Below are positions 1 through 32,968 of a stretch of DNA of 32,968 nucleotides, piece by piece. Origin of the DNA: a virus. Position numbers and translations under genes: made by a program. The stretch spans positions 1 through 32,968 of the IMG/VR virus record IMGVR_UViG_3300048026_000308; one strand, given 5' to 3'. The notes beneath the pieces are model-generated. The model was not told the origin of the DNA, did not search any database, and saw only the letters and a list, made by a program, of their open reading frames with translations. Each line of letters opens with the position of its first letter. Positions within the stretch are counted from its first letter, which is position 1.

Positions 1-1
1 C

Positions 2-790
2 AAACAACAAACTATAAGAGCATGTCCTGCAATGGATGATTGGTTAAAGATGGGTTGGTACTTATGTGCAAATAGAGATATGGAAGTCATACAAGGAATT
101 TCTCATAAAGATGAGGAAGGTATTGGTTGGGCATCTGTTAGAGACTTGGATGCAAGAAACTGGTTAAAGGGTACATCCTCTTCTTCTCATCCACACACTC
201 AACTTATGGATGGGTTTGCATATATGGACAAGTCAGAAAACCCTCCAGTTAAAGATGCATTTAAAATGAGAAACCCATGGTGTATCACAACACCCGAAGG
301 ATACTCTACATTTTACTTAGACCCATTTCTACATCAGAATAAATACTTTTCTACATGGCAGGGTATAATTGACACCGACAAGTTTAACAATGGTGTAGAT
401 AATGCACAAATTATTTTTTACCCAAAGGTTGACCACAATTTTACTATTCTTAAAGGAACACCTCTTTGTCAGATAATTCCCTTTAAGAGAGAAGAATGGG
501 TTGGGACATATGCACTTAAGACTACAAAATCTGAAATGTTAAGTTCATCTCGTCTAACAACAGAAAGGGAAACGATAGGAATGCCAGAAGCATTCAGAAT
601 GTTGGGTGTTGAAGACAATAGAGATGTCTCTGCAAAAACTGTAGGGCCTTATAAGAAGATGAAATATTGGAATCCTAAACAAAGATACTTTAATGAAGAG
701 TCACCACCACCCGAGTGTCCATATCATGTAAGTGAAGACTCACCCGAAATACAGTTAGAGTTACCAATAGGAGATACAGATGGCAGTTAG
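2..790 (+). CDS. DUF6065-like phage protein, 5'-truncated by window edge
   Basis: The reading frame is open from base 2, so the true start lies upstream. The first ATG, at 32, is preceded in frame by residues reading RACPAMDDWLKMGWYL, which already look like conserved protein. The segment NPWCITTPEGYSTFYLDPF, followed by GIIDTDKF and GTPLCQIIPFKREEW, resembles what I remember of the DUF6065 family found in T4-like marine phages. Its function is unknown. The C-terminus is polar and proline/glutamate-rich. The gene overlaps the next one by 11 bases, suggesting cotranscription with the oxygenase. The family call is from memory of motif spacing; the function is not asserted. Confidence 0.7.
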   Translation, partial: KQQTIRACPAMDDWLKMGWYLCANRDMEVIQGISHKDEEGIGWASVRDLDARNWLKGTSSSSHPHTQLMDGFAYMDKSENPPVKDAFKMRNPWCITTPEGYSTFYLDPFLHQNKYFSTWQGIIDTDKFNNGVDNAQIIFYPKVDHNFTILKGTPLCQIIPFKREEWVGTYALKTTKSEMLSSSRLTTERETIGMPEAFRMLGVEDNRDVSAKTVGPYKKMKYWNPKQRYFNEESPPPECPYHVSEDSPEIQLELPIGDTDGS

Positions 791-1478
791 ATTAATGTTT
801 CCAACATATATTTTTCATAGAAATATGTTAAATGCTGGTGAGAATAGGGGTTTTGCAAAGGACTATTTACTATTACTACAAACAGAAATTGATAGCATGA
901 GAAGAAAAGACCCGAAAGGTAGACAGGTATCAAATCAATATACGGGATGGCAATCAAATGATGGATGTGAATCATCTCCTATATTTCAAAAACTAATGAA
1001 TGAAATCATTACAACCTTTAATGATGAGGTTTTACCTTTTAATGGATTGAACCCAAATACTGCTAAAGTGACTATAGGAAATTCTTGGGCAAATATTAAT
1101 GACAAAGGTGCATGGAATGTACCACATAGTCATGCTGGTTGTTGGTATAGTGGTGTTTTTTATATAAAGGCAGATGGTGATGAAGGAGACTTGATTATGT
1201 TTGATGGTAGTGAAAAGGTTCTTTCAGAGTTCCCTCAAAGTGCAAGAACTAATAATAATTTTCACTTTTCACCCACTAGTGGAGAGCTCGTTCTATTTCC
1301 AAGTGGTGCAACACATATGGTTGAACCAAATCAAACAGATAAAGAAAGGTATTCAATATCATTTAACATAAACATGACTTACACCGATAGTAATGCACAC
1401 CTTAGTAATATTGATAATTACAATCCAAATGAATTTGTCTTTGACTTAGACCAAAATGGAAACCCCATAATGAGTTAA
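780..1478 (+). CDS. Putative 2-oxoglutarate/Fe(II)-dependent oxygenase (TIGR02466-like)
   Basis: A 232-residue protein with the double-stranded beta-helix dioxygenase signature. The first metal pair is H116-S-H118 in VPHSHAGCWYSGVFYI, the distal histidine is H179 in FPSGATHMVEP, and R190 is placed to bind 2-oxoglutarate (KERYSISFNI). This HxH...H...R layout, ending in 'R-SISFN', fits the TIGR02466 putative oxygenase family common in T4-like marine phages. The substrate is unknown; such enzymes hydroxylate proteins or small molecules. It overlaps the upstream gene by 11 bases. It is one of three oxygenases in the window, each from a different subfamily. Confidence 0.8.
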   Translation: MAVRLMFPTYIFHRNMLNAGENRGFAKDYLLLLQTEIDSMRRKDPKGRQVSNQYTGWQSNDGCESSPIFQKLMNEIITTFNDEVLPFNGLNPNTAKVTIGNSWANINDKGAWNVPHSHAGCWYSGVFYIKADGDEGDLIMFDGSEKVLSEFPQSARTNNNFHFSPTSGELVLFPSGATHMVEPNQTDKERYSISFNINMTYTDSNAHLSNIDNYNPNEFVFDLDQNGNPIMS

Positions 1479-1495
1479 TTATCCTAAATAAGGGT

Positions 1496-1756
1496 ATGGA
1501 AATAGTAATAGACACTCACCTCTTATGGAATCTTATGATAACATTTGTGTTAGCACCTTTAGGATTCCTTATAAGAAATCTTTTATCTGAACAGAAGAGA
1601 ATAGACATACTTGTTAACAAGACTAGAGAAGAATTAGCAAAAGAATATGTTACCCGTGAAGAAGTAGAAATTGTGTCCGAAAGAATAATGGCAACTATGA
1701 CTAGAATAGATGAAAAAATAGATAGACTACAATCTAAAACATACTTCCAAGAATAG
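1496..1756 (+). CDS. Small membrane-anchored coiled-coil protein, unknown function
   Basis: An 86-residue protein. Residues about 9-28 (LLWNLMITFVLAPLGFLIRN) form one hydrophobic segment that could be a membrane anchor. The rest, about residues 32-82, is rich in E, K, R, I and L with heptad-like spacing, suggesting a coiled coil. The stretch EYVTREEVEIVSERI recalls small conserved proteins beside the neck genes of marine T4-like phages, but I cannot name the family. A CTAAATA element lies just upstream (CCTAAATAAGGGT before the ATG), a late-promoter variant. The role might be envelope-associated or virion assembly; this is inference. Confidence 0.6.
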   Translation: MEIVIDTHLLWNLMITFVLAPLGFLIRNLLSEQKRIDILVNKTREELAKEYVTREEVEIVSERIMATMTRIDEKIDRLQSKTYFQE

Positions 1757-1768
1757 ACTTAAAATTCG

Positions 1769-1776
1769 TATAAATA
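1769..1776 (+). promoter_or_regulatory. T4-type late promoter (TATAAATA)
   Basis: A perfect TATAAATA in the short gap between 1756 and the gp13 start at 1807. This is the -10-like element read by the gp55 sigma factor in T4-like phages, and gp55 is encoded in this window. It has no -35 element, as expected. Transcription would start roughly six bases downstream, leaving a normal leader of about 25 bases before gp13. Confidence 0.8.
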
Positions 1777-1806
1777 GTATTATAGATTTAATACTGGAAT
1801 ACAATT

Positions 1807-2622
1807 ATGTCAAAACCAAACTCGAAAGCAACATTTAAAGAGTACATCAAAAGAAAACTGGGTGCGCCAGTTTTAGAAATCAATGTGGATGATGACCAGT
1901 TTGATGACAGAATGGATGAGGCTCTGCAGTACTTTCGTGAATTTCATTACGAGGGTTCAATCAAGTGTTATCTAAAACACCAAATTACACAAGAAGAGAT
2001 TGACTCATTTAAGACAAATGAAACCCACAATGCAGCAACCAGTGGAACACAAGCAATTTCAAACCAAACATATGGTGAAGGACAAAACTATATAACACTA
2101 CCCGAACATGTGTTGAGTGTTATACAAATATTCCCTTTCTCAAGTGGAACAACCTCCAATATGTTTGATATCCAGTATCAATTGAGACTCAATGATTTGT
2201 GGGACTTAACATCAACAAGTGTCTTATACTATTCACAAGTTCAATCTCACCTATCTCTTTTGAATGATATACTAGTGGGACAGATACCGTTAAGATATAA
2301 CATGCATTCTAACAGACTTTACATTGACTATAATGCAAACAAATTAGTTGCAGGAGAGTATATTGTTATAGAGTGCTACAGAAAAATAGACCCCAATGAT
2401 ATGACTGATATCTTTGATGACATGTGGTTGAAGAAATATGCAACTGCACTTGTTAAATATCAATGGGGAGAAAACCTTTCTAAGTTTTCAGGAATTGCAT
2501 TGCCAGGCGGTGTAACACTTGATGGACAACAAATGAAAGATGAAGCAAAAGAAGAAATTTTAAGATTAGAAGAAGAGTCAAGACTGAACTATGAAATGCC
2601 AGTTCTTGATATGATGGGATAA
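1807..2622 (+). CDS. gp13: Neck protein gp13
   Basis: A 271-residue homologue of the T4 neck protein gp13 (309 residues in T4), which with gp14 seals the filled head and joins it to the tail. The N-terminal stretch FKEYIKRKLGAPVLEINVDDDQFDDRMDEALQYF has the typical opening of marine T4-like gp13, with the 'LG.PV.EINV...Q..DRIDEAL' pattern. The C-terminal part contains the conserved YRKIDPND and DDMWLKKYATALVKYQWGENL segments. It sits first in the late unit 13-14-15-16-17 behind a TATAAATA promoter, and the next gene starts three bases after its stop. Identity is supported by both sequence pattern and gene order. Confidence 0.92.
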   Translation: MSKPNSKATFKEYIKRKLGAPVLEINVDDDQFDDRMDEALQYFREFHYEGSIKCYLKHQITQEEIDSFKTNETHNAATSGTQAISNQTYGEGQNYITLPEHVLSVIQIFPFSSGTTSNMFDIQYQLRLNDLWDLTSTSVLYYSQVQSHLSLLNDILVGQIPLRYNMHSNRLYIDYNANKLVAGEYIVIECYRKIDPNDMTDIFDDMWLKKYATALVKYQWGENLSKFSGIALPGGVTLDGQQMKDEAKEEILRLEEESRLNYEMPVLDMMG

Positions 2623-2625
2623 ACC

Positions 2626-3480
2626 ATGCCAACAAATGTATTTTTTAACCATGCAGTAGGAACTGAACAACATCTTTACGAAGATTTAGTTGTTGAGTCT
2701 ATGCGCTTCTATGGTCACGAAACATTTTACCTTCCAAGAGAAGTTGTAGAAGAGGACACTATTCTAAATGAAGATGTGCAATCTACATTTGGTGATGCAT
2801 ATTCAGTAGAAATGTATTTAGAAAATACTGAAGGATTTGAGGGAGAGGGAGACCTATTCAGTAAGTTTGGTGTTCAAGTGAAAGACCAAGCAACCTTTGT
2901 AATTGCATTGAGAACATGGGAACGATTCATATCACTAGACTCTAATCTTGCAACATCCCTAAGACCTAACGAAGGAGACCTAATCTACTTCCCTCTTAGT
3001 GGTTCAATGTTTGAAATCAAATTCGTAGAACATGAGAATCCATTCTATCAAGTTGGAAAACTATTCGTGTTCAAAATGCAATGTGAACTCTTTGAATATA
3101 GTGGAGAAGATTTCGATACTGGAATGGGTACTATAGATGTTATTGAAAATCAGAATGCTTATGCATTAGACCTAACCATGAATAGTGGAACAGGTTCTTA
3201 CACTGTAAATGAACCAGTAACATTTAATGGTACTGTAGTTGGAGAAGTATCCGCATGGTCAGGTGCAACAGAGAAACTAAATCTTGTACATAACACTTCA
3301 ACACTTGCAGTTGGTGACACTATAGTAGGTTCTACTTCAGGAACATCTCGTACCATTAATGCAATTACAGATGTGATGACAATGGAGAATGACGGTCAAG
3401 CACAAAACAAAGACTTTGAAGACAAAGCAGATGGATACTTAGACTTCTCAGAGACAAACCCATTCGGTGAGGTTTCATAG
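2626..3480 (+). CDS. gp14: Neck protein gp14
   Basis: A 284-residue protein. The N-terminus reads MPTNVFFNHAVGTEQHLYED, followed by FYGHETFYLPRE, a pattern I recognise from gp14 of T4-like phages (256 residues in T4). The order between gp13 and gp15 agrees. gp14 works with gp13 at the head-tail junction. Residues about 185-245 form a beta-rich, Gly/Thr/Ser-rich tail (VVGEVSAWSGATEKLNL and VGDTIVGSTSGTSRTI). It resembles appended domains of marine myovirus structural proteins and is probably the reason the protein is longer than in T4. Its stop codon (TAG) overlaps the GTG start of gp15. Confidence 0.9.
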   Translation: MPTNVFFNHAVGTEQHLYEDLVVESMRFYGHETFYLPREVVEEDTILNEDVQSTFGDAYSVEMYLENTEGFEGEGDLFSKFGVQVKDQATFVIALRTWERFISLDSNLATSLRPNEGDLIYFPLSGSMFEIKFVEHENPFYQVGKLFVFKMQCELFEYSGEDFDTGMGTIDVIENQNAYALDLTMNSGTGSYTVNEPVTFNGTVVGEVSAWSGATEKLNLVHNTSTLAVGDTIVGSTSGTSRTINAITDVMTMENDGQAQNKDFEDKADGYLDFSETNPFGEVS

Positions 3481-4529
3481 TGTTCGGAACTCATTTTTAT
3501 CATGAAACAATTAAGAGAAGTGTATCAATCTTTGGAACACTATTCAATAACATATCTGTAGTAAAGAGAAAGGCAGACGGAACAGTTCTTTCTAAAAGTT
3601 TAGTTCCTATTGCATATGGCCCTAAAGCAAAATGGTTAGCACGACTAGACCAAGAACCCAATTTAAATGACGGTAATAGAAGTGCAATAAGTCTTCCAAG
3701 AATGGCATTCGAGATGAATTCATTTGAATATGATGCAACTAGACAACAAAACAAACTCATAAGAACACAAAAAAATCTACTAGAAACCACTGATACTGGA
3801 AAGAGAGGATTCCAATATGCTCCAGCACCTTACAATATAGGATTTACACTTAGTATTCTTGCAAAGCATGTTAACGATGCAATCCAAATCGTAGAACAAA
3901 TTGTTCCTTATTTTCAACCCGAGTATACTGTAACTATGAACATGATTGACTCAATGAGTGAAAAAAGAGATGTTCCTATAACACTTAATAGTGTATCTAT
4001 GGAAGACAGTTACGATGGTTCTTTTGAAGATAATAGAATAATAGAATACACTTTAGATTTTACAATGAAAGTGTACTTCTTCGGCCCTGTTTATACGGGA
4101 GAGGTTATTAAGAGTGTTATTGAAAGAGACTATGTCAATATAGATGCAGGTGGATTTACGACTTCACAAATAGATGAATCAGGTTTGGTTAAAGAAGTTA
4201 AACACTATGAACCTGCGTTCGGGGAGGTTGCAAATGCAGTGTCTAATGGTAATAATGTCACCTTCTCAACTGCAATAAATAGTAAGATAAGTGTAGGAGA
4301 TGAGGTGTTTGGAACGAATTTATCAACCAACCCAACGGTTTCTAATATTGGTTCAGATAAACTTACTGTTACATTAAGTTCTGCAATTACTATTGATGCA
4401 AACACTACACTTAAGTTTGTCGGTTCTGTAGACCCAAGTGATGCATTTGTTGTTGCAGAGACCGTAACTTTTTATGATGATGGTACTAATTCTACATTTG
4501 CAGAAGATAAAGTTACCGATGCGAGTTAA
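3480..4529 (+). CDS. gp15: Tail sheath stabilizer/completion protein gp15
   Basis: A 349-residue protein starting with GTG, which overlaps the gp14 stop (TAGTG). The opening FGTHFYHETIKRSVSIFGTLF and the segment QIVEQIVPYFQPEYTVTMN closely match T4 gp15 as I remember it (QIVEQILPYFQP there). The conserved RDVPITLNSVSMEDSYDG also fits. gp15 forms a hexameric cap on the finished tail and contacts the neck. T4 gp15 has 272 residues. The excess lies at the C-terminus, where residues about 248-325 form a beta-rich, Asn/Thr/Ser-rich domain (KISVGDEVFGTNLSTNPTVS). Confidence 0.92.
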   Translation: MFGTHFYHETIKRSVSIFGTLFNNISVVKRKADGTVLSKSLVPIAYGPKAKWLARLDQEPNLNDGNRSAISLPRMAFEMNSFEYDATRQQNKLIRTQKNLLETTDTGKRGFQYAPAPYNIGFTLSILAKHVNDAIQIVEQIVPYFQPEYTVTMNMIDSMSEKRDVPITLNSVSMEDSYDGSFEDNRIIEYTLDFTMKVYFFGPVYTGEVIKSVIERDYVNIDAGGFTTSQIDESGLVKEVKHYEPAFGEVANAVSNGNNVTFSTAINSKISVGDEVFGTNLSTNPTVSNIGSDKLTVTLSSAITIDANTTLKFVGSVDPSDAFVVAETVTFYDDGTNSTFAEDKVTDAS

Positions 4530-4532
4530 TAT

Positions 4533-4931
4533 ATGGCAAAAATTGAAGACCAATTAGACGATGTTCTAAACATTTCTAAAGAAATAAAAAAAGAAACCCA
4601 AGTAGTCAAAGTTCCACAAAGAGTAGAAAGTATGGAAAATGACTATAAGTATGGTCGTGAGACTCTCTATGGGCTCGTAGAAAGGGGTCAGGATGCAATC
4701 GATGGAATCTTAGACTTATGTAAAGAAACCGAACACCCACGTGCTTATGAGGTTGCAGGACAACTTATAAAGACAGTTGGGGATACTGCAGAGAAGTTAT
4801 TAGATTTGCAGAAAAAGATGAAAGATTTAAACAACGAGAATGAAGGGGTGAAGACTCAACACAACCATCTATATGTTGGTTCAACATCAGAGTTACAGAA
4901 GTTCCTAAAGAAAGAGAATAAAAAAGATTAA
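4533..4931 (+). CDS. gp16: Small terminase subunit gp16
   Basis: A 132-residue, mostly helical and charged protein directly before the large terminase, as in T4 (164 residues there). The central part, YKYGRETLYGLVERGQDAIDG with HPRAYEVAGQLIKTV, matches the conserved core of T4-like gp16, a ring-forming DNA-recognition and packaging regulator. The C-terminus is lysine-rich. The stop codon overlaps the gp17 start (TAATG), consistent with translational coupling. Confidence 0.92.
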   Translation: MAKIEDQLDDVLNISKEIKKETQVVKVPQRVESMENDYKYGRETLYGLVERGQDAIDGILDLCKETEHPRAYEVAGQLIKTVGDTAEKLLDLQKKMKDLNNENEGVKTQHNHLYVGSTSELQKFLKKENKKD

Positions 4932-6511
4932 TGGTTAAACCTACAAATGAGGGTTACTTAGGTAACAATCTCATCAAAAGAGCAGGTATTGAATCTCAAT
5001 ACACTGAAGAAGAGTTTAAAGAATACTTGAAGTGTTCTAAAGAACCCGTTCATTTTATAGAAAATTATTGTCAAATTATATCATTAGACGAGGGTCTTGT
5101 CAAATTTAAACTTCGTGGATATCAAGGAAATCTGATAGAACACTATGATAGAAATAGGTTCAATGTAGTTCTTGCATCACGTCAGAGTGGTAAGTCAATC
5201 ACATCATGTGCATATCTATTATGGTATCTACTATTTCACCCCGAAGTAACTGTCGCTGTACTTGCAAACAAAGGTGCAATTGCAAGGGAAATGATATCTC
5301 GTATTGTTACCATGTTAGAGAGTGTTCCATTCTTTTTACAGCCAGGCGTAAAGATTCTTAACAAAGGTAATATAGAATTTGCAAATGATTCTAAGGTCGT
5401 TGCAGCTGCAACATCTTCGAGTTCTATTCGTGGATTATCTATAAACCTCTTGTATCTTGATGAGTTTGCGTTCGTAGAAAATGCAGAAGAGTTCTATACA
5501 TCTACCTATCCTGTTGTTACCTCGGGTAAAAATTCAAAGGTTATTATCACATCTACTGCAAATGGTGTTGGTAATATGTTCTATAAGATATATGAGAGTG
5601 CAGTACAGGAACAATCTGAATACAAAAACTTTCTTATCAACTGGTTTGATGTGCCAGGCAGAGATGAAGAGTGGAAGAAACAGACCATTGCAAACACATC
5701 CGAAACTCAGTTCGAACAGGAGTATGGTAACTCATTCTTGGGAACTGGTAATACCCTCATAAACAGTAATGTTTTACTAGGACTAAGGAGTGTAGACCCT
5801 GATTGGAATAGAGATAATATAAATATATACGAAAGACCCAAAGAAGGGCATTCATATGTATGTACAGTTGATGTTTCTAAGGGTAGAGGAATAGATTATT
5901 CAACATTTAGTATTTTCGATGTGAGTAGTCAACCATTTAAACAAGTTGCAACATTTAGAGACAATATGCTCTCACCTATGTTACTTCCCGACATGATAAG
6001 TAAGTATGTAAAACCATACAACGAAGCATTAGTGATAGTAGAGAACAATGCAGAAGGTGGTACAGTTGCAACTCAATTACACTATGATATAGAATATCCT
6101 AATGTTTTTGTGCAAGGGATGACAAAACAAGAAGATATCGGTGTAACAATGAACAGAAAAATCAAAAGGATTGGTTGTTCAACACTAAAAGAATTATTAG
6201 AAGAAAATAGATTAGAATTAATTGACCGTGCAACTATAACTGAATTACTAACATTTGTTAACAAAGGTAATTCTTATGAAGCTGCAAAGGGATATCATGA
6301 TGACATGGTTATGAATTGTGTATTATTTGCATGGTTTGTAACAACAGAATTTTTCTATCATTTAACGGATTCACAAGTTAAAGACTTGTTGTATTCAGAA
6401 CAACAAAAAATGATTGAAGAAGACCTATTACCAGCAGGTGTTTTTGGTTCAACCCCTGCAGAAGAAGTATCATTTGTAGATAAAGAAGGAGATAGGTGGT
6501 TTCAATCGTAA
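4931..6511 (+). CDS. gp17: Large terminase subunit gp17 (packaging ATPase/nuclease)
   Basis: A 526-residue DNA-packaging motor (610 in T4). ATPase domain: Walker A ASRQSGKS at 82-89, Walker B LLYLDE at 173-178 with catalytic E178, and coupling motif TSTANG at 207-212. The nuclease domain is RNase H-like: D314 in CTVDVSKGRGIDYS, E371 in VIVENNAEG, and D457/D458 in YHDDMVMN. It pumps DNA into the prohead through the gp20 portal and cuts concatemers. All key residues are present and there is no intron. The start overlaps the gp16 stop. An AT-rich gap with the next late promoter follows. Confidence 0.97.
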   Translation: MVKPTNEGYLGNNLIKRAGIESQYTEEEFKEYLKCSKEPVHFIENYCQIISLDEGLVKFKLRGYQGNLIEHYDRNRFNVVLASRQSGKSITSCAYLLWYLLFHPEVTVAVLANKGAIAREMISRIVTMLESVPFFLQPGVKILNKGNIEFANDSKVVAAATSSSSIRGLSINLLYLDEFAFVENAEEFYTSTYPVVTSGKNSKVIITSTANGVGNMFYKIYESAVQEQSEYKNFLINWFDVPGRDEEWKKQTIANTSETQFEQEYGNSFLGTGNTLINSNVLLGLRSVDPDWNRDNINIYERPKEGHSYVCTVDVSKGRGIDYSTFSIFDVSSQPFKQVATFRDNMLSPMLLPDMISKYVKPYNEALVIVENNAEGGTVATQLHYDIEYPNVFVQGMTKQEDIGVTMNRKIKRIGCSTLKELLEENRLELIDRATITELLTFVNKGNSYEAAKGYHDDMVMNCVLFAWFVTTEFFYHLTDSQVKDLLYSEQQKMIEEDLLPAGVFGSTPAEEVSFVDKEGDRWFQS

Positions 6512-6541
6512 AAAATCATGTGTTGGTGGGTTTTTATTTGT

Positions 6542-6549
6542 TATAAATA
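6542..6549 (+). promoter_or_regulatory. T4-type late promoter before tail sheath
   Basis: A perfect TATAAATA in the 81-base gap between gp17 and gp18. The resulting leader of about 38 bases carries a good ribosome binding site (AGGAG) before the gp18 ATG at 6593. It would give the abundant sheath and tube proteins their own late transcript. Confidence 0.82.
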
Positions 6550-6592
6550 AAACAGTAAACAACACTTTTTACATTAACAGGAGTAAAAGAGT

Positions 6593-8581
6593 ATGACATT
6601 TCAAGTATCACCAGGCGTTCAAATCTCAGAAATAGATTTGACAAATGTTGTTCCAGCAGTATCCAGTACAACTGGTGCATTTGCAGGTTCATTTAATTGG
6701 GGCCCTGTTGATGAAGTTGTAACAGTTTCAGATGCAAAGGGTTTGGTAGACAATTTTTCTTCACCAGCAAATTCAGTTGCAGGAGCTGAAGACTTCTACA
6801 CAGCAGAATCCTTCCTTAAATATGGTTCTTCTTTAAGAATCGTTAGGGTAAACACAAACGGTCTTTTCAGTGCAAATGCAAGTGGAAATGCCTCTTCATT
6901 ACTAAAAAACAACGATGACTATGTAAACACTTATAAGAGTGGTGGACAAGCAGGAACTGCAGGACAGTGGATAGCAAGAAACCCAGGCTCACTAGGTAAC
7001 TCATTAAAAGTATCATCATGTGCTAGTGCAGACGCATACTACAACGATAACGTAACTACAGTAGACGGAAACGAAGGAACAGGACAAACTGTTATTTCCG
7101 TAGTAAGTGGTGCAGTATTCATCGTTGGAGATATAATCAGATTTGCAGGACACAACACAGAATATAAAATTACTGCAATCAATTCAAACGATTTAACAGT
7201 AGAAGCAGTAGGACAACCTGCTGGAACTGGTTTAACAGTTGATGTTGCAACTGGTGTTCAAGTATCAAGATATTGGGAACACTATGCATTATTCAGTAAA
7301 GCACCAGGCACATCTTCAGGTGCTACACTTGCAGGTGCAGGTGCAGACGAACTACACATTGTAGTTATTGACGAAGATGGTGCAATTTCAGGTGCATCAG
7401 GAACAGTTTTAGAATCATATGGTTTTGTATCACTTGCATCAGATGCTAAAGATGCACAAGGTGGTTCATTATACTATAAAGATGTAGTATCAAATAGTTC
7501 ATCATGGGTATATTGGAGTGGACATAACACTGCAACAGACCTAACAGTATCAGAAAGTAGAACACTTGCACAATCAGTAAGTAATGTATTTACTGGCCCA
7601 TCAACACCTTTCTCATCATCATTAAGTGGTGGTGCAGATGGTAGAATATCTACTGCAGGTGAGAAACATGGTGCATGGTCAACTCACTTCGGTGATGCAG
7701 AAACTATCGACTTCTCAATGTTATTAGTAGGTTCAACAAGAACTGATAACGGAAGTGGTGTTCAACAAGACATTCTTGCAGACTGGACAACATTAACAAA
7801 CCAAGCAATCCTTCTTTGTGAAACAAGAAAGGACTGTATGGCAATATGTTCACCAAGATATGCAGATGTCGTGGGTGTTTCATCAGAAGAAACACAATCA
7901 AGTAATGTAATCACAACTGCAAATACAGCAACATCAAGTTCTTATGCAGTTATCGATTCAACATGGGTATATCAATACGATAGATTCCATGACACATACA
8001 GATGGATTCCTGCAAACGGACACACTGCAGGTATTATGGCAAGGTCAGACCTATTAAGAGATGCATGGGTATCTCCTGCTGGGTTCTCAAGAGGTCAATA
8101 CTTAGGTATAACTAAACTTGCATTCAATCCAAAACAAGGTTCAAGAGACGATTTATATCGTGCAAGAGTTAACCCTGTAGTCACATTCCCAGGCCAAGGT
8201 ACATTGTTATATGGAGATAAGACTGCATTAACAACACCTAGTGCATTTGATAGAATTAATGTAAGAAGGTTATTCATAGTATTAGAGAAAGCAATTGCAA
8301 CTGCAGCTAAAGCTCAGTTGTTTGAATTTAACGATGCATTTACTCGTGCTCAATTTAGAGCTGCAGTAGAACCTTTCTTAAGAGATGTTAAAAACAGAAG
8401 AGGATTAGTAGATTATTCAGTTATTTGTGATGAAACAAACAATACAGACACTGTTATAGACAGAAATGAGTTTGTATGTTCAATCTTCGTAAAACCTGCA
8501 AAATCTATTAACTTCATAACTTTAAACTTTATTGCTGCTAGAAGTGGTGTTGAGTTTGAAGAAATATATAGTGCAGTTTAA
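6593..8581 (+). CDS. gp18: Tail sheath protein gp18
   Basis: A 662-residue contractile sheath subunit (659 in T4). The N-terminus SPGVQISEIDLTNVVPAVSSTTGAF, with GSFNWGPVD after it, is the classic sheath opening. The C-terminal segments AIATAAKAQLFEFNDAFTRA, PFLRDVKNRRGL and IDRNEFVCSIFVKPAKSINF are the conserved sheath core. The central protruding part is variable and includes a beta-rich insert at about residues 150-225 (TVISVVSGAVFIVGDIIRFA). It is transcribed from the late promoter 43 bases upstream and followed by the tube gene. Confidence 0.97.
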   Translation: MTFQVSPGVQISEIDLTNVVPAVSSTTGAFAGSFNWGPVDEVVTVSDAKGLVDNFSSPANSVAGAEDFYTAESFLKYGSSLRIVRVNTNGLFSANASGNASSLLKNNDDYVNTYKSGGQAGTAGQWIARNPGSLGNSLKVSSCASADAYYNDNVTTVDGNEGTGQTVISVVSGAVFIVGDIIRFAGHNTEYKITAINSNDLTVEAVGQPAGTGLTVDVATGVQVSRYWEHYALFSKAPGTSSGATLAGAGADELHIVVIDEDGAISGASGTVLESYGFVSLASDAKDAQGGSLYYKDVVSNSSSWVYWSGHNTATDLTVSESRTLAQSVSNVFTGPSTPFSSSLSGGADGRISTAGEKHGAWSTHFGDAETIDFSMLLVGSTRTDNGSGVQQDILADWTTLTNQAILLCETRKDCMAICSPRYADVVGVSSEETQSSNVITTANTATSSSYAVIDSTWVYQYDRFHDTYRWIPANGHTAGIMARSDLLRDAWVSPAGFSRGQYLGITKLAFNPKQGSRDDLYRARVNPVVTFPGQGTLLYGDKTALTTPSAFDRINVRRLFIVLEKAIATAAKAQLFEFNDAFTRAQFRAAVEPFLRDVKNRRGLVDYSVICDETNNTDTVIDRNEFVCSIFVKPAKSINFITLNFIAARSGVEFEEIYSAV

Positions 8582-8594
8582 GGAGAAATAAAAC

Positions 8595-9092
8595 ATGGCA
8601 ACAATAGACCAATTTAAAGCACAATTAATCGGAGGTGGCCCAAGAGCTAACAGATTTAGGGTGTTTGTTCCTAGAACAGGAAACAAGATAGAGTTTTTGT
8701 GTAAAGCAACAAGTATACCTGCTGCTACAATCACTCCAGTAGAAGTCCCGTTCAGAGGTCAAGTACTTAAACTTGCAGGTGATAGAACTTTTGAAGATTG
8801 GAGTATCACTGTTATAAACGATAATGAGTTCTCTGCAAGAACTGCTTTAGAAGCATGGCAAGAAGAAATCCAAGGATTTGGAACTTCTGATGGTGCAACT
8901 TCAACTGATTACTTAATTTCTCGTGCATTCGTAGAACAGTTAGGTAAAGATGATTCAGTCCTTGCGAGATATGAGTTCTTTAATATGTTCCCAAATTCAA
9001 TCGGTACAATCGATTTATCTTATGAAAACGGTGATGCTTTGGAAGAATTTGAAACAACATTCTCATATTCTCACTGGGAAAGAGTCGTTTAA
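8595..9092 (+). CDS. gp19: Tail tube protein gp19
   Basis: A 165-residue tube subunit (163 in T4). The features GPRANRFRVFVPRTGNKIEF, FLCKATSIPAATITPVEVPF, EDWSITVINDNEF and YENGDALEEFETTFSYSHWE follow the conserved gp19 pattern. It sits 13 bases after gp18 with AAGGAG as ribosome binding site. Hexamers stack into the rigid inner tube. Confidence 0.96.
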   Translation: MATIDQFKAQLIGGGPRANRFRVFVPRTGNKIEFLCKATSIPAATITPVEVPFRGQVLKLAGDRTFEDWSITVINDNEFSARTALEAWQEEIQGFGTSDGATSTDYLISRAFVEQLGKDDSVLARYEFFNMFPNSIGTIDLSYENGDALEEFETTFSYSHWERVV

Positions 9093-9110
9093 GTAGAATT
9101 AAAGTGAAAA

Positions 9111-9136
9111 TAACACTCACGAAGGTGTTATAAATA
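9111..9136 (+). promoter_or_regulatory. Hairpin fused to a late promoter before gp20
   Basis: TAACAC at 9111-9116 can pair perfectly with GTGTTA at 9125-9130. The last bases of the right arm merge into a TATAAATA late promoter at 9129-9136. The promoter ends only five bases before the gp20 ATG at 9142, so the predicted transcript start falls on or next to the start codon. I see no Shine-Dalgarno sequence there. Confidence 0.6.
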
Positions 9137-9141
9137 ATAGT

Positions 9142-10671
9142 ATGGAAATATTTGGATTTGAAATATCTCGTAAGAAAGACGAGTTAAGAGCAACGACTGT
9201 TAAACAAGGACAGTCTTTTGTTCCACCTGTAGACGATGACGGAACACCCGTCATTGCACAACAAGCAGGGTATATTGCAGGAGGTGCTTATGGTGCCTAT
9301 GTTGATATGGATGGTGGTATTAAGAATGAGGTTGAACTCATTCGTAGATACAGAGAAACATCCCTAGTGCCTGAATGTGATGCAGCTATAGAAGACATTA
9401 TAAATGAGTGTATCACATCGGATAGTGCTGATAGGATAGTTACACTTGACTTAAGAGATGTCAAACTCTCAGACAGCATCAAGAAAAAGATGCAAGACGA
9501 ATTTAGTCATATCCTATCTCTAATGAAGTTCAATCAGAACTCTCATGAATTATTCAGAAAATGGTACGTTGATGGAAGAATATACTTCCATAAAGTCGTT
9601 GACACTAAAAGACCGAAACTGGGTCTTGTGGATTTACGAAACGTAGACCCTCTTAAAATTAAGAAAGTTAGAAACGTAGAAGAAGAAAAGGGTTCAGACG
9701 GAATTAAAAGAATCAAGTCTATTGAAGAATTTTATGTCTTCAACGATAAAGGATTCGACAAGAGTAGTGCTGTAGAAGGTTCTACACTTAAAATTGCACC
9801 TGAAGCAGTATGTTACACTACTTCGGGTCTTTTAGACTACAACAAAAATGCAGTTATCGGGTATCTGCATAAAGCATTGAAAACTTCAAATCAGTTATCA
9901 ATGATGGAAGATGCACTTGTAATTTATAGATTATCAAGAGCTCCCGAAAGAAGAATTTTCTACATTGATGTAGGAAACCTTCCAAAAGCAAAGGCAGAAC
10001 AGTACCTTGCAGAGACTATGAATAAGTATAGAAATAAACTTATTTACAATGCAGATACTGGTGAGATAAAAGACGATAGAAAACATATGAGTATGTTAGA
10101 AGACTTTTGGTTGCCGAGAAGAGAGGGTGGTAGAGGAACAGAGATTACTACACTGCCTGGCGGACAGAATCTTTCAGAAATAGATGATATAGAATACTTC
10201 AAGAAGAAACTATATCAATCACTGAATGTTCCTTCGTCAAGAATGGAGTCCGACAATGGGTTTAACATGGGTCGTTCTTCAGAGATTAGTAGAGACGAAC
10301 TTAAATTTAATAAGTTCACTAACAGACTTCAGAAGAAGTTTGCTAGAACATTTACAGACATTTTAAGAACTCAAGTTATTCTTAAAGAGATAGTAAGTCA
10401 AGAAGAATTTGATAAGTTTAAAGACTTTATCCAATACGACTTTACTGCAGATAATCACTTTACAGAATTAAAAGAACAAGAGATTTTTAAAGAAAGATTA
10501 GATGCATTACAAGGTGCATCAGAGTATGTCGGTCAATACTTCTCACATGAATATGTAAGAAAGTATATACTTAGACAAACAGAAGAGGACATTGAACTTC
10601 TTGACCAGCAGATAAAAACTGAAAAGGAAACAATGCCAGACCAAGACGATGACGGTTTTTCATCATATTAG
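9142..10671 (+). CDS. gp20: Portal vertex protein gp20
   Basis: A 509-residue dodecameric portal subunit (524 in T4), the initiator of head assembly and the channel for DNA. The N-terminus MEIFGFEISRKKDE is typical of marine T4-like portals, which supports this start despite the missing ribosome binding site. Conserved blocks include RRYRETSLVPECDAAIEDI, RIYFHKVVD, LVDLRNVDPLKIKKVR, RAPERRIFYIDVGNLPKAKA, DFWLPRREGGRGTEITTLPG and the C-terminal NMGRSSEISRDELKFNKF. It begins the head operon 20-67-68-21. Confidence 0.97.
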   Translation: MEIFGFEISRKKDELRATTVKQGQSFVPPVDDDGTPVIAQQAGYIAGGAYGAYVDMDGGIKNEVELIRRYRETSLVPECDAAIEDIINECITSDSADRIVTLDLRDVKLSDSIKKKMQDEFSHILSLMKFNQNSHELFRKWYVDGRIYFHKVVDTKRPKLGLVDLRNVDPLKIKKVRNVEEEKGSDGIKRIKSIEEFYVFNDKGFDKSSAVEGSTLKIAPEAVCYTTSGLLDYNKNAVIGYLHKALKTSNQLSMMEDALVIYRLSRAPERRIFYIDVGNLPKAKAEQYLAETMNKYRNKLIYNADTGEIKDDRKHMSMLEDFWLPRREGGRGTEITTLPGGQNLSEIDDIEYFKKKLYQSLNVPSSRMESDNGFNMGRSSEISRDELKFNKFTNRLQKKFARTFTDILRTQVILKEIVSQEEFDKFKDFIQYDFTADNHFTELKEQEIFKERLDALQGASEYVGQYFSHEYVRKYILRQTEEDIELLDQQIKTEKETMPDQDDDGFSSY

Positions 10672-10675
10672 GAGA

Positions 10676-10683
10676 TATAAATA
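10676..10683 (+). promoter_or_regulatory. TATAAATA abutting the gp67 start
   Basis: A perfect TATAAATA directly touches the ATG at 10684. It also forms the spacer between the GGAG ribosome binding site (10671-10674) and the start codon. If used as a promoter, the transcript would begin inside gp67 and serve gp68 and gp21. It may equally be a chance match in an AT-rich ribosome-binding region. Confidence 0.4.
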
Positions 10684-10860
10684 ATGAGTAGTGAAATAGC
10701 AAAACAGATAGTTGACACCATAGAAAAAGGTAGTCTTTCTGATGCAAAGGAACTAATAGACCAAGGTATCAAGCAGAAAGCAGCAGAGACCGTGGACATG
10801 AAAAGAGTAGAACTACAAGTTGATTGGATGAATCAATCAGCAGAAACACAAGGAATGTAA
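10684..10860 (+). CDS. gp67: Small prohead core protein gp67-like
   Basis: A 58-residue ORF starting MSSEIAKQIVDTIEKGSLSD and ending near QSAETQGM. It occupies the gene 67 position between portal and gp68. GGAG stands nine bases before its ATG. It is helical and polar, as expected for an internal core peptide (80 residues in T4, degraded after assembly). Identification rests mainly on gene order plus small size, with moderate pattern similarity to marine T4-like gp67. Its TAA shares its last base with the ATG of gp68 (TAATG). Confidence 0.75.
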   Translation: MSSEIAKQIVDTIEKGSLSDAKELIDQGIKQKAAETVDMKRVELQVDWMNQSAETQGM

Positions 10861-11156
10861 TGAAAAGTTTTTCTTCAATGCAAATCGAACTAAACGAGGC
10901 AAAGTTTAAACTTCCTCGTGGAGAGAAAGAGTTGAAGAGAGATGTTACTAAAGTTGGTTCATCGAAAGTTGAAATAGTATACACTGATAACAAAGGTAAG
11001 GTTAATGTGTATATAGATGGTAATTTATTCAGTGAGAAACCTTACAAAGACTTAAAAGGTGCAGAGAAGGAGATGAAACAGATAAAATCTATTATGTCAT
11101 CATCCGATATGCAAGAAGTAAAATTAGAGGACATTATAAATGAAATTAATAGCTGA
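10860..11156 (+). CDS. gp68: Prohead core protein gp68-like
   Basis: A 98-residue protein at the gene 68 position. A longer frame from 10824 exists, but the ATG at 10860 overlaps the gp67 stop and has AAGGA six bases upstream, so I prefer it. The sequence contains LNE-A at residues 11-14, a match to the prohead protease cleavage rule (L/I-x-E before A/G/S), and a beta-like part KVEIVYTDNKGKVNVYIDG. T4 gp68 has 141 residues. It overlaps gp21 by 17 bases. Confidence 0.75.
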   Translation: MKSFSSMQIELNEAKFKLPRGEKELKRDVTKVGSSKVEIVYTDNKGKVNVYIDGNLFSEKPYKDLKGAEKEMKQIKSIMSSSDMQEVKLEDIINEINS

Positions 11157-11790
11157 ATTTAACGAGACAATATCTCCAATCATCACCGAATCAAAAGACG
11201 GTAAAGGTAAAGACTACTTCATAGAAGGGGTCTTTATGCAAGCAGACATCAAAAATAGGAATGGTAGAATCTATCCTATGGAAGTGATGGAAAAGGAAGT
11301 TGAACGATATACAAAAGAGTTTGTAGAAAAACAAAGAGCATTTGGTGAGTTAGGACATCCTGAAGGGCCAACAATCAATTTAGACAAAGTTTCACACTTA
11401 ATAGAATCACTTACACTCGAAGGTAAAAATTACGTGGGTAAAGCAAAAATATTAAGTACTCCTAATGGAGAAATAGTTAAAGCACTTATCAATGATGGTG
11501 CAAAACTTGGTGTTTCATCTAGAGGTCTAGGTTCACTAGAACAAAAAGGTGGCGCACAAATGGTAAAAGGTGATTTCCAACTTGCAACAGCAGGTGATAT
11601 AGTTGCAGACCCGTCTGCACCTGAAGCATTCGTTGAAGGAATAATGGAAGGAGTCGAATGGGTATATCAGAATGGTATACTTACTGCAGTTCAAGTTGAG
11701 CAGATGCAAAACGAGTTAAAAACTGCAAAACTAAATAAATTGGAAGAAACCAAGTTAAATCTATGGAAAAGGTTCGTTGAGAGTCTATAA
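11140..11790 (+). CDS. gp21: Prohead core scaffold protease gp21
   Basis: A 216-residue serine protease (212 in T4) that matures the prohead by cleaving core and capsid proteins. The segments GVFMQADIKNRNGRIYP, FGELGHPEGPTINL (catalytic-type H73) and LGVSSRGLGSL (serine at 126/127) are the hallmark motifs of the T4 prohead protease family. Its targets here would be LAE-A in gp23, LNE-A in gp68 and several L/I-x-E sites in gp22. The start lies within the gp68 end. A late promoter for gp22 follows almost immediately. Confidence 0.95.
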   Translation: MKLIAEFNETISPIITESKDGKGKDYFIEGVFMQADIKNRNGRIYPMEVMEKEVERYTKEFVEKQRAFGELGHPEGPTINLDKVSHLIESLTLEGKNYVGKAKILSTPNGEIVKALINDGAKLGVSSRGLGSLEQKGGAQMVKGDFQLATAGDIVADPSAPEAFVEGIMEGVEWVYQNGILTAVQVEQMQNELKTAKLNKLEETKLNLWKRFVESL

Positions 11791-11792
11791 CA

Positions 11793-11800
11793 TATAAATA
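11793..11800 (+). promoter_or_regulatory. T4-type late promoter before gp22
   Basis: A perfect TATAAATA three bases after the gp21 stop. The leader of about 35 bases contains CAGGAG before the gp22 ATG at 11841. It gives the scaffold and major capsid genes a strong separate late transcript that ends at the terminator after gp23. Confidence 0.82.
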
Positions 11801-11840
11801 AATTAAGTAGTTCATTAGAAACTAATAACAGGAGAAAAAA

Positions 11841-13187
11841 ATGGCAGATTTAGAAAACAACCTAGAAAGTATCGAAGAGGTAAAACAACCTCATGACGGT
11901 GCTGAAAAAGGAGATTCAAAACCAGTCAAACAAGGTTCATCTGATGCCGCAGAAATTGGAAGTGGTAAAGTTGAAGTCGTCAAACCCGAAGAAAATCCTG
12001 TTGACAAAGCAGTTGCATCAGTAAAGAAAGCTGAAACAGCACCATCTAACGAAGGTGATGCTCAGAAGAAAAATGCTGGTAAATCTGAAAAAGCAGATTC
12101 AATCAAAGAAGATGAAGAAGAGTCTAAAAAAGACGAAGTCAAATCTTCAAAAATGGAATCAATCAAAGCTATCGTCAACAATATGAAGGAAATGACTAAG
12201 GAAGACATCCAATCAATATTGGGAACAATATCTGAAGAAGAAGTTGACGAAAGTTTGACAAAAGCAGAAGTTGCTAGAAAAGTAGTAGAGTCTTTGAAGT
12301 CTATGACTGAAGAAGAAGTTACAGAAACTTATGGTAAACTGAACGCAAACAAGAAGAAAGAAGACGAAGAAGGTGAACAAGAAGAAGAAGAGAAATCTGT
12401 TTCTGAAGAAATTTCATCTGAATTAGAATCATCTCTTGTTGAAATTGAAATAGATGACGACCTATCAGCAATTTCAGAAGCATTAGACCTTTCTGAAGAA
12501 AATGCAGAAAAGGCAAAAACAATCTTCAAAGCAGCAGTTTCAAGTAAGGTACAAGAAGTATCTGAAGAATTGAAAGCTCAATATGAAGCAGAATTAAAAA
12601 CCACAGTTGAGACTGTCAAAGGTGACCTATCGGAAGCAGTTGATAAGTACTTAACGTATTGTGCAGAAGAGTGGACGAAAGAAAACGAACTTGCTATAGA
12701 ACGTGGTTTAAGGTCAGAAATGACAGAAAACTTTATCGAAGGTTTGAAAACATTGTTCGTAGAACATTATGTTGACGTTCCTGAAGATAAGTATGATGTT
12801 ATCGATGAACTTGCAAATCGTCTTGACGAGATGGAACAAAAACTTGACGGTGAAGTAAATAGAAATATGGACATCACTGAAGAGTTAGACACCCTCAAAA
12901 GAGATAACGTAGTTTCAGACGCATCGAAAGATTTGACTGAAACACAAAAAGAGAAACTATCTTCACTTGCTGAAGGAGTAGACTTTAAAGATGCAGAAGA
13001 CTTCGCTGAGAAGATTTCTGAAATCAAAGAAGCATACTTCCCTGCAGAAGGTGAAAGTGTAGTTGAAGAAACTTTAGTTGTTGAAGGTTCTGAAGAATTT
13101 AAAGTAGAGGAATCTACAGAAGTTCAGAAAGACCCTACAATGGCAAAGTATACACAAGCAATCAGTAAGTTAAAACCATTAGGTTAA
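11841..13187 (+). CDS. gp22: Prohead core scaffold protein gp22 (long acidic form)
   Basis: A 448-residue scaffold protein, much longer than T4 gp22 (269). The first 130 residues are low-complexity, rich in E, K, S and D. A strongly acidic run around residues 172-190 (KKEDEEGEQEEEEKS) follows, then a helical coiled-coil core. Sites fitting the gp21 protease rule include SAISE-A, DLSE-A and SLAE-G. The C-terminus (YTQAISKLKPLG) is the conserved gp22 ending. It forms the transient core on which gp23 polymerises and is then digested. Position between gp21 and gp23 fixes the identity. Confidence 0.93.
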   Translation: MADLENNLESIEEVKQPHDGAEKGDSKPVKQGSSDAAEIGSGKVEVVKPEENPVDKAVASVKKAETAPSNEGDAQKKNAGKSEKADSIKEDEEESKKDEVKSSKMESIKAIVNNMKEMTKEDIQSILGTISEEEVDESLTKAEVARKVVESLKSMTEEEVTETYGKLNANKKKEDEEGEQEEEEKSVSEEISSELESSLVEIEIDDDLSAISEALDLSEENAEKAKTIFKAAVSSKVQEVSEELKAQYEAELKTTVETVKGDLSEAVDKYLTYCAEEWTKENELAIERGLRSEMTENFIEGLKTLFVEHYVDVPEDKYDVIDELANRLDEMEQKLDGEVNRNMDITEELDTLKRDNVVSDASKDLTETQKEKLSSLAEGVDFKDAEDFAEKISEIKEAYFPAEGESVVEETLVVEGSEEFKVEESTEVQKDPTMAKYTQAISKLKPLG

Positions 13188-13211
13188 GACTTACTTAATA
13201 AAGGAAATAAA

Positions 13212-14513
13212 ATGTTTTTATCAGAAAACTTACAAGAAAAGTGGCAACCGATTCTAGAACACGCCGATTTACCAAAAATCGAAGACAACTACAAACGTGC
13301 TGTTACTGCTGTTATCCTTGAAAACCAAGAGAATGCTCTAAACGAAGACAGAGCTCAATTGGCGGAAGCAGCACCTTTAAATGCTACTGGTAGTTCAATT
13401 TCAAACTGGGACCCGATTTTAATATCCCTAGTTAGAAGAGCTATGCCAAATCTCGTTGCATACGACATTTGTGGCGTTCAACCTATGACTGGCCCGACAG
13501 GACTTATCTTTGCAATGAAAGCAAGGTATAACGACTATCCATCAGAATCTGTTGTAAATAAAACTGAAGCAATGGGAATCAACGAAGTTGAATCACGTTA
13601 CTCATCAGAAAATCAAACAGTAACTGCTGGACTACAAGCTACGGCTAACTCAGACCCTTTTAACTCTGACTATGCAACTCATACTGGAAACGGAATGACT
13701 ACTGCATCTGCAGAAGCATTAGGTGATGTTGAAGCATCAAACGGTTTTGCTCAGATGGCATTCTCAATAGAGAAAGCAACTGTTACTGCAAAATCAAGAG
13801 CATTAAAAGCAGAATACACATTAGAACTTGCACAAGACCTCAAAGCAATCCACGGTCTTGACGCTGAGTCAGAACTTGCGAATATTCTTTCATCAGAAAT
13901 TCTTGCAGAAATCAACAGAGAAGTTGTTAGAACAGTAAACGTACAAGCAAAAACAGGTGCATCAGCAACTGCTTCTGCAGGTACATTCAACTTAGATGTA
14001 GATGCAAACGGAAGATGGTCTGTTGAGAAATTCAAAGGTTTATTATTCCAAATCGAAAGAGAATCAAACACAATTGCTAAAGAAACAAGAAGAGGAAAAG
14101 GTAACTTTATCCTATGTTCTTCAGACGTAGCAAGTGCATTGTCAATGGCAGGTGTATTAGATTACGCTCCAGCTCTTTCAACTAACCTAAACGTAGATGA
14201 TACTGGTAATACTTTTGCTGGTTTATTAAACGGTAGAGTTAAAGTATATGTTGACCCTTATGCAGGTGTTGACTACTTAACAGTAGGTTATAGAGGTACT
14301 AACCCTTATGACGCAGGTCTTTTCTACTGCCCATACGTTCCATTACAAATGGTTCGTGCAGTCGGTGAGAACACATTCCAACCAAAAATCGGTTTCAAAA
14401 CTAGATATGGTATGGTTTCAAATCCATTTGTCGGTGCTACACCAGCAAACGGACTTGCATCAGCAGGTACTAACCAGTACTACAGAAAATTTGCAGTGTC
14501 AAACATTCTGTAA
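13212..14513 (+). CDS. gp23: Major capsid protein gp23
   Basis: A 433-residue precursor of the major capsid protein (521 in T4). The N-terminal delta region holds LAE-A at residues 50-53, the expected gp21 cleavage site, so the mature shell protein would start at A53. Conserved segments are ISNWDPILISLVRRAMPNL, DICGVQPMTGPTGLIFAM, ATVTAKSRALKAEYTLELAQ, HGLDAESELANILSSEI and TVGYRGTNPYDAGLFYCPYV. It is shorter than in T4, as I recall is usual in marine relatives. AAGGA precedes the start and a strong terminator follows. Confidence 0.97.
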   Translation: MFLSENLQEKWQPILEHADLPKIEDNYKRAVTAVILENQENALNEDRAQLAEAAPLNATGSSISNWDPILISLVRRAMPNLVAYDICGVQPMTGPTGLIFAMKARYNDYPSESVVNKTEAMGINEVESRYSSENQTVTAGLQATANSDPFNSDYATHTGNGMTTASAEALGDVEASNGFAQMAFSIEKATVTAKSRALKAEYTLELAQDLKAIHGLDAESELANILSSEILAEINREVVRTVNVQAKTGASATASAGTFNLDVDANGRWSVEKFKGLLFQIERESNTIAKETRRGKGNFILCSSDVASALSMAGVLDYAPALSTNLNVDDTGNTFAGLLNGRVKVYVDPYAGVDYLTVGYRGTNPYDAGLFYCPYVPLQMVRAVGENTFQPKIGFKTRYGMVSNPFVGATPANGLASAGTNQYYRKFAVSNIL

Positions 14514-14544
14514 GACGAAAGTCTCATTCCTTAATCGGAATACT

Positions 14545-14574
14545 AAAAAGGTCTCTCACGAGACCTTTTTTTTT
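14545..14574. terminator. Strong intrinsic terminator after gp23, readable from both strands
   Basis: AAAAAGGTCTC at 14545-14555 pairs perfectly with GAGACCTTTTT at 14560-14570 over a TCAC loop, and the T run continues to 14574. This is an 11-bp stem ending the capsid transcript. Read on the minus strand, the same stem is followed by five T, so it could also end the minus-strand unit that converges on it. Two smaller hairpins precede it: AGAC-GAAA-GTCT at 14513-14524 (GNRA loop) and ATTCC...GGAAT at 14526-14541. Confidence 0.93.
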
Positions 14575-14834
14575 ATCTTTAAACTGGGACTGCATCCTTC
14601 CGAATCATGCCTTATTATCCTTTCCTTCAAAGTTGACTCTAATCGTTCAATGTCTTGGGGATTAACCCAATTCTTTACACCGTGTCCTTCTAGTGAGGCC
14701 TTACCTCAATTTTATCTAGGTCAATAGGTAGTGACCATAAAGAAATTCGTTTACCATACTTTCCCAATTCGTCAAAAATTTCAAGTACTTCTCTGTTCGG
14801 ATTCTATCCACACCTCACGATTATATGCCACGTC
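14556..14834 (-). pseudogene. Minus-strand unit: decayed gene or unrecognised RNA
   Basis: This gap has no + strand gene. On the minus strand three protein-like pieces in successive frames tile the interval with short overlaps. They are 14781-14834 (DVAYNREVWIESEQR), 14690-14803 (REVLEIFDELGKYGKRISLW, then SLPIDLDKIE) and 14556-14705 (ASLEGHGVKNWVNPQDIE, then RLESTLKERI). Joining them needs two frame changes. A further in-frame stop (TAA, 14835-14837) separates an upstream piece reaching 14879, and no ATG is visible. An early-type promoter lies upstream and a terminator downstream, so the region is probably transcribed. Alternatives are a structured RNA of about 370 bases (GC seems higher than in the flanking genes, with small hairpins such as TGAGG/CCTCA and GGTCA/TGACC) or sequencing indels. 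I recognise no family. Confidence 0.35.
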
Positions 14835-14923
14835 TTAATTGACTTTAACAGTGTGGAACACCTTTTCTATACGGAACAACCTCTCACAACCAACTTACTT
14901 CCGTCTCGATTTCCTACTTTACT

Positions 14924-14953
14924 AGTATACCAAAAAGTTAGGTACATTGTCAA
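14924..14953 (-). promoter_or_regulatory. Early-type promoter pointing left
   Basis: On the minus strand TTGACA (14948-14953) and TATACT (14924-14929) stand 18 bases apart. The spacer keeps the ATG..CCT.ACTTTTT pattern seen in the three + strand early promoters at 26258, 26999 and 29906. This extended match makes a chance occurrence unlikely. TTAGGT (14938-14943) and ACCTAA (14953-14958) form an inverted repeat spanning the -35 box, a possible operator. Transcription would start near 14917 and run to the terminator at 14545. Confidence 0.8.
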
Positions 14954-14965
14954 CCTAAATACAAG

Positions 14966-14983
14966 GTAAAGAATAATCTTTAC
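14966..14983. repeat. Perfect inverted repeat upstream of gene at 15012
   Basis: GTAAAGA (14966-14972) and TCTTTAC (14977-14983) are a perfect 7-bp inverted repeat around ATAA. It lies between the left-pointing promoter and the right-pointing gene at 15012. It could be an operator for divergent transcription or a leader hairpin; there is no T tract, so it is not a terminator. Confidence 0.55.
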
Positions 14984-15011
14984 ATTACACATACACACAC
15001 AGGAGAAAAAT

Positions 15012-15230
15012 ATGAGTAATTCAGGAAAATCAGGGTTCGAAATCAGAGCCGACCTATTATCACAAGCAGAAGGACTATTGACTTCTAATTATCAGAGGGA
15101 AGTTGATGCTATCTACGCACACAACGACTCATTCCCAAATGATAAAAAACCTTTACCATTAAGAGAAATCACTGGTGAAGAAGTCATTAGAGTTGCAAGA
15201 CAATTGAATGAGTTCGTCATCGAAAAATAA
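15012..15230 (+). CDS. Small conserved marine T4-like phage protein
   Basis: A 72-residue protein beginning MSNSGKSGFEIRADLLSQAE, with AGGAG ten bases before the ATG. The SGFEIRADLL..A.GLL pattern is one I recall from small uncharacterised proteins of T4-like cyanophages; the function is not known. It is the first gene right of the minus-strand unit and overlaps the next gene by 23 bases. Confidence 0.75.
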   Translation: MSNSGKSGFEIRADLLSQAEGLLTSNYQREVDAIYAHNDSFPNDKKPLPLREITGEEVIRVARQLNEFVIEK

Positions 15231-15603
15231 TATTTGTCTATCGTGCAATTTGTGTTGTTCACAACCGAATGAGACAATCCACCTCTTTGATAAAGAATAC
15301 GAACTATTCGATGTAAAGGATATTACCTCATATGAAGGTCAAGACTTTACACATAGTGTAACTTTTGATGGGGGTGGTTGCACAAACCTAACATCAAATG
15401 GCATATGCAGAGTATATGATAAACGACCATACACTTGCAGAACCTTTGAGTGTGGAGTATTGGTAAAATACAAAACAGGTGAGTATGATTATGATAAATC
15501 CAAACGACTCATACAACTTGTTAAAAATGGTGACATGAAAGTTTGGAGAGAGGAATTTGAGAAAGATTCCATTTCACCAAAAACGGTGATGAAAAAAACA
15601 TAA
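15208..15603 (+). CDS. YkgJ-like cysteine-cluster (zinc/iron-chelating) protein
   Basis: A 131-residue protein with the YkgJ/UPF0153 pattern. An N-terminal cluster CLSCNLCC (C-x2-C-x2-CC) is followed by GGGCTNLTSNGICRVYDKRP and YTCRTFEC, that is G-x-C-x2-Y-x2-RP-x2-CR-x-F-x-C. These cysteines are thought to bind a metal or Fe-S cluster; the cellular role of the family is unclear. The start at 15208 lies within the preceding gene and no shorter start keeps the first cysteine cluster. A CATAAATA late-promoter match overlaps its end. Confidence 0.8.
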   Translation: MSSSSKNNICLSCNLCCSQPNETIHLFDKEYELFDVKDITSYEGQDFTHSVTFDGGGCTNLTSNGICRVYDKRPYTCRTFECGVLVKYKTGEYDYDKSKRLIQLVKNGDMKVWREEFEKDSISPKTVMKKT

Positions 15604-15606
15604 ATA
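15599..15606 (+). promoter_or_regulatory. Late promoter variant CATAAATA
   Basis: CATAAATA spans the end of the cysteine-cluster gene, 20 bases before the ATG at 15627. It fits the NATAAATA late motif of marine T4-like phages. The leader carries CGGAG as ribosome binding site. It would drive the tail-tube-like gene at 15838 late in infection, as expected for a virion protein. Confidence 0.55.
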
Positions 15607-15626
15607 ACTGTATAACGGAGAATTAA

Positions 15627-15848
15627 ATGACAGATTATGAAAGAACAGTGAAAGTTTTAGAAGGGCCATGGTCAACTAAAGCATTCCCAAATGGTGAAGA
15701 AACAACGGAAGGAGTTATCAGTAGAAAGATTACCACACTATATGAAAAGGACGGATATCTTTGTGAAGAGGTAGTTACAAGAGAATATAGAGGTAATGAC
15801 TACATGGACACTTCAACAAACAAGAGAGTATTAAAACTTGACAACTAA
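15627..15848 (+). CDS. Small conserved phage protein, unknown function
   Basis: A 73-residue, charged, probably beta-rich protein. The sequence MTDYERTVKVLEGPWSTKAF followed by TTEGVISRKITTLYEKDGYL matches a pattern I recall from uncharacterised proteins near uvsY in T4-like cyanophages. No catalytic motif is visible. It overlaps the next gene by 11 bases and is probably cotranscribed and translationally coupled with it. Confidence 0.7.
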   Translation: MTDYERTVKVLEGPWSTKAFPNGEETTEGVISRKITTLYEKDGYLCEEVVTREYRGNDYMDTSTNKRVLKLDN

Positions 15849-16377
15849 TATCAATACATCTATTCTTAATAAGAATAATTTCAGACTCATCATAGACAAG
15901 ATTCCTACAGTGGAATACTATGTTAGGTCTGTTAATATTCCTGGCTTACAGTTTACAGAAGTGGAAACTGGTGCAGGTGTTGGAGTAGATGCATTTTTTC
16001 CAGGCGACAAAGTTTCCTTTGATAACTTAGAAGTGCAGTTCCTTGTCGATGAAGATTTGGAAAACTTCAAAGAAGTGTATGATTGGATGAATGCAATTAT
16101 TCCAATCAAAGACCCATCAGATTTTGAAAACTATGTTGAAACTGTAAAAACTCCAACTGGTAGGTTGTCAGCAATAAACAATGACTTAAATCAGTATTCA
16201 ATGATTACACTTGTAATGAACACTAATAAAAACATTCCAAATAAGTTTTTAAGGTTCTATGACTGTTTCCCTACTGGAATCAGTGGAATGGAATTAGAGT
16301 CAGGTTCTGAAACTGAACCAGTAGTGTGTACAGCAACATTTAGATTTACTTATTACGATATAGAAACCACTTCATAA
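15838..16377 (+). CDS. Tail tube-like virion protein (gp19/gp54-type fold candidate)
   Basis: A 179-residue protein starting with TTG; no in-frame ATG precedes the conserved part. The pattern NINTSILNKNNFRLIIDKIP, YYVRSVNIPGLQFTEVET, FFPGDKVSFDNLEVQFLVDE and CTATFRFTYYDIE parallels tail-tube proteins: N-terminal strand, 'IPG', 'GD...FD.L...F.VDE', C-terminal F-Y strand. In T4 the baseplate-tube connectors gp48 and gp54 are related to the tube protein gp19. A paralogue with such a role is likely but not certain. The gene is conserved near uvsY in marine T4-like phages as I remember. Confidence 0.65.
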   Translation: MTTNINTSILNKNNFRLIIDKIPTVEYYVRSVNIPGLQFTEVETGAGVGVDAFFPGDKVSFDNLEVQFLVDEDLENFKEVYDWMNAIIPIKDPSDFENYVETVKTPTGRLSAINNDLNQYSMITLVMNTNKNIPNKFLRFYDCFPTGISGMELESGSETEPVVCTATFRFTYYDIETTS

Positions 16378-16399
16378 AACCCACTTTTTGTGGTATAAT
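16371..16399 (+). promoter_or_regulatory. Early/middle-type promoter before uvsY
   Basis: TTCATA (16371-16376) and TATAAT (16394-16399) are 17 bases apart, with CCCACTTTTTGTGG in the spacer. The CACTTTTTG part is shared with the TTGACA-type early promoters at 26258, 26999 and 29906, although the -35 is weaker. CCAC/GTGG can form a small hairpin. It lies seven bases before the uvsY ATG, so the leader would be extremely short. Confidence 0.6.
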
Positions 16400-16406
16400 A
16401 TACAGT

Positions 16407-16850
16407 ATGAACTTAGATGAATTAAAAACCATGTGGAAAGAAGATTGTGAGATAGATGATATCGAATTAGATAATGCATCACTTGAAGTCCCTAAACTAC
16501 ATGCAAAATACCAAGACTTACTAACCAGTAAACTTTTATTAGCAAAACAATACGAATTTAAATACAATGAACTACTCAAAGATAAGTGGTTATGGTATAA
16601 CGGTAAAATGGACATGGATAGAATTAATGAATTGGGATGGGAACATGACCCACTTGACGGTGTTAATGTCATGAAAGCAGACATGCATTACTTTTACAAT
16701 TCAGATAAAGACCTCATGGAAATGAAGGCAAAACAAGATTACTTAAAAATAACAATAGACTTTCTCAAAGAGTGTATGCAAAACATTACTTGGAGACACC
16801 AAACAATTCGTAATACGATTGATTGGAGAAAGTTCATGGCAGGAAGTTAA
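16407..16850 (+). CDS. uvsY: UvsY recombination mediator
   Basis: A 147-residue homologue of T4 UvsY (137). It starts MNLDELKTMWKEDCEIDD and contains SLEVPKLHAKYQDLL, a central KDKWLWYNGKMDMDRINELG and the conserved ending NITWRHQTIRNTIDWRKFMAG. UvsY loads the UvsX recombinase on gp32-coated single strands during recombination-dependent replication. Neither uvsX nor gene 32 is in this window. A dedicated promoter precedes it. The next gene starts at the very next base after its stop. Confidence 0.95.
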   Translation: MNLDELKTMWKEDCEIDDIELDNASLEVPKLHAKYQDLLTSKLLLAKQYEFKYNELLKDKWLWYNGKMDMDRINELGWEHDPLDGVNVMKADMHYFYNSDKDLMEMKAKQDYLKITIDFLKECMQNITWRHQTIRNTIDWRKFMAGS

Positions 16851-17525
16851 ATGATACTAAAGAATTATATTTGGAATGCACCATCCTTTTTCAATGACAA
16901 AGAAGTAGAACTTTTTCATAAAACTGCAAATAAGATTGATTTCATGGATGCAGAGATTGGAATGGGACAACAAGACCCCGATGGAGATGGTGGTCTAAAA
17001 GGTGATTTCAATGAGGACATTAGAAGTTCGAGAGTAAAATGGTTTGGTGGACACGAAATGCCACAAGAACTTATAGATAAGATGTATGAAGCATTGTATC
17101 TTGCATGTGATGAAAGTGGATGGACTGATTTAATCACAGAGAATGAACCACCTCAGTATACAGTTTATGATGCACAACCTAATAAGAAGAAAGGGGACTT
17201 CTATACATGGCATACTGATGCAGGGCCAGAACCATTACCAAATGGAGTTATAAGAAAGTTAAGTATGACTATACAATTATCAGACCCCGATGATTATGAG
17301 GGTGGGCATTTTCAATGGTTAGAACCTCACCGACAGTTAGATAAAATTACAGAGAAAGATACTAGCATAGACATTAATCAATCTATAAGAACCGTTCCAT
17401 TTTCTGCAAAGGCAAAAGGAAGTGTTGTGGTATTTCCTTCGTTTGTTTATCATCAAGTAACACCAGTTTTAAGAGGTACAAGAAAATCACTAGTTGTGTG
17501 GTTTAACGGTCAACCTTATGTCTAA
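16851..17525 (+). CDS. Prolyl-4-hydroxylase-type 2-oxoglutarate/Fe(II) oxygenase
   Basis: A 224-residue enzyme of the P4Hc/PiuC-like group. The metal site is H121-T-D123 in FYTWHTDAG and H201 in FVYHQVTPV; R211 in GTRKSLVVWFNG is the 2-oxoglutarate arginine. The segment GGHFQWLEPH and the PSFVYH turn are typical of the fold. The substrate is unknown; phage members may hydroxylate proteins. It is inserted between uvsY and uvsW with zero or overlapping spacing, hence in the recombination operon. GQPYV is the C-terminus, encoded across the uvsW start. Confidence 0.88.
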   Translation: MILKNYIWNAPSFFNDKEVELFHKTANKIDFMDAEIGMGQQDPDGDGGLKGDFNEDIRSSRVKWFGGHEMPQELIDKMYEALYLACDESGWTDLITENEPPQYTVYDAQPNKKKGDFYTWHTDAGPEPLPNGVIRKLSMTIQLSDPDDYEGGHFQWLEPHRQLDKITEKDTSIDINQSIRTVPFSAKAKGSVVVFPSFVYHQVTPVLRGTRKSLVVWFNGQPYV

Positions 17526-18930
17526 TACAGTTCGTGTCTCTAAGATAGACGAAGTTTTTTTAAAAGTAGAGTGTCCCGATGATGGTCTTGCAAAAGACTT
17601 GTTTGACTTCTTTTCCTTTACAGTTCCAAATGCAAAGTTTATGCCTTCCTACAGAAACAAATGGTGGGATGGTAAGGTTCGTTTATTCTCAATCAAAACA
17701 AGAAAGATATACATAGGATTACTTCCTTACATAGATGAGTTCTGTAAAGAACGAGGATATGAGTTTGAAGGGATTGAAGATGTTATTGGTGTTAAACATA
17801 GAGAGAAGTGTAGTCAGTCATGGTTAGCAGATTTAGACTTACCTTTTCCTCCAAGAGATTATCAGATAGATGCATTCAATACTGCAGTTCAATATGGGAG
17901 ACAACTATTACTATCTCCAACTGCAAGTGGTAAGTCATTGATTATATACTTACTTGCAAGATACTATGATGTTAAAACGGTTATCATAGTTCCTACTACA
18001 TCACTAGTAGAACAAATGACAAAAGATTTTGAAGAGTATGGATATAAGGAAAGAGTCTGTAAGATATATCATGGACAAGAAGTGTTTGATGCACCAATAA
18101 CAATCACCACATGGCAATCATTCGCAAAAGCACCAAAGGAGGTGTTAAGTTCTTTTGATATGGTTGTCGGTGACGAAGCACATTTATTCAAAGCAGATGT
18201 TCTCAAAGGTATCTTAGAGAAGATGAAAAAAACTGCAATACGATTTGGAACTACTGGAACACTGGATGGTTCAGAGGTTCATAGATTACAACTCGAAGGT
18301 TTGTTCGGCCCAGTCAAAAAAGTTATATCAACTAAAGATTTAATGGAAGATGGAACTATTGCAAATCTTTCAATTGATTGTATCATACTTCGTCATACTA
18401 AACAGAAGAAAGGAAACTACCAAGAAGAGATGGACTACTTGGTCGGCAATGATAGTAGGAACGAATTTATTTGTAATCTTGTATATTCACTTAAAGGAAA
18501 TACATTAGTCTTGTTTCAATATGTAGAGAAACATGGTGCAGTCTTACATGGTAAAATGTTTAAGAGACTTGATGATAAACTACACTATGTTTACGGTGGA
18601 ACTGATGTAACTGATAGAGAAGAAGTCAGAACAATCGTAGAGAAAGCAGAAGACAATGTTATACTTGCATCTTATGGTACATTCTCAACTGGAGTGAACA
18701 TTAAGAAAATTGATAATGTGGTTTTTGCATCACCATCCAAATCAAGAATTAGAAATCTACAATCAATTGGTAGAGGACTTCGTAAGACTGAAGGCAAAAC
18801 AGAAATGAGACTGTTTGACATTGCAGATGATTTACAATGTAATAACTATACACTTAACCACCTTAAAGAAAGAATAAATATCTATAACGAAGAAGGATTT
18901 AAATACGAAATAAAACAATTCAACTTATGA
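17518..18930 (+). CDS. uvsW: UvsW DNA/RNA helicase
   Basis: A 470-residue superfamily 2 helicase (503 in T4). I choose the ATG at 17518, giving MSNTVRVSKIDEVFLKVEC as in marine relatives, over an upstream ATG at 17494. N-terminal domain: FMPSYRNKWWDGKVRLF. Motif I is SPTASGKS at 133-140, motif II DEAH at 219-222, motif III GTTGTL and motif VI QSIGRGLRK at about 415-423. UvsW drives branch migration and unwinds R-loops, switching replication from origins to recombination. It overlaps the oxygenase by eight bases and the next gene by four (ATGA). Confidence 0.96.
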   Translation: MSNTVRVSKIDEVFLKVECPDDGLAKDLFDFFSFTVPNAKFMPSYRNKWWDGKVRLFSIKTRKIYIGLLPYIDEFCKERGYEFEGIEDVIGVKHREKCSQSWLADLDLPFPPRDYQIDAFNTAVQYGRQLLLSPTASGKSLIIYLLARYYDVKTVIIVPTTSLVEQMTKDFEEYGYKERVCKIYHGQEVFDAPITITTWQSFAKAPKEVLSSFDMVVGDEAHLFKADVLKGILEKMKKTAIRFGTTGTLDGSEVHRLQLEGLFGPVKKVISTKDLMEDGTIANLSIDCIILRHTKQKKGNYQEEMDYLVGNDSRNEFICNLVYSLKGNTLVLFQYVEKHGAVLHGKMFKRLDDKLHYVYGGTDVTDREEVRTIVEKAEDNVILASYGTFSTGVNIKKIDNVVFASPSKSRIRNLQSIGRGLRKTEGKTEMRLFDIADDLQCNNYTLNHLKERINIYNEEGFKYEIKQFNL

Positions 18931-19373
18931 GATACGAAGTAATAAAAATAATAACGGGTGCTGAGATTTGTGGTATGGTAGAAGAAGTAGGAGATACTAT
19001 AAGGATTACTGCACCTATGGTATGTCAACTTTCAAGATTAGATTTAACTAATACTCTTGCAACCTTTATACCTTACACACCTGTAAGTTCAGACTCAATG
19101 ATTTCTATAGACACTGAACATGTTCTTCATAGAAGTAAAATGAGTGAACAATACATCCCCTTTTATGATGAAGCATCCTCAAAGTGGTTAACTATGGTAG
19201 AAACTGAATCTATCCCTTTAACCAACAAGATGCCTAAAATGGAATACATCAAAGACACCATCAACAAATTAGTTGCAGGAATGTCAGATGAAGAATTAGA
19301 TAAACTGGAAGAGGAACAGTTCTTAGAAGAAGATTCTCTTCTTGCACCATCCGACCCTAAGAAAATTCATTAG
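18927..19373 (+). CDS. Conserved phage protein downstream of uvsW, unknown function
   Basis: A 148-residue protein coupled to uvsW by an ATGA overlap. The first 80 residues look beta-rich (RYEVIKIITGAEICGMVEEV, TIRITAPMVCQL). They recall small Sm-like barrel proteins that follow uvsW in T4-like marine phages; that fold assignment is only an impression. The C-terminal 40 residues are strongly acidic and helical (MSDEELDKLEEEQFLEEDS). No enzyme motif is seen. Confidence 0.65.
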   Translation: MRYEVIKIITGAEICGMVEEVGDTIRITAPMVCQLSRLDLTNTLATFIPYTPVSSDSMISIDTEHVLHRSKMSEQYIPFYDEASSKWLTMVETESIPLTNKMPKMEYIKDTINKLVAGMSDEELDKLEEEQFLEEDSLLAPSDPKKIH

Positions 19374-19458
19374 GATTTTAGTTTGTCTAAATATGTGCGT
19401 ATAACATAGATTTATATCACATTATACAAAATACTTATAACTTAACTTTAGGAAAACC

Positions 19459-19632
19459 ATGACCACAGCAACTTTTTTTGCGAAGAGCATGGTGCGAAAA
19501 GCTAGAGAAGTCAACCATCAAGTTAGACCTGTAAAGAGAAAACTGGTTGACACTATCGAATTTCTAGTGCTGATGACTCTTCCGTTCTTACTACCATTTA
19601 TGATAATGTATCTATCGAGGGCATCCCTATGA
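19459..19632 (+). CDS. Small single-span membrane protein, cassette member 1
   Basis: A 57-residue ORF with a basic N-terminal half (KSMVRKAREVNHQVRPVKRK). One strongly hydrophobic helix covers about residues 34-52 (FLVLMTLPFLLPFMIMYL). TTTAGGA precedes the ATG. Its stop overlaps the next start (ATGA). The positive-inside rule suggests a cytoplasmic N-terminus. A TCTAAATA element at about 19386-19393 in the 85-base gap upstream could be a weak late promoter for the cassette. I recognise no family; the neighbouring cytochrome c suggests a respiratory-membrane role. Confidence 0.6.
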   Translation: MTTATFFAKSMVRKAREVNHQVRPVKRKLVDTIEFLVLMTLPFLLPFMIMYLSRASL

Positions 19633-19703
19633 GAGATAAATTAGAAATCGGTACACTTACGTTTATTTTTTGTTTATCAGTACTTTCACTTACAGGAGTA
19701 TAA
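19629..19703 (+). CDS. Putative 24-residue membrane peptide, cassette member 2
   Basis: The ORF MRDKLEIGTLTFIFCLSVLS and four more residues starts by ATGA overlap with the previous gene and ends one base before the cytochrome c ATG. Residues about 7-21 are hydrophobic. The last codons (ACAGGAGTA) also serve as the ribosome binding site of the cytochrome c gene. This could therefore be only a translational-coupling leader rather than a functional peptide. Confidence 0.4.
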   Translation: MRDKLEIGTLTFIFCLSVLSLTGV

Positions 19704-19704
19704 T

Positions 19705-20148
19705 ATGAAAGAATTAGGAATGTCTCTATTAGGATGTATTGCAATCGCAACTTTCTTTGTTGCAAAAGTATATCCAAACTTAGAATACAGTGGATATAGT
19801 AGTAATACTTCATGCACTGGTCAGTGTTATGTTGACTATGTTGCATTGAACGGAACTGCATCAGAAATACAACAAAGAAAAAATGCACTTGCAAATGCAG
19901 ATGAGTTCTCTTCTATTAGAAGTCTATGGAGTGGGTGTGCAGCTTGTCACGGTGCAGAAGGTCAAGGTATGGCAGTCTTTCCTAAACTTGCAGGTCAATC
20001 ACAAGATTACATTGTAAGTAAACTCAATGCATATAAAAATAGAGAGACAGTCGGTAATATGTCTTCTACTATGTGGGCTCAAGCAGGAATGTTGAGTGAT
20101 GCAGATATCAATATGATTGGTAAGTTTATAGAGGTGGAGTTAAAGTAA
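19705..20148 (+). CDS. Membrane-anchored class I cytochrome c
   Basis: A 147-residue protein. Residues 7-21 (SLLGCIAIATFFVAK) form an uncleaved signal-anchor, leaving a periplasmic domain. Heme attachment is C78-A-A-C81-H82 in SLWSGCAACHGAEGQG, followed by FPKLAGQSQDYIVSKLNAY and MSSTMWAQAGMLSDADINMI, the pattern of small c5/c553-type cytochromes. The axial methionine is probably M119 or M123. An extra pair C36/C41 (SCTGQC) may form a disulfide. It would carry electrons at the inner membrane after heme loading by the host Ccm or Ccs system. AGGAG lies upstream and its TAA overlaps the next ATG. Cytochromes are rare in phages, and the partner is unknown. Confidence 0.9.
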   Translation: MKELGMSLLGCIAIATFFVAKVYPNLEYSGYSSNTSCTGQCYVDYVALNGTASEIQQRKNALANADEFSSIRSLWSGCAACHGAEGQGMAVFPKLAGQSQDYIVSKLNAYKNRETVGNMSSTMWAQAGMLSDADINMIGKFIEVELK

Positions 20149-20354
20149 TGTACGTTCCTTGGTTTACAAAACCCGATACTGAAAAGAAAATACTACAGGT
20201 TGTAAACCTTTCACCTGATGAATCTTGGATTGAGAAAATTGTTGAAGTTCACCCAATGAAACAAGTTGCAATAATGTCAGTCGTGCAAGTCCTCGTTTTC
20301 GGTTTTATGCTCTTGTCCTTTTACTTAATCAACGTAGGATTGGACAGATTGTGA
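20148..20354 (+). CDS. Small single-span membrane protein, cassette member 4
   Basis: A 68-residue protein translationally coupled to the cytochrome c gene (TAATG). A polar N-terminal part (MYVPWFTKPDTEKKILQVV) precedes one hydrophobic helix at about residues 40-63 (VAIMSVVQVLVFGFMLLSFY). Its small size and single span resemble accessory subunits of membrane redox complexes, but I see no specific family signature. Its TGA overlaps a GTG start for the next small ORF. Confidence 0.7.
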   Translation: MYVPWFTKPDTEKKILQVVNLSPDESWIEKIVEVHPMKQVAIMSVVQVLVFGFMLLSFYLINVGLDRL

Positions 20355-20476
20355 AACACTATATAATATATACAATTTTAGGTTGGTGCATGTTTGAACT
20401 TGCCGTTGGTGATATCGATAGAATGAGTCGTGCAATTAATAATCCTGCAAAGAGTAGAGTTATAACCTACACTTAA
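20351..20476 (+). CDS. 41-residue protein with hydrophobic N-terminus, cassette member 5
   Basis: Starts with GTG in a GTGA overlap with the previous gene. The sequence VKHYIIYTILGWCMFELAVG has a hydrophobic first half; the rest (DIDRMSRAINNPAKSRVITY) is polar. The overlap and absence of stops support a real gene, but the size and non-ATG start keep confidence moderate. It is the last member of the cytochrome cassette; 143 bases without a gene follow. Confidence 0.5.
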   Translation: MKHYIIYTILGWCMFELAVGDIDRMSRAINNPAKSRVITYT

Positions 20477-20539
20477 TCCCTTATTATAGTATATCCCCTC
20501 GGGACATATTAATAATATCATATGATTTCAAATTCTACA

Positions 20540-20586
20540 AGAGGGTTTCTTAAAAAAGTTTAATTATTTTATTTCAAAAACCCTCT
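20540..20586. repeat. Long-loop inverted repeat before the gp55 gene
   Basis: AGAGGGTTT (20540-20548) and AAACCCTCT (20578-20586) are perfect 9-bp complements separated by 29 very AT-rich bases. The element ends 33 bases before the gp55 start. There is no T tract after it, so a simple terminator is unlikely. An mRNA leader structure or protein-binding site is possible. The rest of this gap (20477-20619) holds no gene I can see. Confidence 0.5.
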
Positions 20587-20619
20587 ATGAATTTAAAGAA
20601 TTATCCGTATAATAGAGGT

Positions 20620-21183
20620 ATGACAACAAAAAAAGACCCCAAAAAAGCAATTCATTATGTATCTAATAAAGACTTTACAGCTGCAGTTGCAGATTATGTA
20701 AGTCAGATACAGTCCAATCTTTCTGAAGGAAAGGAAGCACCACAAATGTCAGAGTACATAGGAGAGTGCATTTATAAAATTGCAACCCGTCTATCTACAA
20801 GACCAAACTTCATCAACTACACATATAGAGATGAAATGATTTGTGATGCAATTGAAAACTGTATTCAATACATTGGGAACTTTAAAGTAGAGAAGTCCAA
20901 CAATGCATTCGCATATGTTACCCAAATCTGTTACTATGCTTTCTTAAGAAGAATACAAAAAGAAAAGAAACAGGTTTACATCAAACAAAAGTCAACAATA
21001 GAATCTGCATTAACATTAGATTCATTTACAACTATAGATGGCATTCATGACCCAACCCTTATTAACACAAATGTTGAGTGGATGAACGAAAATATGAATC
21101 ATGTCGAGTATAAACCTCGTAAATCTAAAAGAGTATCAACAAAGAATAATTTAGAAACTAACTTCTCAGAAGAAGAGGAATAA
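20620..21183 (+). CDS. gp55: Late-transcription sigma factor gp55
   Basis: A 187-residue homologue of T4 gp55 (185). I use the ATG at 20620 with AGAGGT just upstream, rather than the in-frame ATG at 20587, because MTTKKDPKKAIHYVSNKDF fits the family start. Conserved parts are YIGECIYKIATRLSTRPNF, RDEMICDAIENCIQYIGNF and NAFAYVTQICYYAFLRRIQK, a minimal sigma-70 region 2. It directs host RNA polymerase to NATAAATA promoters with the sliding clamp gp45 as coactivator, both encoded here. The C-terminal acidic tail (NFSEEEE) recalls the clamp-binding end of T4 gp55. Confidence 0.93.
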   Translation: MTTKKDPKKAIHYVSNKDFTAAVADYVSQIQSNLSEGKEAPQMSEYIGECIYKIATRLSTRPNFINYTYRDEMICDAIENCIQYIGNFKVEKSNNAFAYVTQICYYAFLRRIQKEKKQVYIKQKSTIESALTLDSFTTIDGIHDPTLINTNVEWMNENMNHVEYKPRKSKRVSTKNNLETNFSEEEE

Positions 21184-22251
21184 TTGAAAATAGCAATCTT
21201 AAATGACACCCATGCAGGTGTTAGGTCGGATATGTTGGAAATGGCAAAATATCAAGGTCGTTTCTACGAGGAAATATTTTTCCCATATCTAGATGAACAT
21301 GATATCAAACAAGTGATTCACTTGGGAGATTACTTTGATAGAAGGAAGTATGTAAACTTTTCCAGTCTACATGCTAATCGTAAACACTTCATTGAACCTT
21401 TAGTAGAAAGAGGAATCCAAATGGATTTAATTCTTGGTAATCATGACACTTATTATAAGAATACAAATGATGTCAACTCACCCGAACTTTTACTATTCAA
21501 TGAATCAAACATTAATGTTATACAAGAACCCGAAGTAAAAGAATATGATGGATATCCTATTGCACTTGTTCCGTGGATTAATCCCGAAAATTATGCAGAT
21601 ACAGTAGAGTTTTTACACTCTGCAAAGGCAACCCAATGTTGGGGTCACTTTGAGTTTGAAGGTGCATTGATGCAGCCAGGATTCAATTGTCCACATGGAT
21701 TAGACCATACTTATGTAAAAAGATTTGAACAAGTCTTGAGTGGTCATTTCCATCACAAATCAGAAGTTGGTAATATTAGATACTTAGGAAGTCAAATGCA
21801 ATTCACATGGTCGGACTATGGAGACAACAAATACTTCCATATCTTCGATACCGAAACACAAGAAATAACACCAGTTCACAATCCACTTGAAATGTTTGAG
21901 AAAGTTTTCTATGACGACAGCAAAGAAACTTTTGATACTATAACTGAAAAGGACTTATCAAGTGTGAATGGTAAGTTTATAAAACTTATTGTTATAAACA
22001 AAGACAATCCATATTGGTTTGATACATTCTTGGATAAAGTCCATGCCGAGAATCCTCTTCACCTACAAGTAGTAGATGATAATAAACATATGGATTTCTT
22101 TGATGATTCAGAGATAGATGATATCGAAGACACTTTAACTATCGTAGAGAAATATGTAGATAGTTTAGAAATACAAGGAAAGAAAAAACCACTCAATGAC
22201 TTAATGACATCCCTATATGATGAAGCATTAGACCAACACAATTACTTATGA
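21184..22251 (+). CDS. gp47: Recombination endonuclease subunit gp47 (Mre11/SbcD-like)
   Basis: A 355-residue calcineurin-like phosphoesterase (339 in T4) starting with TTG right after the gp55 stop. Metal motifs: D8-T-H10 (LNDTHAG), GDYFDRRK with D49, GNHDTY with N86/H87, CWGHFEFEG and LSGHFHHKS. With gp46 it resects DNA ends and, in T4, helps degrade host DNA and feed recombination. It overlaps gp46 by four bases. Confidence 0.95.
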   Translation: MKIAILNDTHAGVRSDMLEMAKYQGRFYEEIFFPYLDEHDIKQVIHLGDYFDRRKYVNFSSLHANRKHFIEPLVERGIQMDLILGNHDTYYKNTNDVNSPELLLFNESNINVIQEPEVKEYDGYPIALVPWINPENYADTVEFLHSAKATQCWGHFEFEGALMQPGFNCPHGLDHTYVKRFEQVLSGHFHHKSEVGNIRYLGSQMQFTWSDYGDNKYFHIFDTETQEITPVHNPLEMFEKVFYDDSKETFDTITEKDLSSVNGKFIKLIVINKDNPYWFDTFLDKVHAENPLHLQVVDDNKHMDFFDDSEIDDIEDTLTIVEKYVDSLEIQGKKKPLNDLMTSLYDEALDQHNYL

Positions 22252-23963
22252 TAAATTTTAAAAAGGTAAGATGGAAAAATTTACTTTCATCGGGAAATAA
22301 TTTTACAGAGATAGACCTAAATGCACACCAAACAACCCTAATACTTGGAGAGAATGGTGCAGGTAAATCTACACTTTTAGATGCATTGTGTTTTGGTCTT
22401 TATGGTCGTGGGTTCAGAAACTTAAAGAAAGAACTTCTTATTAATAGTGTTAACGAGAAAGGACTTATAGTAGAGGTTGAATTTAACATAGGTAAAAAAG
22501 AGTATAAGGTTATGCGAGGTGCAAAACCTAATAAGTTTGAGATACATGTTGATGGAGTATTCGTCAACCAAGATGCAACAGTAAAGGATTACCAAGAACA
22601 ATTAGAAAAGAATATTCTTAAGATGTCTTATCGTTCATTCACCCAAGTTGCAATCTTAGGTTCTGCAAACTTTGTCCCATTCATGCAATTGAAAGCAAAG
22701 GATAGAAGAGGTCTTATCGAAGACCTATTAGACATATCTATCTTTTCGACTATGAGTGACATCCTAAGAAAAAGAGTCAGTAATTACGTTGTAGAGCAAC
22801 GTGAGAATGAACATGAAATAAATATTATGGAAGAGAGAATCAATGGTTTGAATGAACAGTTGACTGCACTTCGTGTAAATCGTGATGAGAAGATAGGTAA
22901 GTTTCAGTCTACTATAAAAGAAACTGAAGATAATGTCGACTCACTTATGGAAAAGGTTGAATTAAAAACTGAAACCATTAAAGAAAAAACATCTTCAATT
23001 TCAGATAGAGACCCACAAGGAGACCGTCTGAAACAAGCTCTAGAGTTTGAAAAGAAGATGGAAGAGAACAGACGAAAAGTAGAAAAAGAAATATCATTCT
23101 ATGAAAAGAATGATGAATGTCCAACATGTAAACAAGGATTAGATGAGGAACACAAAAAAACTCACATCGCAGAGAAACAGAAGAAGAAGGACGAACTGGT
23201 ATCTGCACTCCAACAAATTGAAGACACAATCACAGACTCCTCCAACAGAATGGACGAAATCGGAAAAGTCCAACAAGGAATAGAATCTCTTCAAAAACAA
23301 ATTGCAGTTATCCAAACTGAAATTATTTCTAATCAGAAATACATAAAGAAACTTAACAAAGAAATAGAAGACCTACAGATTGAAGCAAACGTCCCCTCTA
23401 ACACACATGAATCTATAGAAGAGAATGAAAGTAAATTAGAGATACTATTATCTAAAAAAGAAACACTTGTAGACCAAGGACACTATTACGAGTTAGCACA
23501 AATGTTGTTGAGAGACCAAGGTGTTAAACAGAAGATTATTAAACAGTATGTTCCAGTAATGAACAATATGATAAACAAGTATCTTGCATCACTGGAGTTC
23601 TTTGTAGGATTTGAATTAGATGAATCCTTTGAGGAAACAATCAAGTCAAGATTCAGAGATGTGTTCAAATACGATAACTTTTCACAAGGTGAGAAAATGA
23701 GAATAGATTTAAGTATTCTATTTACATGGAGAACTATTGCAAGAATGAAAAATAGTGTTAACACTAACCTGCTCATTCTCGATGAAGTGTTCGACTCTTC
23801 ACTTGACACTAACGGAACAGACGACTTTTTAAAACTATTGAATACACTTACAGAGAAAACTAATGCATTCATCATATCACATAAAGGTGAAGCATTGTAT
23901 GATAAGTTTAATGATGTAATTAGGTTTGAGAAACATAAAAACTTCTCCCGAATTGCAGAATAG
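22248..23963 (+). CDS. gp46: Recombination endonuclease subunit gp46 (Rad50/SbcC-like)
   Basis: A 571-residue SMC-type ATPase (560 in T4). Walker A GENGAGKS is at 34-41. A long coiled coil follows, with a zinc-hook C291-P-T-C294 (DECPTCKQG) at its tip, then a second coil. The ABC signature FSQGEK starts at 478 and Walker B LLILDE runs 508-513. Both ATPase halves and the hook are intact. It forms the gp46/gp47 complex for end resection. Its stop overlaps a GATAAATA element preceding the next gene. Confidence 0.96.
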   Translation: MINFKKVRWKNLLSSGNNFTEIDLNAHQTTLILGENGAGKSTLLDALCFGLYGRGFRNLKKELLINSVNEKGLIVEVEFNIGKKEYKVMRGAKPNKFEIHVDGVFVNQDATVKDYQEQLEKNILKMSYRSFTQVAILGSANFVPFMQLKAKDRRGLIEDLLDISIFSTMSDILRKRVSNYVVEQRENEHEINIMEERINGLNEQLTALRVNRDEKIGKFQSTIKETEDNVDSLMEKVELKTETIKEKTSSISDRDPQGDRLKQALEFEKKMEENRRKVEKEISFYEKNDECPTCKQGLDEEHKKTHIAEKQKKKDELVSALQQIEDTITDSSNRMDEIGKVQQGIESLQKQIAVIQTEIISNQKYIKKLNKEIEDLQIEANVPSNTHESIEENESKLEILLSKKETLVDQGHYYELAQMLLRDQGVKQKIIKQYVPVMNNMINKYLASLEFFVGFELDESFEETIKSRFRDVFKYDNFSQGEKMRIDLSILFTWRTIARMKNSVNTNLLILDEVFDSSLDTNGTDDFLKLLNTLTEKTNAFIISHKGEALYDKFNDVIRFEKHKNFSRIAE

Positions 23964-23970
23964 ATAAATA
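23963..23970 (+). promoter_or_regulatory. Late promoter variant GATAAATA
   Basis: GATAAATA begins on the last base of the gp46 stop codon and ends five bases before the ATG at 23976. It fits NATAAATA, but leaves no room for a leader, and no Shine-Dalgarno sequence is visible. The layout is the same as before gp20. Confidence 0.45.
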
Positions 23971-23975
23971 GTACT

Positions 23976-25112
23976 ATGAAATCTTTTAAAGAACATCTAG
24001 AGAAACCTTTAGTAAGAAGTAAACTAGCATATTCTTACGACATCCCTGTTGACTTACTAGAGAGTAAGAGCATGGGTGAAACTACACAAAATGCATCCAT
24101 AACAGAATTGTTTCCGTGTTTAGCATTTAACAAAAAGTTTAGACCCAATAGTGTAGAAGATTTTAAAAAGTTTCTTTACAAGTTAAATATAAAAAGTGCA
24201 AAAACCTCTTATGCATCTTCAGATGCAGATGCTGCTGCAGAAGTTATAGACAGACTCAGCACTATGGAAGAAAGGTTTGTTAAGATGAAAATAGAAAATG
24301 CAATTGGCATTACAAATTTTTTATATGATTTGAATACTTCTAAACCTATACGAAAAGTAGTATGGGGATATCGTGCAAAACCCACTGGAGTTCCTAAAAA
24401 TCATGCAGGAGATATTTTTGTATTCTTTAAAAATAAAGAGATACTAGGTATCTCATTAAAGGCAGGAACAACAAAATCTACAGAACCATTATTAAACTCT
24501 TATGTTAAGACTCAACTTAAAAAGATGGATAAAGAATCAGCACTTAAACCTATGGAAGATGAACTTTGGGATGCAGTGTATTCTAAAATTCCAAACATAG
24601 AATCGGTTGCATCAAAAAGTACTTATGCAAGTGGAGATAGAAAAGTCACTGCAGGTGTCAGACAACTATACTTGGATTACCATCTTCAAAATGAAGAAGA
24701 GTCTAACAATTTGTATGCTGCAATGGTAAGAATACAAAGAACTCATGTGTGTAAAGCACTAAATGAATTATCACTAGAAGATTTCAAAAATTGGGTATAT
24801 GATAATTTCAATTTACAAAAACCTGCAAAAGTTCCACTAATATTAGTAAAAGCAGTAGGTAAAACAGCAGAACAAAAAGGGGACGACCTTGCATCATTAT
24901 TACCACTGGTCACAAGTTTTAAAGCATATCTAAATAAAGCATCAGTTCAAGAATGGTTTATAGATATAGATACACCCGATGAAATGAAGAAACTGAAGAT
25001 GACAATTAGAAGTGATGCAGGAGTTAGAGAAGGTAAGAAACTCGCAACACTAGGAAGATTGGCAAAATTTAGTATGTTAAAATTACAATATAGTGGAGTA
25101 GTAGATAGATAA
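23976..25112 (+). CDS. Putative PD-(D/E)XK-fold nuclease, otherwise unknown
   Basis: A 378-residue protein. The block AGDIFVFFKNKEILGISLKA has the core of a PD-(D/E)XK nuclease: D146 at the end of one strand and S160-L-K162 on the next, replacing the usual E-x-K, as in some restriction enzymes. E44 in ITELFPCLAF could be the helix-A acidic residue. The remainder is lysine-rich and could bind DNA. Candidate roles are degradation of host DNA or recombination, in line with gp46/47 upstream. The TAATG overlap couples it to the deformylase. The fold is inferred from motif spacing only. Confidence 0.55.
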   Translation: MKSFKEHLEKPLVRSKLAYSYDIPVDLLESKSMGETTQNASITELFPCLAFNKKFRPNSVEDFKKFLYKLNIKSAKTSYASSDADAAAEVIDRLSTMEERFVKMKIENAIGITNFLYDLNTSKPIRKVVWGYRAKPTGVPKNHAGDIFVFFKNKEILGISLKAGTTKSTEPLLNSYVKTQLKKMDKESALKPMEDELWDAVYSKIPNIESVASKSTYASGDRKVTAGVRQLYLDYHLQNEEESNNLYAAMVRIQRTHVCKALNELSLEDFKNWVYDNFNLQKPAKVPLILVKAVGKTAEQKGDDLASLLPLVTSFKAYLNKASVQEWFIDIDTPDEMKKLKMTIRSDAGVREGKKLATLGRLAKFSMLKLQYSGVVDR

Positions 25113-25738
25113 TGTATACATTAGTAGAAGAAGCATCAAAGGTATTAAGAACACCTCCTTTAGAATTTGATTTTGATAATCCATCAGAAGACCCAAAGGA
25201 AATAGAGAGTCTATTATCTGAAGCAATGGATAGATTTGGTGGTATTGGTTTATCTGCAAATCAAGTTGGATTAGATGTTAGATGTTTTGTTATGAAGACT
25301 GCAGATGCAGGAAACAAAACTTTCTTTAATCCCGAAATAACAAGACTATCCCAAGAAACAGAATTACAAAAAGAGGGATGTTTATCGTTTCCCGATTTAT
25401 TTCTTATGATAAAAAGAGCAAGAGTAATAGAAATGAAATATCAAGACAGTGATGGTACTGAACACACTTTGATATTAGATGGTCTTGGTGCAAGATGCGC
25501 TCAACATGAAATAGACCATTTAAATGGTATAGTGTTTCTACAACGAGCATCTAAATTGAAATTAGAACGTGCATTGAAATCACGTCCTAAAGAAAAAAGG
25601 AAAAGAATAGAAAATGAAAAACGAAGAGCAATTGCAGAGTACATCAAGACCCTTCAATCTGATAAAGATTCCGAATCTAGTGAATCCACAACAAGCAAAG
25701 GAACTGATACACTTCCACAAAACGCACAAACATCTTAG
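25112..25738 (+). CDS. def: Peptide deformylase with long C-terminal extension
   Basis: A 208-residue enzyme that removes N-terminal formyl groups from new proteins. All three motifs are present: GIGLSANQVG (45-54), EGCLSF with metal ligand C90, and QHEIDH with H132, E133 and H136. The catalytic domain ends near residue 150; residues 150-208 are a charged then Ser/Thr-rich tail (SDKDSESSESTTSKGTDT). The last 125 bases overlap the next gene in another frame, so this tail may be a by-product of overprinting. Deformylases are known in marine T4-like phages; faster processing of phage or photosystem-like proteins has been proposed there. Confidence 0.95.
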   Translation: MYTLVEEASKVLRTPPLEFDFDNPSEDPKEIESLLSEAMDRFGGIGLSANQVGLDVRCFVMKTADAGNKTFFNPEITRLSQETELQKEGCLSFPDLFLMIKRARVIEMKYQDSDGTEHTLILDGLGARCAQHEIDHLNGIVFLQRASKLKLERALKSRPKEKRKRIENEKRRAIAEYIKTLQSDKDSESSESTTSKGTDTLPQNAQTS

Positions 25739-26255
25739 AAGTATTGGAGACGGTTCTGATTACTTTGGATTAGATATAGTCCATATCCATACTCAGTGGG
25801 TTCGAGATATATTCAGAAGAATAGGTTATCAGTGTGTTGCAGAAATCTATAAAGAAAACTCACAAATAGTCTATCCCGAAATGACATCAATTAATGAGTG
25901 GCCAATAGGTGGTACTCAAGAACCACACTTAGACACTTATTCTAGATGGGAAATAGAAGACGAAAATCTAGACCAACAACCCAGTAGAGAGTGGACTCTT
26001 ATCTTAACCCTTAACGATAATTATGGAGATGGAGAGACATACTTTCCCGAACATGGTTATACACACTCTCCTAGTGCTTGTGAGGGCATTCTTTTCCAAG
26101 GTATATACCATTACCATGGTGTAAATGCTGTAAGAAGGTGTTCTAGACATACTATTGCAATGTGGTTTACCTCAAATCCCGACAACCTTTTAATTGACGA
26201 CAGAACCAAAGTCCTTCAAGACTCCTCTTATACTCTAAAAAATAAGTTAAAATAA
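25614..26255 (+). CDS. 2-oxoglutarate/Fe(II) oxygenase overlapping the deformylase gene
   Basis: A 213-residue dioxygenase. The metal site is H105-L-D107 (QEPHLDTYS) and H168 in YHYHGVNAV; R178 in CSRHTIAMWFT is the likely 2-oxoglutarate residue. GDGETYFPEHG and the 'LILTLND' strand complete the barrel. The N-terminus (FNLIKIPNLVNPQQAKELIH) looks like a genuine oxygenase start although it lies within the deformylase gene, so I accept the 125-base overlap. The substrate is unknown. A TTG-containing early promoter begins two bases after its stop. Confidence 0.83.
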   Translation: MKNEEQLQSTSRPFNLIKIPNLVNPQQAKELIHFHKTHKHLRSIGDGSDYFGLDIVHIHTQWVRDIFRRIGYQCVAEIYKENSQIVYPEMTSINEWPIGGTQEPHLDTYSRWEIEDENLDQQPSREWTLILTLNDNYGDGETYFPEHGYTHSPSACEGILFQGIYHYHGVNAVRRCSRHTIAMWFTSNPDNLLIDDRTKVLQDSSYTLKNKLK

Positions 26256-26257
26256 AT

Positions 26258-26287
26258 TTGACAATGCCCCTCACTTTTTTGTATACT
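26258..26287 (+). promoter_or_regulatory. Early promoter, copy 1 (TTGACA-18-TATACT)
   Basis: TTGACA (26258-26263) and TATACT (26282-26287) are separated by ATGCCCCTCACTTTTTTG. The whole 30-base block is identical to the one at 26999 and nearly identical to that at 29906. The -35 and -10 are near-consensus host sigma-70 boxes, hence an immediate-early promoter. It serves the small genes 26315-26996. Confidence 0.92.
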
Positions 26288-26314
26288 ATGTATATAATGA
26301 AAAAAGGAGATAAC

Positions 26315-26512
26315 ATGTCAAACATTCACAACGACAACATTAATCAAGAAATTATGGAAGATATCCTGTCTATGGCAGATAAGGATATTTGGAATGTAAT
26401 TTTTGCAATTGAAAACGAATTTGGTATTGCAGAAGTACCAAGTCCTACAGGTGGTGCAAATGGTTTCATTGCAAAACTATTTGAACTTAGAAAAGAAGCG
26501 AGGTCTATTTAA
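26315..26512 (+). CDS. Small early protein, unknown function
   Basis: A 65-residue protein, MSNIHNDNINQEIMEDILSM onward. The ATG at 26315 has a clear AAAGGAG seven bases upstream; a longer in-frame reading would start inside the promoter and is rejected. It is acidic and helical at the N-terminus, with GGANGFIAKLFELRKEARS at the end. It resembles short uncharacterised early proteins of T4-like phages. Its TAA overlaps the next ATG. Confidence 0.65.
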   Translation: MSNIHNDNINQEIMEDILSMADKDIWNVIFAIENEFGIAEVPSPTGGANGFIAKLFELRKEARSI

Positions 26513-26820
26513 TGTTGGATACGAGTTACATAGAAGTTGGGTATGATACCTGTAAGTATACTATAGATGGTATAACAACCACTGCTATAATCAAAGAGGT
26601 TACTCCTAATTATCTTTCAGTAAAACCTATCAGTAGACTAGGTAAGAATGTATTTGAGACTAATCTAAGTACCGATTTTGTGGGTCAGACATTCTCTTCA
26701 GATTGTTATGATGCAATTGACTTAGAGATATGGATGGACGGAAGAGGTTGTGATAACTCTGCAATCGGTGTGAGTGGTTGTTATGAACCATACACTATGT
26801 TAATGACAGAGGTTGCTTAA
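26512..26820 (+). CDS. Small early protein, unknown function
   Basis: A 102-residue protein coupled by TAATG on both sides. The sequence looks beta-rich (CKYTIDGITTTAIIKEVTPN) and ends with CDNSAIGVSGCYEPYTM. Four cysteines are present, without a clear zinc-binding spacing. No family is recognised. Its operon position behind an early promoter suggests a host-takeover or regulatory role; this is inference. Confidence 0.6.
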   Translation: MLDTSYIEVGYDTCKYTIDGITTTAIIKEVTPNYLSVKPISRLGKNVFETNLSTDFVGQTFSSDCYDAIDLEIWMDGRGCDNSAIGVSGCYEPYTMLMTEVA

Positions 26821-26996
26821 TGAAATATCTTAAAGAGATTACAGATTGGGAAGTATCCAATCACACTTACATGGTCAATGATGCTGGACACTTAGTTGGA
26901 TACATCAAGACTGGAACTAAAGATGAGATAATCTTTAAGTCCCCAATGAAACAATTTTCTAAATCGAGGAGAAAGTTTGTTGAACTTAAAAAATAA
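26820..26996 (+). CDS. Small conserved phage protein, unknown function
   Basis: A 58-residue ORF starting MKYLKEITDWEVSNHTYMVN, followed by GYIKTGTKDEIIFKSPM and a basic end (KSRRKFVELKK). The 'ITDW...NHTY...GYIK.GT...I.FK.P' pattern recalls a small protein widespread in T4-like cyanophages without known function. It starts by overlap with the preceding stop (TAATG). The next early promoter follows two bases after its stop. Confidence 0.7.
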   Translation: MKYLKEITDWEVSNHTYMVNDAGHLVGYIKTGTKDEIIFKSPMKQFSKSRRKFVELKK

Positions 26997-26998
26997 AT

Positions 26999-27028
26999 TT
27001 GACAATGCCCCTCACTTTTTTGTATACT
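26999..27028 (+). promoter_or_regulatory. Early promoter, copy 2 (TTGACA-18-TATACT)
   Basis: The 30-base block is identical to the copy at 26258. TATACT ends only six bases before the ATG at 27035, so the predicted transcript start coincides with the start codon and no Shine-Dalgarno site is visible. Either the message is leaderless or read-through from copy 1 supplies a leader. Confidence 0.9.
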
Positions 27029-27034
27029 TAAAAC

Positions 27035-29419
27035 ATGATAAATAAAAACCAAAAAGACCAACTTGCAAAACTCATGGCTACAGAGAACATCACTGTTGTC
27101 CATAAGAAAATACCAACTGCATACTTCGATGTTAAGAATAGGATACTTGCTTGTCCTATCTTTAAAGAAGATATGTCTGCAGAACTTTATGACCTATTCA
27201 TGGGACATGAAGTTGGACATGCATTGAATACTCCTTATGAAGGACTTCACTCTGCATTAGAAATGAATAGAACACTTAAAGGATATCTTAATGTTGTAGA
27301 AGATGTTAGGATTGAGAAAGCAATCAAAAATAAATTCCAAGGATTAAGAAAATCTTTCTTCACTGCATACAATGAATTGATGGAAATGGACTTCTTCCAA
27401 CTTAAGAAAAGAAATCTTGCAGACCTTTCATTGATTGACAAAATTAATTTACAAACTAAAGTTGGTTCAAGACTTGGTCTTAAGTTCAACAAAGTAGAAC
27501 AAGAATTCCTAGACATGGCAGAATCATGCAAAACTTGGGAAGAGGTTGTTGAATGTGCTACTGCAATCTATGAGTATTCTAAAGAGAATGAGACTAGGAC
27601 TGAAGATGATGAAATGTTAGTTCCTCAAATGTTTGACCTTGGTGACGAAGAAGAAGGTGACGATTCAGAAGAATCAGAAATGGAAGAAATGGAAAATGAA
27701 TCTCAAGAATCTTCTGATGGTGGAGATTCAGATGAAGATGAAATAGAAGAGGATACACTTCCCGAGTTAAACACCGACAGTGGTGATGATGCAGACGATG
27801 AGGTCGACCAAGAAGGTGACACTGATGATGCAGAAGAACAAGTCAAGTCTACTGGTGGTAAAGAAGGTGGTCAAACAAATGGATACCACGACCAAGAAGA
27901 TGGTGCTAGAGAATCTATCACTGAACACTATGCACACAATAACGAAGACCAATTTCTTTCAGAAGAAAATATTATTAAGACTTCAATCAACTTAAAACCA
28001 ATATTCAAGAATACTGATATTAAGAAGAATGTCATTTCATTCCAAGAAGTTTTGAATGAGTGGAAAAACTATGTAGACACTAAACCCGATTATGCCCAAG
28101 AAGATACTTGGACTAAAAATTATCAGAGGGGTTGTTTTGTTGCAAAAAAACTTGAGAACAAAAACAAAAAGATTGTTGCTCATATGGCAAAAGAATTTGA
28201 AATGAAACAGTCTGCACAACTTTCCAAGAAAGCATTCAGTGGTAAAACTGGTAAGTTAGATATGAATAGACTTGCAAAATACCAAATCGTTGACGACATT
28301 TTCAAAAGAGCTACATATCTTCCCGAAGGTAAAAACCACGGGTTGAATGTTTTACTTGACTGGAGTGGTTCAATTCACAATCAAGTCACCGACCTATTAG
28401 AACAATCAATGATACTTGCAGAGTTCTGTAGAAAAGTTAACATCCCTTATAGAATCTATCTTTTCAGTGACTGTTACTATACAGCAGAAGAGAAAAAAGA
28501 TGATTACTATGGAAACGGTGGTAAACTAATTGAGATTCTATCTAATGAAATGAACAATAGAAAACATAAAGAAATGATGAGTTACTTAGGTTGCATCTAC
28601 TCTAACATGTGGAACTCTAACATGAGTTGGAGAAACTATGAGAAAGCACTTACAACATACAATGAGTTCTATGAAGGGTTTGAGACTATGGAACAAGATG
28701 GAAGATACTGGGATTTGGAAACAACTTTCCACCCTAGAAACTTCAGACTAGGTGGAACACCATTAGACCAAACACTAGTTTTCCTTAGAAAACTTCTTCC
28801 CGAGTTCAACAAACAATATGGAATTGAGAAGTCAATCCTAACAGTTATCACTGATGGGTTCTCTCATAGAGCAGACCTACTTGCAAGGACTCAAGAAGAG
28901 AAACAAGACTATGCTGAACAAGAAAAGAACTGTGATGATGATTCATATGCTTGGAGAACCAAACAGTCTAGAGATTTAATCGACCCATATCTAAACAAGA
29001 CTTTCCCATTAGAAGAGTCAACTGGATATGTTGGAAGAAACTCCTTTACAGTAACTCAAAATATTTTAGAGTGGATATCACAAACTTGCAATGTTACCAT
29101 TACTGGATACTTTGTCTTGGATGGTAAAAGAGAGTTGTGGTCAGTCATTGAACATACTAAAGAGTATAAGAGAAAAGACATTGATGTTGATACTGCTTGG
29201 AGAGAGATTAGAAAAGAGGGTAAAGTATTCTCTGCTCATGGATACAACAAATTATTTCTTACTTCAGCCAACACCCTCGGGACTGCAGGAAATGATGAAC
29301 TTGGAGAAGAGTTCATCGATGCAAAGAAAACTAGAGTGATGGCTGCATTCAAAAGAAATCAGAAATCAAAAACAACTTCAAGATTTTTAACCAATGAATT
29401 CATTAAGGAGATAGCATAA
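27035..29419 (+). CDS. HExxH metallopeptidase-like and VWA-domain protein (CobT-like)
   Basis: A 794-residue protein in three parts. Residues 1-190 hold a zinc site H58-E-V-G-H62 (MGHEVGHALN) followed by NVVEDVRIEKA, where E89/D90 may complete it. Residues about 200-300 are extremely acidic (DEEEGDDSEESEMEEMENES). Residues about 430-760 form a von Willebrand A-like domain with metal site D442-W-S-G-S446, G-G-T575 (RLGGTPLDQ) and ITDG with D607. This composition matches CobT-type partners of MoxR/CobS AAA+ ATPases, and a CobS-like ATPase lies just downstream. The pair probably acts as a metal-dependent remodelling or processing machine. The start has no ribosome binding site. Confidence 0.85.
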   Translation: MINKNQKDQLAKLMATENITVVHKKIPTAYFDVKNRILACPIFKEDMSAELYDLFMGHEVGHALNTPYEGLHSALEMNRTLKGYLNVVEDVRIEKAIKNKFQGLRKSFFTAYNELMEMDFFQLKKRNLADLSLIDKINLQTKVGSRLGLKFNKVEQEFLDMAESCKTWEEVVECATAIYEYSKENETRTEDDEMLVPQMFDLGDEEEGDDSEESEMEEMENESQESSDGGDSDEDEIEEDTLPELNTDSGDDADDEVDQEGDTDDAEEQVKSTGGKEGGQTNGYHDQEDGARESITEHYAHNNEDQFLSEENIIKTSINLKPIFKNTDIKKNVISFQEVLNEWKNYVDTKPDYAQEDTWTKNYQRGCFVAKKLENKNKKIVAHMAKEFEMKQSAQLSKKAFSGKTGKLDMNRLAKYQIVDDIFKRATYLPEGKNHGLNVLLDWSGSIHNQVTDLLEQSMILAEFCRKVNIPYRIYLFSDCYYTAEEKKDDYYGNGGKLIEILSNEMNNRKHKEMMSYLGCIYSNMWNSNMSWRNYEKALTTYNEFYEGFETMEQDGRYWDLETTFHPRNFRLGGTPLDQTLVFLRKLLPEFNKQYGIEKSILTVITDGFSHRADLLARTQEEKQDYAEQEKNCDDDSYAWRTKQSRDLIDPYLNKTFPLEESTGYVGRNSFTVTQNILEWISQTCNVTITGYFVLDGKRELWSVIEHTKEYKRKDIDVDTAWREIRKEGKVFSAHGYNKLFLTSANTLGTAGNDELGEEFIDAKKTRVMAAFKRNQKSKTTSRFLTNEFIKEIA

Positions 29420-29622
29420 TGGAAGCAAAATATATGATGAATGAGACATTCATTTTAGAGAGAGACGATTACAGGGATTTTACCAATAGGGTTATGATTC
29501 TACAATCAAGAAATGAGGAAGCACCTTATATCGTGGAACACGATTATATCCTAGACACTTTTGAAGTGACACTACTGGATAACAGATACACTTTACAAAC
29601 AATTATGGAGAAGACACAATGA
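29419..29622 (+). CDS. Small early protein, unknown function
   Basis: A 67-residue protein starting by TAATG overlap with the large CobT-like gene and overlapping the next gene by four bases. It is rich in charged and aromatic residues (FILERDDYRDFTNRVMIL). No motif is recognised. Tight coupling to its neighbours supports it as a real gene. Confidence 0.6.
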   Translation: MEAKYMMNETFILERDDYRDFTNRVMILQSRNEEAPYIVEHDYILDTFEVTLLDNRYTLQTIMEKTQ

Positions 29623-29903
29623 AAACATTACAAGTAGACCAAGCATATTACATATCACATCAAACGGATTATTCTGCATTTGCAGATGCAATTCAAGATG
29701 TTGGCCCAAGTCCATGTGAGAAATTTAAATGTGATAATACCAATGAGTGTGCAACACTAGGTGTTGAGTGTAAAGCATTTAGAGTATGGACTAACCAAGG
29801 TGAAGGTGTTTATGAGAGACACTTGAACATGGACAAGTTCGGAAACCCTAAAGAGAAACCTATTGAGAACTCAATAAAATCTTTACTGCAAATATGCAAA
29901 TAG
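29619..29903 (+). CDS. Small cysteine-containing protein, unknown function
   Basis: A 94-residue protein starting by ATGA overlap. Cysteines at C33, C38, C44 and C50 (PCEKFKCDNTNECATLGVEC) form a compact C-x4-C-x5-C-x5-C cluster that could bind zinc or iron. The part after it (FRVWTNQGEGVYERHL) is conserved-looking but unknown to me. It is the last gene before the third early promoter. Confidence 0.62.
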   Translation: MKTLQVDQAYYISHQTDYSAFADAIQDVGPSPCEKFKCDNTNECATLGVECKAFRVWTNQGEGVYERHLNMDKFGNPKEKPIENSIKSLLQICK

Positions 29904-29905
29904 GG

Positions 29906-29935
29906 TTGACAATGCCCCACACTTTTTTGTATACT
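29906..29935 (+). promoter_or_regulatory. Early promoter, copy 3 (TTGACA-18-TATACT)
   Basis: TTGACA (29906-29911) and TATACT (29930-29935) with the spacer ATGCCCCACACTTTTTTG, one base different from copies 1 and 2. The leader of about 38 bases carries AAGGAG before the CobS-like ATG at 29980. Confidence 0.92.
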
Positions 29936-29979
29936 ATACAAGATGAGAAAATAAACTGATTTACTAAGGAGACTATATT

Positions 29980-31215
29980 ATGAATCAAAGAACTTATGAC
30001 AGAACCGAGTCCATCGTCATTGACGGGAAGGACTTTCATTTTACACCCGATAGGAAGGAGTTCCTAGAGAGTTTAACCTCAGCATATCCTAATCAATCCA
30101 ACTTCGTTAAAGAAGATTTTGATAAAGTGGGTGGTATGCCATACTGGGTTAAATCATCAAGATACAGTTTTAAAGATAACGGTATCTTCAATCTACATGC
30201 AGTTGTAAGTGGTTACAATGGTGGTTATGAACCCGAAGTTCAAACTCCTGTAAAATCTGCACCGATTCCTGCAATTGCAAATCCATCTAATATGCCAGTG
30301 GCTGCAAAAACCACTGCTGTCAACTCACTTGACAACGTCAAAATCATTCCCGAGAAGATGTCAAACTATGTTCCTTTTGGACACTTCAAAGATATCAAGA
30401 ATATCATTAAGTCTAAAATCTTCTTTCCAGTATTTGTTACTGGTCTAAGTGGTAATGGTAAAACATTAATGATTGAACAAACTTGCGCTCAGTTGAAGAG
30501 AGAACTTTACAGGGTCAATATTACTATTGAGACTGATGAAGATGATTTGATGGGTGGTCACACTTTACAAGGTGGGGACGTTCTCTTCAGAGAAGGCCCA
30601 GTTATCAAAGCAATGAGAAAAGGTGCTGTACTTCTATTAGATGAAGTCGACCTTGGTTCAAACAAGTTGATGTGTCTACAATCAGTTCTTGAAGGTAAAG
30701 GATACCTAATCAAGAAAACTGGTGAGTGGGTTTCACCTGCAGAGGGTTTCACAATCCTTGCAACTGCAAACACTAAAGGACAAGGGTCAGACGATGGTAA
30801 ATTCATCGGGACTCAAATCATGAATGAAGCAATGTTGGAAAGATTTGCAATCACAATGCAACAAGAATATCCACCAGTGACTACTGAAAGGTCTATTCTT
30901 AAAAAAGAAATGGCATTGACTGGTGAAGTTGATACCGAGTTCTGTCACAAACTTGTTGACTGGGCAGACATTATCAGAAAAACCTACTATGAAGGTGCAA
31001 TAGATGATGTTGTTACGACTAGAAGACTGGTTCACATTGTCAATGCATTCAGAATGTTCAATGACAAACTCAAGTCAATCACAATGTGTATTTCAAGATT
31101 TGACGAAGAGACTAGAAATAGTATCCTCGACCTCTATTCTAAGATTGATGCAGGGGTTGATTTAAATGCTGAAAACCCTCTAGACGAATCAGAGTCTTCA
31201 GAGTATAATGATTAA
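29980..31215 (+). CDS. cobS: CobS/MoxR-like AAA+ ATPase
   Basis: A 411-residue AAA+ protein. An N-terminal region of about 120 residues precedes Walker A GLSGNGKT at 155-162 and Walker B AVLLLDEVD with D221/E222. TANTKGQGSDDGKFIGT (sensor 1 area) and RFAITMQQEYPP follow. In bacteria CobS with CobT and CobN inserts cobalt during aerobic B12 synthesis; the phage genes are commonly named cobS. No other B12 gene is present here, and the partner three genes upstream is a HExxH plus VWA-like protein. A general MoxR/VWA remodelling function is therefore at least as likely as cobalt insertion. Confidence 0.9.
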   Translation: MNQRTYDRTESIVIDGKDFHFTPDRKEFLESLTSAYPNQSNFVKEDFDKVGGMPYWVKSSRYSFKDNGIFNLHAVVSGYNGGYEPEVQTPVKSAPIPAIANPSNMPVAAKTTAVNSLDNVKIIPEKMSNYVPFGHFKDIKNIIKSKIFFPVFVTGLSGNGKTLMIEQTCAQLKRELYRVNITIETDEDDLMGGHTLQGGDVLFREGPVIKAMRKGAVLLLDEVDLGSNKLMCLQSVLEGKGYLIKKTGEWVSPAEGFTILATANTKGQGSDDGKFIGTQIMNEAMLERFAITMQQEYPPVTTERSILKKEMALTGEVDTEFCHKLVDWADIIRKTYYEGAIDDVVTTRRLVHIVNAFRMFNDKLKSITMCISRFDEETRNSILDLYSKIDAGVDLNAENPLDESESSEYND

Positions 31216-31510
31216 TATGTTCGGTAAAAAAGTCAAGTCAATAGACTACAAATATAACGAGGACAAGTCCCTTAAGGAACTTGCCTCTTATATTGATAAC
31301 ACTTACGACCAACATTATAGTTTAAACAAATACCAGTCTACTGAATTTATAATTGACAGTGGACACGGTGAAGGTTTTTGTATCGGAAACATAATGAAAT
31401 ATGCACAGCGATACGGAAAGAAAGGTGGGAGGAATAGGGCTGACTTACTAAAAGTGTTGCACTATGCTCTCTTTATGTTACATGTTCACGATAAGGAGAA
31501 ACACAAGTGA
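31208..31510 (+). CDS. DUF3310-like small protein
   Basis: A 100-residue protein. FCIGNIMKYAQRYGKKGG with RADLLKVLHYALFML matches the 'f..GN.iKYi.R...KgG..dL.Ka..Y' pattern of DUF3310, a small helical phage family of unknown role sometimes annotated as nucleotide-kinase-like. The ATG at 31208 overlaps the cobS end by eight bases and has AGAG upstream; a second ATG at 31217 is also possible. It overlaps gp45 by one base. Confidence 0.7.
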   Translation: MINMFGKKVKSIDYKYNEDKSLKELASYIDNTYDQHYSLNKYQSTEFIIDSGHGEGFCIGNIMKYAQRYGKKGGRNRADLLKVLHYALFMLHVHDKEKHK

Positions 31511-32178
31511 TGAAAATTAGTAATGAAACAAGAGACGTTCTAAAAAACTTCTCAACCATAAACTCGGGTATACGAGTTAAAACTGGAAATAAACTCGAAA
31601 CTATTTCTAACATGAAAAACATTCTTGCGATTGCTACAATCGAAGAATCATTCCCACAGGATTTTGCAATATATAATTTGCCAGAGTTCTTGGGTGCAAC
31701 TTCTTTGTTAGACGACCCCGAGTTTAATTTCAACCCCGAAAAATTGTCGGTAGAAGACACCAATTCAAAGATGGATTATTTTTATGCATCTGAAGGAATG
31801 GTTGTTGCACCCGAGAAAATGATAACCATGCCTTCTTCAGAAGTGTCATTCACGATAACATCAACTCTATTAACAGACTTACAGAAAGCATCTAGTGTTC
31901 TAGGTGTCAATGATTTAGTTTTAGAATCTGATGGAACTGCTGTCACACTTACTGTAAAGGACAAAAAGAATGCAACATCAAATACATTTAGTAGAACGGT
32001 TGCAGAAGGTAATGGAGATAAATACCAAATGAATTTCAAGATTGAGAATCTAAAAATTCTAACAGGTAACTATGAAGTGCAAGTTTCCTCAAAAGGAATA
32101 TCACACTTTAAAAATACAGATGTTGAAGTTGAGTACTTCATTGCATTAGAACCCGATAGTTCTTATACAGCATCTTAA
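31510..32178 (+). CDS. gp45: Sliding clamp gp45
   Basis: A 222-residue DNA polymerase processivity clamp (228 in T4). I use ATG 31510 (TGATG overlap, AAGGAG at about 31494) instead of a GTG one codon earlier. The opening MKISNETRDVLKNFSTINSG, with FAIYNLPEFLGATSLLDDPE and the ending VEYFIALEPDSS, matches T4-like gp45. It forms a trimeric ring loaded by gp44/gp62 and serves as coactivator of gp55-dependent late transcription. It is followed by a structured leader and gp44, as in T4. Confidence 0.95.
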   Translation: MKISNETRDVLKNFSTINSGIRVKTGNKLETISNMKNILAIATIEESFPQDFAIYNLPEFLGATSLLDDPEFNFNPEKLSVEDTNSKMDYFYASEGMVVAPEKMITMPSSEVSFTITSTLLTDLQKASSVLGVNDLVLESDGTAVTLTVKDKKNATSNTFSRTVAEGNGDKYQMNFKIENLKILTGNYEVQVSSKGISHFKNTDVEVEYFIALEPDSSYTAS

Positions 32179-32224
32179 GTTGTTTGGAGTGATTAAAGTT
32201 CAAGTCTCAACTATTATCACGGGA

Positions 32225-32251
32225 GCAGTCCAACTCATCATGGTGGACTGT
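32225..32251 (+). promoter_or_regulatory. Leader hairpin between gp45 and gp44
   Basis: CAGTCCA (32226-32232) pairs with TGGACTG (32244-32250), extended by one G-U pair. The loop contains ACTC, which could pair with GAGT at 32269-32272, part of the GGGGAG candidate ribosome binding site of gp44. Such a pseudoknot would hide that site. The gap of 106 bases holds no gene. A translational control element is plausible, since this cluster is translationally repressed in T4, but the pairing is only a paper prediction. Confidence 0.45.
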
Positions 32252-32284
32252 ACTAGAAACTCGGTGGGGAGTATCTAACTTATT

Positions 32285-32968
32285 ATGAACGAATTTTTAT
32301 ACGTAGAAAAGTATCGACCACAAAAGATTGAGGAAACGATACTACCAAAAGAATTTCACGACCAATTTTTGGAGTTTGTCAAACAGGGAGAGATTCCTAA
32401 TCTTTTACTTTGTGGTTCTGCAGGTGTTGGTAAAACAACTGTTGCTAGGGCTCTCTGTAATGAGTTAGGTGCAGACTTTATTGTAATCAATGGTTCTGAT
32501 GAAGGTAGACTTATTGATACCTTAAGAACTAAAATCAAAAACTTTGCAAGTACTGTTTCATTGGGAGGTGGCCCAAAGGTCGTTATCCTTGATGAGGCAG
32601 ATTACATTTCTGCAGAATCAGTGCAACCTGCACTTAGAGCATTCATAGAAGAGTTCTCTTCTAACTGTAGATTTATCTTTACTTGTAATTACAAAAACAG
32701 AATCATACCTGCATTACATTCAAGAACAACAGTCATTGATTTTAAAATTGCACCAAAAGAAAAACCAGTACTTGCACAAAAGATGTTATTAAGATGTAAA
32801 AGTATTTGTCATATCGAAAACATAGAAGCAGACGAAAAGGTTCTTGCAGAATTAGTTATGAGATTCTTTCCCGACTTCAGAAGAGTTCTGAATGAGATTC
32901 AGAGATATGGTGTTGGTGGTGTTATTGATTCGGGTATACTATCATCTTTGTCAGAAGAGAAGTTCACC
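32285..32968 (+). CDS. gp44: Clamp loader large subunit gp44, 3'-truncated by window edge
   Basis: The frame runs open from ATG 32285 to the window end, giving 228 of about 320 expected residues. The opening MNEFLYVEKYRPQKIEETIL, Walker A GSAGVGKT at 44-51, DEAD at 103-106 and LHSRTT (arginine-finger region, R146) identify the T4-like clamp loader ATPase. With gp62 it opens and loads the gp45 clamp. It contains ADYISAESVQPALRAFIEEF, a typical sensor-helix segment. The C-terminal collar domain lies beyond the window. Confidence 0.95.
   Translation, partial: MNEFLYVEKYRPQKIEETILPKEFHDQFLEFVKQGEIPNLLLCGSAGVGKTTVARALCNELGADFIVINGSDEGRLIDTLRTKIKNFASTVSLGGGPKVVILDEADYISAESVQPALRAFIEEFSSNCRFIFTCNYKNRIIPALHSRTTVIDFKIAPKEKPVLAQKMLLRCKSICHIENIEADEKVLAELVMRFFPDFRRVLNEIQRYGVGGVIDSGILSSLSEEKFT

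Follow-up and report, generated by a model that had tools for sequence, protein, structure and literature searches.

Phage takeover of photosynthesis is well known, and cyanophages carry a plastoquinol terminal oxidase, PTOX. Electron-transport genes are already known in phages from cyanophage PetE and PTOX and from viral reads of cbb3 oxidase. In the literature consulted, takeover of aerobic respiration is much less documented. An exception is a report of these cbb3 reads from marine viruses, with host predictions that include SAR86 (PMC3474794). The genes described in the available part of that report are reads of oxidase subunits (n = 158), with no cytochrome c gene and no cassette of the kind presented here. 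Viral AlaS cassettes were described in pelagimyophage-like contigs, where tetrapyrrole supply was argued to support respiration of the infected cell (PMC11480375); the accessible text of that source gives hemO, pcyA/X and alaS, unlike the cassette below, and neither a cytochrome nor these small proteins. According to the available text of PMC8115048, no cytochromes or similar electron carriers were seen in its phages, and the word "cytochrome" is absent from the main text of PMC7029224.

We found no description of a phage cytochrome or cassette like the present one in the open-access literature (titles and starts of abstracts; subscription papers and preprints lie outside this scope). Relative to that literature, what is new is a dedicated phage cytochrome c family accompanied by phage-only membrane microproteins and respiratory companions. 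The family is large, conserved and mobile, often with phage-only membrane partners and sometimes with a phage alternative oxidase (AOX) or pseudoazurin. It suggests that many uncultured T4 relatives with their own cytochrome c may tune host respiration, as cyanobacterial phages tune photosynthesis.

A five-gene cassette in a T4-like genome

The window, the whole 32,968-base stretch of an IMG/VR virus record, holds a T4-like block with uvsY, uvsW, the late sigma factor gp55 and gp23; with these phage hallmark genes, the cassette is carried by a phage genome. Its gp23-type capsid protein comes closest to those of Methylophilales phage Melnitz (OM43; 67.1% identity) and Pelagibacter phage HTVC008M (SAR11; 66.0%). 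No RNA families or tRNAs were found in the window.

A sequence-only reading of this DNA had described five tightly coupled ORFs between uvsW and gp55. They are present as described at 19459-20476 and encode 57, 24, 147, 68 and 41 residues in gene order. The ratios listed below are those of amino-acid-changing to silent changes, in frame.

18927..19373, + strand: flanking T4-like gene of 148 aa (phrog_471), between uvsW and the cassette; context, outside the module
19374..19458, + strand: conserved non-coding leader with blocks CTAAATA, TGCGTATAA and the ribosome-binding-like AGGAAAA, from a DNA alignment of 12 leaders
19459..19632, + strand: orf57, 57 aa, one hydropathy-predicted membrane stretch, AKSMVRK...IEFLVLMTLPFLLPF family; ratio 0.40
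19629..19703, + strand: orf24, hydrophobic microprotein of 24 aa; ratio 0.23
19705..20148, + strand: predicted c-type cytochrome, 147 aa (Pfam PF00034, 1.7e-8); ratio 0.26
20148..20354, + strand: orf68, 68 aa, HPMKQ followed by one long predicted helix; ratio 0.19
20351..20476, + strand: orf41, 41 aa, MKHYIIYT...VGDIDRMSRAI, weakly hydrophobic, GTG start; ratio 0.28
20587..21183, + strand: late sigma factor gp55 (phrog_234, 4e-55), downstream border; context

Three of the junctions overlap as had been reported, by ATGA (orf57/orf24), TAATG (cytochrome/orf68) and GTGA (orf68/orf41), but orf24 and the cytochrome do not, being 1 nt apart (TAATATG). The placement between uvsW and gp55 is right for the cassette as a whole, except that the phrog_471 gene intervenes after uvsW; phage Mosig also has a gene at that place. 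In the four cultured relatives compared (Mosig, C48C1, HTVC008M and Melnitz), the uvsW-gp55 interval is without such a cassette, and their whole genomes give no match to the cytochrome profile or to that of the orf68 family.

The same gene order does recur elsewhere. The full series uvsY, oxygenase, uvsW, p148, orf57, orf24, cytochrome, orf68, orf41, gp55, gp47 is found in 36 of the first 154 loci, several of which are overlapping pieces of one contig; partial versions, some truncated at contig edges, occur in many more.

Across distinct copies from the uvsW/gp55 context, the amino-acid-changing to silent ratio of the five ORFs is 0.19-0.40 in frame versus 0.67-6.87 in the two shifted frames. 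A looser test, which pooled families and included copies whose start codon was uncertain, gave 0.27-0.56 and is superseded by this context-restricted one. All five ORFs are genes under purifying selection. By their family profiles and in-frame ratios the small ORFs are kept in related phages, which answers the objection that they might not be conserved.

In the 85-base leader preceding orf57, the CTAAATA and TGCGTA blocks are invariant in 12 of 12 aligned, hand-chosen leaders. CTAAATA is not enriched in the window (6 seen versus 7.7 expected), nor is TGCGTATAA with at most one mismatch (6 versus 4.8). A late promoter at the leader CTAAATA was considered and rejected. As this block is conserved yet unenriched in the window, we claim no promoter class for the leader, whose role as a promoter is putative.

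A cytochrome of the c4/c554 type

The earlier description of the third ORF as a c-type cytochrome with a CAACH heme site stands; its assignment as c5/c553-like shifts, as the heme domain is nearest to c4/c554/c552 and not strictly c5/c553. A 30-row profile of the family finds 1h1o (3.5e-19), 8yts (2.1e-18) and 2zzs (6e-17) in the PDB. The nearest named systems are Vibrio c554 (2zzs), Pseudomonas nautica c552 (1cno), Thioalkalivibrio c546/556 (8yts) and di-heme c4.

The protein has an N-terminal hydrophobic stretch (about residues 4-22), a CxxxC pair (C37/C41), the heme site CAACH at 78-82 and Met123. Residues C78, C81, H82, M123, C37, C41, Y45, W75 and W124 are invariant in all 118 distinct phage copies of at least 135 aa. 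In the profile comparison with the PDB, M123 aligns with a Met of 8yts; in c4/c554-type relatives the C-terminal Met is the axial heme ligand. C37 and C41 sit where a predicted helix begins, with the hydrophobic stretch on one side and the heme domain on the other. An AlphaFold2 model, whose mean pLDDT of 73.6 denotes middling confidence, gave four Foldseek matches at E ≤0.001. All four are cytochromes c; their TM by target ranges from 0.72 to 0.82, and the leading matches reach a Foldseek probability of 1.00.

Judged by its sequence, the third ORF is a c4/c554-type monoheme class I cytochrome c. Like the c4/c554/c552 cytochromes, its heme domain has CxxCH, a C-terminal helix and a Met in the axial position. 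Unlike them it adds the N-terminal hydrophobic stretch and the CxxxC part and is phage-encoded, and unlike the di-heme c4 family it has one heme site.

Host-type carriers homologous to it exist: 76 of 398 Pseudomonadota genomes match the cytochrome profile at 1e-9. The matches listed start at position 51 or later, with a single exception at 6. Because cellular matches cover almost solely the heme domain, the front half of the protein looks phage-specific. Five distinct cytochromes carry a TTIAFA signal-peptide-like N-terminus, cleavable-looking by eye, in place of the usual one; membrane tethering is therefore not universal.

Small membrane proteins

A hydrophobic stretch is present in every ORF of the cassette, with best 19-residue Kyte-Doolittle means of 2.08, 1.72, 2.00, 2.39 and 1.41 in gene order; these hydropathy means are the basis of the predicted membrane stretches. 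Where at least three of the small proteins had been credited with such a segment, all four have one, orf41 with the lowest value.

By iterated profiles, orf57, orf24 and orf68 each fall in a broader family. In the model of orf68, helix 36-67 carries a Gln and a Met that are invariant across 24 rows of the broad family. A diverged form, DATPEE...DFFMKGDFD..KLFVVIPAVIQIVVFGMML, is bridged to the form of the window by L289 and L128.

No match was found for orf57, orf24, orf68 or orf41 in Pfam at 0.1, and NCBIfam gave nothing over cut-off for orf57, orf68 and orf41. The best PDB hit of the orf68 profile is unrelated (E 1.1), and PHROG matches of the microproteins are weak (best E 0.011) and lead to families of unknown function. 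The broad orf68 profile matches 0 of 398 Pseudomonadota genomes, a weak negative. The weight of such absences is limited because sequences this short can hide homology.

CcoQ and CydX are short hydrophobic subunits that adjoin a heme protein, and the small proteins of the cassette are likewise short, hydrophobic and set beside one. Unlike CcoQ and CydX, orf57, orf24, orf68 and orf41 have no sequence match to known small oxidase subunits in the Pfam, NCBIfam and PDB comparisons made. Gene coupling and this resemblance to supernumerary oxidase subunits are what would favour capture of a complete respiratory operon from a host, such as one encoding oxidase subunits together with their cytochrome. 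That origin, raised earlier as a transplanted module, is very improbable in our judgement. It is opposed by the results for the small proteins in Pfam, NCBIfam, the PDB and the Pseudomonadota genomes, and by the cellular cytochromes, which match the phage protein over almost the heme domain alone. In addition, the cytochrome scores 19.2 bits against the model of the cbb3 subunit CcoP (TIGR00782 ccoP, cut-off 179.95), and is not identified as that subunit. Among the loci inspected, no CcoN came to notice.

Distribution in virus records

Scans of IMG/VR found 261 relatives of the cytochrome with a single sequence and 481 with a profile, and 196 relatives of orf68. Those analysed were the best 80 per scan (one list of 37), picked by likeness to the query and not a random sample. 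None of 50,697 phage records matches the cytochrome at 1e-3, and none of the matches listed for orf68 is better than E 1.

Of the eight fetched cytochrome-bearing virus records of at least 90 kb, seven (G404, G416 and G433-G437) also have the orf68 family, in some cases a long way from the cytochrome; G438 does not. G404 and G436 supplied rows to the profiles, and the orf68 match of G435 is weak (2.9e-10). Three records of 96-140 kb (G417, G418 and G439) have orf68 without the cytochrome.

Close matches in bacterial bins (L155-L158, four of the 128 distinct cytochromes counted below) were rejected as host evidence, as they appear to be phage contigs that ended up in MAGs. In L029 the cytochrome has IscS/IscU nearby, which together with the c4/c554 type would presumably fit beta- or gammaproteobacteria.

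Neighbours and genomic contexts

Neighbours were counted from 286 loci, which reduce to 128 distinct cytochromes, 108 of them flanked enough on both sides. Cellular loci (L159-L162, L170-L172 and L174-L206) were removed from the count, which had 140 distinct cores before. The orf68 gene adjoins 53 of the 108 flanked cytochromes, 24 times upstream and 29 times downstream, and is not adjacent to the other 55. Glutaredoxin adjoins 65, downstream in 54 and upstream in 11. One or the other adjoins 92 of the 108, both adjoin 26 and neither adjoins 16. In most cases the cytochrome is hence not the lone gene with random neighbours that the sequence-only reading had named as a counter-case.

Glutaredoxin is the cytosolic partner of ribonucleotide reductase, which accounts for its place beside nrdB. 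Its frequency next to the cytochrome could also hint at a periplasmic redox heme protein that does not shuttle electrons: a redox sensor, a factor for disulfide or metal (copper or heme) handling, or a peroxide sink. Such a role would suit the two cysteines C37 and C41, as invariant as the heme ligands, and a front half that cellular homologues, matching over little besides the heme domain, seem to lack. We nevertheless think it quite improbable. Among solved structures, its nearest relatives are cytochromes called c552, c554 and c4, which are electron carriers, and some of the neighbours described below are themselves carriers and an oxidase.

The cytochrome occurs in several contexts: the uvsW-gp55 block, an nrdA-nrdB-glutaredoxin block (in which nrdA was identified by eye), a block with ISC and ferritin genes, and other sites. 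The best cytochrome tree requires at least 22 changes of context and at least 7 changes in the side on which orf68 lies. If only branches with strong support are counted, the uvsW label still has to change at least 5 times, and so does the nrdB label. Resolution of the tree is poor, with 36 of its 99 inner branches open. Because its 109 cytochrome rows include the cellular L170 and other long branches, these counts are approximate. Common descent of a single arrangement does not by itself readily account for the reversed order of orf68 and cytochrome across contexts.

Among 56 distinct loci found through orf68, the cytochrome is present in 16 and absent from 14 in the uvsW context, present in 7 and absent from 8 in the nrd context, and absent from all 11 others. 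In the cytochrome-less loci of the uvsW context, orf68 is mostly accompanied by orf57 and orf24. The absence of the cytochrome from 14 of 30 uvsW-context loci argues against a tight five-part complex.

This looseness is what one would expect if the cytochrome were a stand-alone auxiliary gene in insertion hot spots, with the small membrane proteins doing an unrelated phage job such as superinfection exclusion, lysis timing or membrane attachment of replication. The three 96-140 kb records with orf68 alone point the same way, as do the 55 of 108 cytochromes at nrdB-glutaredoxin, isc/ferritin and other sites where orf68 is not adjacent, and hot spots for auxiliary genes could gather unrelated genes. 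Against this, cytochrome and orf68 adjoin each other in both orders and in different contexts.

Electron-transfer companions in related contigs

On one strand of G436 (250 kb; locus L444) lie, in order, orf24, the cytochrome, an EF-hand protein, a 31-aa hydrophobic protein, a pseudoazurin, an orf68 form, a ferredoxin and an AOX. The pseudoazurin passes its NCBIfam cut-off (132.7 versus 109.85); two of the four pseudoazurin copies were put to NCBIfam and both are over it. The ferredoxin is FdxA-like but under cut-off (117.8 versus 135). The AOX matches Pfam at E 1.2e-67 and has no NCBIfam match; three AOX copies were checked against Pfam, all over cut-off.

Pseudoazurin directly precedes an orf68 form in all four contigs in which it was found (G436, L415, L418 and L419). 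The fetched DNA of L415, L418 and L419 holds orf24 and orf68 forms, with orf57 in two of them, and no cytochrome. Pseudoazurin can thus occupy a cytochrome-less cassette. In L418 it is itself preceded by a quinone-dependent dihydroorotate dehydrogenase (DHODH; 275.8 versus a cut-off of 200).

An electron-transfer role is suggested by what surrounds these small membrane proteins: soluble carriers of the periplasm, an oxidase that uses quinol and an enzyme that reduces quinone. The earlier idea of a respiratory module gains from pseudoazurin, the FdxA-like protein, AOX and DHODH, and loses from the many uvsW-context loci in which the cytochrome is missing. We find it somewhat unlikely that the cytochrome is a stand-alone gene and the small proteins do an unrelated job: pseudoazurin stands directly before the orf68-family gene in four of four contigs, three of them cytochrome-less in the fetched DNA, and the G436 block has AOX and ferredoxin next to it.

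Proposed role in the infected cell

On balance, the cassette is probably a phage-borne respiratory electron-transfer module. Electron transfer is assigned from the family of the cytochrome; we infer the host chain, the partners and the roles of the small proteins. The cassette genes would form one transcription unit. The cytochrome would be exported by the host Sec system, receive its heme from the host cytochrome c maturation system and stay tethered in the periplasm. There it would act as a shuttle, taking electrons from the bc1 complex of the host, or from some other donor, and passing them to one of the host's terminal oxidases. The infected cell could in this way go on supplying ATP and the reductant needed to make dNTPs. 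The order nrdB-orf68-cytochrome-glutaredoxin, which occurs in the nrd context, fits such a link between dNTP supply and energy. The most likely direct partner is orf68, as a putative docking or anchoring subunit, and orf57, orf24 and orf41 would be accessory membrane subunits.

A bolder version, which we hold to be unlikely, has the microproteins and interchangeable carriers (cytochrome c or pseudoazurin) as a phage-evolved membrane complex without cellular counterpart, placed between the quinone pool or bc1 and a host or phage oxidase. Were it true, it would be a respiratory equivalent of the cyanophage photosynthesis genes, assembled from phage-only subunits and frequent among uncultured T4-like phages that have marine relatives. 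The electron-transfer module we favour already raises a testable question, namely whether a lytic phage rewires its host's respiratory chain to meet the cost of replication, and it gives hypothetical phage microproteins a concrete functional hypothesis.

Alternative oxidases and cupredoxins in phages

Like the cyanophage PetE and PTOX genes, the genes described here provide T4-like phages with an electron carrier that is soluble and an oxidase of quinol. Unlike PetE and PTOX, they comprise a cytochrome c, AOX and pseudoazurin of bacterial types, and phage-specific membrane microproteins, and among the loci inspected no photosystem gene came to notice. The phage pseudoazurin weakly finds cyanophage plastocyanin when used as a query (best listed E 3e-4). 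Compared with the phage records at 1e-5, the AOX has a sole match, in C48C1, and none in a cyanophage.

In phage C48C1 (OQ984149, Kyanoviridae) the AOX is 62% identical and annotated "hypothetical protein". Unlike the contigs studied here, the whole genome of C48C1 is without orf68 or the cytochrome, and its AOX lies between tRNA and clamp-loader genes.

In contigs with the cytochrome or orf68, AOX occurs in 25 loci and several arrangements, corresponding by our count to 16 contigs with many near copies among them. In L146 it adjoins a 5-aminolevulinate synthase (548.5 versus a cut-off of 338.55), with orf68 about 1.5 kb off. This recalls the AlaS contigs in the available text of PMC11480375, which belong to the same broad kind of phage. 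Neither AOX nor cupredoxin is present in the contig of the window or in its 153-kb relative G416. Among 47 virus records, AOX is found in 5 and a cupredoxin in 1; one of the five AOX matches, in G447, carries two in-frame TGA stops.

Respiratory and iron genes on cytochrome- or orf68-bearing contigs

Several contigs that carry the cytochrome c or the small phage protein orf68 also encode an alternative oxidase (AOX), and in one of them, L146, the oxidase ends a row of metabolic genes. In the contig L029, an iron-related row lies past the cytochrome.

L444:2437-3027, minus strand, phage-encoded AOX (PF01786)
L314:6353-6958, phage-encoded AOX (PF01786)
L146:2975-3535, phage-encoded AOX (PF01786)
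L146:451-3538, glutaredoxin-ribonucleotide reductase small chain fusion, 5-aminolevulinate synthase, AOX
L450 (G447:16109-16675), AOX match with two in-frame TGA
L029:6457-8614, ferritin-like gene, IscS, IscU, consecutive
L447:8184-8848, ferritin-like gene, DUF2061 membrane protein

Further contigs of this kind have PF01786 genes, as does phage C48C1 (OQ984149), where the gene is annotated as 'hypothetical'. The TGA pair in L450 may reflect a decayed copy, sequencing errors or recoding. In L146, orf68 lies beyond the three-gene row.

The ferritin-like gene, IscS and IscU of L029 are a phage iron-sulfur assembly set. The ferritin-like relative in L447 matches PF00210; it precedes the DUF2061 gene, and the two adjoin the cytochrome in virus record G434.

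At the expected cytochrome position, between orf68 and orf24 (or its place), L143, L144 and L150 have about 115 additional bases; the related L223 has a further possible membrane protein there, of 34 aa.

Four phage-looking, cytochrome-bearing contigs (L155-L158) were placed in bacterial MAGs, labelled Synechococcus CPC35 (twice), Planctomycetaceae TMED10 and Sphingobacteriales. The Sphingobacteriales contig (121 kb) carries both the cytochrome and orf68.

Other genes of the window phage

15208-15603, CxxCxxCC putative zinc/iron-chelating protein (PF03692, 1.1e-8)
25112-25738, putative peptide deformylase
18927-19373, phrog_471 gene, labelled 'methylamine utilization'

By motifs recognised by eye, the second product looks like a peptide deformylase, and Melnitz has an annotated one at a similar position. 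The phrog_471 label says little about its gene; Mosig has a gene of the same name in the same place.
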